Below, piece by piece: positions 1 through 54,153 of a stretch of DNA of 54,153 bases. Numbering within the stretch: position 1 is the stretch's first letter; the number at the start of each line of letters is the position of its first letter. Made by a program: the position numbers and the translations under genes. The notes below the pieces were generated by a model. That model saw only the letters and a list, made by a program, of their open reading frames with translations, did not search any database and was not told where the DNA came from. The DNA comes from Chloroflexaceae bacterium. Its GTDB lineage: Bacteria; Chloroflexota; Chloroflexia; Chloroflexales; Chloroflexaceae. The DNA is taken from the NCBI GenBank assembly GCA_028282325.1, contig JANQID010000104.1, forward strand, positions 1 through 54,153, given 5' to 3'.

Positions 1-37
1 GGTGGGTGGTACTACCAGCATACCGGAACCACCGCAT
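1..37 (-). CDS. Start of an unknown gene running off the left edge
   Basis: Only the first twelve codons are visible (MRWFRYAGSTTH). The start is supported by AAGGAGGTG about 6-8 bases upstream on the minus strand, one of the better ribosome binding sites in the window. Too little is present to assign a family. Its position inside the sequence that interrupts the CRISPR repeat suggests a transposase, but that is inference from context only. Confidence 0.35.
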   Translation of the reverse strand, partial: MRWFRYAGSTTH

Positions 38-98
38 CCTTGTCACCTCCTTGCGATGATCAGCGGACGGCCGAACGGATTTTCTGTCCGCCCTTAAA
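1..98 (-). mobile_element. Possible end of an unidentified insertion element
   Basis: This stretch abuts the CRISPR array and replaces the first six bases of its first repeat. Read on the minus strand it begins TTTAAGGGCGGACAG at the array junction, and about 60 bases further in it has a good ribosome binding site (AAGGAGGTG) before an ATG at 37. That layout, a short terminal region followed by a gene reading inward, is what the end of an insertion sequence looks like. The element cannot be named because only one end is in the window and no partner inverted repeat is visible. Confidence 0.35.
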
Positions 99-708
99 CC
101 CACGCCCGTGGGGGTGAACCGATATGTCAGAGTATATCCTAACGCCACAAACCGCCGTCCCCACGCCCGTGGGGGTGAACCGTCGCGGGGCAACTGGCAG
201 ACGCTGCTCGGTTGGCCGTCCCCACGCCCGTGGGGGTGAACCGTGTATGTCCTCGGGCCATTTCCTGCTAGCGTGGCCGTCCCCACGCCCGTGGGGGTGA
301 ACCGTCGGTCACGGATCATCTTGGTGTAAATCAGGTGCCGTCCCCACGCCCGTGGGGGTGAACCGTTCTGCTGATTGGCATAGCTCTGGGTCAAACAGCC
401 GTCCCCACGCCCGTGGGGGTGAACCGGTAAGATCTTCGAGGCGCAAGAGCTTGAGCGAGCCGTCCCCACGCCCGTGGGGGTGAACCGGTCGCGCTCATCG
501 CGAGGGGCATCATGGCCCAGCCATCCCCACGCCCGTGGGGGTGAACCGAGGCATTCGTCCGCCTGAAGTTGGGATAGGGAGCCGTCCCCACGCCCGTGGG
601 GGTGAACCGGCCGATGAATTGCCGAACGTCGAACAATTATTGCCGTCCCCACGCCCGTGGGGGTGAACCGCTGCCGAAGAGGATGATGAGGCAGTCGAGA
701 AGGCCGTC
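99..708 (+). CRISPR. Type I-E-like CRISPR array, 10 spacers, truncated at both ends
   Basis: Nine complete 29-base repeats start at 154, 215, 276, 337, 398, 459, 520, 581 and 642, in exact 61-base steps, so every one of the ten spacers is 32 bases. The repeat has a CCCCACG/CGTGGGG palindrome and ends GTGAACCG, which matches the 8-base 5' handle of type I-E crRNAs and sets transcription on the plus strand. The repeat at 520 has one change (GCCATC for GCCGTC). The first repeat keeps only its last 23 bases (99-121) and the last keeps only its first 6 (703-708); each is cut by foreign sequence. No leader and no cas genes are in the window, so activity would depend on Cas proteins encoded elsewhere. 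Confidence 0.97.
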
Positions 709-793
709 TGGACTGCCCCCCTTTTACCGGACCAGGATGAACGGATGCTTCTCCAACCTGATGTAACCTATTCTTCCAGGAAGGAGCACCGAC

Positions 794-1057
794 ATGACAC
801 GCAGAACCTCCAGTCGCGAGTTCAAACTGACGGTGGTGCAGGCCGTCGATTCTGGTGAAGTGCGTCCGGCCCAGGCCTGCCGCGAATATCAACGCGCGGA
901 AAGCGGCCTGAACCGCTGGCGGCACGAAGTGCGCGTGCGCGGTGCCGCTGCGGCGTTTACGCCGGTTGACACACCCACCCCAGCGCGTGACGATGAAGCC
1001 CGGATCGCCGAGCTGGAGCGGGTCTGTGGCCAGCTCGCCGTCGAAAATGCGGCCTGA
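794..1057 (+). CDS. IS3-family OrfA (HTH protein)
   Basis: An 87-residue protein beginning MTRRTSSREFKLTVVQAV, the usual opening of the HTH_Tnp_1 OrfA proteins of IS3 elements. It is preceded by AGGAAGGAG. A short leucine-zipper-like tail follows (RIAELERVCGQLAVENAA). The frame stops at TGA 1055-1057, immediately before a run of seven A residues. IS3 elements usually make OrfAB by a -1 frameshift on such an A-rich stretch, so this stop falls at the point where slippage would be needed and probably blocks the fusion product. The protein may still be made but has no functional partner here. Confidence 0.75.
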   Translation: MTRRTSSREFKLTVVQAVDSGEVRPAQACREYQRAESGLNRWRHEVRVRGAAAAFTPVDTPTPARDDEARIAELERVCGQLAVENAA

Positions 1058-1722
1058 AAAAAAGCCTTGCAGCGGTTCCCGTCGCGATCCGGCACGAACT
1101 CACATCGCTGCTCTGTCAGCTCCGGCGACGGTGGGTGACCACGACGGACGCACAGCATGGCCTGCCGACCGACCCGAACCGGCTGACCGACCTGGTGCTG
1201 ACGCGACCCGACTAGGCCGGGGTCGCCGACATCACCTCCATCCGCTTGCCGACGACCTTCGTGTATCTGGCCGGTATGCTCGATGCCTGGTCGTGGCGCG
1301 GGGTGGGCTGGTAGCTGTCGCGCCATATCGGTACCGAGCTCACGCTCGCGGCGCTGAACCAGGCCCTGGCCCTGCGGCAGCCGACCGCCGGCTGGATGCA
1401 CCACTCGGATCGGGGCGTGCAGGATGCCAGCAGCGCCTCTATCACCCGCTTGACGGACGCTGGAGCCCTGGTGAGTATGTCGGCGACGGGTAATCCTTAT
1501 CACAATGCGAAGGCCGAGAGCTTCTTCAAAACCCTGAAACGCGAAGCGGCCTATCTCGCGCACTACGAGACATTCACCGATGCCGAAACGCACATTGGCC
1601 GCTTGATTGATGCCAGGTACAATTCCAAACGACTGCATTCCAGCCTCGGCTATCGCCCGCCAGTCGCGTACGAAAGTCTTTACACCACCCACAAGAAGCA
1701 CCCGTCACCAGTGGTCCGGTAA
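1058..1722 (+). pseudogene. IS3-family OrfB transposase, broken
   Basis: The C-terminal part is clear: HHSDRGVQ carries the second catalytic Asp, and AESFFKTLKRE the catalytic Glu. Upstream in the same frame the first Asp lies in AGVADIT, but the frame is stopped by TAG at 1213-1215 and again at 1312-1314. The roughly 60 N-terminal residues that normally form the HTH_21 region are not recognisable between the end of OrfA and TTTDAQHGLPTDPNRL. The three catalytic residues survive while the reading frame does not, so this is a dead transposase rather than a diverged active one. Confidence 0.85.
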
Positions 1723-1732
1723 AATGGATGCA

Positions 1733-2010
1733 CTCCAACCACTCCCGCATCAGGCAGGTAGGCTGCCAGGAGATGCACGCTCTGGCCGTGGCCAGAGGGA
1801 ATGGTGCCGCGCAGGGTTTTGCCATCTATCGCCAGGGTCATGCGGCCGTCTCGCGGCCGCTCGGTGGTGTGGTGCTGAGCCAGAAAGAAGCTGCTGAGGC
1901 GGGCTTCGAGTTCGGCGATATCGACCGCGTGGCCGAACACCCGGCTCCAGGTCGATTGGTGCGGCATAGAACGACGCGACCATTTGGTCTGGACGGCTGT
2001 GTGGTAGCAC
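1733..2010 (-). pseudogene. ISAs1-family transposase fragment
   Basis: Read on the minus strand this gives a stretch ending LAIDGKTLRGT...SVHLLAAYLPDAGVV, the hallmark of ISAs1-family (H-repeat-associated) transposases, in which the DGKTLRG block holds a catalytic Asp. Upstream, MPHQSTWSRVFGHAVDIAELEARLSSFF fits the N-terminal part of the same family in shortened form. Only about 90 of the usual 370 or so residues remain. The frame is cut at 1732/1733 exactly at the end of the IS3 element, so the IS3 copy either inserted into this transposase gene or was joined to it by deletion. Confidence 0.8.
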
Positions 2011-2070
2011 CATCTTAACCGAGAGGTGTTCGTGTCTGTGCAGCCCTTCGACTTTGCAGTTGCCCTGCGG

Positions 2071-2354
2071 TCAGCGCAGCCCCGCCGCTTTTAAATGCGC
2101 ATCGAGCCAGGCCGCATCGTCGGGCGGCAGCGCGGGCGGCGGCGGATCGCCAGCGTAGTCAATGCGCAAGTCGTAGCGCGCGCTGGCGTAGATGCGCTGT
2201 AACGCCTGCGTGAGGTCAAGCGGAACATCGGCATCCCCCTCGCGCAGCGGCGTCGGCACAACCAGGATCGGCTTACGGAGCGACAAGGGCCAGATTTCCA
2301 CCTGGGGGCGCGTCGCTCGGCACGGCTGAGGATGATAAAGTAAGGTGCTGTCAT
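2071..2354 (-). pseudogene. DUF4058-family protein, C-terminal fragment with frameshift
   Basis: The last 75 residues (EIWPLSLRKPILVVPTPLR through WLDAHLKAAGLR at the stop) match the C-terminal end of DUF4058 proteins, common in Chloroflexota and cyanobacteria and of unknown function. Just upstream the family sequence continues in a different frame (YFIILSRAERRAP), so there is a frameshift near 2300. The N-terminal two thirds of the roughly 250-residue family are absent. This is a gene remnant, probably cut when the neighbouring insertion elements arrived. Confidence 0.72.
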
Positions 2355-2457
2355 TCGGTCGCCTCTTCAACACTGCGTCTTACCTGACATGATACCATAG
2401 CAGCAGTATCTTTGGAGAGCGAGCGGATATCGAACATAGCAAGGAGCGTCTGAACCG

Positions 2458-3315
2458 ATGGAACAACAACGCCGCTGGCTGGCTGTATTTCGCAGGTATG
2501 TCTTGTTGAGCGCGGGAGCTTTGTTGCTGGCAATCAACTTCAACATCTTCATTACGCCAAGCCAGATCGCGCCCGGCGGGGCCGCCGGAGTCACGTTGAT
2601 CGTCAACGCCCTCACCGGCTGGTCGGAGAGCGCCATTCTGTTTGGTTTGCAAATCCTGATGATCGGCATAGGATTCTGGCATCTGGGCCGCTGGCGCTTT
2701 GTGATGAACACCCTCTATGTATCGCTCTTGTACAGCGTGAGCATCGGTCTGCTGAAGCCTTTGCTTCCGGCCGGCATCACCGACGATCTGCTGCTCAACA
2801 CCATCTACGGCGCTCTAGTCGGCGGCATCGGGATGGGGCTGATCTATGCCGGGCAGGGGAATACCGCCGGCACCAGCGTTATCAGCCGCCTGGTGCAGAC
2901 CAAAACCGGCATTCCGATCAGCCAGGTGTACATCATGGTAGACGGCGGGATACTGGTCGCGCAGGCGGCGTCATTTGGCTGGGACAAAGCGCTGTACGGT
3001 ATGATGATGCTGTTTATCTGGGGGATGGCCGCCGACTATGTGCAGGAAGGGCCGAGCGTTGTGCGCACGGTCTTTATTGTCACCAACAACCCGAAGCGGG
3101 TGGCGACCGCGTTGTTCGACCAGCTTCAGGTGGGCGTAACGGCGTGGACGGGCACAGGGATGTTTACCGATATTCCCCATGAAGTGCTGTTCTGCACCGT
3201 CAACCGCGCGGATGTCGGCACGCTCAAAAGTATCATCTACGCCAGCGACCCGAACGCGTTTACAGTGATCGGGCATGGCCACCGGGCCATCGGCGGGGTG
3301 ATTCATAGCCGATAG
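2458..3315 (+). CDS. YitT-family membrane protein
   Basis: A 285-residue protein with five or so hydrophobic segments in the first 190 residues, containing FNIFITPSQIAPGGAAGVTL, the glycine-rich signature of the YitT/DUF161 fold. A soluble C-terminal DUF2179 domain follows, with the typical end DPNAFTVIGHGHRAIGGV. Length is normal for the family. YitT proteins sit in the cytoplasmic membrane and their role is not established; the soluble domain is thought to bind a ligand. The ATG at 2458 follows AAGGAGCG by 9 bases. It converges on nuoN and has no obvious partner, standing between mobile-element debris and the complex I cluster. Confidence 0.88.
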   Translation: MEQQRRWLAVFRRYVLLSAGALLLAINFNIFITPSQIAPGGAAGVTLIVNALTGWSESAILFGLQILMIGIGFWHLGRWRFVMNTLYVSLLYSVSIGLLKPLLPAGITDDLLLNTIYGALVGGIGMGLIYAGQGNTAGTSVISRLVQTKTGIPISQVYIMVDGGILVAQAASFGWDKALYGMMMLFIWGMAADYVQEGPSVVRTVFIVTNNPKRVATALFDQLQVGVTAWTGTGMFTDIPHEVLFCTVNRADVGTLKSIIYASDPNAFTVIGHGHRAIGGVIHSR

Positions 3316-3510
3316 GCGATAACCGATAGGCGAAAGGAACGGGGCAGAGGCGGGATTCATTTGCGGCGCGTAGGGGCGAAAGATGTTTCGCCCATCTACC
3401 GAGCACAATCCCCTTTAGCCTTTTATCTTCCCTTAAGCGCAATCCTCGCACATCTTTGCGTTCTTTGTGGCTAGTCGCCTATCATTTATCGGCTATCGAC
3501 TATCGGCTAT
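3305..3510. repeat. Long imperfect inverted repeat between yitT and nuoN
   Basis: The left arm (3305-3332) begins ATAGCCGATAGGCGATA; the right arm (3476-3510) read in reverse complement begins ATAGCCGATAGTCGATA and carries a few extra bases before a shared GGCG. The arms flank about 143 bases that include a separate palindrome at 3370-3399. The left arm begins inside the last codons of yitT. As the two genes converge, the structure could end transcription from both sides, but there is no U-tract, so a dispersed repeat or former small element is as likely. Confidence 0.65.
3370..3399. repeat. Dispersed palindrome, copy 1
   Basis: GTAGGGGCGAAA, a GATG loop, then TTTCGCCC and CTAC form a near-perfect hairpin. 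Related copies lie at 3631, 8704, 16502 and perhaps 18490, all within or beside the nuo cluster. Confidence 0.75.
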
Positions 3511-3511
3511 T

Positions 3512-5032
3512 TTAAGGCGCCAGCGCGAGCATCGAGCGCTCGACGAGCACAACAACCGGCGTCGGAATCAGGCCGAGCAAGATAGCGCCGACCGCCGCCA
3601 CAGTAATGCCCGACGCCAGCCCGCGATAAAGTAGGGGCGAAGCATCTTTCGCCTCACTGATCCCAACAACTCGCGCCTCCGCCGTCGCCTCGGTCACGTA
3701 CGTCGACTCCTGCATAAACATGCGCACGATCACCCGCAGGTAGAAAAACGCCGCAACCGCGCTGGTCAGCACGCCGACCAGCACCAGCCAGCCCAGCCCG
3801 CTCTCCCAGGCGGCAGTGAAGACATAGAACTTGCCGACGAAGCCGGCGGTCGGCGGCACGCCCGCCAGCGAAAGCATAAAGATCGCCATCGCGATGGCCA
3901 ACTCCGGTTGGCGGCCCCACAGCCCGGTGAAGTCGTTGAGGCTCCAGGCGGCTTCGTCCTTCTGCTCCAGCGCGATCACCACCCCAAACGCGCCCAGATT
4001 GGTCAGCGCATAGGCCAGCATATAGAACAGGAAGCCCTGCACGCCGCGCTCCGCATCAATCGCCATAATCGCGAGCAAGATGTAGCCGGCGTGCCCGATG
4101 CTGCTGTAGGCCAGCATGCGCTTGACATTGGTCTGAGCGATCGCCGCAATGTTACCGACTAGCATCGTCAAGATCGCCAGCCCGCCAAGCACGACAACCC
4201 AGGTCGGCCTGAGCGTGGGCAAAGCCAGCGCCAGAATGCGCAGCATCGCCGCGAACGCCGCGCCCTTGACGCCCACCGACATAAACGCCGTGACCGGTGT
4301 CGGCGCGCCTTCATAGACATCGGGCGTCCACATATGGAACGGCGCGAGCGCCACCTTGAACCCAAACGCGATCAGCACCATCCCCGCACCGACCAGCAGC
4401 AATGTGTTCTCGCCGTTCGCCGCAGCCGGGCTGGCGAGATGCTCGCCGATGGCGAAGAGATTCGCCGTACCCGTCGCGCCGTAGATCAGCGCGATGCCGT
4501 AGACGAAGAAGCCCGCCGAGAACGCGCCCAGCAGCAGATACTTCATCGCTGCCTCTTCCGACGCCAGGCGCGGATAGGCGAAACCGGCCAGAATGTAGAG
4601 CGTGATCGACAGCAACTCGACGGCCAGGAAGAGCACGATCAAATCCGTCCCCTGGGCCAGCAGCATCATTCCGCCCACGGCAAACATGATCAAGGGGTAG
4701 AACTCGCCCTGCTCGATCTCCTGGCGCGGCAAATAATCAAGCGCCATCGCCAGACTCAACACGCCGACCAGCAGAAAAATCCAGTTGAGCGTGAGACTAT
4801 AGTTGTCGAGCACGAGCATATCGCTGAAAGTCACCGAACTGGTTCCCCACAGCGGGATGGCCGCCAGCGCTGCGACGATCAGCCCGACAATCGCCAGATA
4901 GCCGGTAACACGCTTGCGATCCTGCGGAATGGCAAAGACATCGATCAAGAGCAGCGCAGTTGCCCAGCCGATCACGACGAGAATCGGCGTAATGGCGGAC
5001 CAATCAACTGGCGGAATGGGTATGGTTTCCAT
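3512..5032 (-). CDS. nuoN: NADH-quinone oxidoreductase subunit N
   Basis: About 506 residues, almost wholly hydrophobic, an antiporter-like membrane subunit of complex I that takes part in proton pumping. It shows LFLAVELLSITLY with the conserved transmembrane Glu, and HMWTPDVYEGAPTPVTAF followed by VGVKGA with the conserved Lys. It is the last gene of the cluster. An ATG at 5032 gives METIPIPPVDW; a TTG at 5047 with GGAG four bases upstream is an alternative. The C-terminal loop (GISEAKDASPLLYRG) is encoded by a copy of the dispersed palindrome at 3631-3657, an insertion the frame has absorbed. Confidence 0.96.
   Translation of the reverse strand: METIPIPPVDWSAITPILVVIGWATALLLIDVFAIPQDRKRVTGYLAIVGLIVAALAAIPLWGTSSVTFSDMLVLDNYSLTLNWIFLLVGVLSLAMALDYLPRQEIEQGEFYPLIMFAVGGMMLLAQGTDLIVLFLAVELLSITLYILAGFAYPRLASEEAAMKYLLLGAFSAGFFVYGIALIYGATGTANLFAIGEHLASPAAANGENTLLLVGAGMVLIAFGFKVALAPFHMWTPDVYEGAPTPVTAFMSVGVKGAAFAAMLRILALALPTLRPTWVVVLGGLAILTMLVGNIAAIAQTNVKRMLAYSSIGHAGYILLAIMAIDAERGVQGFLFYMLAYALTNLGAFGVVIALEQKDEAAWSLNDFTGLWGRQPELAIAMAIFMLSLAGVPPTAGFVGKFYVFTAAWESGLGWLVLVGVLTSAVAAFFYLRVIVRMFMQESTYVTEATAEARVVGISEAKDASPLLYRGLASGITVAAVGAILLGLIPTPVVVLVERSMLALAP
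3631..3657. repeat. Dispersed palindrome inside nuoN, copy 2
   Basis: GTAGGGGCGAA, GCATC, TTTCGCCTCAC matches the intergenic copies at 3370 and 16502 but lies within the nuoN reading frame, where it encodes a polar loop between the last membrane segments. The frame stays open. Confidence 0.65.
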
Positions 5033-5118
5033 AGATGACGTTCTCAATCTTCTCCAGTGTCACGCGCCGCAAGGCAATGACGGCGTAGCGAACGCCGAAA
5101 TCGCCTGCGCACGTTTTC

Positions 5119-6702
5119 TTATCGTCCGGCCACAACGCCCGTAAACGTGTGCAGCACGTCGGCCACACTGGTTTCCATTGGCGCAAACAGGAGATTGGGA
5201 AACAGCCCGATCGCGATGATCGGCACGCACAACAGTCCCAGCACAACGATCTCGCGGCGGCTGAGGTCGCTGAGTTGCGCGTTCTCCGGGTTGCCAACAT
5301 CGCCCATAAACGCGCCGCCATACATACGCAGCAGATAGACCGCCGCCAGAATGACGCCGAGAACGGCGAAGGCCACAAAGGGCCAGCCGAGTATGCGCGC
5401 GCCGCCGGTCTCATAGGCCATAAACGCGCCCTGCATAATGGCAAACTCGCCGATGAATCCGTTGAGGCCCGGCAATCCCGCCGACGAGAGTACCACCAGC
5501 AAAGTTACGCCGCCATAGATCGGCATCACCTTCCACAGCCCGCCGAACTCACCGATCTCGCGGGTGTGGCGGCGCTCGTAGATCACGCCGACGAGCAAGA
5601 ACAGCGCGCCGGTGCTCAGGCCGTGGTTGATCATCTGGATGAGCGCCCCGCTCACGCCGATCTGGTTGAGCGCGAAGATTCCCAGCACGACGAAGCCCAT
5701 ATGGCTGACCGACGAATAGGCGACCAGCTTCTTCATATCGGTCTGGGCATAGGCCGTCATCGCACCATAGATGATACCGATCACCGCCAGGATGCCGATC
5801 GCCGGCGCGGCCCAGAGCGACGCATCGGGGAACAGTGTCAGGTTGAAGCGGATCATGCCGTACGTACCGAGTTTGAGCAGCACGCCTGCCAGGATCACCG
5901 AGCCGGCGGTCGGGGCTTGCACGTGTGCGTCGGGCAGCCAGGTATGAAACGGCCACATCGGCGTTTTGATCGCGAAGGCCAGGAAGAACGCGCCGAACAG
6001 CGCCTGTGCTAACCCGGCTTCGAGGACAAACGATCCGCTGCGCAAATGCTCGGCAATCACGCCGAAGTCGAACGTGCCGACATAGCCGGGCGTCGTCGCG
6101 GCGATGGCATCGCGGTGCAAAATATACAGTGCGATAATCGCCACTAACATCAACACCGAACCGGCGAATGTGTAGAGAAAAAACTTGACCGCCGCGTAGA
6201 TCCGATTCTCGCTGCCCCAGATGCCGATCATAAACGCCATCGGAATCAGCGTGAATTCCCAGAAGATGTAGAACAGAAACAGATCCTGCGCGACGAACAC
6301 GCCGATCATCGCCGTTTCCAGCAACAGCATCAAGATCTGGAATGCGCGCACCTGCTTATGCACCGAGTCCCAGGTGGAAAGCACAGTAATCGGCGTGATG
6401 AATGTCGTCAGCAATACCAGCCATAGACTCACGCCATCGAGGCCGACGTTGTAGCTAATACCCCACGACGGAATCCAGTCGATCTGGTCGACGAACTGCA
6501 TCGCCGGAGCGGCGGCCTCGGGCAGCGCGGGGTTGAACAACGCCGGCAACGCACACGAGATCGCGAACGTCAGCGTCGAGACGCCCAGCGACGCCCGGCG
6601 GCTCAGTTCGTCGTTGGTGCGCGGCACGAGCAGCAGCAGCAGCGCGCCCAGCGCCGGCAGCCACACAATGATGGAAAGCAAAGGGAAACCGAGTTGACTC
6701 AT
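5119..6702 (-). CDS. nuoM: NADH-quinone oxidoreductase subunit M
   Basis: About 527 residues, hydrophobic throughout, the second antiporter-like proton-pumping subunit of complex I. The FWEFTLIPMAFMIG segment carries the key transmembrane Glu, and WLPDAHVQAPTAGSVILAG followed by LLKLGTYG carries the conserved Lys. Length is normal for NuoM. It lies between nuoL and nuoN with short gaps. An ATG at 6702 is chosen; a GTG two codons further up is possible and neither has a strong ribosome binding site. Confidence 0.97.
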   Translation of the reverse strand: MSQLGFPLLSIIVWLPALGALLLLLVPRTNDELSRRASLGVSTLTFAISCALPALFNPALPEAAAPAMQFVDQIDWIPSWGISYNVGLDGVSLWLVLLTTFITPITVLSTWDSVHKQVRAFQILMLLLETAMIGVFVAQDLFLFYIFWEFTLIPMAFMIGIWGSENRIYAAVKFFLYTFAGSVLMLVAIIALYILHRDAIAATTPGYVGTFDFGVIAEHLRSGSFVLEAGLAQALFGAFFLAFAIKTPMWPFHTWLPDAHVQAPTAGSVILAGVLLKLGTYGMIRFNLTLFPDASLWAAPAIGILAVIGIIYGAMTAYAQTDMKKLVAYSSVSHMGFVVLGIFALNQIGVSGALIQMINHGLSTGALFLLVGVIYERRHTREIGEFGGLWKVMPIYGGVTLLVVLSSAGLPGLNGFIGEFAIMQGAFMAYETGGARILGWPFVAFAVLGVILAAVYLLRMYGGAFMGDVGNPENAQLSDLSRREIVVLGLLCVPIIAIGLFPNLLFAPMETSVADVLHTFTGVVAGR

Positions 6703-6721
6703 ATTCACGTTCAGCTCGTCA

Positions 6722-8674
6722 CTAGATGATCAAGAGATAGCCGACGACCATAACCACGCCTGCCAGGAACAGTAATGCGTACGTGCGGACGAAGCCGCTC
6801 TGGAACACGCGCAACGCCGAAGCCGCCTGACTAAAGGCGTATCCGACGCCGCGCACCAATCCATCGATGCCCTGCGGGTCGAAGACGCCCGCCATAAAGC
6901 GCGCCAGGGCGCGGAAGCCGGGAACAACCGTCAGCTTCTCGTAAGCTCGGTCGATGTACCAGGCTTCTTCCAGCGCCTCCCAGATATCGCCGCTGTAGCG
7001 ATAGAGCGGATCTTTCGCGCCGGGCTTGATCTTCGCGCTGTTCGCGACGTAGTAGCGCCAGCCCAGATAGCCCGATCCGGCGGCGAGCAGCGTTGTTACC
7101 ACCGCCAGAATCAACTGGGTCACGCCAAACTCGGCGGCATGCTCGTGCAACGTCGGCTCAAGCCAGGTCGAAAGCCAGTGCAGCATGGGCAGATTCATCG
7201 CACCGGCCAGCACTGCGCCGACCGCCAATATCATCAGCGGCATCGTCATCACCTGACCGCTTTCATGGGCATGATAGCTGTGATCGCGCTGTTGGCCGAA
7301 GAATGTTAGCGCGATCTGGCGTCCCATATAGAACGCGGTCAGCAGCGACGACACAAACAGGAGCAGGAAGATCGAGAAGTTTTGGCCCGACCAGGCGTGG
7401 GCGATGATCTCATCCTTGCTCCAGAACCCGGCCAGTGGGAAGATGCCGGCCAGTGCGCCCGCGCCTACCAGGTAGGTGATAAACGTCGTGGGCATATGCT
7501 CGCGCAACCCGCCCATTTTGCGCATATCCTGCGTGTCGTGCGTGCCGTGGATCACCGAGCCGCTGCCGAGGAAGAGCAACGCCTTGAACACGCCGTGGGT
7601 CAGCAGGTGGAAGATCGCCGCGACATACGCGCCCATACCGGCGGCGGCAACCATAAAACCAAGCTGCGAGACCGTCGAGTAAGCCAGCACGCGCTTGATA
7701 TCCCACTGGGCGACAGCCGCCGTCGCCGCGATCAACGCTGTGAGCGCGCCGATCCACGTGACCCAGCCTTGCGTCGCCGCCGACAATTCAAAGATGGGAT
7801 GCGTGCGCGCCATCAGATAGACACCCGCCGTTACCATCGTCGCCGCGTGGATGAGCGCCGAGACCGGCGTGGGGCCGGCCATCGCGTCGGGCAGCCAGAC
7901 GAAGAGCGGCAATTGCGCCGACTTGCCGGTGACGCCGATCAGCAGCAGGAACGCGATGCCGGTTGACACCAGGAAGTTTTGTCCGGGGATGCTGAATATC
8001 AACCCGCTGATCTCGTCAGCGCGTTCCAGAAAGCCCTCGATGACAGCGCCGTCCGCCAGCTCGATATCATAGAAGCTTAGTGTGCCGAAGTGCGCGAAGA
8101 TCGCCATCATCGCCACGAGAAACGCTGCATCGCCGATGCGGTTGACGACGAACGCCTTGGCCGCCGCGCTGGTCGCCGTCCGGCGCTCAAACCAGTGTCC
8201 GATCAACAGGAATGAACAGAGGCCGACGCCTTCCCAGCCGAGGAATAGCAACAACATATTGTCGCTCATCACGAGGAAGAGCATCATCGCGACGAATAGG
8301 TTGAGATACGCGAAATAGCGCACCACCCGGGAGTCGCCATGCATGTAGCCGATAGAGTAGAGGTGAATCAGCGCCCCGACGCCCGTTACCAACAAGACCA
8401 TCACGCCGGAAAGCGGGTCAAACAGTAACCCGAACGGGACGTTGAATTCACCGACGCTGATCCAGTTCCAAAGCACAAGATCAACGCGAGGCGGCTTTGC
8501 TTCGGCAGGCGGGCTAAACGCGAATTGGATAAAGGTCGCCAGTGCAACCAGGAATGACAGAGCCACTGCGCCGGTTGCGACATACCCGGCCTCGCGCTCG
8601 CGGCGTATCACAAACACATTGAGCGCAAAGCCGACGAGCGGCAGCAATGGGATGAGCCAGATGAAATTGAACAT
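6722..8674 (-). CDS. nuoL: NADH-quinone oxidoreductase subunit L
   Basis: 650 residues, the largest antiporter-like subunit of complex I, sited at the far end of the membrane arm. It shows GWEGVGLCSFLLIGHW, then WLPDAMAGPTPVSALIHAAT, both diagnostic of NuoL, and a long C-terminal part with a final membrane helix that fits the lateral helix known for this subunit. The start at 8674 follows GAGGGGGC. The 19-base gap to nuoM suggests cotranscription. Confidence 0.97.
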   Translation of the reverse strand: MFNFIWLIPLLPLVGFALNVFVIRREREAGYVATGAVALSFLVALATFIQFAFSPPAEAKPPRVDLVLWNWISVGEFNVPFGLLFDPLSGVMVLLVTGVGALIHLYSIGYMHGDSRVVRYFAYLNLFVAMMLFLVMSDNMLLLFLGWEGVGLCSFLLIGHWFERRTATSAAAKAFVVNRIGDAAFLVAMMAIFAHFGTLSFYDIELADGAVIEGFLERADEISGLIFSIPGQNFLVSTGIAFLLLIGVTGKSAQLPLFVWLPDAMAGPTPVSALIHAATMVTAGVYLMARTHPIFELSAATQGWVTWIGALTALIAATAAVAQWDIKRVLAYSTVSQLGFMVAAAGMGAYVAAIFHLLTHGVFKALLFLGSGSVIHGTHDTQDMRKMGGLREHMPTTFITYLVGAGALAGIFPLAGFWSKDEIIAHAWSGQNFSIFLLLFVSSLLTAFYMGRQIALTFFGQQRDHSYHAHESGQVMTMPLMILAVGAVLAGAMNLPMLHWLSTWLEPTLHEHAAEFGVTQLILAVVTTLLAAGSGYLGWRYYVANSAKIKPGAKDPLYRYSGDIWEALEEAWYIDRAYEKLTVVPGFRALARFMAGVFDPQGIDGLVRGVGYAFSQAASALRVFQSGFVRTYALLFLAGVVMVVGYLLII

Positions 8675-8703
8675 GCCCCCTCATCTCTCAACACTGATCA
8701 TAC

Positions 8704-8732
8704 GGTAGCAACGAACGACGTTTCGTCCCTAC
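8704..8732. repeat. Dispersed palindrome between nuoK and nuoL, copy 3
   Basis: A degraded member: GGTAG, ACGAA, CGACG, TTTCGT, CCCTAC. It lies in the 66-base nuoK-nuoL gap. The arms have lost some pairing compared with the copies at 3370 and 16502. Confidence 0.5.
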
Positions 8733-8740
8733 TGACGTCC

Positions 8741-9043
8741 CTACCCTCTCAACGTACTCACCTCGTCGACATCCGTGGTGCGTTTGGAACGAAAAATCGC
8801 CACCAGTAAAGCCAGGCCGACCGCAACCTCCGCCGCCGCCACGGTTATCACGAAAAACACCAGCACCTGCCCATCGGGATTGACCTGCTGGCGGGCAAAC
8901 GCGACCAGAGCCAGATTCGCCGCGTTGAGCATCAGTTCAACCGACATAAACAGCACGATTGCGTTACGGCGAACCAGCATGCCCATTGCGCCGATGGTGA
9001 ACAGCGCCGCGCTCAGCAAGACATAGTAGCTCGTTGGAACCAT
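8741..9043 (-). CDS. nuoK: NADH-quinone oxidoreductase subunit K
   Basis: 100 residues with three membrane segments, the normal size for NuoK. The middle segment holds [17 protein letters not shown] with the conserved Glu of the proton path, and the third holds [14 protein letters not shown] with a second conserved Glu. The ATG at 9043 follows AAGGGGGT. It sits 25 bases after nuoJ. Confidence 0.96.
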
Positions 9044-9068
9044 GCATACCCCCTTATGCGCTGGATGT

Positions 9069-9578
9069 TCAAGCCTTCGCCCGATTGCGTTGATTCAGCA
9101 CCACCACGCCAATGATGGCGACGAGCAGAATGATGCCGGTAATCTGGAACGGCAGGAGATATGTGGTAAACAAGGACTCGCCGATGCGCGCTGGCGCGCC
9201 GAAGCTTTCCACTTCCGGCGTTGTCGGCGGCTCCATAGCCAGTTGGTTAAAGCCCACAAAGATCGCCTCGACGAGCAGCGCCGCGCCCAACCCGATCGCC
9301 AGCGGGCGTTGCCAGGCAACCTTATCTTTCTCATCCTCGGCCCGTTCGGCGCCCAACAACATCACCACGAACAGAAACAACACCATAATGGCGCCGGCGT
9401 ACACAATCAGTTGCACCGCGAACAGGAACGGCGCCCGGAGCAAGAGAAACAGGATGGCGATGGCGCTGAAGTTCAGCAACAGAAACAGCGCGCTATGCAC
9501 CGCATTCCGGCTTACAAGCATCGCAATAGCGCCGATCAAGGCAATCGCGGCGGTGATGAAAAAGATCACAAACTCCAT
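9069..9578 (-). CDS. nuoJ: NADH-quinone oxidoreductase subunit J
   Basis: 169 residues with five hydrophobic segments, typical of NuoJ, a membrane-arm subunit near the quinone site. [20 protein letters not shown] is the conserved third helix (which contains the pi-bulge in solved structures). The loop after it is charged and the C-terminal helix ends [12 protein letters not shown]. It is placed between nuoI and nuoK as expected. Confidence 0.95.
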
Positions 9579-9603
9579 TGACTAGCCTCGTACCGTATTT
9601 GCT

Positions 9604-10101
9604 TTACAGATCAATCCGAGCGGGCGGACTGGGCTGCCGACCGAGCTGTTCCAGAATCGGCGGAACCTCGCCGTGGCCTTTGTCCTGCGGAACCAGTAAC
9701 ATATCTTTGGTGTAAATCGACGAACGCCGATCATAGAACGACAACTCGTACTGATGTTCCAGCACAATCGCGTTGGTTGGGCACGCATCTTCGCAATATC
9801 CGCAGAAAATGCAGCGTAGCATATTGATCTCATAGGTAGCGGCGTAGCGTTCACCCGGCGAGACGGGATCCTGCGGGTCGTTTGCCGCCGGAACGACGAG
9901 AATCGCATCGGCAGGACACGCCGCCGCGCAGAGCGAGCAGCCAATGCAGCGTTCCATCCCGTTGGCAAAACGCTTCAATTCGTGCCGCCCCTTGAAGCGT
10001 TCGCGCACCGGGCGCTTGACATCAGGATATTGCACGGTGACGGGCTGGCGAAACATATAGCGCCAGGTCGTCTGCAAACCTTTCAAGAGACTCCCAAACA
10101 T
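9604..10101 (-). CDS. nuoI: NADH-quinone oxidoreductase subunit I (ferredoxin-type)
   Basis: 165 residues. Two [4Fe-4S] motifs are complete: CIGCSLCAAACPADAI and CIFCGYCEDACPTNAI, which hold clusters N6a and N6b that pass electrons towards NuoB. The N-terminal YMFRQPVTVQYPDVKRPV segment is the usual membrane-surface anchor. Downstream of nuoH, from which it is parted by a 130-base gap filled mainly with a 7-bp tandem repeat. Confidence 0.97.
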   Translation of the reverse strand: MFGSLLKGLQTTWRYMFRQPVTVQYPDVKRPVRERFKGRHELKRFANGMERCIGCSLCAAACPADAILVVPAANDPQDPVSPGERYAATYEINMLRCIFCGYCEDACPTNAIVLEHQYELSFYDRRSSIYTKDMLLVPQDKGHGEVPPILEQLGRQPSPPARIDL

Positions 10102-10121
10102 ATAACACCCCTACTGAAGAA

Positions 10122-10205
10122 GGCAAAAGATAAAAGGTAAAAGGCAAAAGATAAAAGGCAAAAGGCAAAAGGCAAAAGGTAAAAGGTAAAAGGTAAAAGG
10201 TAAAA
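10122..10205. repeat. Twelve-copy 7-bp tandem repeat in the nuoH-nuoI gap
   Basis: Twelve consecutive 7-base units, each GGCAAAA, GGTAAAA or GATAAAA, fill 84 bases. The last four are all GGTAAAA, and a three-unit run of GGCAAAA precedes them. Every unit differs only at the second or third base. The transcribed (minus) strand reads as TTTTACC/TTTTGCC units. No hairpin forms because the array is purine-only on one strand apart from the T/C position. Confidence 0.95.
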
Positions 10206-10231
10206 GGCTACGAGTGCGAGCCGAAACGCCC

Positions 10232-11443
10232 TCACGGACGCATTTGCTCAGTCGTCTTCGCCAGCTTGACCTGCGACGTGATGCGCGGCGTCTGGCTCAG
10301 GCGAAGAGCGACGGCGATCACGATAATGCCCAGCACAAGCAGAATGACTCCCTGCAGAATCTGGTTGGGAACCAGCACGGTGACAACCGCCGTCATAAAG
10401 ATGTTGATCAACGCCAGCGGTAGGAGCCACTTCCAACCCAGGCTCATCAACTGGTCGTAACGCACACGCGGCCACGATGCACGCACCCAGACCGACACAA
10501 ACAAGAAGAGCGCGACTTTGCCCAGAAATGCGAGCAGCGAGACAATGCCCACCACAAGCGCGCCGACGGTCGGCCCGAACAGGTCGGTTACTCCGCTGCC
10601 AAGCGTTTCCAGGCCGGGGAAGCGCCAGCCGCCGAAGTAGAACATCACGGCAATGGCGCTCACGGCGATCAGCTTGATATATTCTGCCATAAAGAACAGC
10701 GCAAACTTCATCGAGCCATACTCGGTGTTGTACCCGCTGGTCAACTCCTGTTCGGCCTCAACCAGGTCAAACGGCGCACGTGCCACTTCCGCCGTCGCGC
10801 TGATCATAAAAATTACGAAGCCAAGGAATTGCGGCACAATGCCCCACAACACATTCTGTCCAACGACGATCTCGGTCGTGCTCAACGTGCCGGCGGACAT
10901 CACCGCGCCGAGCACGGCTAGGCCCAGCGCCAACTCGTACGAGATCAGCTGCGCCGATGAGCGAATGCCGCCGAGCATCGAGTACTTGCTGTTGCTGGCC
11001 CATCCCGCCAGCGTGAGGCCATACACGCCGATCGACGTCACCGCCAGCAGATAGAGCACGCCCACGTTGATATCGGCGATCTGCAAGACGTTCGACAACG
11101 GCCCGCTCGCGCCGCCGTCGAAGCATGCCTCGTAGCCGCCCGCGATATTCCAACATCCCAGCGGAATGACTGCCCAGATGATCAGCGCCGGGATGACCGC
11201 CAGCGCCGGCGCCAGCAGGTAGACCCGCTTGTCCGCCATCGTCGGTACAATGTCTTCCTTGAAGAAGAGCTTGACGGCGTCGGCGATGGGTTGCAAAAGC
11301 CCAAAAGGCCCGGCGCGGTTCGGCCCGACGCGATGTTGCAATCGTGCCAGCAACCGCCGCTCAAATAACGTCAGGTAAGCGAACCCAGTTGTAACTGCCA
11401 GCGTTATTATGAGACACTGGGTAATCAGGATTATTAATTCCAT
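10232..11443 (-). CDS. nuoH: NADH-quinone oxidoreductase subunit H
   Basis: About 403 residues. NuoH forms the quinone-entry channel of complex I. Diagnostic blocks are [20 protein letters not shown] near residue 40 and [19 protein letters not shown], the acidic quinone-site loop, later on. About eight membrane helices are visible. The ATG at 11443 (MELIILITQ) is preferred over a TTG three codons upstream. It follows nuoG by 37 bases. Confidence 0.97.
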
Positions 11444-11480
11444 AATTAACAAATCTTTGTTCTATGGTAGAACTAAACGC

Positions 11481-14243
11481 TTATACCTTGCGAACGCTCA
11501 CTGATGTTTGCGGGCCGGTTTGCACCGCCGCGAGCGGCGCATCAGGCAGATTGGCCGGAACAACCACGCTCCCCGTCGGAACATGAGCTTTCACCCGCGC
11601 CGGCAACTCCAACGCTCCCACGCTCGATTCGACCAATACCCGATCTCCCGTGCGAATGCCCAATCGTTCGGCGTCGGCGGCGCTAAGGCACGCATAAGCC
11701 GTTGGCACGCGCTTTATCAGCAGCGAGTCGCGCAGCAGTGGGTCGCCGTCATAGAGCAAACGTTCGGCAATCAATACAAACGAACGCTTCTGATCGGTTG
11801 CAGGGGCCTTCGCTTCTCGCGCGGCCAGCGAGAAGGTCATCCGTTGCTGCTCAACCAGCGCCGGATATTGGATGCCGACGCCTTCAAAGTTCGTATAACT
11901 CGTGCCGTCATAGTAGAACGACTCGTTTGTCTGACGCCCCCAGATTCCGCCCGTGCCTGTGGCGGCAAGTTTCGTGTGCGTGATGCCGCTGTAGCCGGGC
12001 ACGCTGTCGGCAATCTCGTCGGCGACCTCGCTGACCACGACATAGCCCCAGCCGCTCTCGAATGTCGTAGCCTTGGCGTCGGCGGCTTTGGCGAATCGCG
12101 CTTTGCCTTTGCCGCTATTTGCCGCCATCTCCATTTCCGGCGCTATCACTGCTAGACACGCCTGGGCCACGCGCTGCACGATCATCCAATCAGGCAGACT
12201 CTCGCCGACCGGCAACCGGGCCTGGCGCGCGCGCTGCACGCGTCGTTCGGCGTTCGTATACGTCCCGTCGCGCTCGGCAAAGGCGGCGGACGGCAGCACA
12301 ACGTCGGCCATCTGAGCCGTTTCGGTCAGGAAAAGATCCTGCACCACCAGGAAATCCAGGTTGGACAAAGCCTCACGGGAAGCCGGATTTTCGTACACCG
12401 GGTCGATGCCCATCACGTACATGCCGCGCATCTGCTTCTCCGCCACCGCATTCCAGATTTCACGCGCGCCCAGACCGCGCTGATCTGCCGTGATGTATCC
12501 CGGCTTGTGGTGAGGACGCACGCCCATATCGAGGGCGCCGCGCGAGTTGCCCCAGGGCAGCAGCGTGATCAGGCCGTTGTTGGCGCGACCAACCTTGCCG
12601 GCCAGCACCGCGATGCGGCCCAGATCGTGGATCAGCGACGAGCCTGCGGCCAGAGCTTCCGCGCCGTAGATAATGATGCCGTTCTCGGCCTCGACAAAAC
12701 TCCGAGCGGCTTCACGAACGGCTTCCTCGCTCAACCCTGCGGCGGCGGCGTCAGCCACAATCGACGCGCCTTTGAGCGCAGCGCGGAATTTGTCCTCATC
12801 GCTGACCCGCATCCTGATGCGATCCATCCCCGCCTCGGCGAAGATCGCATGAACCAGGGCGCGCGCGACATGATGCTCGCTGCCGGGAGTGTAGCGCAAC
12901 TTCTGCGTCGCCGAGCGATCCAGCTTGGTCGAGCGCGGATTCACCGTGATCAGTTTGCCGCCCCGTTGGGCAATGCCTCGCAAGCGCACCAGATAGAGCG
13001 GCGCTTCCTCTTCAGGATCGACGCCAAACGCCAGCACGGCGGTATTGGCCCCCAACTCCATCAGATTCGTACCCACACCGACGCCCATCAATGCACCCAG
13101 ATCGTCGGCGTGCGGTTCGCCGGGAGCGCCCGAACGATGATCGATATTGTTGCTGCCCAACACTTCGCGGAAGAGCCGCTGGAAGAGGTACAAATCTTCG
13201 TTCGACAGCCGCTCGCCCGCCAGCCCGGCCAGCGCGTCCTTATGTTTGCGCTGAATAGCCGTCAGATTCTCGCCGACCAGGCTCAACGCCTCATCCCAGG
13301 TCGCCGGCTCCAGTCGCTCGCCTCGCCGGATCAGCGGCTGCATCAGGCGTTCCGGGCTCTCGATGAAGCGCTGGCCAAAGCGACCCTTGTCACAGATCCA
13401 GATGTCGTTGACGGCGGCGTTTTCGCGCGGCATCACCCGCTTCAGTTGATTGTGGCGCATATCTAGCGTGACATTGCATCCCGTCGAGCAATGGAGACAA
13501 AGCGACGGTTTGGAGCTGACTTCCCAGACGCGCGCTCGGAAGCGGAAGTCAGCGGTGGTGAGCGCGCCGACTGGGCAGATGTCGGTCGTATTGCCACTCA
13601 ACTTGCTATCAAACGGCGGATCGCTCTTGCTGATGATCTGCCAGTTGCGTCCGCGATAATCGAAGCCAAGCACCTGATCATCGGCAATTTCGTCCTCAAA
13701 CCGCACACAACGTCCGCAAAGGATGCATCGCTCGCGGTCGAGATAGATCAGATCGCCCAGCGGTATTGGCTTCTTGAAATGCGCCTTGTCGCTATAATCG
13801 AAACGGCTGATGCTCGGCCCCCAGGCCATCGTCAGATTCTGGAGCGGGCATTCGCCGCCCTTGTCGCAGACCGGGCAATCGAGAGGATGCGACGTCAGCA
13901 GGAACTCAAGCACGCCGCGCTGAGCTTCCTTCACCCGCTCGGTCTGCGTGCGTACTTCCATGCTTTCGCCGACGACAGCGGTGCATGCCGTCTGGAGCTT
14001 ATTCATAAAAAAGCTCATTACCGGCTTGCCCTCCGAATCAAACGTTGGCTGGCGCGTCGCCGGATCGAGCTTAGGAACCCAGACCTCAACCAGGCACATA
14101 CGGCACATTCCCACTGGCTTCATCCGCGGATGATAACAGAAGATCGGTATTTCAATGCCCACAGTCCGCGCCGCATCCACAATGTTGGCGCCGGCGGGCA
14201 CGATAAGCTGCACCCCATCGATTTTCAGCGTCACATCGGTCAT
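11481..14243 (-). CDS. nuoG: NADH-quinone oxidoreductase subunit G
   Basis: 920 residues. The N-terminal 2Fe-2S ferredoxin domain has Cys36, Cys47 and Cys50, with the fourth ligand in LQTACTA. Next come HPLDCPVCDKGGECPLQN (with the His ligand of N5), CILCGRCVRFEDE and the later TDICPVGALT. CLHCSTGCNVT plus a distant WICDKGRF make the N7 [4Fe-4S] site, which many complex I enzymes have lost. A molybdopterin-oxidoreductase-like domain and a C-terminal dinucleotide-binding-like domain (ERLGIRTGDRVLVESSVGAL) follow, as usual for bacterial NuoG. It relays electrons from NuoF to NuoI. Confidence 0.96.
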   Translation of the reverse strand: MTDVTLKIDGVQLIVPAGANIVDAARTVGIEIPIFCYHPRMKPVGMCRMCLVEVWVPKLDPATRQPTFDSEGKPVMSFFMNKLQTACTAVVGESMEVRTQTERVKEAQRGVLEFLLTSHPLDCPVCDKGGECPLQNLTMAWGPSISRFDYSDKAHFKKPIPLGDLIYLDRERCILCGRCVRFEDEIADDQVLGFDYRGRNWQIISKSDPPFDSKLSGNTTDICPVGALTTADFRFRARVWEVSSKPSLCLHCSTGCNVTLDMRHNQLKRVMPRENAAVNDIWICDKGRFGQRFIESPERLMQPLIRRGERLEPATWDEALSLVGENLTAIQRKHKDALAGLAGERLSNEDLYLFQRLFREVLGSNNIDHRSGAPGEPHADDLGALMGVGVGTNLMELGANTAVLAFGVDPEEEAPLYLVRLRGIAQRGGKLITVNPRSTKLDRSATQKLRYTPGSEHHVARALVHAIFAEAGMDRIRMRVSDEDKFRAALKGASIVADAAAAGLSEEAVREAARSFVEAENGIIIYGAEALAAGSSLIHDLGRIAVLAGKVGRANNGLITLLPWGNSRGALDMGVRPHHKPGYITADQRGLGAREIWNAVAEKQMRGMYVMGIDPVYENPASREALSNLDFLVVQDLFLTETAQMADVVLPSAAFAERDGTYTNAERRVQRARQARLPVGESLPDWMIVQRVAQACLAVIAPEMEMAANSGKGKARFAKAADAKATTFESGWGYVVVSEVADEIADSVPGYSGITHTKLAATGTGGIWGRQTNESFYYDGTSYTNFEGVGIQYPALVEQQRMTFSLAAREAKAPATDQKRSFVLIAERLLYDGDPLLRDSLLIKRVPTAYACLSAADAERLGIRTGDRVLVESSVGALELPARVKAHVPTGSVVVPANLPDAPLAAVQTGPQTSVSVRKV

Positions 14244-14300
14244 ATATTTCTCTCTCTAGCCGTATGTCGAGCAACCGCCGTATATGCTGTTTCCGGCGTT

Positions 14301-15599
14301 CTATCGCTTCGCATCAAGGGCGATCATCGGTCTGCCATTCCGCTGCGGAACGAGATCTTCGAACTCTTGCGGGAAGAGACTCAGCGCACTCTTGATGGGC
14401 GTTACCGCGCTTTCGCCAAGCAGGCAGAAGCAGTTCCCCGCCATCTGGTTATAGATGCTGTGCAATGTCGGGATGTCTTCAGGGCGAGCATGGCCTTCTT
14501 CGGTCATACGGTGAAGCACACGCACCAGCCAGTGTGTTCCTTCGCGGCAAGGCGTACATTTGCCGCAGCTTTCATGCTTAAAGAACTCATCCATCTTGTA
14601 AGCGGCATGCGGCGCGCTGACCGTGTCGTTCAATACGATCATACTGCCAGCGCCAAGCATCGAACCGGCCGCCGTCATCGATTCATAATCGAGGGTGACA
14701 TCGAGATGCTTCGCGAGCAGCCAGGGGGACGAAGCGCCGCCGGGAACGATGATTTTTACCGGTCGATCATCGCGCATTCCGCAGCCATATTCGGGACTGT
14801 AGATCAACTCGCGCATCGGCACGCCAAACGGCAATTCATAGTTGCCGGGGCGATTCACGTGGCCGGAGAGCGAGAACACCTTTGTGCCGGGACTTCTGGT
14901 CGTTCCAAAGCTACGATACCAATCCGCCCCGCGCTCGACAATCAGCGGTACATTAGCCAGGGTCTCAACATTGTTGATAATGGTCGGCTTGCCATACAGG
15001 CCGGAGACAGCCGGGAACGGCGGTTTGAGGCGCGGCTGGCCGATGCGGCCTTCGAGCGCTTCGAGCAACGCCGTCTCTTCGCCGCAGATATATGCCCCCG
15101 CGCCGCGATGGACATACATATCGAGGTGATACCCCGTGCCGAGGATATTCTTGCCGAGAATGCCCGCCGCGTAGGCCTGGGCAATCGCATATTCAAGCGT
15201 GCGCACCGCCGTGGCGAACTCGCCGCGAGCAAAGATATAGGCCGTATGGCTCTCGATAGCATAGGCGGAGATGGCCATGCCTTCAATTAGTTGATGCGGA
15301 TTGAGATCGATAATTTGGTGATCTTTGAATGTCCCCGGCTCGCTCTCATCGCAGTTGCACACGAGATAACGCGGGTACACATCCTTCGGCAAGAAGCTCC
15401 ACTTCACACCGGTTGGGAACCCCGCGCCGCCGCGACCACGCAGACCCGCGTCTCTCACAACTTGAACAATATCGGATGGCGCTTTCTCCTTCAACACCGT
15501 CCGATATGTTTCATAACCGCCGTGCTTGCGATAGACATCAAAATTGGCGATGTCCGGCACATCCAGCTCACGCATCACAATATGCTCTGCCAAGGCCAT
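14301..15599 (-). CDS. nuoF: NADH-quinone oxidoreductase subunit F (NADH-binding)
   Basis: 432 residues. GRGGAGFPTGVKWSF is the NADH/FMN-binding glycine loop, and ESCGKCTPCREGTHW with the later GNCFCLLG supplies the four cysteines of the N3 [4Fe-4S] cluster. It oxidises NADH through FMN in the peripheral arm, working with NuoE and NuoG. Its length is that of the family. The ATG at 15599 follows GAAGAGGA. A 234-base gap, long for this cluster, parts it from nuoE. Confidence 0.97.
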   Translation of the reverse strand: MALAEHIVMRELDVPDIANFDVYRKHGGYETYRTVLKEKAPSDIVQVVRDAGLRGRGGAGFPTGVKWSFLPKDVYPRYLVCNCDESEPGTFKDHQIIDLNPHQLIEGMAISAYAIESHTAYIFARGEFATAVRTLEYAIAQAYAAGILGKNILGTGYHLDMYVHRGAGAYICGEETALLEALEGRIGQPRLKPPFPAVSGLYGKPTIINNVETLANVPLIVERGADWYRSFGTTRSPGTKVFSLSGHVNRPGNYELPFGVPMRELIYSPEYGCGMRDDRPVKIIVPGGASSPWLLAKHLDVTLDYESMTAAGSMLGAGSMIVLNDTVSAPHAAYKMDEFFKHESCGKCTPCREGTHWLVRVLHRMTEEGHARPEDIPTLHSIYNQMAGNCFCLLGESAVTPIKSALSLFPQEFEDLVPQRNGRPMIALDAKR

Positions 15600-15833
15600 A
15601 GGTTTGGTCCTCTTCCAGGTTCATATTTCCGCAGACAAGAACCGGCAGTCCTTGCCAATCGATCTGCGCAGCAGACGCAAAGACGCGCCGCCGCAACGCC
15701 AGGCTATGGCGACCGCGCCATCGACGCACCTTCGCTCGATACGAATTGCGCGTTCTCACTCCGGCCCGCCTAGGAGGCCCCGCAACAAGGCTCAGGGGGA
15801 GGGAGACAAGCTTCCGCGCCAGCCCACGTGACT
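15600..15833 (-). other. Long gap between nuoE and nuoF with no supported gene
   Basis: 234 bases lie between two genes that are usually adjacent or overlapping. An 89-codon frame crosses it, but it starts with TTG, has no ribosome binding site, and encodes an Arg-rich sequence with no family features. No hairpin or promoter stands out. It may be expanded or decayed intergenic DNA. Confidence 0.5.
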
Positions 15834-16463
15834 TCAAGAGCCTGCTGACGTCTCGTGGTCAACCGGCGCGCCAACCGCAGGGGAGGCGGGCATAGGGCCG
15901 AGGCGTCGTTCGATCATCTGCGCGCTGCCATCGGCGGCAATCTCATAATCTTCAGCGCGATGTCCGGAGACACTGAGTGTGTCGCCACGCGCGGCGCGTT
16001 CGCGCAGGGCGTGCAACAGTGCGTCAACCTTGTCTGCCGTCACATCATAGAAATAATCCAGGTTGGCCTGCACGACCGGCGCACGATGACATGCCGCGAG
16101 GCACTTCACGCGCTGGATGGTGAACATGCCGTCAGAAGTGGTTTCGTCTTCCTTGACGCCCAGCGTATCTTTCAGCGCGGTGATCAGCTCTTCAGCGCCC
16201 AGATAGCAGCACGGAACATCATCGCACACCTGAATGACCCACTTGCCAACTTCCCGGGTATAGAACAGCGTATAAAAACCGGCGACCTCGAAAATATCGG
16301 TCGGCGGCAGATCGAGTATCTCGGCAACCTCGCGAATCGCCGCATCGGATAGATGGCCATACACATCTTGCGCGATGTAGAGCAGCGGAAGCACAGCGCT
16401 GCGACGTTCGGCATAGCGGGAGCGTATGGCGTCGATGTCGGCCTTGTGTTGCTCTAACAGCAT
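15834..16463 (-). CDS. nuoE: NADH-quinone oxidoreductase subunit E
   Basis: 209 residues. The thioredoxin-like 2Fe-2S domain has VCDDVPCC and KCLAACH, giving the four ligands of cluster N1a. The helical N-terminus with LPLLYIAQDVYGHLSD and IFEVAGFYTLF is typical. About 45 residues after the last family block form a polar, proline-rich tail, longer than in the 160-170 residue proteobacterial proteins but similar to other Chloroflexota. No clear ribosome binding site precedes the ATG at 16463. Confidence 0.96.
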   Translation of the reverse strand: MLLEQHKADIDAIRSRYAERRSAVLPLLYIAQDVYGHLSDAAIREVAEILDLPPTDIFEVAGFYTLFYTREVGKWVIQVCDDVPCCYLGAEELITALKDTLGVKEDETTSDGMFTIQRVKCLAACHRAPVVQANLDYFYDVTADKVDALLHALRERAARGDTLSVSGHRAEDYEIAADGSAQMIERRLGPMPASPAVGAPVDHETSAGS

Positions 16464-16501
16464 ATGTTTGTAGTAAACTTATGTAACGTAAAAACTGAGG
16501 C

Positions 16502-16531
16502 GGTAGAGGCAAAAGATGTTTCGCCTCTACC
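16502..16531. repeat. Dispersed palindrome at the nuoD end, copy 4
   Basis: The best-preserved copy: GGTAGAGGCAAAA, loop GATG, TTTCGCCTCTACC, 13 paired bases with one mismatch. The right arm overlaps the end of nuoD and supplies its TAG stop (minus strand 16527-16529). Other copies are at 3370, 3631 and 8704. Confidence 0.8.
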
Positions 16532-17834
16532 GATCAACTTCGCCCAAAACCGGATCCAGACTGGCAACCAATGCCACCAGGTCTGCGACCATGCCCCCCC
16601 TGGACATATGCTGCAGCGCCTGAAGATTGATGAACGATGGAGCGCGCAGATGCACCCGATAAGGCTTGGGACTACCGTCGCTCACAATGTATGTTCCAAG
16701 AATGCCGCGCGGCGACTCAATGCCGACATACGCATCGCCGCGCGGAACGCGAAAGCCTTCGGTCCAGAGTTTGAAGTGATGGATGAGCGATTCCATACTG
16801 TGCGTGATCTCGCTCTTGGGCGGGGGCGCAATCTTGCGATTTTCCGTCATATACGGCCCCGGCCCGATATCAACCAGCCGCTGGTGCGCCTGCCAGGCGA
16901 TCTTCACACTCTGGCGCATTTCGGCCATGCGCACGCGATAGCGATCGTAGATGTCGCCCTTCTCGCCGACGGGAATGTCGAAATCGTAGGTCTCGTAGCC
17001 GCAGTAGGGAGTCATCGCGCGCATATCCATCGACACGCCTGTTGCGCGGAGGTTCGCGCCGCTCAATCCATAGGCGATGGCATCGTCGGCGTTAACTGCG
17101 CCAACCCCAACCGTGCGTTCGAGCCAGAGCGGGTTGGTGGTAAGCAGATCTTCGTACTCGTCGATATTGGCGGGCATATCGTTGAGGAAAGCGGCGACGG
17201 TCGGCAAGAAATCCGCCGGTAGATCATACGCCAGGCCACCGACGCGGAAGTAGCTCGTCATCATGCGCGCGCCACTGACCAGCTCGAAGATATCGAGAAT
17301 CTGCTCGCGCTCGCGGAACGCGTAGAGAAACGCGCTCATCGCGGCCAGGTCAAGCGCGTGGGTACCCAGCCAGACCAGGTGCGAACCGATGCGCGTCAGC
17401 TCGGCGAGCAACACGCGGGCGACTTGCACCCGCTCTGGAATCTCGCAATCGAGCAGCTTCTCGACGGCCAGCACATAGCTCAAATTGTTGGAGAGCGGCG
17501 CCAGATAATCGGTTCGGTCGGTAAGCACGACCGCCTTCTGATAGGTCTTGCTCTCCATCGTCTTCTCAATGCCGGTGTGCAAAAAGCCAACATCAGGAGC
17601 GACATTAACGACCTTCTCGCCGTCCAACTCCAGCACAAGACGCAACACGCCGTGGGTGCTGGGATGGTGCGGCCCCATATTCAGCACCATCGTCTCGGTC
17701 TGGCCCGCATGCGCCGGCTCGGTGATCTGCTTCGGCGACGGCACTGTCAATGGTGTCGCGGCATATTCCGCCATACGCCGGACGGGCTTCTCTGTACGTT
17801 GCTCGATGGTCTGTGGTTCACCCGTAATCGTCAT
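16527..17834 (-). CDS. nuoD: NADH-quinone oxidoreductase subunit D
   Basis: About 435 residues, the 49-kDa subunit of the peripheral arm that lines the quinone pocket together with NuoB. LNMGPHHPSTHGVLRLVLE, GFLHTGIEK and the C-terminal DPVLGEVDR are hallmarks. The chosen ATG (17834) has GGAG seven bases upstream; the frame is open to a TTG at 17906 with other ATGs at 17873 and 17849, so the N-terminus is uncertain. The stop codon lies within a copy of the dispersed palindrome. Confidence 0.96.
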   Translation of the reverse strand: MTITGEPQTIEQRTEKPVRRMAEYAATPLTVPSPKQITEPAHAGQTETMVLNMGPHHPSTHGVLRLVLELDGEKVVNVAPDVGFLHTGIEKTMESKTYQKAVVLTDRTDYLAPLSNNLSYVLAVEKLLDCEIPERVQVARVLLAELTRIGSHLVWLGTHALDLAAMSAFLYAFREREQILDIFELVSGARMMTSYFRVGGLAYDLPADFLPTVAAFLNDMPANIDEYEDLLTTNPLWLERTVGVGAVNADDAIAYGLSGANLRATGVSMDMRAMTPYCGYETYDFDIPVGEKGDIYDRYRVRMAEMRQSVKIAWQAHQRLVDIGPGPYMTENRKIAPPPKSEITHSMESLIHHFKLWTEGFRVPRGDAYVGIESPRGILGTYIVSDGSPKPYRVHLRAPSFINLQALQHMSRGGMVADLVALVASLDPVLGEVDR

Positions 17835-17920
17835 AATGCGCTCCGACATAGCAATGAGATGAGCGGGCCGCATAAAGCGTGCAAGCCGCTCATCCAAACG
17901 CGGCAAACGCTGACTGACGC

Positions 17921-18439
17921 TTATTCCGTTGCAAACGGCTTGCGCGCGTAGATCTGATCCTGATTGAACGAAAATGCGACTTCTTCATCGCCAAGCGGCA
18001 CATCTTTGCGCAGCGGATGGCCTTCCCACTCATCGGGCATCAAAATGCGCTCTAGTGAGGGATGGCCCGCAAAAACGACGCCGAGCAAATCGTAGGTCTC
18101 GCGCTCCTGCCAGTTCGCCGTCGGCCAGAATATTGTCAGCGAGGGAACCGTCGGATTATGCTCCGGCGCGCCGACTTTCAGGCAAATGCGATGGCGATTG
18201 ACAAGCGACGTCAGATGATACACCACCTCGAAACGCGGCTCGCGCCCGAGATAATCGACGCCGCATAGATTTTCGAGAAACTCGTAGCGTAGCTCAGGAT
18301 CATCGCGCAAAAACTGCGCCACATCCAACAATGCCTCGCGTTCAACGTAGACGCTGAGATCGTTGTGGGCTTCGCTTGATTCGCCCAGGCCCTGCGGAAA
18401 CGCAGCGCGCAAACGCTCCAGAACACTAGCATTATCCAT
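17921..18439 (-). CDS. nuoC: NADH-quinone oxidoreductase subunit C
   Basis: About 172 residues. The 30-kDa subunit signature is present as WQERETYDLLGVVFAGHPSL followed by ERILMPDEWEGHPLRKD. Separate from nuoD, unlike the fused NuoCD of enterobacteria. ATG at 18439 follows GGAG by 10 bases; a TTG at 18463 is less likely. Confidence 0.96.
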   Translation of the reverse strand: MDNASVLERLRAAFPQGLGESSEAHNDLSVYVEREALLDVAQFLRDDPELRYEFLENLCGVDYLGREPRFEVVYHLTSLVNRHRICLKVGAPEHNPTVPSLTIFWPTANWQERETYDLLGVVFAGHPSLERILMPDEWEGHPLRKDVPLGDEEVAFSFNQDQIYARKPFATE

Positions 18440-18489
18440 AAAAAACGGCTCCGTGACGCTCAATACAACAGGTCTGACCGTTTGCCGCA

Positions 18490-18518
18490 GGAGGGGCGAA
18501 CGTGTTGCGCTCTTCTAC
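18490..18518. repeat. Possible weak copy of the dispersed palindrome
   Basis: GAGGGGCGAA, CGTGTT, GCGCTCTTCTAC in the nuoB-nuoC gap resembles the other copies in position and outline but several arm bases no longer pair. Confidence 0.3.
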
Positions 18519-19048
18519 AGATGCAGGTGGATCATCTCGCCGGCATTCACCCGGATCGACGCTCCGTCCTTCTTGCCGCTAATCTTCTCGCGCTTGACCT
18601 TCTCGTGCAGCATCATGATGCCGTCGATCAACGCTTCAGGACGCGGCGGACAGCCGGCGACATAGACATCGACCGGAATAACCTCATCGACTCCCTGGAC
18701 AATCGCGTAATTATTGAAGACGCCGCCGCAAGAAGCGCAGTCGCCCATCGCGATCACCCATTTGGGGTCGCTCATCTGATCGTAGAGGCGGCGCACGACC
18801 GGCGCCATTTTGCGCGACACCCGCCCGGCGACGATCATCAGATCGGCCTGTCGCGGCGAAGCGCGGTTTAATTCCATGCCAAAGCGCGAGAGATCGTAGT
18901 TGCTGGCCTGCGATCCCATCATCTCTATAGCGCAGCACGCCAGACCGAAGAGCAACGGCCACATTGCATTCGTGCGCCCCCAGTTGACAACGGTCTCCAG
19001 CGTCGTGGTGACAACACCCAGATCGCCGGCTTTCTCTTCTATTCCCAT
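18515..19048 (-). CDS. nuoB: NADH-quinone oxidoreductase subunit B
   Basis: About 177 residues. The four ligands of the terminal cluster N2 are visible: the tandem pair in [11 protein letters not shown], one in [10 protein letters not shown] and one in [10 protein letters not shown]. It hands electrons to quinone at the NuoB-NuoD interface. The ATG at 19048 has GAAGGGTG upstream and overlaps the end of nuoA by 10 bases; an in-frame ATG at 19069 would overlap by 31 and has no ribosome binding site. Confidence 0.97.
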
Positions 19049-19395
19049 GTTAGCGCACCCTTCTTCCATTCATAGACAAACCCTACGACCAGGACCAGGA
19101 AGAACACTCCTATCGCGATCAGTCCTGGCACGCCGAGTTGCCGATACACCAGTGCATAGGGAAAGAAGAAGATGACTTCAATATCGAAGACGATGAACAG
19201 CATCGCGACGACATAGAACTTGACCGGAAACCGGCGCATTGCCGGGCCGATTGGATCCATTCCCGATTCGTAGGGCGCGAGTTTCCGCGGCGTAGACTTA
19301 CGCGGACCCAGGAGTGAAGAGAGAATGATCACAAAAACGGCGATAAAAACGGCAATCAGGAACAATACTAATATAGGTAGATAGCCTGATAGCAT
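19039..19395 (-). CDS. nuoA: NADH-quinone oxidoreductase subunit A
   Basis: 118 residues with three membrane helices, first gene of the complex I cluster. [20 protein letters not shown] is the conserved loop near the quinone channel, and [12 protein letters not shown] carries the conserved acidic residues of the second helix. The ATG at 19395 follows AGGAG by 9 bases. A strong promoter lies about 50 bases upstream. Confidence 0.97.
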
Positions 19396-19444
19396 GGGCT
19401 TCTACTCCTGGGATTGTATTGACTCATAACTTGCGGTTAGGGAA

Positions 19445-19472
19445 ATTATAGCCGGAATTGAGATTGTGTCAA
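19445..19472 (-). promoter_or_regulatory. Promoter of the nuo cluster
   Basis: On the minus strand TTGACA (19467-19472) and TATAAT (19445-19450) are both perfect consensus and are 16 bases apart. Transcription should start near 19438, leaving a leader of about 40 bases before nuoA. No other promoter of this quality was seen inside the cluster. Confidence 0.88.
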
Positions 19473-19582
19473 TATTATAATTATACTATAAATGTATTCC
19501 CCACGCACCCCCTGTTGGGTCTGCCTGCATAGAGCGTTCGGAGAGACGGCACGATCCGCCGGAGTGTGGCAGCCGCGACGCA

Positions 19583-19813
19583 TCACTCCGTCAGCTCTTG
19601 ATACTTCGCGGCGAAGTGCTCCATCAGCAGCCGGTGGACGAAGATATAGCCGCCGCCGACCCGCCGCAGAAACAGGCGTTCGACGCAGTGGTCGAGCCAG
19701 GGGATGAGGTCGCGGAATTGATGCATATCGCCCGCACGGGCTTGGCTGCGCAGCTCGCCGGAACGCGGCAGCCGTGATTCTTCAGAGATTATCCAAACAT
19801 TGCTTGGAGACAC
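19583..19813 (-). pseudogene. C-terminal remnant of a NACHT-type protein
   Basis: The minus-strand frame ends in WLDHCVERLFLRRVGGGY, then IFVHRLLMEHFAAKYQELTE. The block "FLRRVGGGYIFVHR.LLE.FA" is the usual end of the helical region after the ATPase in many bacterial NACHT proteins. Nothing of the P-loop or N-terminal effector is present, so this is a fragment of what would be a gene of over 1.5 kb. It lies directly downstream of the DUF5131 gene. Part of it (LPRSGELRSQARAGDMHQFRDL) has a homologous copy at 22140-22209. Confidence 0.6.
19718..19772. repeat. Left flanking repeat of the TcmP-DUF5131 cassette
   Basis: By hand alignment 44 of 55 bases match 22155-22209, in the same orientation. 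Both copies translate on the minus strand to related peptides (LPRSGELRSQARAGDMHQ here, LPHSGKPRSRAFAGNMRQ there), so they are remnants of the same gene. A further identical 15-mer, CCGGAGTGTGGCAGC, occurs at 19559-19573 and 22195-22209. Confidence 0.7.
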
Positions 19814-19828
19814 CTGGGATACAGATGA

Positions 19829-20707
19829 CTACCGTTTCGAAAGGACGGGGAGAGAGAGCGATGCATGAGACATATGAAATTCCTGTTCGATCATATCTAC
19901 CCTCGGTAGATCGTCCCATGTACGGCCATCAAGCAAGCGACCAGCAGCCTTTTTCCCAAGACGCTGCATATGATCTTGCCAGATAGTTTCATCCATTACT
20001 CGGTATGATTCGGCGTCAGGCAGACTCGGCGCCCATTCTCCCCACTGCTTGAAGAAGAAGGGCACATCCGCAGTGGCGCATTGATCCCGCACATCCGACA
20101 CCCATGCAGGATTCATCGGGCGAGATTCGCGTCCGCTTTCACCGCCAACGATAACCCAATGGATACTATCCAACCATGGGGCTAAATCAACTGCACCAAT
20201 CAAGGGCTCTACAGATAGCCCTCGCACCACCGCAGGAACCTGTGTCAAAAAAGGTATTCGTTTCTCCGCTTGCTCCTGATTTTCGACGCTGGTCATTGCC
20301 CATACGTTTGGGGGCCATATCTCTCGCCATGGTGCAAAACGCACCATGTTTTCTGGTCGCTTCGTGAGCAGCAGCCAGTCCAGCATAGGCGTTTCCTCGA
20401 TCAGCGCCCAGAGCTTCACGCGTTCTAAATCAATAGAAAGGTTATCTTCAAAAACATCTGCCATCGAAGCACAAAAGACTCGTTCGCGTCGACCCCGTAA
20501 CGTTGCCTTGCGGTTCCACTTGAGCGGCTCGTTCCAGTGCTGCTCTCCGAATATTCTACGCGAAGCCCGTGGACCCCAGATCTTGTGGCCATACCGAGCA
20601 GACCACGTTTCTGCATAGCAGTGCGCGCAGCCTGGAGAAACTTTTGTGCAGCCCCACCAAGGATTGAACGTGTGATCCGTCCACTCAATAGTCGACAACT
20701 GGCCCAT
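19829..20707 (-). CDS. DUF5131 / phage Gp37-Gp68 family three-Cys protein
   Basis: 292 residues. The N-terminus has WTDHTFNPWWGCTKVSPGC followed by AHCYAE: Cys20, Cys27 and Cys30 in a C-x6-C-x2-C arrangement that names the 'three-Cys-motif' family (PF07505, DUF5131). Also typical are WLLLTKRPENM, VIVGGESGRESRPMNP, PFFFKQWGEW and GKKAAGRLLDGRTWDDLP. The family is found in phages, plasmids and bacterial accessory regions; its biochemical role is not established, and the Cys motif may bind an Fe-S cluster or zinc. The gene lies 98 bases after its TcmP partner and has its own promoter (20743-20770). Both sit within NACHT-gene debris, which suggests transfer as a unit. Confidence 0.9.
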   Translation of the reverse strand: MGQLSTIEWTDHTFNPWWGCTKVSPGCAHCYAETWSARYGHKIWGPRASRRIFGEQHWNEPLKWNRKATLRGRRERVFCASMADVFEDNLSIDLERVKLWALIEETPMLDWLLLTKRPENMVRFAPWREIWPPNVWAMTSVENQEQAEKRIPFLTQVPAVVRGLSVEPLIGAVDLAPWLDSIHWVIVGGESGRESRPMNPAWVSDVRDQCATADVPFFFKQWGEWAPSLPDAESYRVMDETIWQDHMQRLGKKAAGRLLDGRTWDDLPRVDMIEQEFHMSHASLSLPVLSKR

Positions 20708-20742
20708 AGTTCGCCTCTCGAATTATGACAGATTCCCTTATC

Positions 20743-20770
20743 ATAATAGAACGTTTGTATTTTTTGTCAA
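20743..20770 (-). promoter_or_regulatory. Promoter of the DUF5131 gene
   Basis: On the minus strand TTGACA (20765-20770), a 16-base AT-rich spacer and TATTAT (20743-20748). It starts about 35 bases after the tcmP stop, so DUF5131 can be expressed apart from tcmP. The local AT content is higher than the surrounding genes. Confidence 0.75.
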
Positions 20771-20805
20771 TACTATATTCACGCTGTACCTCAGTCCGAT
20801 ACCGA

Positions 20806-21915
20806 TTACCTGAGCGGAAAGATCACTTTTACCCAATCTGCAAATGTGTTACGTTTTCGGGCATTTGCCGATGGCTCTGTCTGAATCTGCCCAGTAGCTT
20901 CCATCTGCTTCAAAACATCCTTGTAGTTCTTCTTAATGTATCGCGTCCCAACATTATGCTGCTTATAAATCTGTTCCATCGTCAGCGTTTGACCGGCAAA
21001 GCGCGAAAGGAGATCGTCGGCAAGCTCATCGATGGGACGGCTGAGTTCAAACAGGAGTGGCTGACGCTTGGTCGCCGGGTTGTATTCGAATGAGGGTACG
21101 CCTTGCTCGGCTGAAGAGCTTTCTTTTGCCATGATGCCTTTCATAATTTCATACCCTTTGACGTGTTTGCTCACAAAGATGAGATGATGGCTCGTACGTG
21201 TGCCAGCAGCATTTCGAAACCGAAATGGAAGCACGTATCTCTGTCCTTGCTGTAAGGCCTTACTCAGCTCTTCGACGATTATCAACTCGTGCTGATGCGA
21301 CTCCACGGAACGAAGTTGAACACGCAGTTCATTGGCGTGCTCCTCGCCAAACAGCGCATTCATATGCTCTTCAACATACGGATTGTTGATGCCCATGTTG
21401 ATACGGTTAAAGTTGAAGAAGAAGATACAGTCGCAACCCCAGTCTTTCAGGACGGAGTTGATTAATCGCAGCGAAAGCCCCTTATATCCCCAGGGATCGA
21501 CGAATAGCAATGTTGGAATGAGCTTTGTTGCCTCAAACTGCCGAACGATCTCTTCGCCAACATCTTCATCATAAATCTGCGGGTAGTGATGAAGGGTATC
21601 AATGCCGGGTAGTTCTTGTATTGCCTCCTTCAGGGCACGAACGCTATTCACGTCCTTATCGTTAAAGACAGTCACCAGCATACGGCGCAGCTTTTCGTCC
21701 AGGATTGCTGACTCCAGTATCAGCAATGGCGTCGAATTTGTGCTATCTTCATATCGCCCTGGCCCTGAGAACAAGTCGACATACGCAATACGACCTTGTG
21801 GGTCTTGAATGCTCGACATAATAACTCTTGCCCAAGCCCAGAAGTATTTTGCGACAATGGTGGTTTTGACGATCGACTGCTCCTGGGGATCTTCAAAGAA
21901 TGGCGTGGATGACAT
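20806..21915 (-). CDS. tcmP: Three-Cys-motif partner protein TcmP
   Basis: 369 residues. It starts MSSTPFFEDPQEQSIVKTTI, with KYFWAW near residue 24, then YVDLFSGPG (45-53), which resembles the nucleotide-binding first loop of Rossmann-fold methyltransferases, and LFVDPWGYKGLSL further on. The last 70 residues look like a winged helix (LTMEQIYKQHNVGTRYIKK). These fit TcmP (TIGR04474), named for lying beside three-Cys-motif genes, as here. No reaction is known for the family. The ATG at 21915 has AAGGAGG five bases upstream, better than the start 18 codons further up. AT-richer codon use than the nuo genes fits recent transfer. Confidence 0.85.
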   Translation of the reverse strand: MSSTPFFEDPQEQSIVKTTIVAKYFWAWARVIMSSIQDPQGRIAYVDLFSGPGRYEDSTNSTPLLILESAILDEKLRRMLVTVFNDKDVNSVRALKEAIQELPGIDTLHHYPQIYDEDVGEEIVRQFEATKLIPTLLFVDPWGYKGLSLRLINSVLKDWGCDCIFFFNFNRINMGINNPYVEEHMNALFGEEHANELRVQLRSVESHQHELIIVEELSKALQQGQRYVLPFRFRNAAGTRTSHHLIFVSKHVKGYEIMKGIMAKESSSAEQGVPSFEYNPATKRQPLLFELSRPIDELADDLLSRFAGQTLTMEQIYKQHNVGTRYIKKNYKDVLKQMEATGQIQTEPSANARKRNTFADWVKVIFPLR

Positions 21916-22154
21916 AGAATAGCCTCCTTGAAAAACCAAAACTGCCTCAAGCATTGCTCGATAGAACAATCACTAACATAGCAATCAACCCTTACCGTTC
22001 CAACCGCCGGATTAACTCATGCAGGGCTTGCGAATCCCCTCAATGCGCCGTTCGCTCTTGCCTGCCCGGATCAAGGGGCGGGCTCCGGCACTTCCAGGCT
22101 ACAGTATAGCACAAGGCGCGCTGCTGTATACGAGCGCTATTCTAGCTCACGAAG

Positions 22155-22209
22155 TTGGCGCATATTGCCCGCAAAGGCTCGGCTGCGCGGCTTGCCGGAG
22201 TGTGGCAGC
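22155..22209. repeat. Right flanking repeat of the TcmP-DUF5131 cassette
   Basis: Direct repeat of 19718-19772 (44 of 55 bases by hand alignment), with an identical 15-mer also at 19559-19573. It includes a small palindrome just beyond its end, GGCAGCATGCTGCC at 22204-22217. Confidence 0.7.
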
Positions 22210-22278
22210 ATGCTGCCGCATTCCACGCGAATGGTACAGGTATAATAGTGGATTGCCACAAAGAACCCGTCCGACTGA

Positions 22279-22287
22279 TGGTATAAT
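22279..22287 (+). promoter_or_regulatory. Extended -10 promoter of icd
   Basis: TGGTATAAT, a perfect extended -10 (TGnTATAAT), lies 43 bases before the icd ATG. No good -35 is visible, which extended -10 promoters tolerate. A second TATAAT at 22241-22246 may be an additional start. Confidence 0.6.
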
Positions 22288-22329
22288 AGAGAACGTTTTT
22301 ATGACGGGGAAGGCTGAAGAGGAGAACCT

Positions 22330-23685
22330 ATGACTATGTCACGCTCTGTAGCGCCGGAAGGCGAAGTAATCGCGATCCAGAACGGTCGGCTCCAGGTGCC
22401 TGACCACCCCATCATACCCTTTGTCGAAGGTGATGGCACAGGCCCCGATATCTGGCGGGCCAGCGTGCGTGTATTCGATGCCGCTGTAGAACGTGCCTAC
22501 GGCGGGCAGCGGCGCATCAACTGGCTTGAGGTTCTGGCCGGTGAGAAAGCCTTTCATGCAACCGGAAGCTGGTTGCCCGATGAAACCGTCGCAGCGTTCA
22601 ATACCTACCTCGTCGGCATTAAGGGCCCGCTTACCACGCCGATCGGCGGCGGTATTCGCAGCCTGAACGTCGCCCTGCGCCAACTGCTTGACCTCTACGT
22701 GTGTTTACGCCCGGTGCGCCACTTCGCCGGCGTTCCATCGCCCGTCAAACGTCCCGATCTGGTTGACATGATCATCTTTCGCGAGAATACCGAAGACATC
22801 TACGCCGGGGTGGAATATCGGGCAAACTCGCCGGAAGCGCAGCAAGTGTTGGATTTTCTCCGCGAGCAGTTTCCCAAAGATTTCGCCAAAGTGCGCTTCG
22901 GCACGCTTGAGAAAACCAACGCCTTCCTCACGCTCTCCAATCAGCTTCCCGAATCGACCGTTGAAGTCGGCATCGGCATCAAACCGGTCAGTCGCATGGG
23001 AACCGAACGCCTGGTCGCAGCCGCGATACGCTACGCGATTGAGCACAACCGCCGCAGCGTGACCTTCGTCCACAAGGGCAATATTATGAAGTTCACTGAG
23101 GGCGCGTTCCGCGATTGGGGGTATGAATTGGCCGAACGGCTCTTCGGCGACAACGTGTATACCTGGTCCCATTGGGAACGCACCAAGACGGAACGCGGCG
23201 AGGCGGTGGCCAATGCCGAACAGAAAGCGGCGATCGAGTCCGGCAAGATCCTGGTTAAAGACGCGATTGCCGACATTGCACTTCAGCAAGTCCTCACGCG
23301 CCCCGAAGACTTCGATGTCATCGCGACGCTCAATTTGAACGGCGATTATATGAGTGACGCACTGGCGGCGCAGGTCGGCGGCATCGGCATCGCGCCCGGC
23401 GCGAATATCAACTACATCACGGGGCACGCGATCTTTGAAGCCACGCACGGCACCGCGCCAAAATACGCTAACCTGGACAGAGTGAATCCGTGCAGCGTTA
23501 TTCTCAGCGGCGATATGATGTTGCGCTATATGGGTTGGAACGAAGCGGCGAACTTGATCATCAGCGGGTTAGAGCGCACCATCAGCAGCAAGATCGTGAC
23601 GTACGATTTCGCCCGCCAGATGAGCGGCGCTGAAGAAGTGAGCACCTCGAAGTTCGCCAGCGCGTTGATTGAGAATATGGGCTAG
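22330..23685 (+). CDS. icd: NADP-dependent isocitrate dehydrogenase
   Basis: 451 residues. Converts isocitrate to 2-oxoglutarate in the TCA cycle, cytoplasmic. [13 protein letters not shown] near the start, [20 protein letters not shown] with the substrate-binding Ser/Asn/Arg set, [12 protein letters not shown], and [19 protein letters not shown] with the metal-binding Asp residues are all family marks. [15 protein letters not shown] includes the Lys-Tyr pair seen in NADP-specific enzymes. Start at 22330 follows GAGGAG by 6 bases. Convergent with the CBS-domain gene, with a hairpin between. Confidence 0.97.
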
Positions 23686-23717
23686 ACGGCTCACTACCGT
23701 TCGTTTGGTGATATGAC

Positions 23718-23746
23718 ACAGGCAGGGATTTGTTATCCCTGCCTGT
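23718..23746. terminator. Perfect hairpin between convergent icd and CBS genes
   Basis: ACAGGCAGGGAT and ATCCCTGCCTGT pair over 12 bases with no mismatch around a TTGTT loop. It is placed 32 bases after the icd stop and 40 after the stop of the gene coming the other way, so it can serve both. There is no T-run on either side, so intrinsic termination would be weak. Confidence 0.65.
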
Positions 23747-23786
23747 ATTGCATCTACCTTCAGTTCGGATTATGCACCGAACATTG

Positions 23787-24395
23787 CTACACAACGGTCG
23801 GCATCGGTGTACCCCAGCCATGCTCCTCGACGAAGAGAAAGATGTCCGTGTCGCTGATAATCCCAATCGGGGCATCATTCTGCTTCACCACAGCTCGGCG
23901 GATGTTGCGATCAACTAGAAGCTTGCTGCATTCGTGCAAGCTCATATCCGGCGAAACATAGATCAGCGGTCGGGTGGCAATCTCGCCGACAGTCACTTCA
24001 TCGGGCGAACGGTCATGGCCGACAATTTCGCGCAGAACGTCGCGCATCGTCATAATGCCCCACTCATTACCGTTTTCCGGCTTGACGATAACGCTGGTGA
24101 CGCCTTTGCCGCGCATCAGGTGGGTTGCTTCGGCGACGGATATCGCACCCTTGACAGATACAACCTCACGGGTCATCAGCGAACCAACGGTAAACCGAGG
24201 AAAGCTGTCGCTTCCGTAGCGGGAGTAATTGCCGAGGTCGTGGAGAACATCGCGCTGCATCGCGTGGCCGCGAGCCGCCGCGATTTCCATACTGCCCTCC
24301 AGGATTGTCACAAGGACATATGCACGTCCTTCAACCGGGGCATCCTCAAATAATTCTATTGAATTCCCGTCTATTACACCGCGGACTGTCAACAT
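23787..24395 (-). CDS. CBS-domain protein
   Basis: About 202 residues. The first 70 residues (MLTVRGVIDGNSIELFEDAP) are a small beta-rich module of unknown role; a tandem CBS pair follows, with TREVVSVKGAISVAEATHLM and ATRPLIYVSPDMSLHECSKL opening the two units and IGIISDTDIFLF closing the second. CBS pairs bind adenine nucleotides and regulate partners. The ATG at 24395 lies six bases after AAGGAGG; one two codons earlier would touch the ribosome binding site. No operon partner; role unknown. Confidence 0.85.
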   Translation of the reverse strand: MLTVRGVIDGNSIELFEDAPVEGRAYVLVTILEGSMEIAAARGHAMQRDVLHDLGNYSRYGSDSFPRFTVGSLMTREVVSVKGAISVAEATHLMRGKGVTSVIVKPENGNEWGIMTMRDVLREIVGHDRSPDEVTVGEIATRPLIYVSPDMSLHECSKLLVDRNIRRAVVKQNDAPIGIISDTDIFLFVEEHGWGTPMPTVV

Positions 24396-24587
24396 TAACA
24401 TCCTCCTTGTACTCTGGTCCGGCATCTTCGACGAAACCAAGCCTTAATGCATTTCATTATACCTTAGTTTTCGTTTGGTATAGCCAGTCAGTTTTTGTTC
24501 AAATTGGCACAGTTTTTGACGATGCGGAGCGAGGAATCCCGGCCGGAACCCTGAGCGGAGCGAAGGATTGACATTCAAGGTAGAGCC

Positions 24588-24607
24588 ACCCGCACAAAAA
24601 CGTGCGG
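24588..24607. terminator. Small hairpin after the secreted repeat gene
   Basis: CCCGCAC, loop AAAAAC, GTGCGGG: seven paired bases, 48 bases beyond the stop of the minus-strand gene ending at 24655. No T-run follows. Possible terminator; nothing else was seen in the 259-base gap. Confidence 0.4.
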
Positions 24608-24654
24608 GACGCGCCAACGGCATCCCACACGTTTTGCCGGTGTGACTGAGGACG

Positions 24655-26391
24655 CTACGGCAAGCGTCGTATATCGAAACCTGAAAGCTGGCGCATAATG
24701 TCGAACGCTCCCTGCCCATCGGCAAGGGCGCGCGCCGCATTCGAGTGCGTGAAATACACATCGACCCGCGTACCGCTCGACAGGCCGCGGAAATGAATGC
24801 CAAAGACGCCGGCGGCCGCGTCATCCGTTGTGGTCAAATCAAGCGGCGGGTCATAGCCAATTCGGCCATCGGCATCGGCAGGTACGAGCCCGGGGAATAA
24901 CACATACGTACCGGTCGGATCCGTCACCCAGAATTCGAGATCCTCGTTCGGCAACAAGTTCTGGCCGCGCACCTGGAAGGTCGTTCCCACGCCGCCTTCT
25001 TGTGGCGTCACGCTGCCGTTTACATTCGCCGGGCGCGGCGTGCCGGGGCCGGCGACATAGTCGCTCGTGATCTTAAACGCGGCGGCATTGACAACGCTGC
25101 TGCGCACACCCTGCGCCGCCAGACTGTAGATTCCATCGGAGAGGCCCGCGCTGGAGAACTCTACCATAACAATACCATCGCTATCAAGGGTGACGGCGGA
25201 AGGATCAATCGGCGTGCTGGTATTATCGGCAGCGGTGATCCAACTGCTTACCGTCTCGTCCGCTTCATAGCCGACGGCTTGAAACAAGAAGAACGTTGGG
25301 GCGGGCGCGGCCAACGGCATAATGATCGCGTCGCCTTGCACAGGGAGCTGATCGTGCAGCAAGACTCCCAGCTTGTTCGGATCACCGGGCGGACTAGCCG
25401 CGGCGCCGGTAATCCGGAAATAGCCCGTCGCCTGGTTGCCGCTGCTCACGCCCTGGGCATTGAACGACCATATCCCTTCTATGAAACTGGGATCGGTCGT
25501 AACCGCCACATTCGCATCATCAATCGATCCCTGATCATCGGCCTTCACCTGCGAGTCAATGCCAACCGTCGATTGGTCCGGCGCAGTAAGCCAGACGCCC
25601 ACACTCTCGCCGGCGTTGAATCCATCGGCCTGGAATTGGAAAACCGTTCCGGGCGGCCCATTGTCGGGAACAACCTGGGCGTTGACATTCGACGGCAACG
25701 GCTCAACCGGCACAGGGTCAGGCGTGGGATTAGGCACAGGATCGATGGGCGCTTGATCGGGCGGCACCGGCGCGAGCAACTCCGGCGGCGCGAGTTGGCG
25801 ACCGAGGGCGCTGAGCAACACCCGCTCGCCGGGTGCGAACTCCGGCCAGTATTCAAAACGAGCACGCTCAAAATACTGCACCGTGTGCCACTCGCCATCT
25901 TCTAGCACTTCCTTGACTTCTTCACTAATCGGAAGCCCGAAAATGCGCTCTCCGCCGCGCGTTTCCCAAACTTCCTTAAACCCATACTGTAGGATGTGTT
26001 GCGTCTGCGGAAAATAGCGTCGTTGCTCAGTATCTTCAATCGGCGGAGCCTTGGGAAACTCCCGATCGGCGGTAATTTCCACACCCAGCATACCGAGTTC
26101 GATATACGCTTGCCCGCCTTGCTCGGTTAGTTCGAAGCGCGCCCGCTCGAAATATTGCACAACACGACCCTGTGTGACATATTCCTCGGTTATCGGGTAG
26201 CCAAAATTCAGGAGACCGTCATTGGCTTCCCAAAACGCCCGAAACTCTCCTTGAAGAAAATGTCCGGTTTCATAAAAATAGCGCGCCTCGGTCTGCGCCT
26301 GAGTTTGGGGTAAAGCAACGCCCATCAGAACCAGGATAAGCGCCATAATGCCGATCAGCGACAGCGGCCTGGGGGCAAGACGTTGGGCCAT
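24655..26391 (-). CDS. Secreted protein with LGFP-like ETGH repeats and Ig-like repeats
   Basis: 578 residues with a Sec signal peptide (hydrophobic run LIGIMALILVLMGVAL, cleavage likely after AQT). Two tandem units follow (about 38-105 and 120-200), each running ETGH/QTQH, FWE..GG, FGYP or FGLP, EE and YFERARFE. This pattern resembles the LGFP repeat of cell-wall-bound proteins. A Pro-rich linker (near 210-235) leads to three Ig-like units, each with a line such as GTVFQFQADGFNAGESVGVW. Function unknown; a surface or cell-wall protein is likely. Paralogous to the gene at 29559-30530. Start follows AGAGGAGG. Confidence 0.78.
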   Translation of the reverse strand: MAQRLAPRPLSLIGIMALILVLMGVALPQTQAQTEARYFYETGHFLQGEFRAFWEANDGLLNFGYPITEEYVTQGRVVQYFERARFELTEQGGQAYIELGMLGVEITADREFPKAPPIEDTEQRRYFPQTQHILQYGFKEVWETRGGERIFGLPISEEVKEVLEDGEWHTVQYFERARFEYWPEFAPGERVLLSALGRQLAPPELLAPVPPDQAPIDPVPNPTPDPVPVEPLPSNVNAQVVPDNGPPGTVFQFQADGFNAGESVGVWLTAPDQSTVGIDSQVKADDQGSIDDANVAVTTDPSFIEGIWSFNAQGVSSGNQATGYFRITGAAASPPGDPNKLGVLLHDQLPVQGDAIIMPLAAPAPTFFLFQAVGYEADETVSSWITAADNTSTPIDPSAVTLDSDGIVMVEFSSAGLSDGIYSLAAQGVRSSVVNAAAFKITSDYVAGPGTPRPANVNGSVTPQEGGVGTTFQVRGQNLLPNEDLEFWVTDPTGTYVLFPGLVPADADGRIGYDPPLDLTTTDDAAAGVFGIHFRGLSSGTRVDVYFTHSNAARALADGQGAFDIMRQLSGFDIRRLP

Positions 26392-26473
26392 ATGCGATCC
26401 TCCTCTCGCCTGAGGGTGATATGCGGGAAATATGGATGAGTGATTTTACAGCTTCTCACTTTATATCGCTTGT

Positions 26474-26503
26474 ATGATAGTCAAATCGATACTCGTTTGT
26501 CAA
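26474..26503 (-). promoter_or_regulatory. Promoter of the secreted repeat gene
   Basis: Minus strand TTGACA (26498-26503), 18-base spacer, TATCAT (26474-26479), about 80 bases before the start codon. The divergent comEC begins about 110 bases to the right. Confidence 0.55.
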
Positions 26504-26612
26504 GCGCAAATTGGCCAATTTTATTGCGATATTGCATATTGCTCAACATATCCTTGCAGTGAATCTGACGGTTCAAACCGTGCTTTTATCATCTCGCAAC
26601 GAGGAGCGTAGG

Positions 26613-28151
26613 ATGTGGCTCATTCCCCTAACCATCGCATGGATGCTTGGAAGCGTCGTTGCCGATGAACTGCCGCACCTCTGCCATCTGCTCGGCGGCG
26701 TTGGACTGATTGGCGCGCTCACGACGCTATTCGGCTGGCGCAATAAACGCATACGGCTCGTTGGGCTGCTACTGTTGTGTTTTGCCCTGGGCGGCTGGCG
26801 TTATGTCGCCGCGCAAGTTCCCACCACGCCGCACAGCATCTGGCGATTGGCCGGGCAGCGCAATCTCGTCGTTCAGGGCGTGGTGCAAGGCGACCCCAAA
26901 CGCACCGAGACCGGCCAGCAGGTTATTCTCGGAACCGAGCTGGCGCGCGTCGCCGGCCAGACGGCGCCGGCGGAGGGGCTGCTGCTGGTGCAGCTTCCGC
27001 CCTATCCGCACTATCACTACGGGCAACGGTTGGCGGTACTGGGCGATATCGAGGAGCCGCGTTCGGCTGAACGACCCGGCGAGTTTGATTATCGAGACTA
27101 CCTCGCCCGCAAACGCATCTTCGTTATGATGCGCGATCCCCTGGTGCAAACCCTCGCTGACGACGCCGGCAATCCGCTCTTGCGCACGTTGTTCGACGCT
27201 CGCGACCACTGCCAGAAGATTGTGATGCGTATGCTGCCCGATCCGCAATCGTCGCTGGCGATCGGCATTATCCTCGGCCTGCAATCCTCGATCCCCGAAG
27301 ATGTATACGACGCCTTCTCCGTCACCGGAACCTCGCATATCCTCGTTGTTTCAGGCTGGAACTTCACCATCGTCGCCGCGATGCTTGCCGGCGTCGCCTC
27401 GCGCCTCCGCCTCGGTCGCGGATCAGCCTTCTGGCTGTCGCTGGCCGTGATGTGGATCTACGCGCTGTTCGTCGGCGCCGGCGCAGCCGTTTTGCGCGCG
27501 GCGGTGATGGCCAGCTTGATGGTGCTGGCCCGCACGACGGAGCGGCAAAGCGAACCCTGGACCTTGCTCTTTGTCGCCTGCTGGGCGTTGACGTTTCACG
27601 ATCCCAACGCGCTATGGGATCTGGGGTTTCAACTCTCAGCCCTGGCGACGGCTAGCCTCTTTGCGTTTGGCAAGCCCGTCGAGCGCTGGCTGCAACGCTT
27701 TCCCCCGCTGCGGCAACCGTTGCTCGCCTGGGCGACCGAAGCGCTGACCGCCACCCTCGCCGCGCAGATCCTGGCGTTGCCTATCATCTTATATCATTTT
27801 GGCAATCTTTCGCTTGTCGCCCCGCTGGCCAACGTGATTATTGTGCCGGTCATTCCGTATGCGATGCTCCTCGGCGCCGCAACGATGGTCGTCGGCCTGG
27901 TCTGGCTACCGCTCGGACAATGGCTGGCCCCCGCCGTCTGGCTGCCGCTAAGCTGGATCGCCGAAGGGGCGTTGCTCCTGGCGCAGGCGCCCTGGGCGGC
28001 TGTACGCCTGCCGCCATTTCCTCGCTGGCTGCTTCTCGGTTATTATGCCCTAGTCATAGGATGGCATCTCTGGCGGCAGTACGATCAGGATCGCGCCGAG
28101 GAGAACAACGTGTCAATCCTACGCATACTCGGTCGTGAAGATATTGTGTAA
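26613..28151 (+). CDS. comEC: ComEC/Rec2-family protein lacking the hydrolase domain
   Basis: 512 residues. An N-terminal DUF4131-like part, an OB-like region, then the ComEC competence domain with GIILGLQSSIPEDVYDAFSV and TGTSHILVVSGWNFTI, the family signature. ComEC forms the channel that brings single-stranded DNA across the cytoplasmic membrane. Full ComEC proteins carry a further 250-residue metallo-beta-lactamase domain; this one ends after the last membrane helix (WHLWRQYDQDRAEENN). No such domain follows in any frame, so DNA degradation must come from another protein if the system works. ATG at 26613 follows GAGGAGCG; the frame is open 34 codons further up. Confidence 0.88.
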   Translation: MWLIPLTIAWMLGSVVADELPHLCHLLGGVGLIGALTTLFGWRNKRIRLVGLLLLCFALGGWRYVAAQVPTTPHSIWRLAGQRNLVVQGVVQGDPKRTETGQQVILGTELARVAGQTAPAEGLLLVQLPPYPHYHYGQRLAVLGDIEEPRSAERPGEFDYRDYLARKRIFVMMRDPLVQTLADDAGNPLLRTLFDARDHCQKIVMRMLPDPQSSLAIGIILGLQSSIPEDVYDAFSVTGTSHILVVSGWNFTIVAAMLAGVASRLRLGRGSAFWLSLAVMWIYALFVGAGAAVLRAAVMASLMVLARTTERQSEPWTLLFVACWALTFHDPNALWDLGFQLSALATASLFAFGKPVERWLQRFPPLRQPLLAWATEALTATLAAQILALPIILYHFGNLSLVAPLANVIIVPVIPYAMLLGAATMVVGLVWLPLGQWLAPAVWLPLSWIAEGALLLAQAPWAAVRLPPFPRWLLLGYYALVIGWHLWRQYDQDRAEENNVSILRILGREDIV

Positions 28152-28252
28152 CACCAAATTCGGGTGAACCGTTGCGGAATGTGCGGCTCGTCACTCGCCA
28201 CGCATCACTCGTCACTATGATTTGGCGTGCTTCTGCATTTCCCCATCATCTG

Positions 28253-28261
28253 TGGTATAAC
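28253..28261 (+). promoter_or_regulatory. Extended -10 before the CinA-like gene
   Basis: TGGTATAAC (TGn then TATAAC) 58 bases before the start codon at 28319. No convincing -35. Confidence 0.45.
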
Positions 28262-28318
28262 ACGTGCTAATACGCAGGTGAAATTGATATTGACCCACCA
28301 GGGGAAAGAGCGCGCCAT

Positions 28319-28873
28319 ATGCTCGCCACCGAACTTCAACACGCTATCGCCGCGATCCACGCCGCCCCGCACAAGCTGGTGCTGGAATTCACCGGCGCGG
28401 GGAGTCTGGCGCTCTGGTGGCTGCACAGCGTCGCCGGTTCATCGCGCACGATCCTGGAGGCCGGCGACCGCTACGCCGCCGCATCGCTGCACGATCTGCT
28501 GGGCGAGGAGCCAGCGACGTTCGTCTCGGTTGACACCGCCATCGCCATGGCTCGACGCGCTTATGCGCGCGCGCGCCTGTTGAGCGACGCAAGTGAACCT
28601 CTGCTCGGCGTCGGCTGTACCGCAACCATCGCCACCGACAGAATCAAGCGCGGGGAGCATCGCTGCGCCATCGCGGTGCAGCATGCGCACGGCGGACGCG
28701 CCTATGCCGTGACGCTGGCCAAAGGACAACGCGACCGCCTCGGCGAGGAAACGTTGGTTAGCCAGTTACTGCTGCGCGCCATCATACGCGCGTGCAAGCC
28801 TGAGTTGCCCGCGCCCCTGGATCTGATCAATGACGAACAGGTGACGGAATATGAATTTCCCGCATCCGAGTAA
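28319..28873 (+). CDS. CinA-like protein (possible NMN amidohydrolase)
   Basis: 184 residues, about the size of a stand-alone CinA C-terminal domain. EFTGAGSLALWWLHSVAGSS matches the nucleophile-bearing helix start of CinA (usually ES.TGG with a following GSS), and LGVGCTATIATDRIKRGEHR fits the later GV.G.AGP loop. Known CinA domains deamidate nicotinamide mononucleotide. The active-site line is altered, so activity is not certain. The next gene starts 30 bases later and encodes a nucleotidyltransferase, and fused versions of these two domains exist in eukaryotes, which supports a joint role in pyridine nucleotide recycling (inference). Confidence 0.72.
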   Translation: MLATELQHAIAAIHAAPHKLVLEFTGAGSLALWWLHSVAGSSRTILEAGDRYAAASLHDLLGEEPATFVSVDTAIAMARRAYARARLLSDASEPLLGVGCTATIATDRIKRGEHRCAIAVQHAHGGRAYAVTLAKGQRDRLGEETLVSQLLLRAIIRACKPELPAPLDLINDEQVTEYEFPASE

Positions 28874-28902
28874 GATGCACACAGAGGGCAAGGAATGCAA
28901 AC

Positions 28903-29562
28903 GTGATGAGACCAGACAATCCACGTCGCCGTGAGACGACCGCCGGCAACCCTCTCCAAACCTTGAGCGCTGCCGTGGCTGAACTGGTGAAGGGCGAGCT
29001 GCAGACGATCACCGTGTACTCCGATGGTCGCTGGGCCAGTGAGCAGCCGGCGCGGGGCGCCATCCTATCGGGGGCGTTTAACCCCCTGCACGAAGGACAT
29101 ATCCGCCTGGCCGCCATCGCGGCGCGGCGCACAGGCTTGCCGATATTTTTTGAACTGCCGGTCGCCAACGCCGACAAAGGGCTGATTTCGGCGGAAGAAG
29201 TGCAGCGACGCCTGCGCCAGTTTCGCGACAAGCATCCGGTTCTGCTTTCACGAGCGCCGCTGTTCAGCCAGAAAGCCCGACTCTACCCAGACAGCGTGTT
29301 TGTGATCGGCTATGACACCGCCATTCGCATTGTCGCACCGCGCTACTACGACGGGGAAGCGGGCATGCTGGCGGCGTTCGCCAAGATCCGCGAGGCCGGA
29401 TGCCGCTTTCTGGTCGGCGGGCGGGTGCAGGATGACCGGTTTTGCACCCTGGCGAACATTGACCTGCCGCCCGCCATCCGCGACCTGTTCGACGGCTTGT
29501 CGGAACAGGAATTTCGGGCCGACCTGTCCTCAACCGAACTCCGGGCGATGGCGCACAGCTAG
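28903..29562 (+). CDS. NMNAT/cytidylyltransferase-like nucleotidyltransferase
   Basis: 219 residues. GAFNPLHEGHIRLAAIA is the (G)xFxPxHxGH motif of the HxGH nucleotidyltransferase superfamily, and SSTELRA near the end is the second nucleotide-binding motif (usually S[ST].[IL]R). The first 45 residues are a polar extension. With the CinA-like gene just upstream, adenylyl transfer to a nicotinate or nicotinamide mononucleotide is the likely reaction, but the substrate is not shown by sequence. GTG 28903 and ATG 28906 are equally good starts after AAGGA. Its TAG stop overlaps the stop of the convergent gene in a CTAG. Confidence 0.78.
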   Translation: MMRPDNPRRRETTAGNPLQTLSAAVAELVKGELQTITVYSDGRWASEQPARGAILSGAFNPLHEGHIRLAAIAARRTGLPIFFELPVANADKGLISAEEVQRRLRQFRDKHPVLLSRAPLFSQKARLYPDSVFVIGYDTAIRIVAPRYYDGEAGMLAAFAKIREAGCRFLVGGRVQDDRFCTLANIDLPPAIRDLFDGLSEQEFRADLSSTELRAMAHS

Positions 29563-30530
29563 CGTTGCAGACGGAACGATGCCGCCACAATCCTGCCGCT
29601 TGTAGTGCCTTGTCCAACCAGACTCCACTGTCCTTCGGGATCGTTAGCTTCGGTGCGGAAACCGATCAAGACGCCACCATCATCATCGGCGATAGCCTGG
29701 TAGGGCAGGGAGCGCACCCGCCCGTCCGGCAAATTCAGCCACATACTGACAAACTCGCCCGGCAGATAATTCCACGCCTGGAATCCAAGCACCGTACCCG
29801 GCGCGCTGGGGCTTGGATAAACGCGCCCGCTCGCAATCGTGTTGGGAATACTGGCGCACGTGCTGCTATCGCCCTCCGGCAACGGTCCTGACGGCGGCGC
29901 GTTGGGCGGCAAGCCGGGTCGAAGCTGGCATGGGGCTAAAGGCGTGCCAAGCAGACCAAGCTTTATCTGCGAACCGTGCAACTCAAAACGCGCCCGCTCG
30001 AAATATTGCACCGTGCGCTGCTGTCCATCGGGCAACAACTCCGGAGTCTCCTCGCTGAGCGGATAGCCGAACAGTTCCAGACCGCCCCGGCTTTCCCAAT
30101 AGCGCTTGAAGCTCCCTTGCAAGCTGTGACCGGTTTCAGGGAAATAGCGCCGGGAACTCGTATCACGAAACGGCGCAACCGGCGGAAATCCTAACCCGCG
30201 CACGGTCAACGTCTCCGCACCGATCCGGCCAAGCTGGACGATGCCCTGGCTGCCCTGTACAGTCAACTCAAAACGGGCGCGCTCAAAATGCTGCACGACT
30301 CTGCCGTCACTGTTGCGTACGTATTCTTCGGTGACCGGAAATCCAAAGACATCTAAGCCGCCGTGACGATCCCAGAATGAGCGAAACGCGCCGCCGAGAT
30401 AGTGCCCCGTTTCGGGGAAATAGACCGTCGGCGTCTGCGCATGCGTAACACCCTGTGACATTCCGCCCGCTAATATGCCGGCCACGAGCGCCAGCAGAAT
30501 CCATACCGATACGCATCGTCTTCGTTGCAT
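29559..30530 (-). CDS. Secreted protein with LGFP-like ETGH repeats, short paralogue
   Basis: 323 residues with a signal peptide (ILLALVAGILAGGM). Two units follow: PETGHYLGGAFRSFWDRHGG then FGFPVTEE...YFERARFEL type blocks at about 38-95, and PETGHSLQGSFKRYWESRGG then FGYPLSEE with a second FERARFEL at about 125-190. One Ig-like unit (GTVLGFQAWNYLPGEFVSMW) ends the protein. It is a shorter version of the 24655-26391 product, which has three Ig-like units. Likely exported and surface-bound; function unknown. The stop codon overlaps that of the convergent nucleotidyltransferase gene. Confidence 0.76.
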   Translation of the reverse strand: MQRRRCVSVWILLALVAGILAGGMSQGVTHAQTPTVYFPETGHYLGGAFRSFWDRHGGLDVFGFPVTEEYVRNSDGRVVQHFERARFELTVQGSQGIVQLGRIGAETLTVRGLGFPPVAPFRDTSSRRYFPETGHSLQGSFKRYWESRGGLELFGYPLSEETPELLPDGQQRTVQYFERARFELHGSQIKLGLLGTPLAPCQLRPGLPPNAPPSGPLPEGDSSTCASIPNTIASGRVYPSPSAPGTVLGFQAWNYLPGEFVSMWLNLPDGRVRSLPYQAIADDDGGVLIGFRTEANDPEGQWSLVGQGTTSGRIVAASFRLQR

Positions 30531-30859
30531 ACGCTATCCCCATTTCTCTCTGGCGTAAAGGATATTATGGCTCCAAACGGTCAAGCGTTCCATATCCGCG
30601 CCGCGTGGTTCCAAAATTCCTTTTACGTTTCTAACACTCAGGGCCTATCATACGCAATTACAGCGTCGATGTCAATGCACATCCAGCGCATACCTACAAC
30701 GAATTTGACCTGACCAGAGCAAGCACGGGTATAATATCCGTCGCTGCCCAGCGTATGCCCTCGTGTAATGTCTGCGGTGCTATGTTTCTACAACGTCACG
30801 TTGGCGCGGAAAGACTCCGACGTGAGATGGAGATAACGAAATGAAAGGGAGAGATCGCT
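30531..30859 (+). promoter_or_regulatory. hisD upstream region: promoter and leader hairpin
   Basis: 329 bases without a gene. TTGACC (30705-30710) and TATAAT (30730-30735) form a possible promoter, though with a long 19-base spacer. In the 125-base leader TCACGTTGG (30796-30804) pairs with CCGACGTGA (30817-30825) with one G-U. No histidine-rich leader peptide or T-run was seen, so attenuation is not supported. The first 150 bases hold nothing recognisable. Confidence 0.5.
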
Positions 30860-32185
30860 ATGACCATTCCGATTATTACCGACTTGACCATCGCTCGCGC
30901 CGGCGTGTTGCGGCGCGTTCCATTAGACGAAGATCGCGATGTCGCCCAGGTCGTTGAGCAGATCGTGCGCGATGTGCGGGATCGCGGCGATGCAGCGTTG
31001 CGTGAAATGACCCTTCGCTTCGACGGCGTCGATCTGGAGCGTTTCGAGATCTCGCCCGATCGCATCGCCGAAGCCGCGACGACGCTCGACCCGGAGCTGC
31101 TCGACGCGCTGCACCTAGCGGCGAACGAACTCGAACGCTTTCACCTCCACCAGGCGCGCAACTCGTGGATCGATTTCAGCGTCGAAGGATCACTGGGGCA
31201 GCTTGTTGTACCGCTCCAGCGCGTGGGCGCGTATGTGCCGGGAGGCGTCGCACCGTTGCCGTCATCATTGTTGCACGCGGCGATCCCGGCCCGTGTCGCC
31301 GGCGTCGAGGAGATAATCGCCTGTTCGCCGCCGCAACGGGGTACGGGTGAACCGGCGGAGATCGTGCTGGCTGCCGCGCATGTGGTCGGAGTCAAACGAC
31401 TTTTCGCCCTCGGCGGGGCGCAGGCCATTGCGGCGATGGCTTATGGAACGGCAAGCGTTCCCAGAGTGGACAAGATCGTCGGGCCGGGCAATCGTTATGT
31501 AATCCTGGCCAAACGCGCCGTATTCGGTGCAGCGGGCATTGAAAGCCTGCCCGGACCAACCGAAACCCTGGTGATTGCCGATGCCAACGCCGATCCTCGC
31601 TACGCCGCCGCCGATCTACTGGCGCAGGCCGAACACTACGAGGCCAGTGCGATCTTGATCACGCCGTCGGTGGAATTGGCGGCAGCGGTGCAGGCGGAAG
31701 TCGCCCGACAGCTTGAAGAACTGCCCGAAGCCAATGCGCAAGCCGCCGCCGAGGCTGTCTCGCAGCGCGGGGGTGTCGTGATCGCTCCCGATCTGGACGT
31801 CGCGATTGACCTGGCGAATGAGTACGGCCCGGAGCACCTTTGCCTGCTGGTTGATGATCCCTGGCGCTACGTCGGGCGGGTGCGCAACGCGGGCGGCGTG
31901 TTTCTGGGCGAACGCTCATTCGAGGTATTGGGCGACTATGTCGCTGGCCCGTCGCACATTATGCCCACCGAAGGCACGGCGCGCTACGCCTCGCCCGTCA
32001 ATGTCGATGACTTCCGCAAAGTCATCTCGCTGGTGGGGCTGAATGAAGCCGCGCTGCAGCGGATTGGCCCGGCGGCGGCGCGGCTGGCCGAAGCCGAAGG
32101 GCTCTTCGCCCATGCGGCGGCGGTGCGCAAACGGCTCGATGCGCCGTCGCCGGATCCTCGCGATAAAGGGTCGCATACGAAGTAG
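30860..32185 (+). CDS. hisD: Histidinol dehydrogenase
   Basis: 441 residues. Zinc-dependent oxidation of L-histidinol to L-histidine, the last two steps of histidine biosynthesis. VPLQRVGAYVPGG, FALGGAQAIAAMAYGT, VDKIVGPGNRYV and GPSHIMPTEGTARYASP are diagnostic and include the zinc-site Gln and His. No other his gene is nearby. ATG follows GGGAG by about 7 bases. Confidence 0.97.
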   Translation: MTIPIITDLTIARAGVLRRVPLDEDRDVAQVVEQIVRDVRDRGDAALREMTLRFDGVDLERFEISPDRIAEAATTLDPELLDALHLAANELERFHLHQARNSWIDFSVEGSLGQLVVPLQRVGAYVPGGVAPLPSSLLHAAIPARVAGVEEIIACSPPQRGTGEPAEIVLAAAHVVGVKRLFALGGAQAIAAMAYGTASVPRVDKIVGPGNRYVILAKRAVFGAAGIESLPGPTETLVIADANADPRYAAADLLAQAEHYEASAILITPSVELAAAVQAEVARQLEELPEANAQAAAEAVSQRGGVVIAPDLDVAIDLANEYGPEHLCLLVDDPWRYVGRVRNAGGVFLGERSFEVLGDYVAGPSHIMPTEGTARYASPVNVDDFRKVISLVGLNEAALQRIGPAAARLAEAEGLFAHAAAVRKRLDAPSPDPRDKGSHTK

Positions 32186-32262
32186 TGTATAATACAACGA
32201 ATGCAGTCAAGATCTGACTCGACCGATACGTACATAGATTATCAAGCAAAGGCAAAGCGAAT

Positions 32263-32520
32263 ATGTCCGGTTTTCTTATCCAGTTTGTTAACTTACTCTT
32301 TCAGGTGCTGTCGTTCGCGATCCTCGGTCGCGTGCTGATGTCGTGGATCGACCCGACGGGCAATATGCGCATCACCCAGGTGTTGCAAGAGCTGACCGAG
32401 CCCATTCTGGCTCCGATTCGCAGTATTATGCCGAATTTCGGTATGCTCGATCTCTCGCCGATTGTCGCGATGCTGCTATTGCAGCTTGTAGGCAACCTCA
32501 TCATTCGATCGCTCAGCTAG
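32263..32520 (+). CDS. YggT-family membrane protein
   Basis: 85 residues with two hydrophobic stretches enclosing RVLMSWIDPTGNMRI and EPILAPIRSIMPNFG, the single-domain YggT pattern. YggT proteins sit in the cytoplasmic membrane and are linked to division-site or osmotic functions in other bacteria; the role here is open. A 9-bp hairpin follows 41 bases after the stop. Confidence 0.88.
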   Translation: MSGFLIQFVNLLFQVLSFAILGRVLMSWIDPTGNMRITQVLQELTEPILAPIRSIMPNFGMLDLSPIVAMLLLQLVGNLIIRSLS

Positions 32521-32561
32521 GCTGCTGTGTTCACGCGGTCAGAAACAAAGCTGATTGTCAT

Positions 32562-32597
32562 ACGGGGCGAATGGAGCCAGTCTCCGTCTCGCCCCGT
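32562..32597 (+). terminator. Terminator-like hairpin after yggT
   Basis: ACGGGGCGA (32562-32570) and TCGCCCCGT (32589-32597) pair perfectly over 9 bases, with an inner GGAG/CTCC; CTTGTT follows. It lies between yggT and the next gene and falls in front of the GTG start chosen there. Confidence 0.6.
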
Positions 32598-32617
32598 CTT
32601 GTTGCATAGGTGTGGAC

Positions 32618-34270
32618 GTGTCAGAAACAGGTAGCAATCGTTTTCTGTTCTTCGCGGTATTTCTCGCCGGAATTGGAACCCTGGGCATCGAAATGGCGAT
32701 GCCGCGTCTGCTGGCGCCCTATTTTGGAAATTCTCAGCCGATCTGGGCCGTTGTGATCGGTATGACGCTGATCTATCTGGCGATCGGCTACTGGCTGGGC
32801 GGCGCGCTTGCCGACCGCAATCCTAACCGGCGGCTCTTCTATCAATTAATCGCGTGGGCCGGCTTCCTGTGCGGATTTATCCCGCTCATTGCTCAGCCGA
32901 TCCTCTCGCTCGCACAGCAGTCGATGCGCGCCATCGCTGCGGGCGGGTTCATTGCCGCGCTCTTCGCCGTGCTGCTGCTGTTCGCGGCGCCGGTTATTCT
33001 TCTGGCGACAGTTGGCCCCTTTGCCGTGCGCCTGCATCTCAACCGTGCGGCAGAAGGCGTCGCCGCCGCCGGGCGAACCGCCGGTTCGATCTCGTCCATC
33101 TCGGCGCTCGGCTCAATTGTCGGCGCGTTTTTGCCGGTGCTCGTCCTCATTCCCTGGCTTGGCACCGACCGAACGATCTTTCTTTTTGCGGGATTCTTGC
33201 TCGTTCTGGGGATTATCGGACTGCGCGACTGGCGCTATGTGTTAATGCTCGTGGTTGTCGCCGGGCTGGCGCTGTTCGTCCTCTCCGCCGATCGCGCCAT
33301 CCGTTCCGCCGACTGTTATCGCTGCATCCAGATTGCCGAAACCGAGTCGCAATACAATTACATTCAAGTTGCGGCGCAAGATTTTGAGTTCGCCAACAAC
33401 ACCGTTGACCCGCGCGTGGTGTTAATCTTGAACGAAGGGCGAGCGATTCACTCGATCTACCGGCTCAAATATCGGCAGACCGGCGACCCGCTGGATACCA
33501 TCACCGGCGGCGGGCCATGGGATTACTTCAGCGTCACGCCCTACGTGTATCCGAATCGTGATCCCGATTCGGTGCGCAGCCTGGCGCTGATCGGCTCGGC
33601 AGCCGGAACTATTCCCAAACAGTTTCTGGCAATCTACGGATCGACAACGCAGATCGACGCCGTCGAGATTGATCCCGCGATCATCGAGATGGGACGCAAA
33701 TATTTCGATCTGGAAGATCGTGATCCGCGCTACCCCAACTACACGTCCCATGCCGCCGATGGACGCTATTGGCTGTCCGGCGTCAACCAGACATACGATG
33801 TCATCGGTATGGACGCGTATCACCAGCCGTATATTCCATTTCATCTCACCACCGTCGAATTCTTCCAGGAAGTTCGCGCGCACCTGAACCCCGATGGCGT
33901 TGCCGTAGTCAACGCCGGATTGTCGCCCAGCGGCGATGACAGCCTGGCAAACGCCATCGCCTCAACGATGCTTGAAGTGTTTCCGCAGGTGTTTGTCATC
34001 GACACCCTGCGTTCGACCAACGCTATCCTGATCGGCGTTAATCGACCGGTTGGCGATGGAACAGCCAACTTCATCGCCAACAGCGCTCGTATCGAAAGCC
34101 AGCCTTTGCAACTGGCAATGTACTGGTCGATCGAGGGCGGAAGCCAACCGATTCGCGAGTTCACGCCCGATCAAGCGCGCTTTGCGCCGTTCACCGATGA
34201 TCACGCGCCTGTCGAGCAACTCATCGACGGGTTGATTTTCCGTGAGACAAGTCAGAGAATCTCGCGCTGA
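32618..34270 (+). CDS. Membrane-anchored spermidine-synthase-like protein
   Basis: About 550 residues. The first 235 residues have several membrane helices, the pattern of the fused MFS/spermidine synthase family. The soluble part has LALIGSAAGTIPKQFL, then DAVEIDPAIIEMGRKYF (acidic loop after beta 2) and YDVIGMDAYHQPYIPFHLTT, as in polyamine synthases. LGSAAG replaces the usual GGGDG, and the final Asp region is changed, so aminopropyl transfer is doubtful. The frame is open to an ATG at 32555, but that start lies before the terminator-like hairpin; GTG at 32618 after AGGTG is more plausible. Confidence 0.75.
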   Translation: MSETGSNRFLFFAVFLAGIGTLGIEMAMPRLLAPYFGNSQPIWAVVIGMTLIYLAIGYWLGGALADRNPNRRLFYQLIAWAGFLCGFIPLIAQPILSLAQQSMRAIAAGGFIAALFAVLLLFAAPVILLATVGPFAVRLHLNRAAEGVAAAGRTAGSISSISALGSIVGAFLPVLVLIPWLGTDRTIFLFAGFLLVLGIIGLRDWRYVLMLVVVAGLALFVLSADRAIRSADCYRCIQIAETESQYNYIQVAAQDFEFANNTVDPRVVLILNEGRAIHSIYRLKYRQTGDPLDTITGGGPWDYFSVTPYVYPNRDPDSVRSLALIGSAAGTIPKQFLAIYGSTTQIDAVEIDPAIIEMGRKYFDLEDRDPRYPNYTSHAADGRYWLSGVNQTYDVIGMDAYHQPYIPFHLTTVEFFQEVRAHLNPDGVAVVNAGLSPSGDDSLANAIASTMLEVFPQVFVIDTLRSTNAILIGVNRPVGDGTANFIANSARIESQPLQLAMYWSIEGGSQPIREFTPDQARFAPFTDDHAPVEQLIDGLIFRETSQRISR

Positions 34271-34282
34271 CGTCGGGAACGC

Positions 34283-34855
34283 TTATTCGCCGCGGAACAA
34301 TTCGTAGCGGAATTTGGGGTTATTGTGATCAATCAGCCGCCAGATGCCCGGCGCCCGCACCAGGCAAATGGCCGGCAGCCGTCGCAATTGGGCCAGGCGC
34401 TCCGCCTCGGCGACATTGGGAATCCACACGCTCCCGACATTTGTGCGACGTCGGCTGACCGGTATGGCGCAGTCGAGGTAAGCTCCGCGCGCCGTCGAGC
34501 TATCATGGTTGCAGCAGGTATGCATCCGCAACACATGCACGTTGAGGATGACGCCATATTTGAGAAGCGCCATATCGGTGTACACTCTTCTGATCAGGCG
34601 CCAGATAATAATGATCAAGCGCAACGCCAGAATTACGCCCAGAAGCAGCCAGAGCCATACACCGGCGTGCAGCAACACCATTGCAACTACAATCGCCAAC
34701 CCGCCTATCAACACCGGATCAAGGAACGAGCGCGGCGACTGTTCAAGCAGATATTCGCCAAGCAGATTAGGCACGAATAGCCACGGCAGCCGACGCGGCG
34801 GATCTTGCAGCAACAACGCTCGATCAACGAGATCAATAATGGCTGGCAACCCCAT
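34283..34855 (-). CDS. Unknown two-helix membrane protein
   Basis: 190 residues, not recognised. Two adjacent membrane helices lie at about 48-85 (GLAIVVAMVLLHAGVWLWLL and LGVILALRLIIIIWRL), followed by a cytoplasmic part with a CC pair (HTCC) and a Trp-rich end. ATG follows AAGGGGG directly. It lies 76 bases downstream of the larger membrane gene on the same strand and could be cotranscribed with it. Confidence 0.65.
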   Translation of the reverse strand: MGLPAIIDLVDRALLLQDPPRRLPWLFVPNLLGEYLLEQSPRSFLDPVLIGGLAIVVAMVLLHAGVWLWLLLGVILALRLIIIIWRLIRRVYTDMALLKYGVILNVHVLRMHTCCNHDSSTARGAYLDCAIPVSRRRTNVGSVWIPNVAEAERLAQLRRLPAICLVRAPGIWRLIDHNNPKFRYELFRGE

Positions 34856-34931
34856 CCCCCTTCATCCTACTGTGATCCGACGCGGATTACGACGTATTGT
34901 AGGGTGAATAGCTAGGGGACGCAACTGCACG

Positions 34932-36935
34932 TCAGCGTTGCACAAGTAAAAAGCCCAGCAACACCAAAAGTTGCCAGAGCGTTGGGATCAGACCGCCCAG
35001 AACCGCCAGGCTGCCGCCCCATTCATACAACGCTTTCCACAATGCCGAAGCCAGAAAGTACGACCAGGCAATCGCGGCTATCCAGGCGATAATCGGCAGC
35101 ACAGGCACGTTGAGCGTCAGTAAAGCCAGGGCGCCAAACATTGCCAATATGCGCGGCAACTGCGATGTTGGATACAGATATACGGCGCGATACCCTTCCT
35201 CGCCGCCGCCGGTGGCATCGTCCAGCGCCACCGAGATCAAAGCGATGAGCGGCCACTCAAGCATGCTCACAAACCAGGCAATCAGTGCGAAGACTGCAAC
35301 ATTGGCGCCAGGCGGCGAGCCCGCAAGCAACAGGCGATCGGCGATCAGGATGAGCGCGGGCAACAGAGCCAGCCACGCCATCGGTTTCGCCGCCTGGAGC
35401 AATGACGTCGCCTGTATCCGCTGCGAAGCCGCCTGATCGCGCGACTCGGCCACGAGACGTTCAAACGCCGCTTTTGGCTTGGCCGCCAGGAAAAAGAGCC
35501 ACGAGCGCGCGTCCTGTTGCAGCACAGCCGAACGACGTTTTTCGTCCTGCGAGCTGACGATCTGGTGTAGCGCATATTGCATAAGTGGCTGAAATTTGTG
35601 TATGACCGAAGAAACCAATATTCCTGGACGAAATCCGCCGTCATACAGCAGACTGCTGAACCGACGACTCAACGGCAGCGAACGGTCGCGAGCCTGGATC
35701 AAGAGAATCTGATCGTGCTCAGAAAGCTCGGTCGCCTTAACTGCAATAATCTGTTGCCAGGATACTAGTTGCCAACGCCCATTCAGCATATTGCGCACGG
35801 TCAGACCTTCGGGGCGCGCCTCCAGGCTAGGCAGCAGATTGCGGAGAACAATGAGAACGCCGATCATAAACAGCAGCATTAAATGCGCTGCTACCAACAC
35901 CCACCAGGGTGCAGGAAGATCGGGACGATCCGGTATGCCAAAAAATGGAACCGGGGCCGCCGCATACGATTCTATCAATGCGACGGATCGGGCATCGGCG
36001 ATTGTCCAGCTAAACGGCGGAATCTGACGCAGCAGCGGGATTTCGAGCGCTAGAACGTAGGCCCAGTAGCTCAGATAACGCAAGGTAGCAACGACCGCCA
36101 GCACGACGCTTGTCCAGGTAAACAGCGCGGTAATGCGGGCGGGATAATGCCCACGTATCGGTTCGCTGATAAGTTCTGGAGAGGGCATATCATCGATCGA
36201 CTCGATCTCAATGCCATCGTCCTCTTCAGTTTCAGCCGCAACATCGCTGGCGGCGCGGCGCGTGAAAAATGCCGCCGGGCTCAGCAGCAAGCGAAACAAC
36301 GGTGATGACGCGCTTTCATCGAGTCGCAGCGGCTTCACATCGTCGTCGGCGCGCGCAGCGCGATCAACCTCGCTCAATATCGTGCGTATCAGGTCGTCGA
36401 ACTTGTCAATGCTCGATGTCACCAGCAAACCAGGCCGCAGCCTCAGATTGTAAGCCAGGCTGTAGAAACGATGCCAGTCGGTGAGGTTCTGCTTGTCGGT
36501 TTGCACCAGCAGCACGAAACGTTCGCCCGCAAGGTCCTCAGTAACCTTGACTGCGCGCAGATCTTCCCAGCGTATCGGGAGCCAATCGCCCGAGAACTCA
36601 ACCAGAATGCCCTGCGAACTGGTACGCACGATCGGTAGCGAGTTGCGTAGAAGAATGGCCAGAAACAACGCAATGGCCGCCCAGATCAACGCCGACAGCA
36701 TATCGGCGAAGCTATTGACCGGCGCGCGATTGGCCGGGCCATTCATCCATTCAACGACAGTTTCCAGGAGAGGCGCTTGTGCGAAGAGCGCGCGATCAAT
36801 ATCGAACAGCACGTCCCAAGCGTAGTGCAGGAGGGTTATGCCAAGGTTCAAGACGCCCAGGATTACAATCAACGTACAAAGAATTTCGACGGACCATGTC
36901 ATTAAGCGAGGGTAACGATGCACCGTCTCGTTCAT
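34932..36935 (-). CDS. Unknown membrane protein with two similar halves
   Basis: About 667 residues. Two copies of a module are visible: membrane helices, then a stretch like ILVEFSGDWLPIRWEDLRAV and FRPGLLV..SSIDKFDDLI in the first half, and LTVRNMLNGRWQLVSWQQII and FRPGILVSSVIHKFQPLM in the second. The soluble modules resemble bacterial PH domains (LRW..L..V pattern). More helices lie at the C-terminal end. An acidic linker (about 225-235, EEDDGIEIESIDD) parts the halves. Function unknown. ATG 36935 follows AGGAG by 6 bases; an upstream start at 36971 lacks one. Confidence 0.7.
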   Translation of the reverse strand: MNETVHRYPRLMTWSVEILCTLIVILGVLNLGITLLHYAWDVLFDIDRALFAQAPLLETVVEWMNGPANRAPVNSFADMLSALIWAAIALFLAILLRNSLPIVRTSSQGILVEFSGDWLPIRWEDLRAVKVTEDLAGERFVLLVQTDKQNLTDWHRFYSLAYNLRLRPGLLVTSSIDKFDDLIRTILSEVDRAARADDDVKPLRLDESASSPLFRLLLSPAAFFTRRAASDVAAETEEDDGIEIESIDDMPSPELISEPIRGHYPARITALFTWTSVVLAVVATLRYLSYWAYVLALEIPLLRQIPPFSWTIADARSVALIESYAAAPVPFFGIPDRPDLPAPWWVLVAAHLMLLFMIGVLIVLRNLLPSLEARPEGLTVRNMLNGRWQLVSWQQIIAVKATELSEHDQILLIQARDRSLPLSRRFSSLLYDGGFRPGILVSSVIHKFQPLMQYALHQIVSSQDEKRRSAVLQQDARSWLFFLAAKPKAAFERLVAESRDQAASQRIQATSLLQAAKPMAWLALLPALILIADRLLLAGSPPGANVAVFALIAWFVSMLEWPLIALISVALDDATGGGEEGYRAVYLYPTSQLPRILAMFGALALLTLNVPVLPIIAWIAAIAWSYFLASALWKALYEWGGSLAVLGGLIPTLWQLLVLLGFLLVQR

Positions 36936-37041
36936 AGCCGCTCCTGTGCTAGCAAAGTTCCTTCTCACCACTGAGGCGTTCGGCGCATCTGCGGTAAAGG
37001 ACTATCGGCTTGTTATTCCACACTGCTGCGCCGGAGACAGG

Positions 37042-37070
37042 AAAACCCGTCTTCTGCAACAGAAAACGGG
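37042..37070 (-). terminator. Rho-independent terminator after xseB
   Basis: On the minus strand CCCGTTTTCTG pairs with CAGAAGACGGG (one G-U) around a TTG loop, followed by TTTT. It lies 25 bases beyond the xseB stop and should end the accB-xseA-xseB transcript. Confidence 0.82.
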
Positions 37071-37094
37071 CTTACGACAGCCTTTCGAGCGGCG

Positions 37095-37313
37095 TCAGCC
37101 TTCCTCCGATGACGCTTGTTCCACTTGTAGCTGCTGGATGCGCAATTCAGCAGCGTCAAGTAAGCGCTGGCATGCCGCCGCCAATTGCATGCCCTGCTCG
37201 TATAAGCTCAAAGCTTCCTCCAGGGGCGGGGCCTCGGTCTCAAGGCGCGTGACAATCGTCTGGAGGCGAGTATACATCTCTTCATAGGTTTCGATGGATG
37301 TTGGTTCTGCCAT
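37095..37313 (-). CDS. xseB: Exodeoxyribonuclease VII small subunit
   Basis: 72 residues with the XseB pattern of two helices: SIETYEEMYTRLQTIVTRLE and LEEALSLYEQGMQLAAAC. Several copies bind XseA to form exonuclease VII, which digests single-stranded DNA. Three bases after the xseA stop, so translationally linked. Confidence 0.94.
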   Translation of the reverse strand: MAEPTSIETYEEMYTRLQTIVTRLETEAPPLEEALSLYEQGMQLAAACQRLLDAAELRIQQLQVEQASSEEG

Positions 37314-37316
37314 ACA

Positions 37317-38525
37317 TTACTCGGAAGATTGCAAATGCGTTTCAACGACGCGCGCCGTAGCCTGTCCCGATTGCAACGTGATATGAATCAAGTCGCCGAT
37401 CGATACTTGCTCAGAGCGAGTTACGATGCGTCCGTCGGCGTCGCGGCGAACCACCGCATAACCGCGATCTAACGTCGCGTGCGGGCTGAGCGCCTGAAGG
37501 CGCGCTTGTAAACCGCTTAGACGCGCCCGCTCCAATTCGACGGTATAGGCAAGGCGACTGTGAACCCGCCGCAGCAAATCATCGAGATACTGGCGGTCGC
37601 GGATAATTCGACTGCTCGGACTGCGGCGACGCAACAGATCCTCGAAGGATCGTACATCCCTCTGACGTGCGTCGACATCGGCAGTGATCGCCGCCTCAAG
37701 GCGTTGGCGCATTGCGCTGAGGTCAGCGCTCAACTCCGCACGATCAGGCGTAACCAGTTCAGCCGCCGCAGATGGCGTCGGCGCGCGTAGATCGGCTACA
37801 TAATCAACGATCGTGACGTCCGTTTCGTGGCCAACGCCCGTGACGACCGGCATAGGGCTGGCGAACACAGCCCGCGCAACGGCTTCGTCGTTGAACGCCC
37901 ACAGATCCTCGATTGATCCGCCTCCGCGCGCAACAATGATCACATCAACATCGCGTGCATAGAGCGCATACAGCGCCTGGACGATGCTGGACGGCGCTTG
38001 CTCGCCCTGCACCAGGCATGGCGCGATCACAACATCAACCAACGGAAAACGCCGTCCAAGAACATTCAGCATATCCTGTAGCGCCGCCGCCTGGGGCGCA
38101 GTAGCGATACCGATGCGGCGAGGGAACAGCGGAAGCGAGCGCTTGCGGCTCTCATCGAACAGGCCTTCGGCTGTAAGGCGCTGTTTCAACTCCTCGATCT
38201 GGGCATGCAGGACGCCGGCGCCGGCCGGTTGCAGCATATTTGCATATAACTGCACCTCGCCGCGCGCATCGTAAAACGACACATACCCGCGGGCCAACAC
38301 GCTATCGCCATTGGCCGGCAGCGCGGACAACTGTGCTGCATATGAACGCCACATCACCGAGCGCAGCACCGCACCTTCGCCCTTCAGGCTAAAATAACAA
38401 TGGCCTGAACTATGGCGCACAAAATTCGAGACCTCGCCTTCCACCCAGACATCGCGCAGTATCTCGTCGGTCTCAAACAGCTCGCGCACGTAGGCATTGA
38501 CTTCGATTACGGAGAGAACGTACAT
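37317..38525 (-). CDS. xseA: Exodeoxyribonuclease VII large subunit
   Basis: 402 residues. N-terminal OB fold (DVWVEGEVSNFVRHSSGHCY) and the catalytic domain with RIGIATAPQAAALQDML, ARGGGSIEDLWAFNDEAVAR and GVGHETDVTIVDYVADLRAP, all conserved in XseA. Usual length. Five bases after accB and three before xseB. Confidence 0.96.
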   Translation of the reverse strand: MYVLSVIEVNAYVRELFETDEILRDVWVEGEVSNFVRHSSGHCYFSLKGEGAVLRSVMWRSYAAQLSALPANGDSVLARGYVSFYDARGEVQLYANMLQPAGAGVLHAQIEELKQRLTAEGLFDESRKRSLPLFPRRIGIATAPQAAALQDMLNVLGRRFPLVDVVIAPCLVQGEQAPSSIVQALYALYARDVDVIIVARGGGSIEDLWAFNDEAVARAVFASPMPVVTGVGHETDVTIVDYVADLRAPTPSAAAELVTPDRAELSADLSAMRQRLEAAITADVDARQRDVRSFEDLLRRRSPSSRIIRDRQYLDDLLRRVHSRLAYTVELERARLSGLQARLQALSPHATLDRGYAVVRRDADGRIVTRSEQVSIGDLIHITLQSGQATARVVETHLQSSE

Positions 38526-38530
38526 AGGCG

Positions 38531-39070
38531 CTACAGCGGCTCGATGACCATTAGCGGCTGCCCATACTCGACAGGCTGGGCATCCTGCGCCAGAATACGG
38601 GCAACCTTGCCGTGGACATCGCTTTCGATCTCATTCATAATCTTCATCGCCTCGATGATGCCAACTGTATCGCCAACATGGATTTCATCACCTTCTTTGA
38701 CGAAAGCCGGATCTTTGGGCGAAGATGCTGCGTAAAATGTGCCGACCATTGGCGCTGAGATCGTGTAACCGGCAGGCATTTCGACTCGTTCCGCCGGCTC
38801 CTCGGGAGGGCGTTCAGATGACGTATGCTGCGCCGCAGCATGTGAAGGCGCTCCGTAGTCGTGATGTTGCCGGTCGATTATTGGCGGCGTCGCCGGCAAT
38901 GCACCAGGCACGCTTGGAAGCATGCGCTTGATGTGCAACTTTACGTCGCCACGCTCGATCAAAATCTCGGTGATATCCGACTGGCCGATCAGGCGCAACA
39001 ATTCGCGAACTGATTCAAGGCTAAAATCGTCGGTGGGCTGTTGCGATGGATCAGGTGTCTGTTCAGTCAT
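38531..39070 (-). CDS. accB: Biotin carboxyl carrier protein of acetyl-CoA carboxylase
   Basis: About 179 residues. An N-terminal part (SVRELLRLIGQSDITEILIE), a Pro/Ala-rich flexible linker, and the biotinyl domain with VGIIEAMKIMNEIESDV, where the Lys of EAMKIMNE carries biotin. It brings carboxybiotin to the transferase in fatty acid synthesis. accC is not next to it, which is unusual. ATG at 39070 preferred over two others up to 39085. Confidence 0.94.
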   Translation of the reverse strand: MTEQTPDPSQQPTDDFSLESVRELLRLIGQSDITEILIERGDVKLHIKRMLPSVPGALPATPPIIDRQHHDYGAPSHAAAQHTSSERPPEEPAERVEMPAGYTISAPMVGTFYAASSPKDPAFVKEGDEIHVGDTVGIIEAMKIMNEIESDVHGKVARILAQDAQPVEYGQPLMVIEPL

Positions 39071-39172
39071 ATGCATATACATCAAAATCGACGGCGCTAT
39101 GTTCTGCGTGCAAACATTACTTGCGTTGATAAGCGCCGCACTATTCTATCATAGCGCGGCGTTATAAAGCAA

Positions 39173-42100
39173 TCACCGTTCATAGCGATACATTTGCGAC
39201 GGACGGGATCGGATCGCGCTTACCGTGACATACCACTCTTCACGCAGTTCCAGCGGCCACCCGGCAACCTGCGGATAGATGATTTCGACAGTCTCCTCAT
39301 TGCCAATCCACGACAAGGCTTCGACAGCCTTGCGGCGTAAGTAGATTGACTGCGGATCATTCTCCGGCGCCGGCTCGAAAGTGAACGGCCCCGGCGGCGC
39401 CGGCAGGTTGATTGCATCGAGCCGCCACAAGACCAGATAAAGGCACAGGCGTTTCACCAGAAGCCCGACAGGCTCATCGATTGACGAAAGCGTGAGGGTG
39501 TCCAGCGCTTTACCCAGCCAGGCCAGCGATTGCAACGCCTTGCCTTTAATGATGTAGTCGGCGTGGCCGATGAGCAGATCGAGCAGCCAACCGACAACCT
39601 CCGGGTCGCAGGCGCGCACGCGTCCGGCGATATAGGTGATCTGCTCGACGCTGCGGTCGCGGAGTTTGGGTCTTCGCTTGAGCAACACGGCCAACATTTC
39701 GGCGACACGATCGGCATTGAATAACGTCAGGGCGTCGGTAGCCGCCCAGAGCGTATCATTCCAATCTTCGTCCGGAACGTTGGCAGGTTGCGGTCGCATC
39801 ACAATATCGAGCAACAACGCTGCATCGATATCGCTGACGGCAAGATCACCAAGGGCAAACGCCGCCAATGCTCGTTCCGGAGCAGTCGTTTGCGGGTTTT
39901 TAAGCACTTGCCGGAGAAGCGTTAAATCGTTCGAGGTTCCGTCGGCCCACGCCTGAAGCAACGCTAGCAACGAACCATCATTGGCTTGCAGAGAGGCGAG
40001 TTGCGGCGGCGCTTCGGGGCCCTGGCGCTCGTCGAGCTTCTCTTGAGGCTGCGCATTGGAGCTTCGCGCCCGGCGCACCATTTCAATGTCGATGCGCGAT
40101 TTTGCCAGCAAGGTACGCAACCCGCGGGCGGCGGCAATGCGCACGTTCGTATAATCGTAGCGCGGCCCGTTGCGTGTGAAACGCACCTTGTCGGTCAGCA
40201 AGCGCTTTAATTCGCTAATCGCCTGGGGATAGGCCAGACGGCCGAGCGCGGTGGCGATCTGCTGACGCCGCATCGGCGACGGCTCACGGTTGGCCCGCAG
40301 ATGCAATGCGCAGGCATCGATGAGTTCCTGCGCCTCAATTTCGGAAAGACGCTTATGCGCCTCGGCGGACAAAGCCTCCAGGCAGCGGGCGAGCAATACC
40401 GTATGCGGCCCGCTGTTTTCGGATATCGCGGCCAGCCCTAGCGGTGACAACGGCGCCGGATCGTCGATCATTCCGGCCAGCGCGTACAACGTATCTTGCC
40501 ACCAGGCCATCCGATGAGAAACGCCGCAATTCGCGATAATGTCGTTGAGCCGATCGTTGAAATCAGATCGATTGTAGAGTTCCAGCGCCGTACAGTAGCT
40601 CTGAAGCATTGGCTGCGCAAAGCGAACCATGTGCTGACCGACATCCACGATCAACCGCTCTTCGCGCAACGCCTGATACAGCTCCTCCAGGTTGTAATCG
40701 CGATCGCCGCGCGCTTGCGCCATCGTTGCGAACACTTCGATCAACGGCAGCGCGTCCCGATGACTCCATGAAAGCTGCCAGGCTAACGACAGCAAGGTCT
40801 CGCGAGCGGCGTCGCCCTGGGTATAACGCGTCTTCATACGGCTGAGCTTGTGATCAAGCACGTCGCTCAGAATCTGGTTGCGCGTAAATTCGATCTCCTG
40901 CGTCTGTGACAAACGATCGTAGATGTGACTCATCAGCGCCGGCTCGGCAGCCAGATCGAGGAGCCGATTTTCAACGATTCGCCGGAAGATCTCGGCGCTT
41001 TTGCCGGGCTCGCGCTGTTGGAGGTAGCGCAGGATCTGACGCTCGCTGAGCGGCTGAACAATAAGCACCTGTGAGTCCTGCGCCAGATCGTCAGGAAAGA
41101 AATTCTGGGAACAACTCACAACGAAACGCTGGTCGGGCAAGCGCTCGGCAAGGCGGCGAATCTCGGTGCTGGCGCTGGCGCGCAGATCTTCCGGCACGAT
41201 GTCCAATCCGTCCAGGAGAAAGACATACCGCGCTTTCGGATGGATCTGATACTCGACATTTCCGGCTGTCTGAAACAGTTGCAGCACGTCATCAGCCAGC
41301 GCAGGACTGCGCTCGCGAATGACCGTGAAGATAAGGCGCTCCAATCGGCTGCCGCTGGCGCGTTGTTGCTCATAGGCTGACAGCGGAACATACACGCCTA
41401 TCGCATAATTGTTTGCCGGATCGTCGCGCACGGACTCGGCCAGATCCCACACGCATCGCTGGAGCGTCGTCGTCTGCCCAGACTGCGGCGGCCCGATCAG
41501 CGCCACGATATTTGCCGCACCCTGATCATGTTGCAAAAGCAGCGCGCGGCGCAACGCAACCCGCACGTTATTTGGCGGCGGAGCGTCAGCCGGTCGCAGT
41601 ACCATCAAGCGCCAATTCTGTCCCAGCGGAATCGTCACGGCTTCCAGGTCAATGAACGCTTCGTCGCACCAGCGAGCAAACTGCTGATCCTCAAGCAGAT
41701 CTTTGACGTATTCAAGCAGCGCGTTGGGCGAAAACAGGCGTCCATCCGAGTTGCGCATATAGAGTACCGGCGTACTCCAATTCACCGTATCGGGCTGGAA
41801 CACGCGCCGCCGCGCCGTAGTCACCGCAATATCAATGAGACCGTTGTGCAACAATTCGTCGCTCAAATAGTAGGTAAAGTTGCGCGCGAGGTGAATTTCA
41901 ACCAGCCGCTGCATTGCCAGCACGGCCGGAACGCCGGCGGCGCGAACGAGATTCATCGCCAGGTTATCCAACGGTGTTCCGCCATGAACCAACGCCGTAT
42001 TGCACGCTACAAACACCGCCATGCTCAGGCGTTTCGGTGAGTGATTCAGTTGGCGCAGGCGTTCAACCAGCTCGGCGTCGTCGTAGAGTCGCCCTTCGCC

Positions 42101-42868
42101 GGTGCTTTCATCCTCCAGAAGTAGCCGCGTGCCAAGACGCGGATGATGCAGCCCATGCCCATAGTAGAGCAGCGCATCGTAGCCCCACTCCCAATCGGGC
42201 GCTGGCGGACGATCAAGATAGCCTTGCTCTAGAGCGTCGTGCAAGCGTTGCTCGGAAACGCGCGGCAATACATCCACGGAGATCTGACCCGATTGCATCA
42301 TCGGCGCGAATCGGTCGAGCAGATCATCGAGTTCGGCCTGTTTCAAGATCGGAGCCAGGTTCCATGCTTCCAGATCATGCGGCGCCGAAATAGCGAGCAA
42401 AATGCGCAGCGGGCGCCGCTCAATCGGTTTGCCTTCCGGCTCAGAGCTTTCGAGATAACGCGAGAGGGCGATGGCGCTATCGGTTGCCAGCGGGCGCGGC
42501 GCAGACATTCCACCGCCGAGAGAGTAGTGCATCAATTCCCAGGGAATGCTGTGAAGCCGGGGATTCTTTCCGTCCAGCCGCAAGCGCAAACGCAGCCCGC
42601 GTTCCCGCGCCGTAGCCGCTGCACGGGCGCGATGAAACGCGTCGGACAGAATGCCGGCGAACAGACGATTGAAAAGCTCCAGGCCGTTTTGAGCGACCGC
42701 GCTTGCATCATCAAGCTGAGGAATATGATACCCTTCAAGACTCATTTGCCCATTGAAGTTGCTGCCATCTTCAAGGGTTAGCTTAACGGCGTATGTCTGG
42801 CGTTCCTGATCAAGTTCAATGATATGAACCAGCAGGTCATCGAGTTCAGAGGTTATCGAGTTTGTCAT
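39173..42868 (-). CDS. CHAT-NACHT-HEAT protein
   Basis: About 1231 residues. Residues 100-380 form a CHAT (caspase-like) domain: SIPWELMHY, then LLYYGHGLHH with catalytic His238 and AVFVACNTALVHGGTP with catalytic Cys289. A NACHT-type NTPase follows, with P-loop IGPPQSGQTTT (458-468) and Walker B YVFLLDGLD (548-556). The P-loop Lys is replaced by Gln465. After the helical part (LILPLIEVFATMAQA region, near 720) the last 430 residues are HEAT-like helical repeats. This layout, protease, switch ATPase, sensor repeats, is that of prokaryotic STAND defence and death proteins; target unknown. It stands alone. TTGACA at 42971 (minus) may be its -35. Confidence 0.85.
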   Translation of the reverse strand: MTNSITSELDDLLVHIIELDQERQTYAVKLTLEDGSNFNGQMSLEGYHIPQLDDASAVAQNGLELFNRLFAGILSDAFHRARAAATARERGLRLRLRLDGKNPRLHSIPWELMHYSLGGGMSAPRPLATDSAIALSRYLESSEPEGKPIERRPLRILLAISAPHDLEAWNLAPILKQAELDDLLDRFAPMMQSGQISVDVLPRVSEQRLHDALEQGYLDRPPAPDWEWGYDALLYYGHGLHHPRLGTRLLLEDESTGEGRLYDDAELVERLRQLNHSPKRLSMAVFVACNTALVHGGTPLDNLAMNLVRAAGVPAVLAMQRLVEIHLARNFTYYLSDELLHNGLIDIAVTTARRRVFQPDTVNWSTPVLYMRNSDGRLFSPNALLEYVKDLLEDQQFARWCDEAFIDLEAVTIPLGQNWRLMVLRPADAPPPNNVRVALRRALLLQHDQGAANIVALIGPPQSGQTTTLQRCVWDLAESVRDDPANNYAIGVYVPLSAYEQQRASGSRLERLIFTVIRERSPALADDVLQLFQTAGNVEYQIHPKARYVFLLDGLDIVPEDLRASASTEIRRLAERLPDQRFVVSCSQNFFPDDLAQDSQVLIVQPLSERQILRYLQQREPGKSAEIFRRIVENRLLDLAAEPALMSHIYDRLSQTQEIEFTRNQILSDVLDHKLSRMKTRYTQGDAARETLLSLAWQLSWSHRDALPLIEVFATMAQARGDRDYNLEELYQALREERLIVDVGQHMVRFAQPMLQSYCTALELYNRSDFNDRLNDIIANCGVSHRMAWWQDTLYALAGMIDDPAPLSPLGLAAISENSGPHTVLLARCLEALSAEAHKRLSEIEAQELIDACALHLRANREPSPMRRQQIATALGRLAYPQAISELKRLLTDKVRFTRNGPRYDYTNVRIAAARGLRTLLAKSRIDIEMVRRARSSNAQPQEKLDERQGPEAPPQLASLQANDGSLLALLQAWADGTSNDLTLLRQVLKNPQTTAPERALAAFALGDLAVSDIDAALLLDIVMRPQPANVPDEDWNDTLWAATDALTLFNADRVAEMLAVLLKRRPKLRDRSVEQITYIAGRVRACDPEVVGWLLDLLIGHADYIIKGKALQSLAWLGKALDTLTLSSIDEPVGLLVKRLCLYLVLWRLDAINLPAPPGPFTFEPAPENDPQSIYLRRKAVEALSWIGNEETVEIIYPQVAGWPLELREEWYVTVSAIRSRPSQMYRYER

Positions 42869-42986
42869 AGGTTCGCAGTTGCGTTGCGATATTCCACGGT
42901 TTGGCTCTGACGATCCCGCATCATTCTGCAATCTTAAGGGATAGAGGGGCTAGTTTCAGTGTACGGCGAATGTCAAGCAATGTAAA

Positions 42987-43012
42987 GACCGTAACTCGTA
43001 CAAGCTACGGTC
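42987..43012. terminator. Hairpin between the hydrolase and CHAT genes
   Basis: GACCGTA and TACGGTC pair over seven bases around a 12-base loop, 35 bases beyond the stop of the minus-strand hydrolase gene. No T-run. The rest of the 178-base gap is the likely promoter region of the CHAT gene. Confidence 0.4.
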
Positions 43013-43046
43013 GTACAAGCCTTATGCATTCAGAAATCTGCACGAA

Positions 43047-43763
43047 CTACGCCAGCTTTGCGACAATTTCAATACCGTTCAGTGCCATATGATGCAGGAA
43101 GAGCATATGATGCAAATCGCCTTCATGGGCCTTGATGCCGAGATCGCGAGCGGTGCAGACCGGTGTATCGAATGTATCAACCGTCGCCGCCGGGACTATC
43201 ACGCGCCGTTGCATATGAAGCGCGTTGGCTTCGAGGCGCAGATGCATCGCCGCATTGTAAACGCACAGATCGGTGCAGTCGCCGATGACGACGAATGTTT
43301 CAAGCTGGGGATAGTCGCGCATCCAGGCAGCCAATTCGGTGCCGATGAAAGCACTCAACGAGTTCTTGCTAATCACCGTCATTTCGCCAGCGAACGGCAA
43401 GTTGCTCAGTTCAACGATAGTCTGACTCTCCGGCGTTCCGGCGATACAATGCGGCGGATAGGACTGAAATTCGGGTGCATCGGGATTGTGCGCGTCTTGG
43501 GCCAACACCAACGCACGTACGCCCAGATCATATGCACGTTGCAGCGCATCGGCGACCGAGGCGGACAACGCGCCTACCCGCGGGCTAGACAACGGACCTT
43601 CTTTGCAGAAACCGTTAATCATATCAATCGAGAAAACCGCTGTTCTTTCCGGCGCCGCCCCTACGAGATCGGACAGTTGCAATTCCGGCAAGTTGTCGTA
43701 CCATTCGTCGAGATAATGGAGAAACGCCCGCGATCGCTCGACTAGACTGAGCCTGTTTGTCAT
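43047..43763 (-). CDS. Nicotinamidase-like isochorismatase-family hydrolase
   Basis: 238 residues. The cysteine hydrolase triad is visible as Asp in FSIDMINGFCKEGPL, Lys in VISKNSLSAFIGT and Cys in VIGDCTDLCVYNAAMHL. Nicotinamidase (nicotinamide to nicotinate) is the best guess because nadE and an NrtR regulator lie directly upstream; the isochorismatase family has other activities, and the metal-binding His set is not clear to me. The ATG at 43763 follows AAAGGAGGTG by 4 bases, and the gene follows nadE by 62 bases. Confidence 0.82.
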   Translation of the reverse strand: MTNRLSLVERSRAFLHYLDEWYDNLPELQLSDLVGAAPERTAVFSIDMINGFCKEGPLSSPRVGALSASVADALQRAYDLGVRALVLAQDAHNPDAPEFQSYPPHCIAGTPESQTIVELSNLPFAGEMTVISKNSLSAFIGTELAAWMRDYPQLETFVVIGDCTDLCVYNAAMHLRLEANALHMQRRVIVPAATVDTFDTPVCTARDLGIKAHEGDLHHMLFLHHMALNGIEIVAKLA

Positions 43764-43825
43764 TGTCACCTCCTTTGGTACAAGATCACTGCGGCGCATA
43801 TCGTTGCGCCACGCATTCGCGCAGA

Positions 43826-45688
43826 TCAAAAATCGAGCGGTCGGAGATAGTACTCGCCAATCGCCGTCGAACTGAGCATTGCCGTGCTTGGCAAATGGCG
43901 CTTCCAATGCGTGCCATCGAGTCGGCGTTTAACCAGGCCGACATCATCCGCCGGAAAACCCAGAGCGATCAGCCGATCAACGCTATAGCCCTGCAACAAG
44001 AAATGGAGAATGCGATCGGCCCTCGGATAGCTGATGCCAATATCGCCCTCATCGGTCTGGCCCACGATCAAATCGGCGCTAGCCGGCTTGTCTACAATGA
44101 CCGACGGCACGCCGACGTGGCGGGCCAGTTGCCAAACTTGCGTTTTGAACAGATCGCCCAGCGGATTAACCGGCGGCGAATCATCGGCATGCCAGGTGTA
44201 ATATCCAAACAGGCGCTCGGTTTTGTTGCCGGTGCCGATGGGCAAATGGCGTAATTTCTGCGAATGGTCGAAGAGGATGATCATCCGCATACGCGCCATA
44301 ATGTTGCCTTTGCGATGCGCGTTCATCTCCGGATCCAGGTTGGCGTAGCTATCGACGGCGGCGCTGATATAGATCGTCGCTGCGCGCATGCCAAGCTGGT
44401 CGATGCATAACTGGGCATGCTCCAGACTCTCGCGGCTGCTGGTGCGATAGGGCAAACGCAGCGCCAGAACATGCTCAGGTCCAAACGCTTCGGCGCAGAG
44501 GAATGCGGTCAATGCAGAGTCAACACCGCCCGACAGCGCCAGAACTACGTCGCGGAAGCCGCGCCGTCGCATCACTTCATCGCGGAGGAACTCGATCAAC
44601 CAGCGCCGCGCCAGTTCCGGGTTCATCTGCAAAATGGCGTCGGATTCCGGATCGAACGCTGTCGCGCTCCATACCGGCAGATGCACCGTACGTCGATCGG
44701 CGGCGGCAGACGACTTAGCCTTACGCTGCACATCTTCCGATCGTGTATGCGCCGCGTCCCAACGAACTACCGTCGGCTCGTGGCGGGCGGCGCGCGCAAT
44801 CTCAGCCTGGATATGCGGCAACATCGTTTGCAAATCGGCCAACAGCGGCGTATCAGCGCGGGCCAGCGGCAAATCATCAAGGTCGAGCGCAGCGCAGATC
44901 AACGCATCATCCCACAGCGGCCCGCTCGCCAGAAGCTCGCCGCGCGGCCCCATCACGAAAGAACCGCCGGCAAAAGCTTTGCCGCCTTCCGAGCCGGTCA
45001 ACTGCGCCAGCACGACAAACACCCCCTGCTCGTCGGCGATTCGGCGCGCCAGGTCCTCCCAGTGCTCAACATTGCCAGGCCGGTCGCCGGAATTGCCCCG
45101 CGCGGGCGAAGCGCTAACCAGAAACACGACCTGTGCGCCGTCGAGTGCGGCGACCAGACCGCTGACATTGTGCCAGGCGTCTTCGCAAATCAGTATCGCC
45201 GCGCGGCCATAGGCGGCGTCGAACGCAGCGATCTGGCGTCCGGCCTCGACAAAACGCGCCTCATCGAAGACGCCGTAGGTCGGCAAAAACACCTTGCGAT
45301 GCACATGGCGAATGGGGCGATAGCCATCTGGATGCGCCGACTGAATTTGAGCTGTTGATCCCAGCGTTGCATAGAGCGCGCTGTTGTAGAAGTGATCGCG
45401 GTAGCGCTCATAGAACCCGACCGCAATATCGAGGCATGGCGCATCGTTCCCGCAGATGTCGAGATATGCTGCATTGAGATCGGCGTAGACCTGACCGGCC
45501 GGACGCGCAACTTCGCGCACGCCGCCCTCCAGAAAATAGCCGTCCAGGATCGTTTCCGGCAGAGCCAGTACATCTGGATAGACTGCCAGCGTCGGAAGCT
45601 GCGCAAAGATATCGCCGATGCGAGCGATGTTCGCGGCGTAATCGCCCTTCCTGGGGCGGATTTGTCCAATCGTTACGTTGACTTGCAT
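43826..45688 (-). CDS. nadE: Glutamine-dependent NAD(+) synthetase
   Basis: 620 residues. N-terminal nitrilase-type glutaminase domain: VLALPETILDGYF with the Glu, RHVHRKVFLPTYGVFDE with the Lys, and ILICEDAWHN with the catalytic Cys. C-terminal synthetase domain with LALSGGVDSALTAFL (ATP pyrophosphatase loop), then TGNKTERLFGYYTWH and PRADRILHFLLQG. It makes NAD from nicotinate adenine dinucleotide, using ammonia from glutamine. ATG at 45688 follows GGAGGAAGG. TATAAT at 45721-45726 (minus) may be a separate -10, with no good -35. Confidence 0.97.
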   Translation of the reverse strand: MQVNVTIGQIRPRKGDYAANIARIGDIFAQLPTLAVYPDVLALPETILDGYFLEGGVREVARPAGQVYADLNAAYLDICGNDAPCLDIAVGFYERYRDHFYNSALYATLGSTAQIQSAHPDGYRPIRHVHRKVFLPTYGVFDEARFVEAGRQIAAFDAAYGRAAILICEDAWHNVSGLVAALDGAQVVFLVSASPARGNSGDRPGNVEHWEDLARRIADEQGVFVVLAQLTGSEGGKAFAGGSFVMGPRGELLASGPLWDDALICAALDLDDLPLARADTPLLADLQTMLPHIQAEIARAARHEPTVVRWDAAHTRSEDVQRKAKSSAAADRRTVHLPVWSATAFDPESDAILQMNPELARRWLIEFLRDEVMRRRGFRDVVLALSGGVDSALTAFLCAEAFGPEHVLALRLPYRTSSRESLEHAQLCIDQLGMRAATIYISAAVDSYANLDPEMNAHRKGNIMARMRMIILFDHSQKLRHLPIGTGNKTERLFGYYTWHADDSPPVNPLGDLFKTQVWQLARHVGVPSVIVDKPASADLIVGQTDEGDIGISYPRADRILHFLLQGYSVDRLIALGFPADDVGLVKRRLDGTHWKRHLPSTAMLSSTAIGEYYLRPLDF

Positions 45689-45773
45689 AGCGCCTTCCTC
45701 CGCGCCAGCGGTGTACGCGTATTATACACGCTAGCAGCATTGCGTTGAGTTGACCTGACACAATAGGGGCAGG

Positions 45774-46502
45774 CTATTCATGCTTCACATCGACTCGATC
45801 TTCGCGCCAACGAAACACAAACTGCTTTTCGTGGTTGCGATCGCCCTTGAAACGCCACAGGTGAGTGGGGCGTCCACGCCCTTCGCGTACGAGCGGCGTC
45901 TTTTCCAGGATGTCAGCTTCCTTAATCTTGCGATAGAAGTTGCCTTTGTCGAGTTTTTCGCCCAGGATCTGCTCATAGATATGCTTCAATTCAAGGATGC
46001 TGAAAACCTCCGGCAGCAATTGAAATGCCAGAGTCGTATACTCTAGCTTGGAGCGCAGACGCGAAATGGCATAGTCCAGAATATGGTCGTGATCGAATGC
46101 CAGCGGCCTCGGCAACTCGCGCACCGGGAACCAGCGCACATCGGTGCTCTCTTCGCTCACGCGCAGGCGTTGCACATCGGCGCGAACCAACGCAATATAA
46201 GCGACGCTGATTACCCGCGTACGCGGATCGCGATCTGGACTGCCAAACGTGAAGAGTTGCTCCAGGTAAACGTCGCGCACGCCGGTTTCTTCTTCGAGTT
46301 CCCGCCGCGCCGCCTGATCGAGCGACTCGTCCATATTGATGAAGCCGCCGGGGATCGCCCAATAACCCTCGAATGGCCAGCGCCGTCGTTTGACTAGCAG
46401 AACATGCAACTCGCGATTCTGAAGAGTAAAAATCACCACATCCACAGTTACGGAAGGGCGATCATAGCGCGTGGGATCATATGTTGCGGCGTTCTCCTCC
46501 AT
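45774..46502 (-). CDS. nrtR: NrtR-type Nudix regulator of NAD metabolism
   Basis: 242 residues. The Nudix box is complete, G53-x5-E59-x7-R67-E68-L-x-E71-E72-x-G74, within GGFINMDESLDQAARRELEE. The C-terminal 90 residues form the winged helix of NrtR (FSILELKHIYEQILGEKLDK, then NFYRKIKEADILEKTP). NrtR represses NAD salvage genes and is released by ADP-ribose. An intact catalytic box leaves open that it also hydrolyses its effector. Beside nadE and the hydrolase, this is its expected place. A matching palindromic operator covers its own start region. ATG follows AGGAG. Confidence 0.9.
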   Translation of the reverse strand: MEENAATYDPTRYDRPSVTVDVVIFTLQNRELHVLLVKRRRWPFEGYWAIPGGFINMDESLDQAARRELEEETGVRDVYLEQLFTFGSPDRDPRTRVISVAYIALVRADVQRLRVSEESTDVRWFPVRELPRPLAFDHDHILDYAISRLRSKLEYTTLAFQLLPEVFSILELKHIYEQILGEKLDKGNFYRKIKEADILEKTPLVREGRGRPTHLWRFKGDRNHEKQFVFRWREDRVDVKHE

Positions 46503-46517
46503 GCAACACTCCTTGGT

Positions 46518-46538
46518 TTAGTGTTATTTGCACACTAA
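46518..46538. promoter_or_regulatory. NrtR operator
   Basis: TTAGTGT, 7-base centre TATTTGC, ACACTAA: a perfect 7-bp inverted repeat, 21 bases long. It agrees with the TTAGTGT/ACACTAA arms I recall for NrtR sites in other bacteria. It covers the predicted transcription start and touches the -10, a position that blocks transcription. Confidence 0.82.
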
Positions 46539-46566
46539 TTATACTGGTCTTATCCATTAGCGTCAA
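46538..46566 (-). promoter_or_regulatory. Promoter of nrtR
   Basis: Minus strand TTGACG (46561-46566), 17-base spacer, TATAAT (46538-46543). The start point would be near 46531, within the operator, 30 bases before the start codon. Confidence 0.82.
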
Positions 46567-46595
46567 GAGATGTCCTTATGCCGGTTATACGCCGT

Positions 46596-46624
46596 TTGAC
46601 GCCTTTCGTCCAATCTGCTACTCT
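46596..46624 (+). promoter_or_regulatory. Promoter of rfbD
   Basis: TTGACG (46596-46601), 17-base spacer, TACTCT (46619-46624), 48 bases before the rfbD ATG. The divergent nrtR promoter lies 30 bases away. Confidence 0.5.
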
Positions 46625-46671
46625 TGACAACAATTTTTAGCAGCCGTAATGAGAACGATTCAACATAACCT

Positions 46672-47508
46672 ATGCGCATTGCTATCACCGGAGCCAACGG
46701 GCAATTAGGCCGGGCGCTATGCGCCACACTCGCTCCCGATCACAATATTGTTCCGCTCGGTCACGATGTGCTGGAGTTGGGCAGTCCCGACGCAGTGCAG
46801 CAGATCGTTGCAACCAACGCCGACTTGGTCATTCACCCAGCGGCCTACACCAATGTAGATGGCTGCGCGCGCGACCCGGAGTATGCTTATCGTATCAACG
46901 GGTTGGGCGCGCAGTATGTAGCCCTGGCTTGCCAGCAACTCGACGCACCGCTCGTGGCGATCAGCACCAACGAGGTCTTTCCCGGCGATGCTTCTCAGCC
47001 GTACATCGAGTATGATCAGGCTCGCCCGATCAACGCCTATGGCTGGTCTAAATGGGCCGGCGAGCAAGCCGTGCGCGAGGTTCTGCGCCGCTTCTACATC
47101 GTACGCGTCGCGTGGTTGTTCGGCGGCGAGCGCAACTTCGTGCGCACGATCCTGCGTTTGGGCGACAACCCGCCCGAAGGCGGCTTGCGGATGGTAGCCG
47201 ACGAAATCGGCAGCCCAACCTATGCCTCTGACGTAGCCGAAGGCGTCGCCAGGCTGATTGAGCAACCGATGTACGGCACGTATCACTTTGTAAACAGCGG
47301 CGTCTGCTCACGCTACAGTTTTGCTCGCGAGATCTTATGCCAATCTGGGTACGAGGATACGCCGCTCACGCCGATCCGGCTTGTCGATTACCGCCGTGAT
47401 AGTACGCCGCCGCCCTATACGCCGCTGGCGAACCACGCCGGTGCCGCGCTGGGTATCACGTTTCGGCCCTGGGAGGAAGCGCTCGCCGCCTATCTGGCCA
47501 CGCTATGA
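46672..47508 (+). CDS. rfbD: dTDP-4-dehydrorhamnose reductase
   Basis: 278 residues. Last step of dTDP-L-rhamnose synthesis. The NAD(P)-binding GANGQLGRAL opens the protein; HPAAYTNVDGCARDPE, STNEVFPGD (usual STDYVFDG) and YGWSKWAGE (Tyr-x3-Lys) follow. Slightly short but complete. The rfbA, B, C genes are not in the window. Its stop overlaps the next start by 4 bases (ATGA). Confidence 0.92.
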   Translation: MRIAITGANGQLGRALCATLAPDHNIVPLGHDVLELGSPDAVQQIVATNADLVIHPAAYTNVDGCARDPEYAYRINGLGAQYVALACQQLDAPLVAISTNEVFPGDASQPYIEYDQARPINAYGWSKWAGEQAVREVLRRFYIVRVAWLFGGERNFVRTILRLGDNPPEGGLRMVADEIGSPTYASDVAEGVARLIEQPMYGTYHFVNSGVCSRYSFAREILCQSGYEDTPLTPIRLVDYRRDSTPPPYTPLANHAGAALGITFRPWEEALAAYLATL

Positions 47509-48416
47509 TCGATATCATCATCCCGAATTACAATGGCGCCGGACTCTTACCGACTTGCCTGGATTCGCTCCGCGCACAGACGCGGCGCGATTTTTGCGTC
47601 ACTGTGGTCGACGATGGCAGCGCCGACAACTCGTTGGGTTTGCTGAACGCCGCCTATCCAGAAATCCGCACGTTGGCGCTCACACCCAATCGGGGTCTGG
47701 CCGCTGCCGTCAATGCGGGGATTCGCGCCACCGATCAGCCAATTGTTGTGCTGCTCAACAACGACACCGAAGCCGATCCACGCTGGCTCGAACATCTCGT
47801 CGGCACGCTTGAGCGCTATCCCGAATACGCATTCGCCGCCAGCAAGCTGATGCTGTTTGACCGTCGTGACCACATTCACTCGGCGGGAGATTTCTACCGT
47901 CCTAACGGCGTCCCTGGCAATCGCGGCGTCTGGGAGCGCGATGATGGCCAGTATGACGCGATGAGCGAGGTGTTTGGCCCATGCGCGGGGGCGGCGGCTT
48001 ATCGACGTGAAGCATTAGCTATGCTCGCCATCAACGATCAGGTTTTCGACGAAGACCTGGTGATGTATTGCGAGGATGTCGATTTGAACCTCCGCGCGCG
48101 CGCCCATAGTTTGCGTACGATCTTCGCGCCCAACGCCATTGTCTACCATCGCCTCAGCGCGACCGGCGGGGGCGAGCTGGCCAGCTACTACTGCGGGCGC
48201 AACTTCGCGCTTGTCTGGGCCAAGAATATGCCAACGCCGGACGTTCGGAAACATTGGCCGCAGCTTCTAGCCGCCCAAATCGGCTTTGCGATCCACTCGC
48301 TCTGGCGCATTCGCGAACCGGCGGCCCGCGCCCGTCTACGCGGTCAGATCGCGGCCCTGCGCAACCTTCCCAAATTCATTCGCAAACGGCGCACCTCTGA
48401 CCATTTGTCGCTCTGA
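47505..48416 (+). CDS. Family 2 glycosyltransferase (rhamnosyl-type)
   Basis: 303 residues, GT-A fold: IIIPNYNGAGLLPTCLDSL, VVDDGSADNS and LLNNDTEADPRWL (the metal-binding DxD equivalent is NDTEAD), with YCEDVDLNLRARAHSL near the end. This layout is close to rhamnosyl- and similar transferases of surface polysaccharides. Translational overlap with rfbD supports use of dTDP-rhamnose (inference). No membrane anchor. Confidence 0.88.
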   Translation: MIDIIIPNYNGAGLLPTCLDSLRAQTRRDFCVTVVDDGSADNSLGLLNAAYPEIRTLALTPNRGLAAAVNAGIRATDQPIVVLLNNDTEADPRWLEHLVGTLERYPEYAFAASKLMLFDRRDHIHSAGDFYRPNGVPGNRGVWERDDGQYDAMSEVFGPCAGAAAYRREALAMLAINDQVFDEDLVMYCEDVDLNLRARAHSLRTIFAPNAIVYHRLSATGGGELASYYCGRNFALVWAKNMPTPDVRKHWPQLLAAQIGFAIHSLWRIREPAARARLRGQIAALRNLPKFIRKRRTSDHLSL

Positions 48417-48461
48417 CATTGCTATTTACATCTTCATTAAACCAAACCGAGGAAGTATCCC

Positions 48462-49250
48462 GTGTCCATTGATCAACCATTGCTTTCAATTGTCATTCCT
48501 GCCTACAATGAGGAGCGCCGTTTGCCGCGAACCCTGGAAGCGATCATCGCGTATATCACCCGGCAGCCGTATGCCGTTGAGGTGCTGGTCGTAGACGATG
48601 GCAGCGATGACAACACCGCCTCCGTCGCTGCGAACTACCCCGGCGTGCAACTCCTTCAGCGCGACCATCGCGGCAAAGGCTTCGCGGTACGTTCCGGAGC
48701 GTTGGCGGCCCGCGGCGACTATGTGCTCTTGTGTGATGCCGACCTGGCAGTGCCGATTGAAGAGTGGGACAAAATCTACCGCCACCTGCGGGAAGGTTCC
48801 GATGTCGTGATTGGATCGCGCGAAGGCATTGGCGCGCTGCGCAAGGATGAACCCTGGTATCGCCATCTGATGGGGCGTGTTTTTAACCTGTTTGTGCGCG
48901 TCGTCGCCGTCGGCGGCATTCAAGATACGCAGTGCGGGTTCAAAGCGATGCCGCACGACATTGCCCAAGATTTGTTCCAACGCGTGCGGATCTACGCCGA
49001 TGATGCGCCTGTCGTCAGCGGCGCCGCCGTCACCGCCTACGATGTCGAGATCCTCTTTCTCGCCCGTCGCCGCGGATATCGCATCGCCGAAGCTCCGGTC
49101 ATCTGGCACTACGGAACTGAGACGAAAGTCGACCCATTGCGTGACTCAATTCGCAATTTGCGCGATGTTCTTCGCGTACGAATAAATGACTGGCGTGGTT
49201 TCTATCGTGAAGCGGCGCCAATTGACACAGGCCGGAAACGCACACGGTAG
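48462..49250 (+). CDS. Family 2 glycosyltransferase (dolichyl-phosphate-glucose-type)
   Basis: 262 residues. SIVIPAYNEERRLPRTLEAI, VVDDGSDDNT, GKGFAVRSGALAARGDYVLL and CDADLAVP with the DAD metal site fit the polyprenyl/dolichyl-phosphate glucosyltransferase group, as does DTQCGFKAM. It probably loads a sugar on a lipid carrier at the inner membrane face. GTG start at 48462 after GAGGAAG. Same direction as the two genes before it. Confidence 0.88.
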   Translation: MSIDQPLLSIVIPAYNEERRLPRTLEAIIAYITRQPYAVEVLVVDDGSDDNTASVAANYPGVQLLQRDHRGKGFAVRSGALAARGDYVLLCDADLAVPIEEWDKIYRHLREGSDVVIGSREGIGALRKDEPWYRHLMGRVFNLFVRVVAVGGIQDTQCGFKAMPHDIAQDLFQRVRIYADDAPVVSGAAVTAYDVEILFLARRRGYRIAEAPVIWHYGTETKVDPLRDSIRNLRDVLRVRINDWRGFYREAAPIDTGRKRTR

Positions 49251-49357
49251 GCATCCCTGCCTTATCAGAAACCGCGTTTTTGCACGCGTTGTCCATACAA
49301 ACCGCCGATATTCCGCGTGTAAAGCAAATCTTCCCCCTTTGCACAGACCTTGTAGCA

Positions 49358-49386
49358 TTGACACAACTACAGTAATGGCGTACAGT
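49358..49386 (+). promoter_or_regulatory. Possible promoter of the receiver-like gene
   Basis: TTGACA (49358-49363), 17-base spacer, TACAGT (49381-49386), 78 bases before the start codon. The rest of the 213-base gap holds nothing recognisable. Confidence 0.5.
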
Positions 49387-49463
49387 AACATTATACGTGC
49401 GTCCATGCACAATGGCGTCTGCCTACCCGTATTGATAGGCATCGCTGCGAGAGTGAGGTTGCC

Positions 49464-49919
49464 GTGCAAATTATTGTGGCAAGCAGTAACCTGTTCCGGC
49501 GAGAGTTATCGTCTTACGTATTGAGCGAGGCAGGTTATACTGTCCACGAAGCGAACGATAGCTCCGCTTTGTTCCGTATGATTAATCGCATCAAACCTGC
49601 TCTCGTCTTGCTGGACACTTGGTTGAACGGAGCGAATGAGCTAGATATAGTCCGGCGGATTCGCCAGAACAGCCTTATTCCGATCCTGGCTTTGATGAGC
49701 GGCAGCGCAATGACATATAAGCGCAACGCCAATCCGGAATTAGGTGATGATTGCATTGCCTGGCCGTATCAAGCCGAAGAATTGCTGATCCACGTTCATA
49801 CGCTTTTGCTCCGCGCGACCCAGATTCGCCCCAACGCTTTAGGCTATGGCGAGATGCTCCATGCCAAGGACGATACTACGGAGAGCGAGCTGTGCTCCGC
49901 TCATACCGAGGTTGGATAA
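49464..49919 (+). CDS. Degenerate response-regulator receiver protein
   Basis: 151 residues, a single receiver-like domain. Asp51 in VLLDTW is at the phosphorylation site. But the acidic pair that binds magnesium is Ser7-Ser8 (IIVASSNLF instead of a VVDDE-like line), and the conserved Lys after beta 5 is Trp100 (IAWPY instead of KPF). It therefore probably does not work by ordinary phosphorylation. No kinase or output domain nearby. The last 30 residues are polar and unstructured-looking. Its role may be as a protein-binding module. Confidence 0.72.
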   Translation: MQIIVASSNLFRRELSSYVLSEAGYTVHEANDSSALFRMINRIKPALVLLDTWLNGANELDIVRRIRQNSLIPILALMSGSAMTYKRNANPELGDDCIAWPYQAEELLIHVHTLLLRATQIRPNALGYGEMLHAKDDTTESELCSAHTEVG

Positions 49920-49964
49920 ATCTCCTGCACGCTGTCCGCACACCTGTATCCGCCTTCTCAATCA

Positions 49965-49993
49965 TTGACCTGCCCCATCGCAATCGCTATAAT
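49965..49993 (+). promoter_or_regulatory. Promoter of the XPB/Ssl2-N-like gene
   Basis: TTGACC (49965-49970), 17-base spacer, TATAAT (49988-49993). The start point should be near 50000-50001, only 3-4 bases before the ATG at 50004, so the mRNA is probably leaderless. Confidence 0.82.
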
Positions 49994-50003
49994 AGCCATT
50001 ACG

Positions 50004-51995
50004 ATGGGACAACGGAACGCTACAATCAACCTTACATTTCAAGAATGGCTTCAACACTGCACCACCGTCGAGCGTGAAACCCTGGCTTCGCTCTGGGGCA
50101 TTGGGCAGTGTCAGAGCGCTGATGCGCAGCCGGATGAACTCGATGCCTCCGCATTTCTCAACCACTGCGCAGTCCAGCGAGCGCTTGCACAGCTCGATGC
50201 CGTTACTTACGCAGCCCTGGAGCGTGTGCTGGCTGAAGGCGGACGCATTCGAGCGGATCTTCTTGAGCGCGAGTTCGGAGCCATTCGTGACTATACCGGC
50301 GTAATCAGTCCACGTACGTATCTGCTGTCACACCGATCTGAGCCATCGTCTACCGAACGATTGTTTGTGATGGGGCTACTCCATCCGCTGGTTTATGATT
50401 CTCAACGAGAATATGTGATACCTGCCGATCTGCAAGCCTTTTTGCCGTCCGTTTCGCCGCGCGAACATACGCTGCATCTGGAAGCGACCGCCAGCCCGCA
50501 GACTGTCGCCGCCGCCGATGTCGCACGCCTGGAACGTGATAGCGTTGATATGTTGATCCTGGCTCAGGCAGGCGAGTTGGAATGCATCTCCAATCGTGGA
50601 TTGAGCAAGGCCAGCCTGGTTCGGCTGGCGCGACGCTGGGGCGTGGATCGATCGCATTTGCGCGATGTCGTCTACGAGCGCCACTGGGCATACCTCCACT
50701 TTTTACGTTCGATCTTGCAAAGCGCGCGCCTACTGCGCATCGCTGCCGATCAGCGTTTGCGCCCAACCGGCGCCGCGGTCGAGTGGCTGCGCGCCTCACG
50801 ATACGAGCGGCAGCGTCGTCTTGTCGAAGGATGGGTGCGGAGCGATTGGGACGAACTCGATGCCATTCAGGGCATTCGCATAACACGACCGACGCCTGAG
50901 CGAGATCTTGAGAGGACTCGCCGCACGATTCTCGCCTTGCTGTCACAAGCACCGCCCAAAGAATGGGTGGCCTGGTCAGAATTTCTCGACGAGGTTCAGC
51001 GCGCCAGCCCCGATTTCGCCCGTCCCAACGGGCGTTACGACGCCTGGGGATTGGCAGATCATCGCGGGCGGTCGCTCGATGGTTTCGAGCACTGGCGCGA
51101 CGTCGAAGGCAGCCAGCTCATCGCCAGTATCGGCGTGAGTCTGCGCTGGCTGGGTCTCATCGACCACGGTCTGGCGTCTGATCCTGCGGGCGAGCGCAAA
51201 CATCCCGTCGCTTTTCGGATCACGCCGCTCGGCGCCGCTCTGCTGGATCTTGCATCGCAACCGGAGGAGGAAGCCTGGGAGGCGCCGGTGGTTCAAGGAA
51301 CGTTCGAAGTGATTGTCCCACCGCGCGCACGACTGTTTGATCGTTTCCAGATCAGTCGCATCGCGACAAAAGTCGCTGGCGACGCTCGCGACGACGCCGA
51401 GATCTACCGCCTTACAGCGGCGAGCATTCACGTCGCTCTTGAGCGTGGCATCGAGATCGAAGCCGTCATCGCATTTCTGGAGCGCGCCGGCGGCGTCGAA
51501 TTGCCGCCCAACGTCGCCTACAACTTACGCTCCTGGGCCAGCCAGTATGGACGTCTGCGGCTGCGCCAAGCCGCTGTGTTACAGTCTGATGATCCGTTGT
51601 TGCTGACCCAGATTAAGCATGACCGGCAGCTGCGGCTGCCGCCGGTCGAAGCGTTGAATGACACGACGTGGATGCTCGACAGCGGTGACGCCAGATCTCT
51701 CGCGGCGGCGTTGGGCAAAGCCGGGTACAGCCTCGCAACTACGCTTGCGGCTGACGAGGCTGCCGGAAAGCGCCACGATCTTACCGTGCTGGCGGCGGCG
51801 TTGCAATTCTATACCCGCGCCTGCGACCAACTGCATATCGAGAACGATGTTAGTGCGGCGATGCTCCGCCGCTTCGAACGCCTCATCGACGAACGCCAGC
51901 GCGAGAACGCCGCCCGGATCGCCGACGAGGCCTTTGCCAGGCTGCAAGAGGCGTTGGAGCAACAATTGCCGTCACATTCAGGCAACGGCGTATAG
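50004..51995 (+). CDS. XPB/Ssl2 N-terminal-like protein (Helicase_C_3 family)
   Basis: About 663 residues. A helical N-terminal part with winged-helix-like units (LEREFGAIRDYTGVISPRTY; SKASLVRLARRWGVDRSHLR), and a C-terminal part matching the Helicase_C_3 (PF13625) domain found at the start of XPB/Rad25: FEVIVPPRARLFDRFQISRI, then RGIEIEAVIAFLERAGG and LPPNVAYNLRSWASQYGRL. No helicase motifs are present. Role unknown; DNA binding is likely. The ATG at 50004 is chosen because a TTG start at 49965 would lie inside the -35 box. recO follows 19 bases later. Confidence 0.78.
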   Translation: MGQRNATINLTFQEWLQHCTTVERETLASLWGIGQCQSADAQPDELDASAFLNHCAVQRALAQLDAVTYAALERVLAEGGRIRADLLEREFGAIRDYTGVISPRTYLLSHRSEPSSTERLFVMGLLHPLVYDSQREYVIPADLQAFLPSVSPREHTLHLEATASPQTVAAADVARLERDSVDMLILAQAGELECISNRGLSKASLVRLARRWGVDRSHLRDVVYERHWAYLHFLRSILQSARLLRIAADQRLRPTGAAVEWLRASRYERQRRLVEGWVRSDWDELDAIQGIRITRPTPERDLERTRRTILALLSQAPPKEWVAWSEFLDEVQRASPDFARPNGRYDAWGLADHRGRSLDGFEHWRDVEGSQLIASIGVSLRWLGLIDHGLASDPAGERKHPVAFRITPLGAALLDLASQPEEEAWEAPVVQGTFEVIVPPRARLFDRFQISRIATKVAGDARDDAEIYRLTAASIHVALERGIEIEAVIAFLERAGGVELPPNVAYNLRSWASQYGRLRLRQAAVLQSDDPLLLTQIKHDRQLRLPPVEALNDTTWMLDSGDARSLAAALGKAGYSLATTLAADEAAGKRHDLTVLAAALQFYTRACDQLHIENDVSAAMLRRFERLIDERQRENAARIADEAFARLQEALEQQLPSHSGNGV

Positions 51996-52014
51996 CTTGA
52001 CTGTATGAGGTTTT

Positions 52015-52791
52015 ATGCGCGAACGCGTTTACCGAACTGAAGCCCTAATTCTACGGCGGAATGACTTCAACGAAGCGGATCGACTGCTGCTGCTCGCCAC
52101 GCCGAACGGCAAGCGCCGCTTGATCGCGAAAGGCGTGCGCAAAACAACCAGCCGTCTGGCCGGCAGCCTGGAGTTGTTCACCCATACCAATATGCTGGCC
52201 GCGACCGGGCGCAACCTTGACATCATCACGCAAAGCCAGACGATCCAGGGGTTTAGCACCTTGCGCGCCGAATTGCCGCGCCTGAGCTGCGCTTATTACA
52301 TTACCGAGTTGTACGACAAATTTACAATCGAAGAAGCCGAAGAAAATCGGCAGTTGTTCGCGCTTCTGATCCAGACTTTCACCGCTTTGGAAACTACTGC
52401 GAATCTCGACCTGGTGCTCCGCGCATACGAGTTGCGCTTGCTTCATCAGAGCGGATATCGGCCCCACCTCCACCGCTGTGCGGCGAGCCACGAACTGCTC
52501 ACCGAAGAAGCGAATCGGTTTAGTCCAACACTCGGCGGCGCACTCGATCCGCGCTATGCCCACACTGATCGCAATGCACTGCCGATGAGCCTGAATGCAT
52601 TCAAACTGCTGCGCTACTTGCAAACATTGGAAGATCAACCGGGAAAGCCCTATGCCGGATTGGAACGGCTACGTATTTCAACCAGCCTGCATAAAGAAGT
52701 TGCAGAGCTCCTACGTTCTTACATACGTACATTACTAGAGCGCGAGCTCAAAACGGTTGCGTTTCTTGAAGACGTGATGCGTGATGTATGA
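52015..52791 (+). CDS. recO: DNA repair protein RecO
   Basis: 258 residues. N-terminal OB fold with YRTEALILRRNDFNEADRLL and KGVRKTTSRLAGSLELFTHT, then the helical domain. RecO helps load RecA at gaps. In other RecO proteins a four-Cys zinc site lies after the helix LLHQSGYRP; here the line is HLHRCAASHELL and then GGALDPRYAH, so only one Cys remains and the zinc is probably lost. The stop overlaps the next frame by 4 bases. Confidence 0.93.
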   Translation: MRERVYRTEALILRRNDFNEADRLLLLATPNGKRRLIAKGVRKTTSRLAGSLELFTHTNMLAATGRNLDIITQSQTIQGFSTLRAELPRLSCAYYITELYDKFTIEEAEENRQLFALLIQTFTALETTANLDLVLRAYELRLLHQSGYRPHLHRCAASHELLTEEANRFSPTLGGALDPRYAHTDRNALPMSLNAFKLLRYLQTLEDQPGKPYAGLERLRISTSLHKEVAELLRSYIRTLLERELKTVAFLEDVMRDV

Positions 52792-52835
52792 TCGCAGCAT
52801 ATGATGATCGGCGTTCTATGCAAAGGAGTACCGGC

Positions 52836-53534
52836 ATGGCTTACGTTGACAAGTTAATCGGACACGATGAGCAAATACTGTATGTAGCACGACAGCATAT
52901 ATTCGTGCTCATCAGTCACGTAGTGACCGAATTACTGGTCATTGCCGTACTCGTCGCCGCCGGCGTCGTGTCCAATACCGCATTCCAGCGCTCCCCCGTA
53001 CCGGACTGGCTTGGCAGTGTGTCGGCAAGCACGTTGATTCTGCTGGTCTGTACCGGCCTCAGTCTCTTTGTATTGCTTAGCGGGTTGCTTGACTATTGGC
53101 GCTGGAATACTGAGCAGTACATTATCACCGACCGCCGCGTGCTGCAATTGCGCGGCATTTTCAATAAGTCGGTCATCGATTCCTCGCTTGAGAAGATTAA
53201 CGACATCGAGTTGCGCCAGAATATTCTGGGGCGGATCTTCAATTTTGGCACAATCGCAATCCTGACCGCATCCGGTGACGATGGCATTAATGTGATGGAT
53301 CGCATCGAAGCGCCGCTCGATTTCAAGCGCATAATGCTGGAAGCCAAGAATATGCATGATCATGCGTATGGCTATTTGCCCCCGCGCGCAGCTCATGCCC
53401 AGAACAGACGAACTGCAAATACGTCCGCTGAAATCCAGAATATGTTGCAGGATTTGGCGACGCTGCGTGATCGTGGTATTCTCTCTAGCGATGAGTTCGA
53501 GGCGAAAAAGCGCGAGCTCCTGAATCGCATCTAA
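52836..53534 (+). CDS. PH-domain membrane protein with SHOCT tail
   Basis: About 232 residues. Two membrane helices (ELLVIAVLVAAGVV and STLILLVCTGLSLFVLLSGL) precede a bacterial PH (bPH2/YdbS) domain with EQYIITDRRVLQLRGIF and ENINDIELRQNI-type lines (KINDIELRQNILGRIFNFGT). The C-terminus is a SHOCT motif (MLQDLATLRDRGILSSDEFE). Both modules are found in envelope proteins of unknown role. ATG at 52836 follows AAAGGAG; an upstream frame to 52788 lacks one. Confidence 0.82.
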   Translation: MAYVDKLIGHDEQILYVARQHIFVLISHVVTELLVIAVLVAAGVVSNTAFQRSPVPDWLGSVSASTLILLVCTGLSLFVLLSGLLDYWRWNTEQYIITDRRVLQLRGIFNKSVIDSSLEKINDIELRQNILGRIFNFGTIAILTASGDDGINVMDRIEAPLDFKRIMLEAKNMHDHAYGYLPPRAAHAQNRRTANTSAEIQNMLQDLATLRDRGILSSDEFEAKKRELLNRI

Positions 53535-53550
53535 TACGTTCTCTTTTATT

Positions 53551-54153
53551 ATGTCAAGCAATATGTACGCCGAGATTGAAGCCGCACGCGCGTTCATCGC
53601 CGATCACACCGGGACTCAGCCCCGCATTGGCCTCATCCTCGGCTCCGGCCTTGGTTCGCTGGCCGATGCGCTCTCACAGGCAACAGTCATAAGGTATGCC
53701 GAGATTCCCGGCTTCTTCGAGCCGACCATCCCCGGCCATCGCGGCGAACTTGCAATCGGTATGCTGGCCGGGCAGCCGATTGCGGCGCTACGCGGGCGCT
53801 TCCATTTCTACGAAGGCTATACGATGCAGCAGATTACCTTCCCGGTGCGCGTACTCCGTGCGCTGGGCTGTGAAACGCTGATCGTGACCAACGCCGCCGG
53901 CGGGTTGCGCACTGACTGGTGCGTCGGTGACATTATGCGCATCGCCGATCAGATCTTTCTGCCGGGGATGGTCGGGCATCACCCGCTGATCGGCTTGAAC
54001 GACGATCGGCTTGGCCCGCGATTCCCGGCGATGGTCGGCGCGTTTGATAATGCGCTGGTTCCGACGACGCGCGCTGTAGCCAGAGACCAGGGAATCGTTC
54101 TCCGCGAGGGCGTGTACGCCATGCTCAGCGGGCCGCACTTCGAGAGCGCCGCC
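53551..54153 (+). CDS. punA: Purine nucleoside phosphorylase (partial)
   Basis: The first 201 codons are in the window and run off the right edge. RIGLILGSGLGSLADAL, PGFFEPTIPGHRGEL, RGRFHFYEGYTMQQ, TNAAGGLRTDWCVGDIM and AMLSGPHFESAA identify the trimeric inosine/guanosine phosphorylase family, with the phosphate loop, the active-site His and the Glu of the base site in place. It splits purine nucleosides into base and ribose 1-phosphate. About 70 residues are missing at the end. A second ATG 12 bases later is possible. Confidence 0.95.
   Translation, partial: MSSNMYAEIEAARAFIADHTGTQPRIGLILGSGLGSLADALSQATVIRYAEIPGFFEPTIPGHRGELAIGMLAGQPIAALRGRFHFYEGYTMQQITFPVRVLRALGCETLIVTNAAGGLRTDWCVGDIMRIADQIFLPGMVGHHPLIGLNDDRLGPRFPAMVGAFDNALVPTTRAVARDQGIVLREGVYAMLSGPHFESAA

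Follow-up and report, generated by a model that had tools for sequence, protein, structure and literature searches.

A CinA-like protein without its catalytic dyad and its partner nucleotidyltransferase: a candidate NMN-recycling module in Chloroflexota and other bacteria

Gene pair and structural assignment of its products

The window analysed here, a 54,153-nucleotide stretch of a Chloroflexaceae genome (contig JANQID010000104.1), carries two neighbouring genes on its forward strand, in the arrangement that an earlier note on this DNA had described. The first encodes a CinA/PncC-fold protein of 184 amino acids (P0001; 28319–28873, +) that is predicted to be catalytically dead and to bind the phosphate of NMN, and the second an HxGH nucleotidyltransferase of NadD/NMNAT fold with 219 amino acids (P0002; 28903–29562, +) that is a predicted NMN adenylyltransferase. 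The 29 bases between them (28874–28902, +) correspond to the inter-domain linker of fused relatives, and P0002 starts at a GTG codon at position 28903 or, alternatively, at an ATG codon at 28906 (+). Two similar secreted-looking proteins encoded on the minus strand (24655–26391 and 29559–30530) flank the pair and a ComEC-like gene, which lie on the opposite strand; the second of these proteins showed a weak match to the LGFP repeat.

As a single sequence P0001 gave no match to Pfam, NCBIfam or PDB sequences, and PF02464 was not reached above its cut-off, leaving the protein with no family assigned in the Pfam search. A profile built from 18 P0001-family sequences found the CinA structures 4ct8 (E 7e-4) and 2a9s (E 2e-3) as its first matches, and an AlphaFold model of P0001 (pLDDT 91.4, pTM 0.90) superposed on 2a9s with a Z of 17.7 (rmsd 2.7 over 153 residues). 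The CinA-like name originally given to this frame was therefore confirmed by both family profile and model. PF02464 was matched by three of twelve fused relatives (E up to 0.01; best E 5.7e-6).

P0002 matched PF01467 above cut-off (E 7.4e-8) and contains the catalytic HEGH motif (29089–29100, +) and the ATP-binding SSTELR motif (SxxxxR; 29527–29544, +), in agreement with its earlier designation as an HxGH nucleotidyltransferase. Curated NadD models matched weakly, with the TIGR00482 equivalog giving 19 bits against a cut-off of 112.45. All 112 transferase relatives possessed HxGH or HxAH (98 by pattern and 14 by eye, one with an unreadable residue) and 111 of them possessed SSxxxR. A fused orthologue of 385 amino acids (L004) was modelled from 12 sequences (pLDDT 88.9, pTM 0.78), and its residues 1–157 superposed on 2a9s (Z 18.0, rmsd 2.2, 148 residues). 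The closest solved folds of its transferase domain (residues 205–378) were mostly NaMN-specific NadD enzymes, the best being B. anthracis NadD 3e27 (Z 12.4, rmsd 3.0, 150 residues), followed by human NMNAT with NMN, 1gzu (Z 11.0, rmsd 3.4, 162 residues). As modelled, the transferase fold does not discriminate between NMN and NaMN. P0002 shares with NadD/NMNAT (TIGR00482, PF01467) this fold and the HxGH and SxxxxR motifs, but differs from NadD in scoring far under the TIGR00482 cut-off, in coexisting with a canonical NadD and in its fusion, among most relatives, with a PncC-like domain.

The catalytic and ligand-binding positions of the CinA-like half were read against characterised enzymes. 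In A. tumefaciens CinA, as given in passages of PMC5384747, catalysis depends on S31 and K63, whose alanine mutants are dead, the NMN phosphate is held by G46, S48, Y58 and R145, and both mechanisms proposed for PncC require Lys63. In characterised PncC, a single mutation at the Ser or at the Lys is enough to remove activity (passages of PMC5384747 and PMC8231969). Passages of PMC8231969 also describe the PncC mutants S29A and K61Q as inactive and still able to bind NMN, K61Q as showing no significant NaMN binding, and Y56A and R142A as showing no NMN binding. We equated S29, K61, Y56 and R142 of that enzyme with S31, K63, Y58 and R145, where the Y56/Y58 correspondence is stated in PMC5384747 and the rest follow from offset and motif.

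Among 111 distinct CinA-like domains (loci L001–L147), 110 were readable at the scored columns. The K63 position was occupied by Leu (60), Met (26), Phe (12), Val (5), Arg (4), Ile (2) or Thr (1) and never by Lys, and the S31 position by Ala (61), Thr (37) or Ser (12), so that Ser was absent in 98. In P0001 these positions are L57 (28487–28489, +) and T25 (28391–28393, +), which substantiates the altered active-site line that had been noticed in this protein. The C32 position was Gly in all 110. The phosphate clamp was kept almost throughout, with G46 in 110/110, Ser (106) or Thr (4) at S48, Y58 in 110/110 and R145 in 109/110; the P0001 counterparts are G40 and S42 within the codons G40-S41-S42 (28436–28444, +), Y52 (28472–28474, +) and R140 (28736–28738, +). 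The AGP loop is replaced by a loop with T/S-D-R and Gly, in which T106, D107, R108 and G112 are conserved, and the T105 position was Thr in 96 of the 110 domains. Loss of the dyad together with retention of the clamp indicates a CinA-like family relieved of the needs of catalysis and still held to those of NMN binding, and an amidase function of the CinA-like protein is unlikely on this alignment. P0001 thus resembles PncC, or the CinA C-terminal domain (PF02464; A. tumefaciens 2a9s, T. thermophilus 4ct8), in fold and in four phosphate-binding positions, but it lacks the Ser/Lys dyad, has the AGP loop replaced, belongs to a family joined to an adenylyltransferase and is missed by the Pfam model.

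Fusion, fission and linkage of the two halves

The survey covered 301 genomes, namely the window genome and 300 from its phylum, Chloroflexota. Relatives of P0001 were found in 48 genomes and relatives of P0002 in 77, from which two weak P0001 matches (G024, G051) and 30 genomes with weak P0002 matches alone (E 3e-11 to 9e-4) were set aside. Ten loci fetched from these 30 genomes (L170–L179, other Chloroflexota) encode a related transferase family, mostly in frames of 260–400 amino acids, and were rejected as module members as they have no CinA-like domain; L179 lies within a longer frame.

The module was present in 47 of the 301 genomes, as a fused gene in 26, as adjacent or overlapping halves in three (the window, G095, G199), as unlinked genes in 17 and as the transferase alone in one. 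Fusion was checked by translation in 14 cases and, for the other 12, by finding frames of the same length at adjoining positions (G186 truncated at a contig end). All 17 unlinked cases fall in the window's own family, whose 20 genomes otherwise comprise one adjacent pair (the window), one fusion and one transferase alone, and 19 of the 20 retain the CinA-like half. In single-contig genomes the two genes stand 0.8 Mb (G232), 2.9 Mb (G115) and 3.9 Mb (G131) apart according to record coordinates. The transferase alone is that of G012, where profile search also found no CinA-like partner, which suggests that the partner is dispensable in some cases; this transferase (L051) sits on a longer branch of the transferase tree.

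How often the two genes are neighbours or fused had been proposed as a check on their association. In most relatives the halves form one open frame, which argues that the pairing exceeds chance and sustains the earlier suggestion that the two proteins belong together; conserved adjacency of separate genes did not hold in the window's family, where the window is the one adjacent case among 20. Scanning species genomes with an alignment of the fused form gave at least 326 confirmed loci, of which 80 were kept, from Chloroflexota, Planctomycetota, Trueperaceae, Gemmatimonadota and one MAG each of Myxococcales, Rokuibacteriota and Latescibacterota. One fused-gene match (L230; G309:C52:9582-10715) contains a single in-frame TGA.

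In a tree of 112 distinct transferase domains (92 fused, 20 split), made by a quick method that left 49 of 109 inner branches open and placed L026 on a long branch, the split forms were nested among the fused ones with at least three changes, and the direction from fused to split follows from this nesting alone. The N-terminus of P0002 retains residues that form the linker in fused proteins. Together, the nesting and the retained linker residues point to fission within the linker, and the window genes are best read as a two-domain protein that has split in two.

NAD pathway context and relation to canonical CinA/PncC

A different contig of the window genome encodes a canonical NadD (G000:C46:117844-118422), and TIGR00482 was matched in 299 of the 301 genomes, the window genome included, which rules out the module as a replacement of NadD. 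One of the two genomes that gave no TIGR00482 match (G141; L022, L053) carries a fused module; either that module may handle NaMN as well, or the genome may be incompletely assembled. No PF02464 protein was found in the window genome, and NadM (TIGR01527) gave no match there and none above cut-off in 31 family genomes. According to passages of PMC3680494, bacteria recycle the NMN that arises from NAD consumption by PncC or NadM. With NadD present and both PncC and NadM absent, the window genome would need another use of NMN; by the same comparison a further enzyme for NaMN would be superfluous and one for NMN would not.

An NAD cluster at 43047–46502 on the minus strand encodes an isochorismatase-like protein (a possible nicotinamidase), NadE and an NrtR-type regulator. 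NadE, whose presence elsewhere in the window had been noted correctly, is glutamine-dependent (43826–45688, minus strand), and the regulator is a Nudix/winged-helix protein. The gene pair lies 14 kb from nadE on the opposite strand, and an operon with nadE, nrtR and the isochorismatase-like gene at 43–46.5 kb found no support. Relatives of these three proteins (E up to 1e-10) were found in none of the 80 kept module loci, many of which end at contig ends.

PF02464 was found in 248 of the 301 genomes. Canonical CinA was present in 0/47 module genomes compared with 244/254 module-free genomes (Fisher p 1.6e-45, a value that treats genomes as independent, which because of kinship they are not). 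Six family codes contain the module (f1, f3, f18, f30, f45, f59), and canonical CinA is missing from all six; the order of the window genome also includes two families (f2, f4) that have CinA and not the module. Weak PF02464 matches (2e-6 to 3e-4) in four module genomes (G090, G202, G252, G259) are consistent with the fused protein itself. Neither CinA nor the module was found in ten genomes (G033, G064, G096, G110, G118, G144, G145, G146, G173, G264), and a profile search of these ten found no hidden CinA-like domain.

Among the 80 kept module genomes PF02464 was matched in 30 of 50 and in 25 of 30, some matches being the fused protein itself, and simply scoring genomes for the CinA family is therefore too coarse. 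A residue-level check restores the exclusion pattern that family membership alone misses. Of 103 CinA copies read in these genomes (three by eye), a single one kept both S31 and K63, and 79 of the 80 genomes had no CinA with an intact dyad; the exception (L151) occurs in a Myxococcales MAG (G306) beside the fused protein (L117). CinA copies in Dehalococcoidia module genomes were otherwise intact but carried S31A (often with C32D) or K63Q, those in Planctomycetota module genomes carried S31G, and the remaining copies were decayed to a degree that makes column assignment unreliable. Module-free Chloroflexota controls kept both S31 and K63 in 33/33 genomes (G085 by eye), these being 30 listed loci plus the three best, that is, better-scoring matches and not a random draw.

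The same pattern was seen in a sample of 119 Planctomycetota genomes, where PF02464 was matched in 111 and the fused protein found in four, with many weaker profile matches to the latter set aside, several of which were ordinary CinA proteins. Every one of the 43 module-free genomes examined, comprising the 30 best-scoring and 13 from the low end, had an intact copy, and five also had a decayed second copy. The four module genomes had S31G (G309, G355), a decayed copy (G457) or no copy (G402). Replacement of PncC by the module is well supported by these comparisons of sequence.

A candidate route from NMN to NAD

We consider it probable, with appreciable room for doubt, that the module recycles NMN straight to NAD in place of NMN deamidase, with the dead half binding NMN. 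NMN would arise from NAD-consuming reactions such as that of NAD-dependent DNA ligase, and the C-terminal NadD/NMNAT-type domain would adenylylate it (NMN + ATP -> NAD + PPi), a direct route standing in for the succession of PncC, NadD and NadE. The N-terminal PncC-derived domain, with its Ser/Lys dyad gone and its NMN-phosphate clamp kept, would bind NMN and either deliver it or switch the transferase on as NMN rises, and split halves would act jointly as two proteins that probably associate. NMN as the substrate, its direct adenylylation, its binding by the CinA-like half and complex formation are what we infer from the domain and residue patterns; the partnership of the two proteins and their link to NAD are strongly supported. 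That link, which the earlier note had placed in pyridine-nucleotide recycling, is strengthened by the exclusion with intact PncC and by the nearest folds of both halves, which are pyridine-nucleotide enzymes.

The same two observations bear on the alternative that the transferase uses another nucleotide or cofactor precursor, bound by the CinA-like half, with only an indirect link to PncC. The scores of the curated NadD models far under their cut-offs and the remodelled ribose-contacting loop of the CinA-like domain would suit such a substrate; complementarity with an NMN-specific enzyme at the level of the active site, seen in two phyla, and the nearest folds of both halves speak against it, and we regard it as unlikely.

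Slightly less likely again is the scheme originally proposed for these genes, in which a CinA-like protein of changed chemistry would turn NMN into NaMN, from which the transferase would then supply NadE with NaAD. For a module that takes over from PncC, keeping to PncC's reaction would be the least elaborate solution, and the conserved loop residues T106, D107, R108 and G112, together with the frequent Thr at the T105 position, could form a new catalytic site. However, Lys63, which both mechanisms in the cited passages of PMC5384747 require, is lost in 110/110 homologous domains and Ser31 in 98/110, which counts against conversion of NMN to NaMN by this protein, and canonical NadD already handles NaMN, leaving no need for a second NaMN enzyme to feed nadE. 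Direct adenylylation is preferred to altered deamidation because the catalytic residues are lost, NadD is present and a Lys-lacking PncC mutant prefers NMN. The other possibility raised in the earlier note, a non-catalytic CinA-like protein serving the transferase, fits the lost dyad and kept clamp better than a deamidase does.

Least likely is a structural or relic CinA-like half beside a transferase that alone adenylylates NMN or NaMN, as the partnerless transferase of G012 would allow, against which stand the retention of that half in 19 of 20 family genomes (17 of them unlinked) and its nearly invariant ligand clamp.

If direct recycling of NMN is correct, the predicted reaction is that of NadM, a bacterial enzyme that can accompany or replace PncC and likewise converts NMN to NAD in one step; NadM is fused to a Nudix domain in some species (passages of PMC3680494), whereas the transferase of the module is paired with a CinA-like domain. 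We put at somewhat better than even the broader proposal of a third bacterial NMN route beside PncC and NadM/NadR, namely a pseudo-deamidase, evolved from PncC and binding NMN, that regulates or supplies an NMN adenylyltransferase. In the presence of such a module an active PncC would become dispensable or harmful and be repeatedly lost, or inactivated at one catalytic residue, and the window enzyme would be a split form that works in trans. A search of titles and abstracts, with most subscription journals outside its reach, found no bacterial CinA-transferase fusion or pair, which is weak evidence of absence. Plant members of PTHR31285 fuse a CinA-like domain to a transferase. This family, which we take to hold yeast Pof1 and the plant fused proteins At2g01220 and At3g27610, may be kin to the module. 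Passages of PMC13191266 describe yeast Pof1, whose motifs are T/HxxH and SxxxxR, as an NMNAT specific for NMN; should the PTHR31285 kinship hold, it would be the assayed protein closest to the module. A cyanobacterial NMNAT-C (PMC13036487) was set aside as a different NMNAT by its description alone.

Such a route, if true, would explain NMN recycling without an active NMN deamidase in many Chloroflexota, Planctomycetota and other bacteria, and would turn an unannotated pair into a testable enzyme-plus-sensor model. The module could also offer a bacterial model for eukaryotic proteins of this kind, among them yeast Pof1. The many CinA-family matches that lack the catalytic dyad affect automatic annotation as NMN deamidase.

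Several such copies form recognisable sets. Single-domain CinA proteins with S31A (often with C32D) in an otherwise intact site (L157, L159, L160, L162, L164, L191, L293–L306, L317) and those with K63Q (L190, L192, L195, L198, L308, L309 and most of L318–L333) come from Dehalococcoidia, SAR202 and related MAGs. By their likeness to laboratory mutants that bind NMN, these S31A and K63Q copies may be NMN sensors. A further set consists of two-domain Planctomycetota CinA proteins with S31G and T105V, usually C32V, and an intact clamp (L148, L149, L150, L152, L156, L272), all from genomes carrying the fused module.
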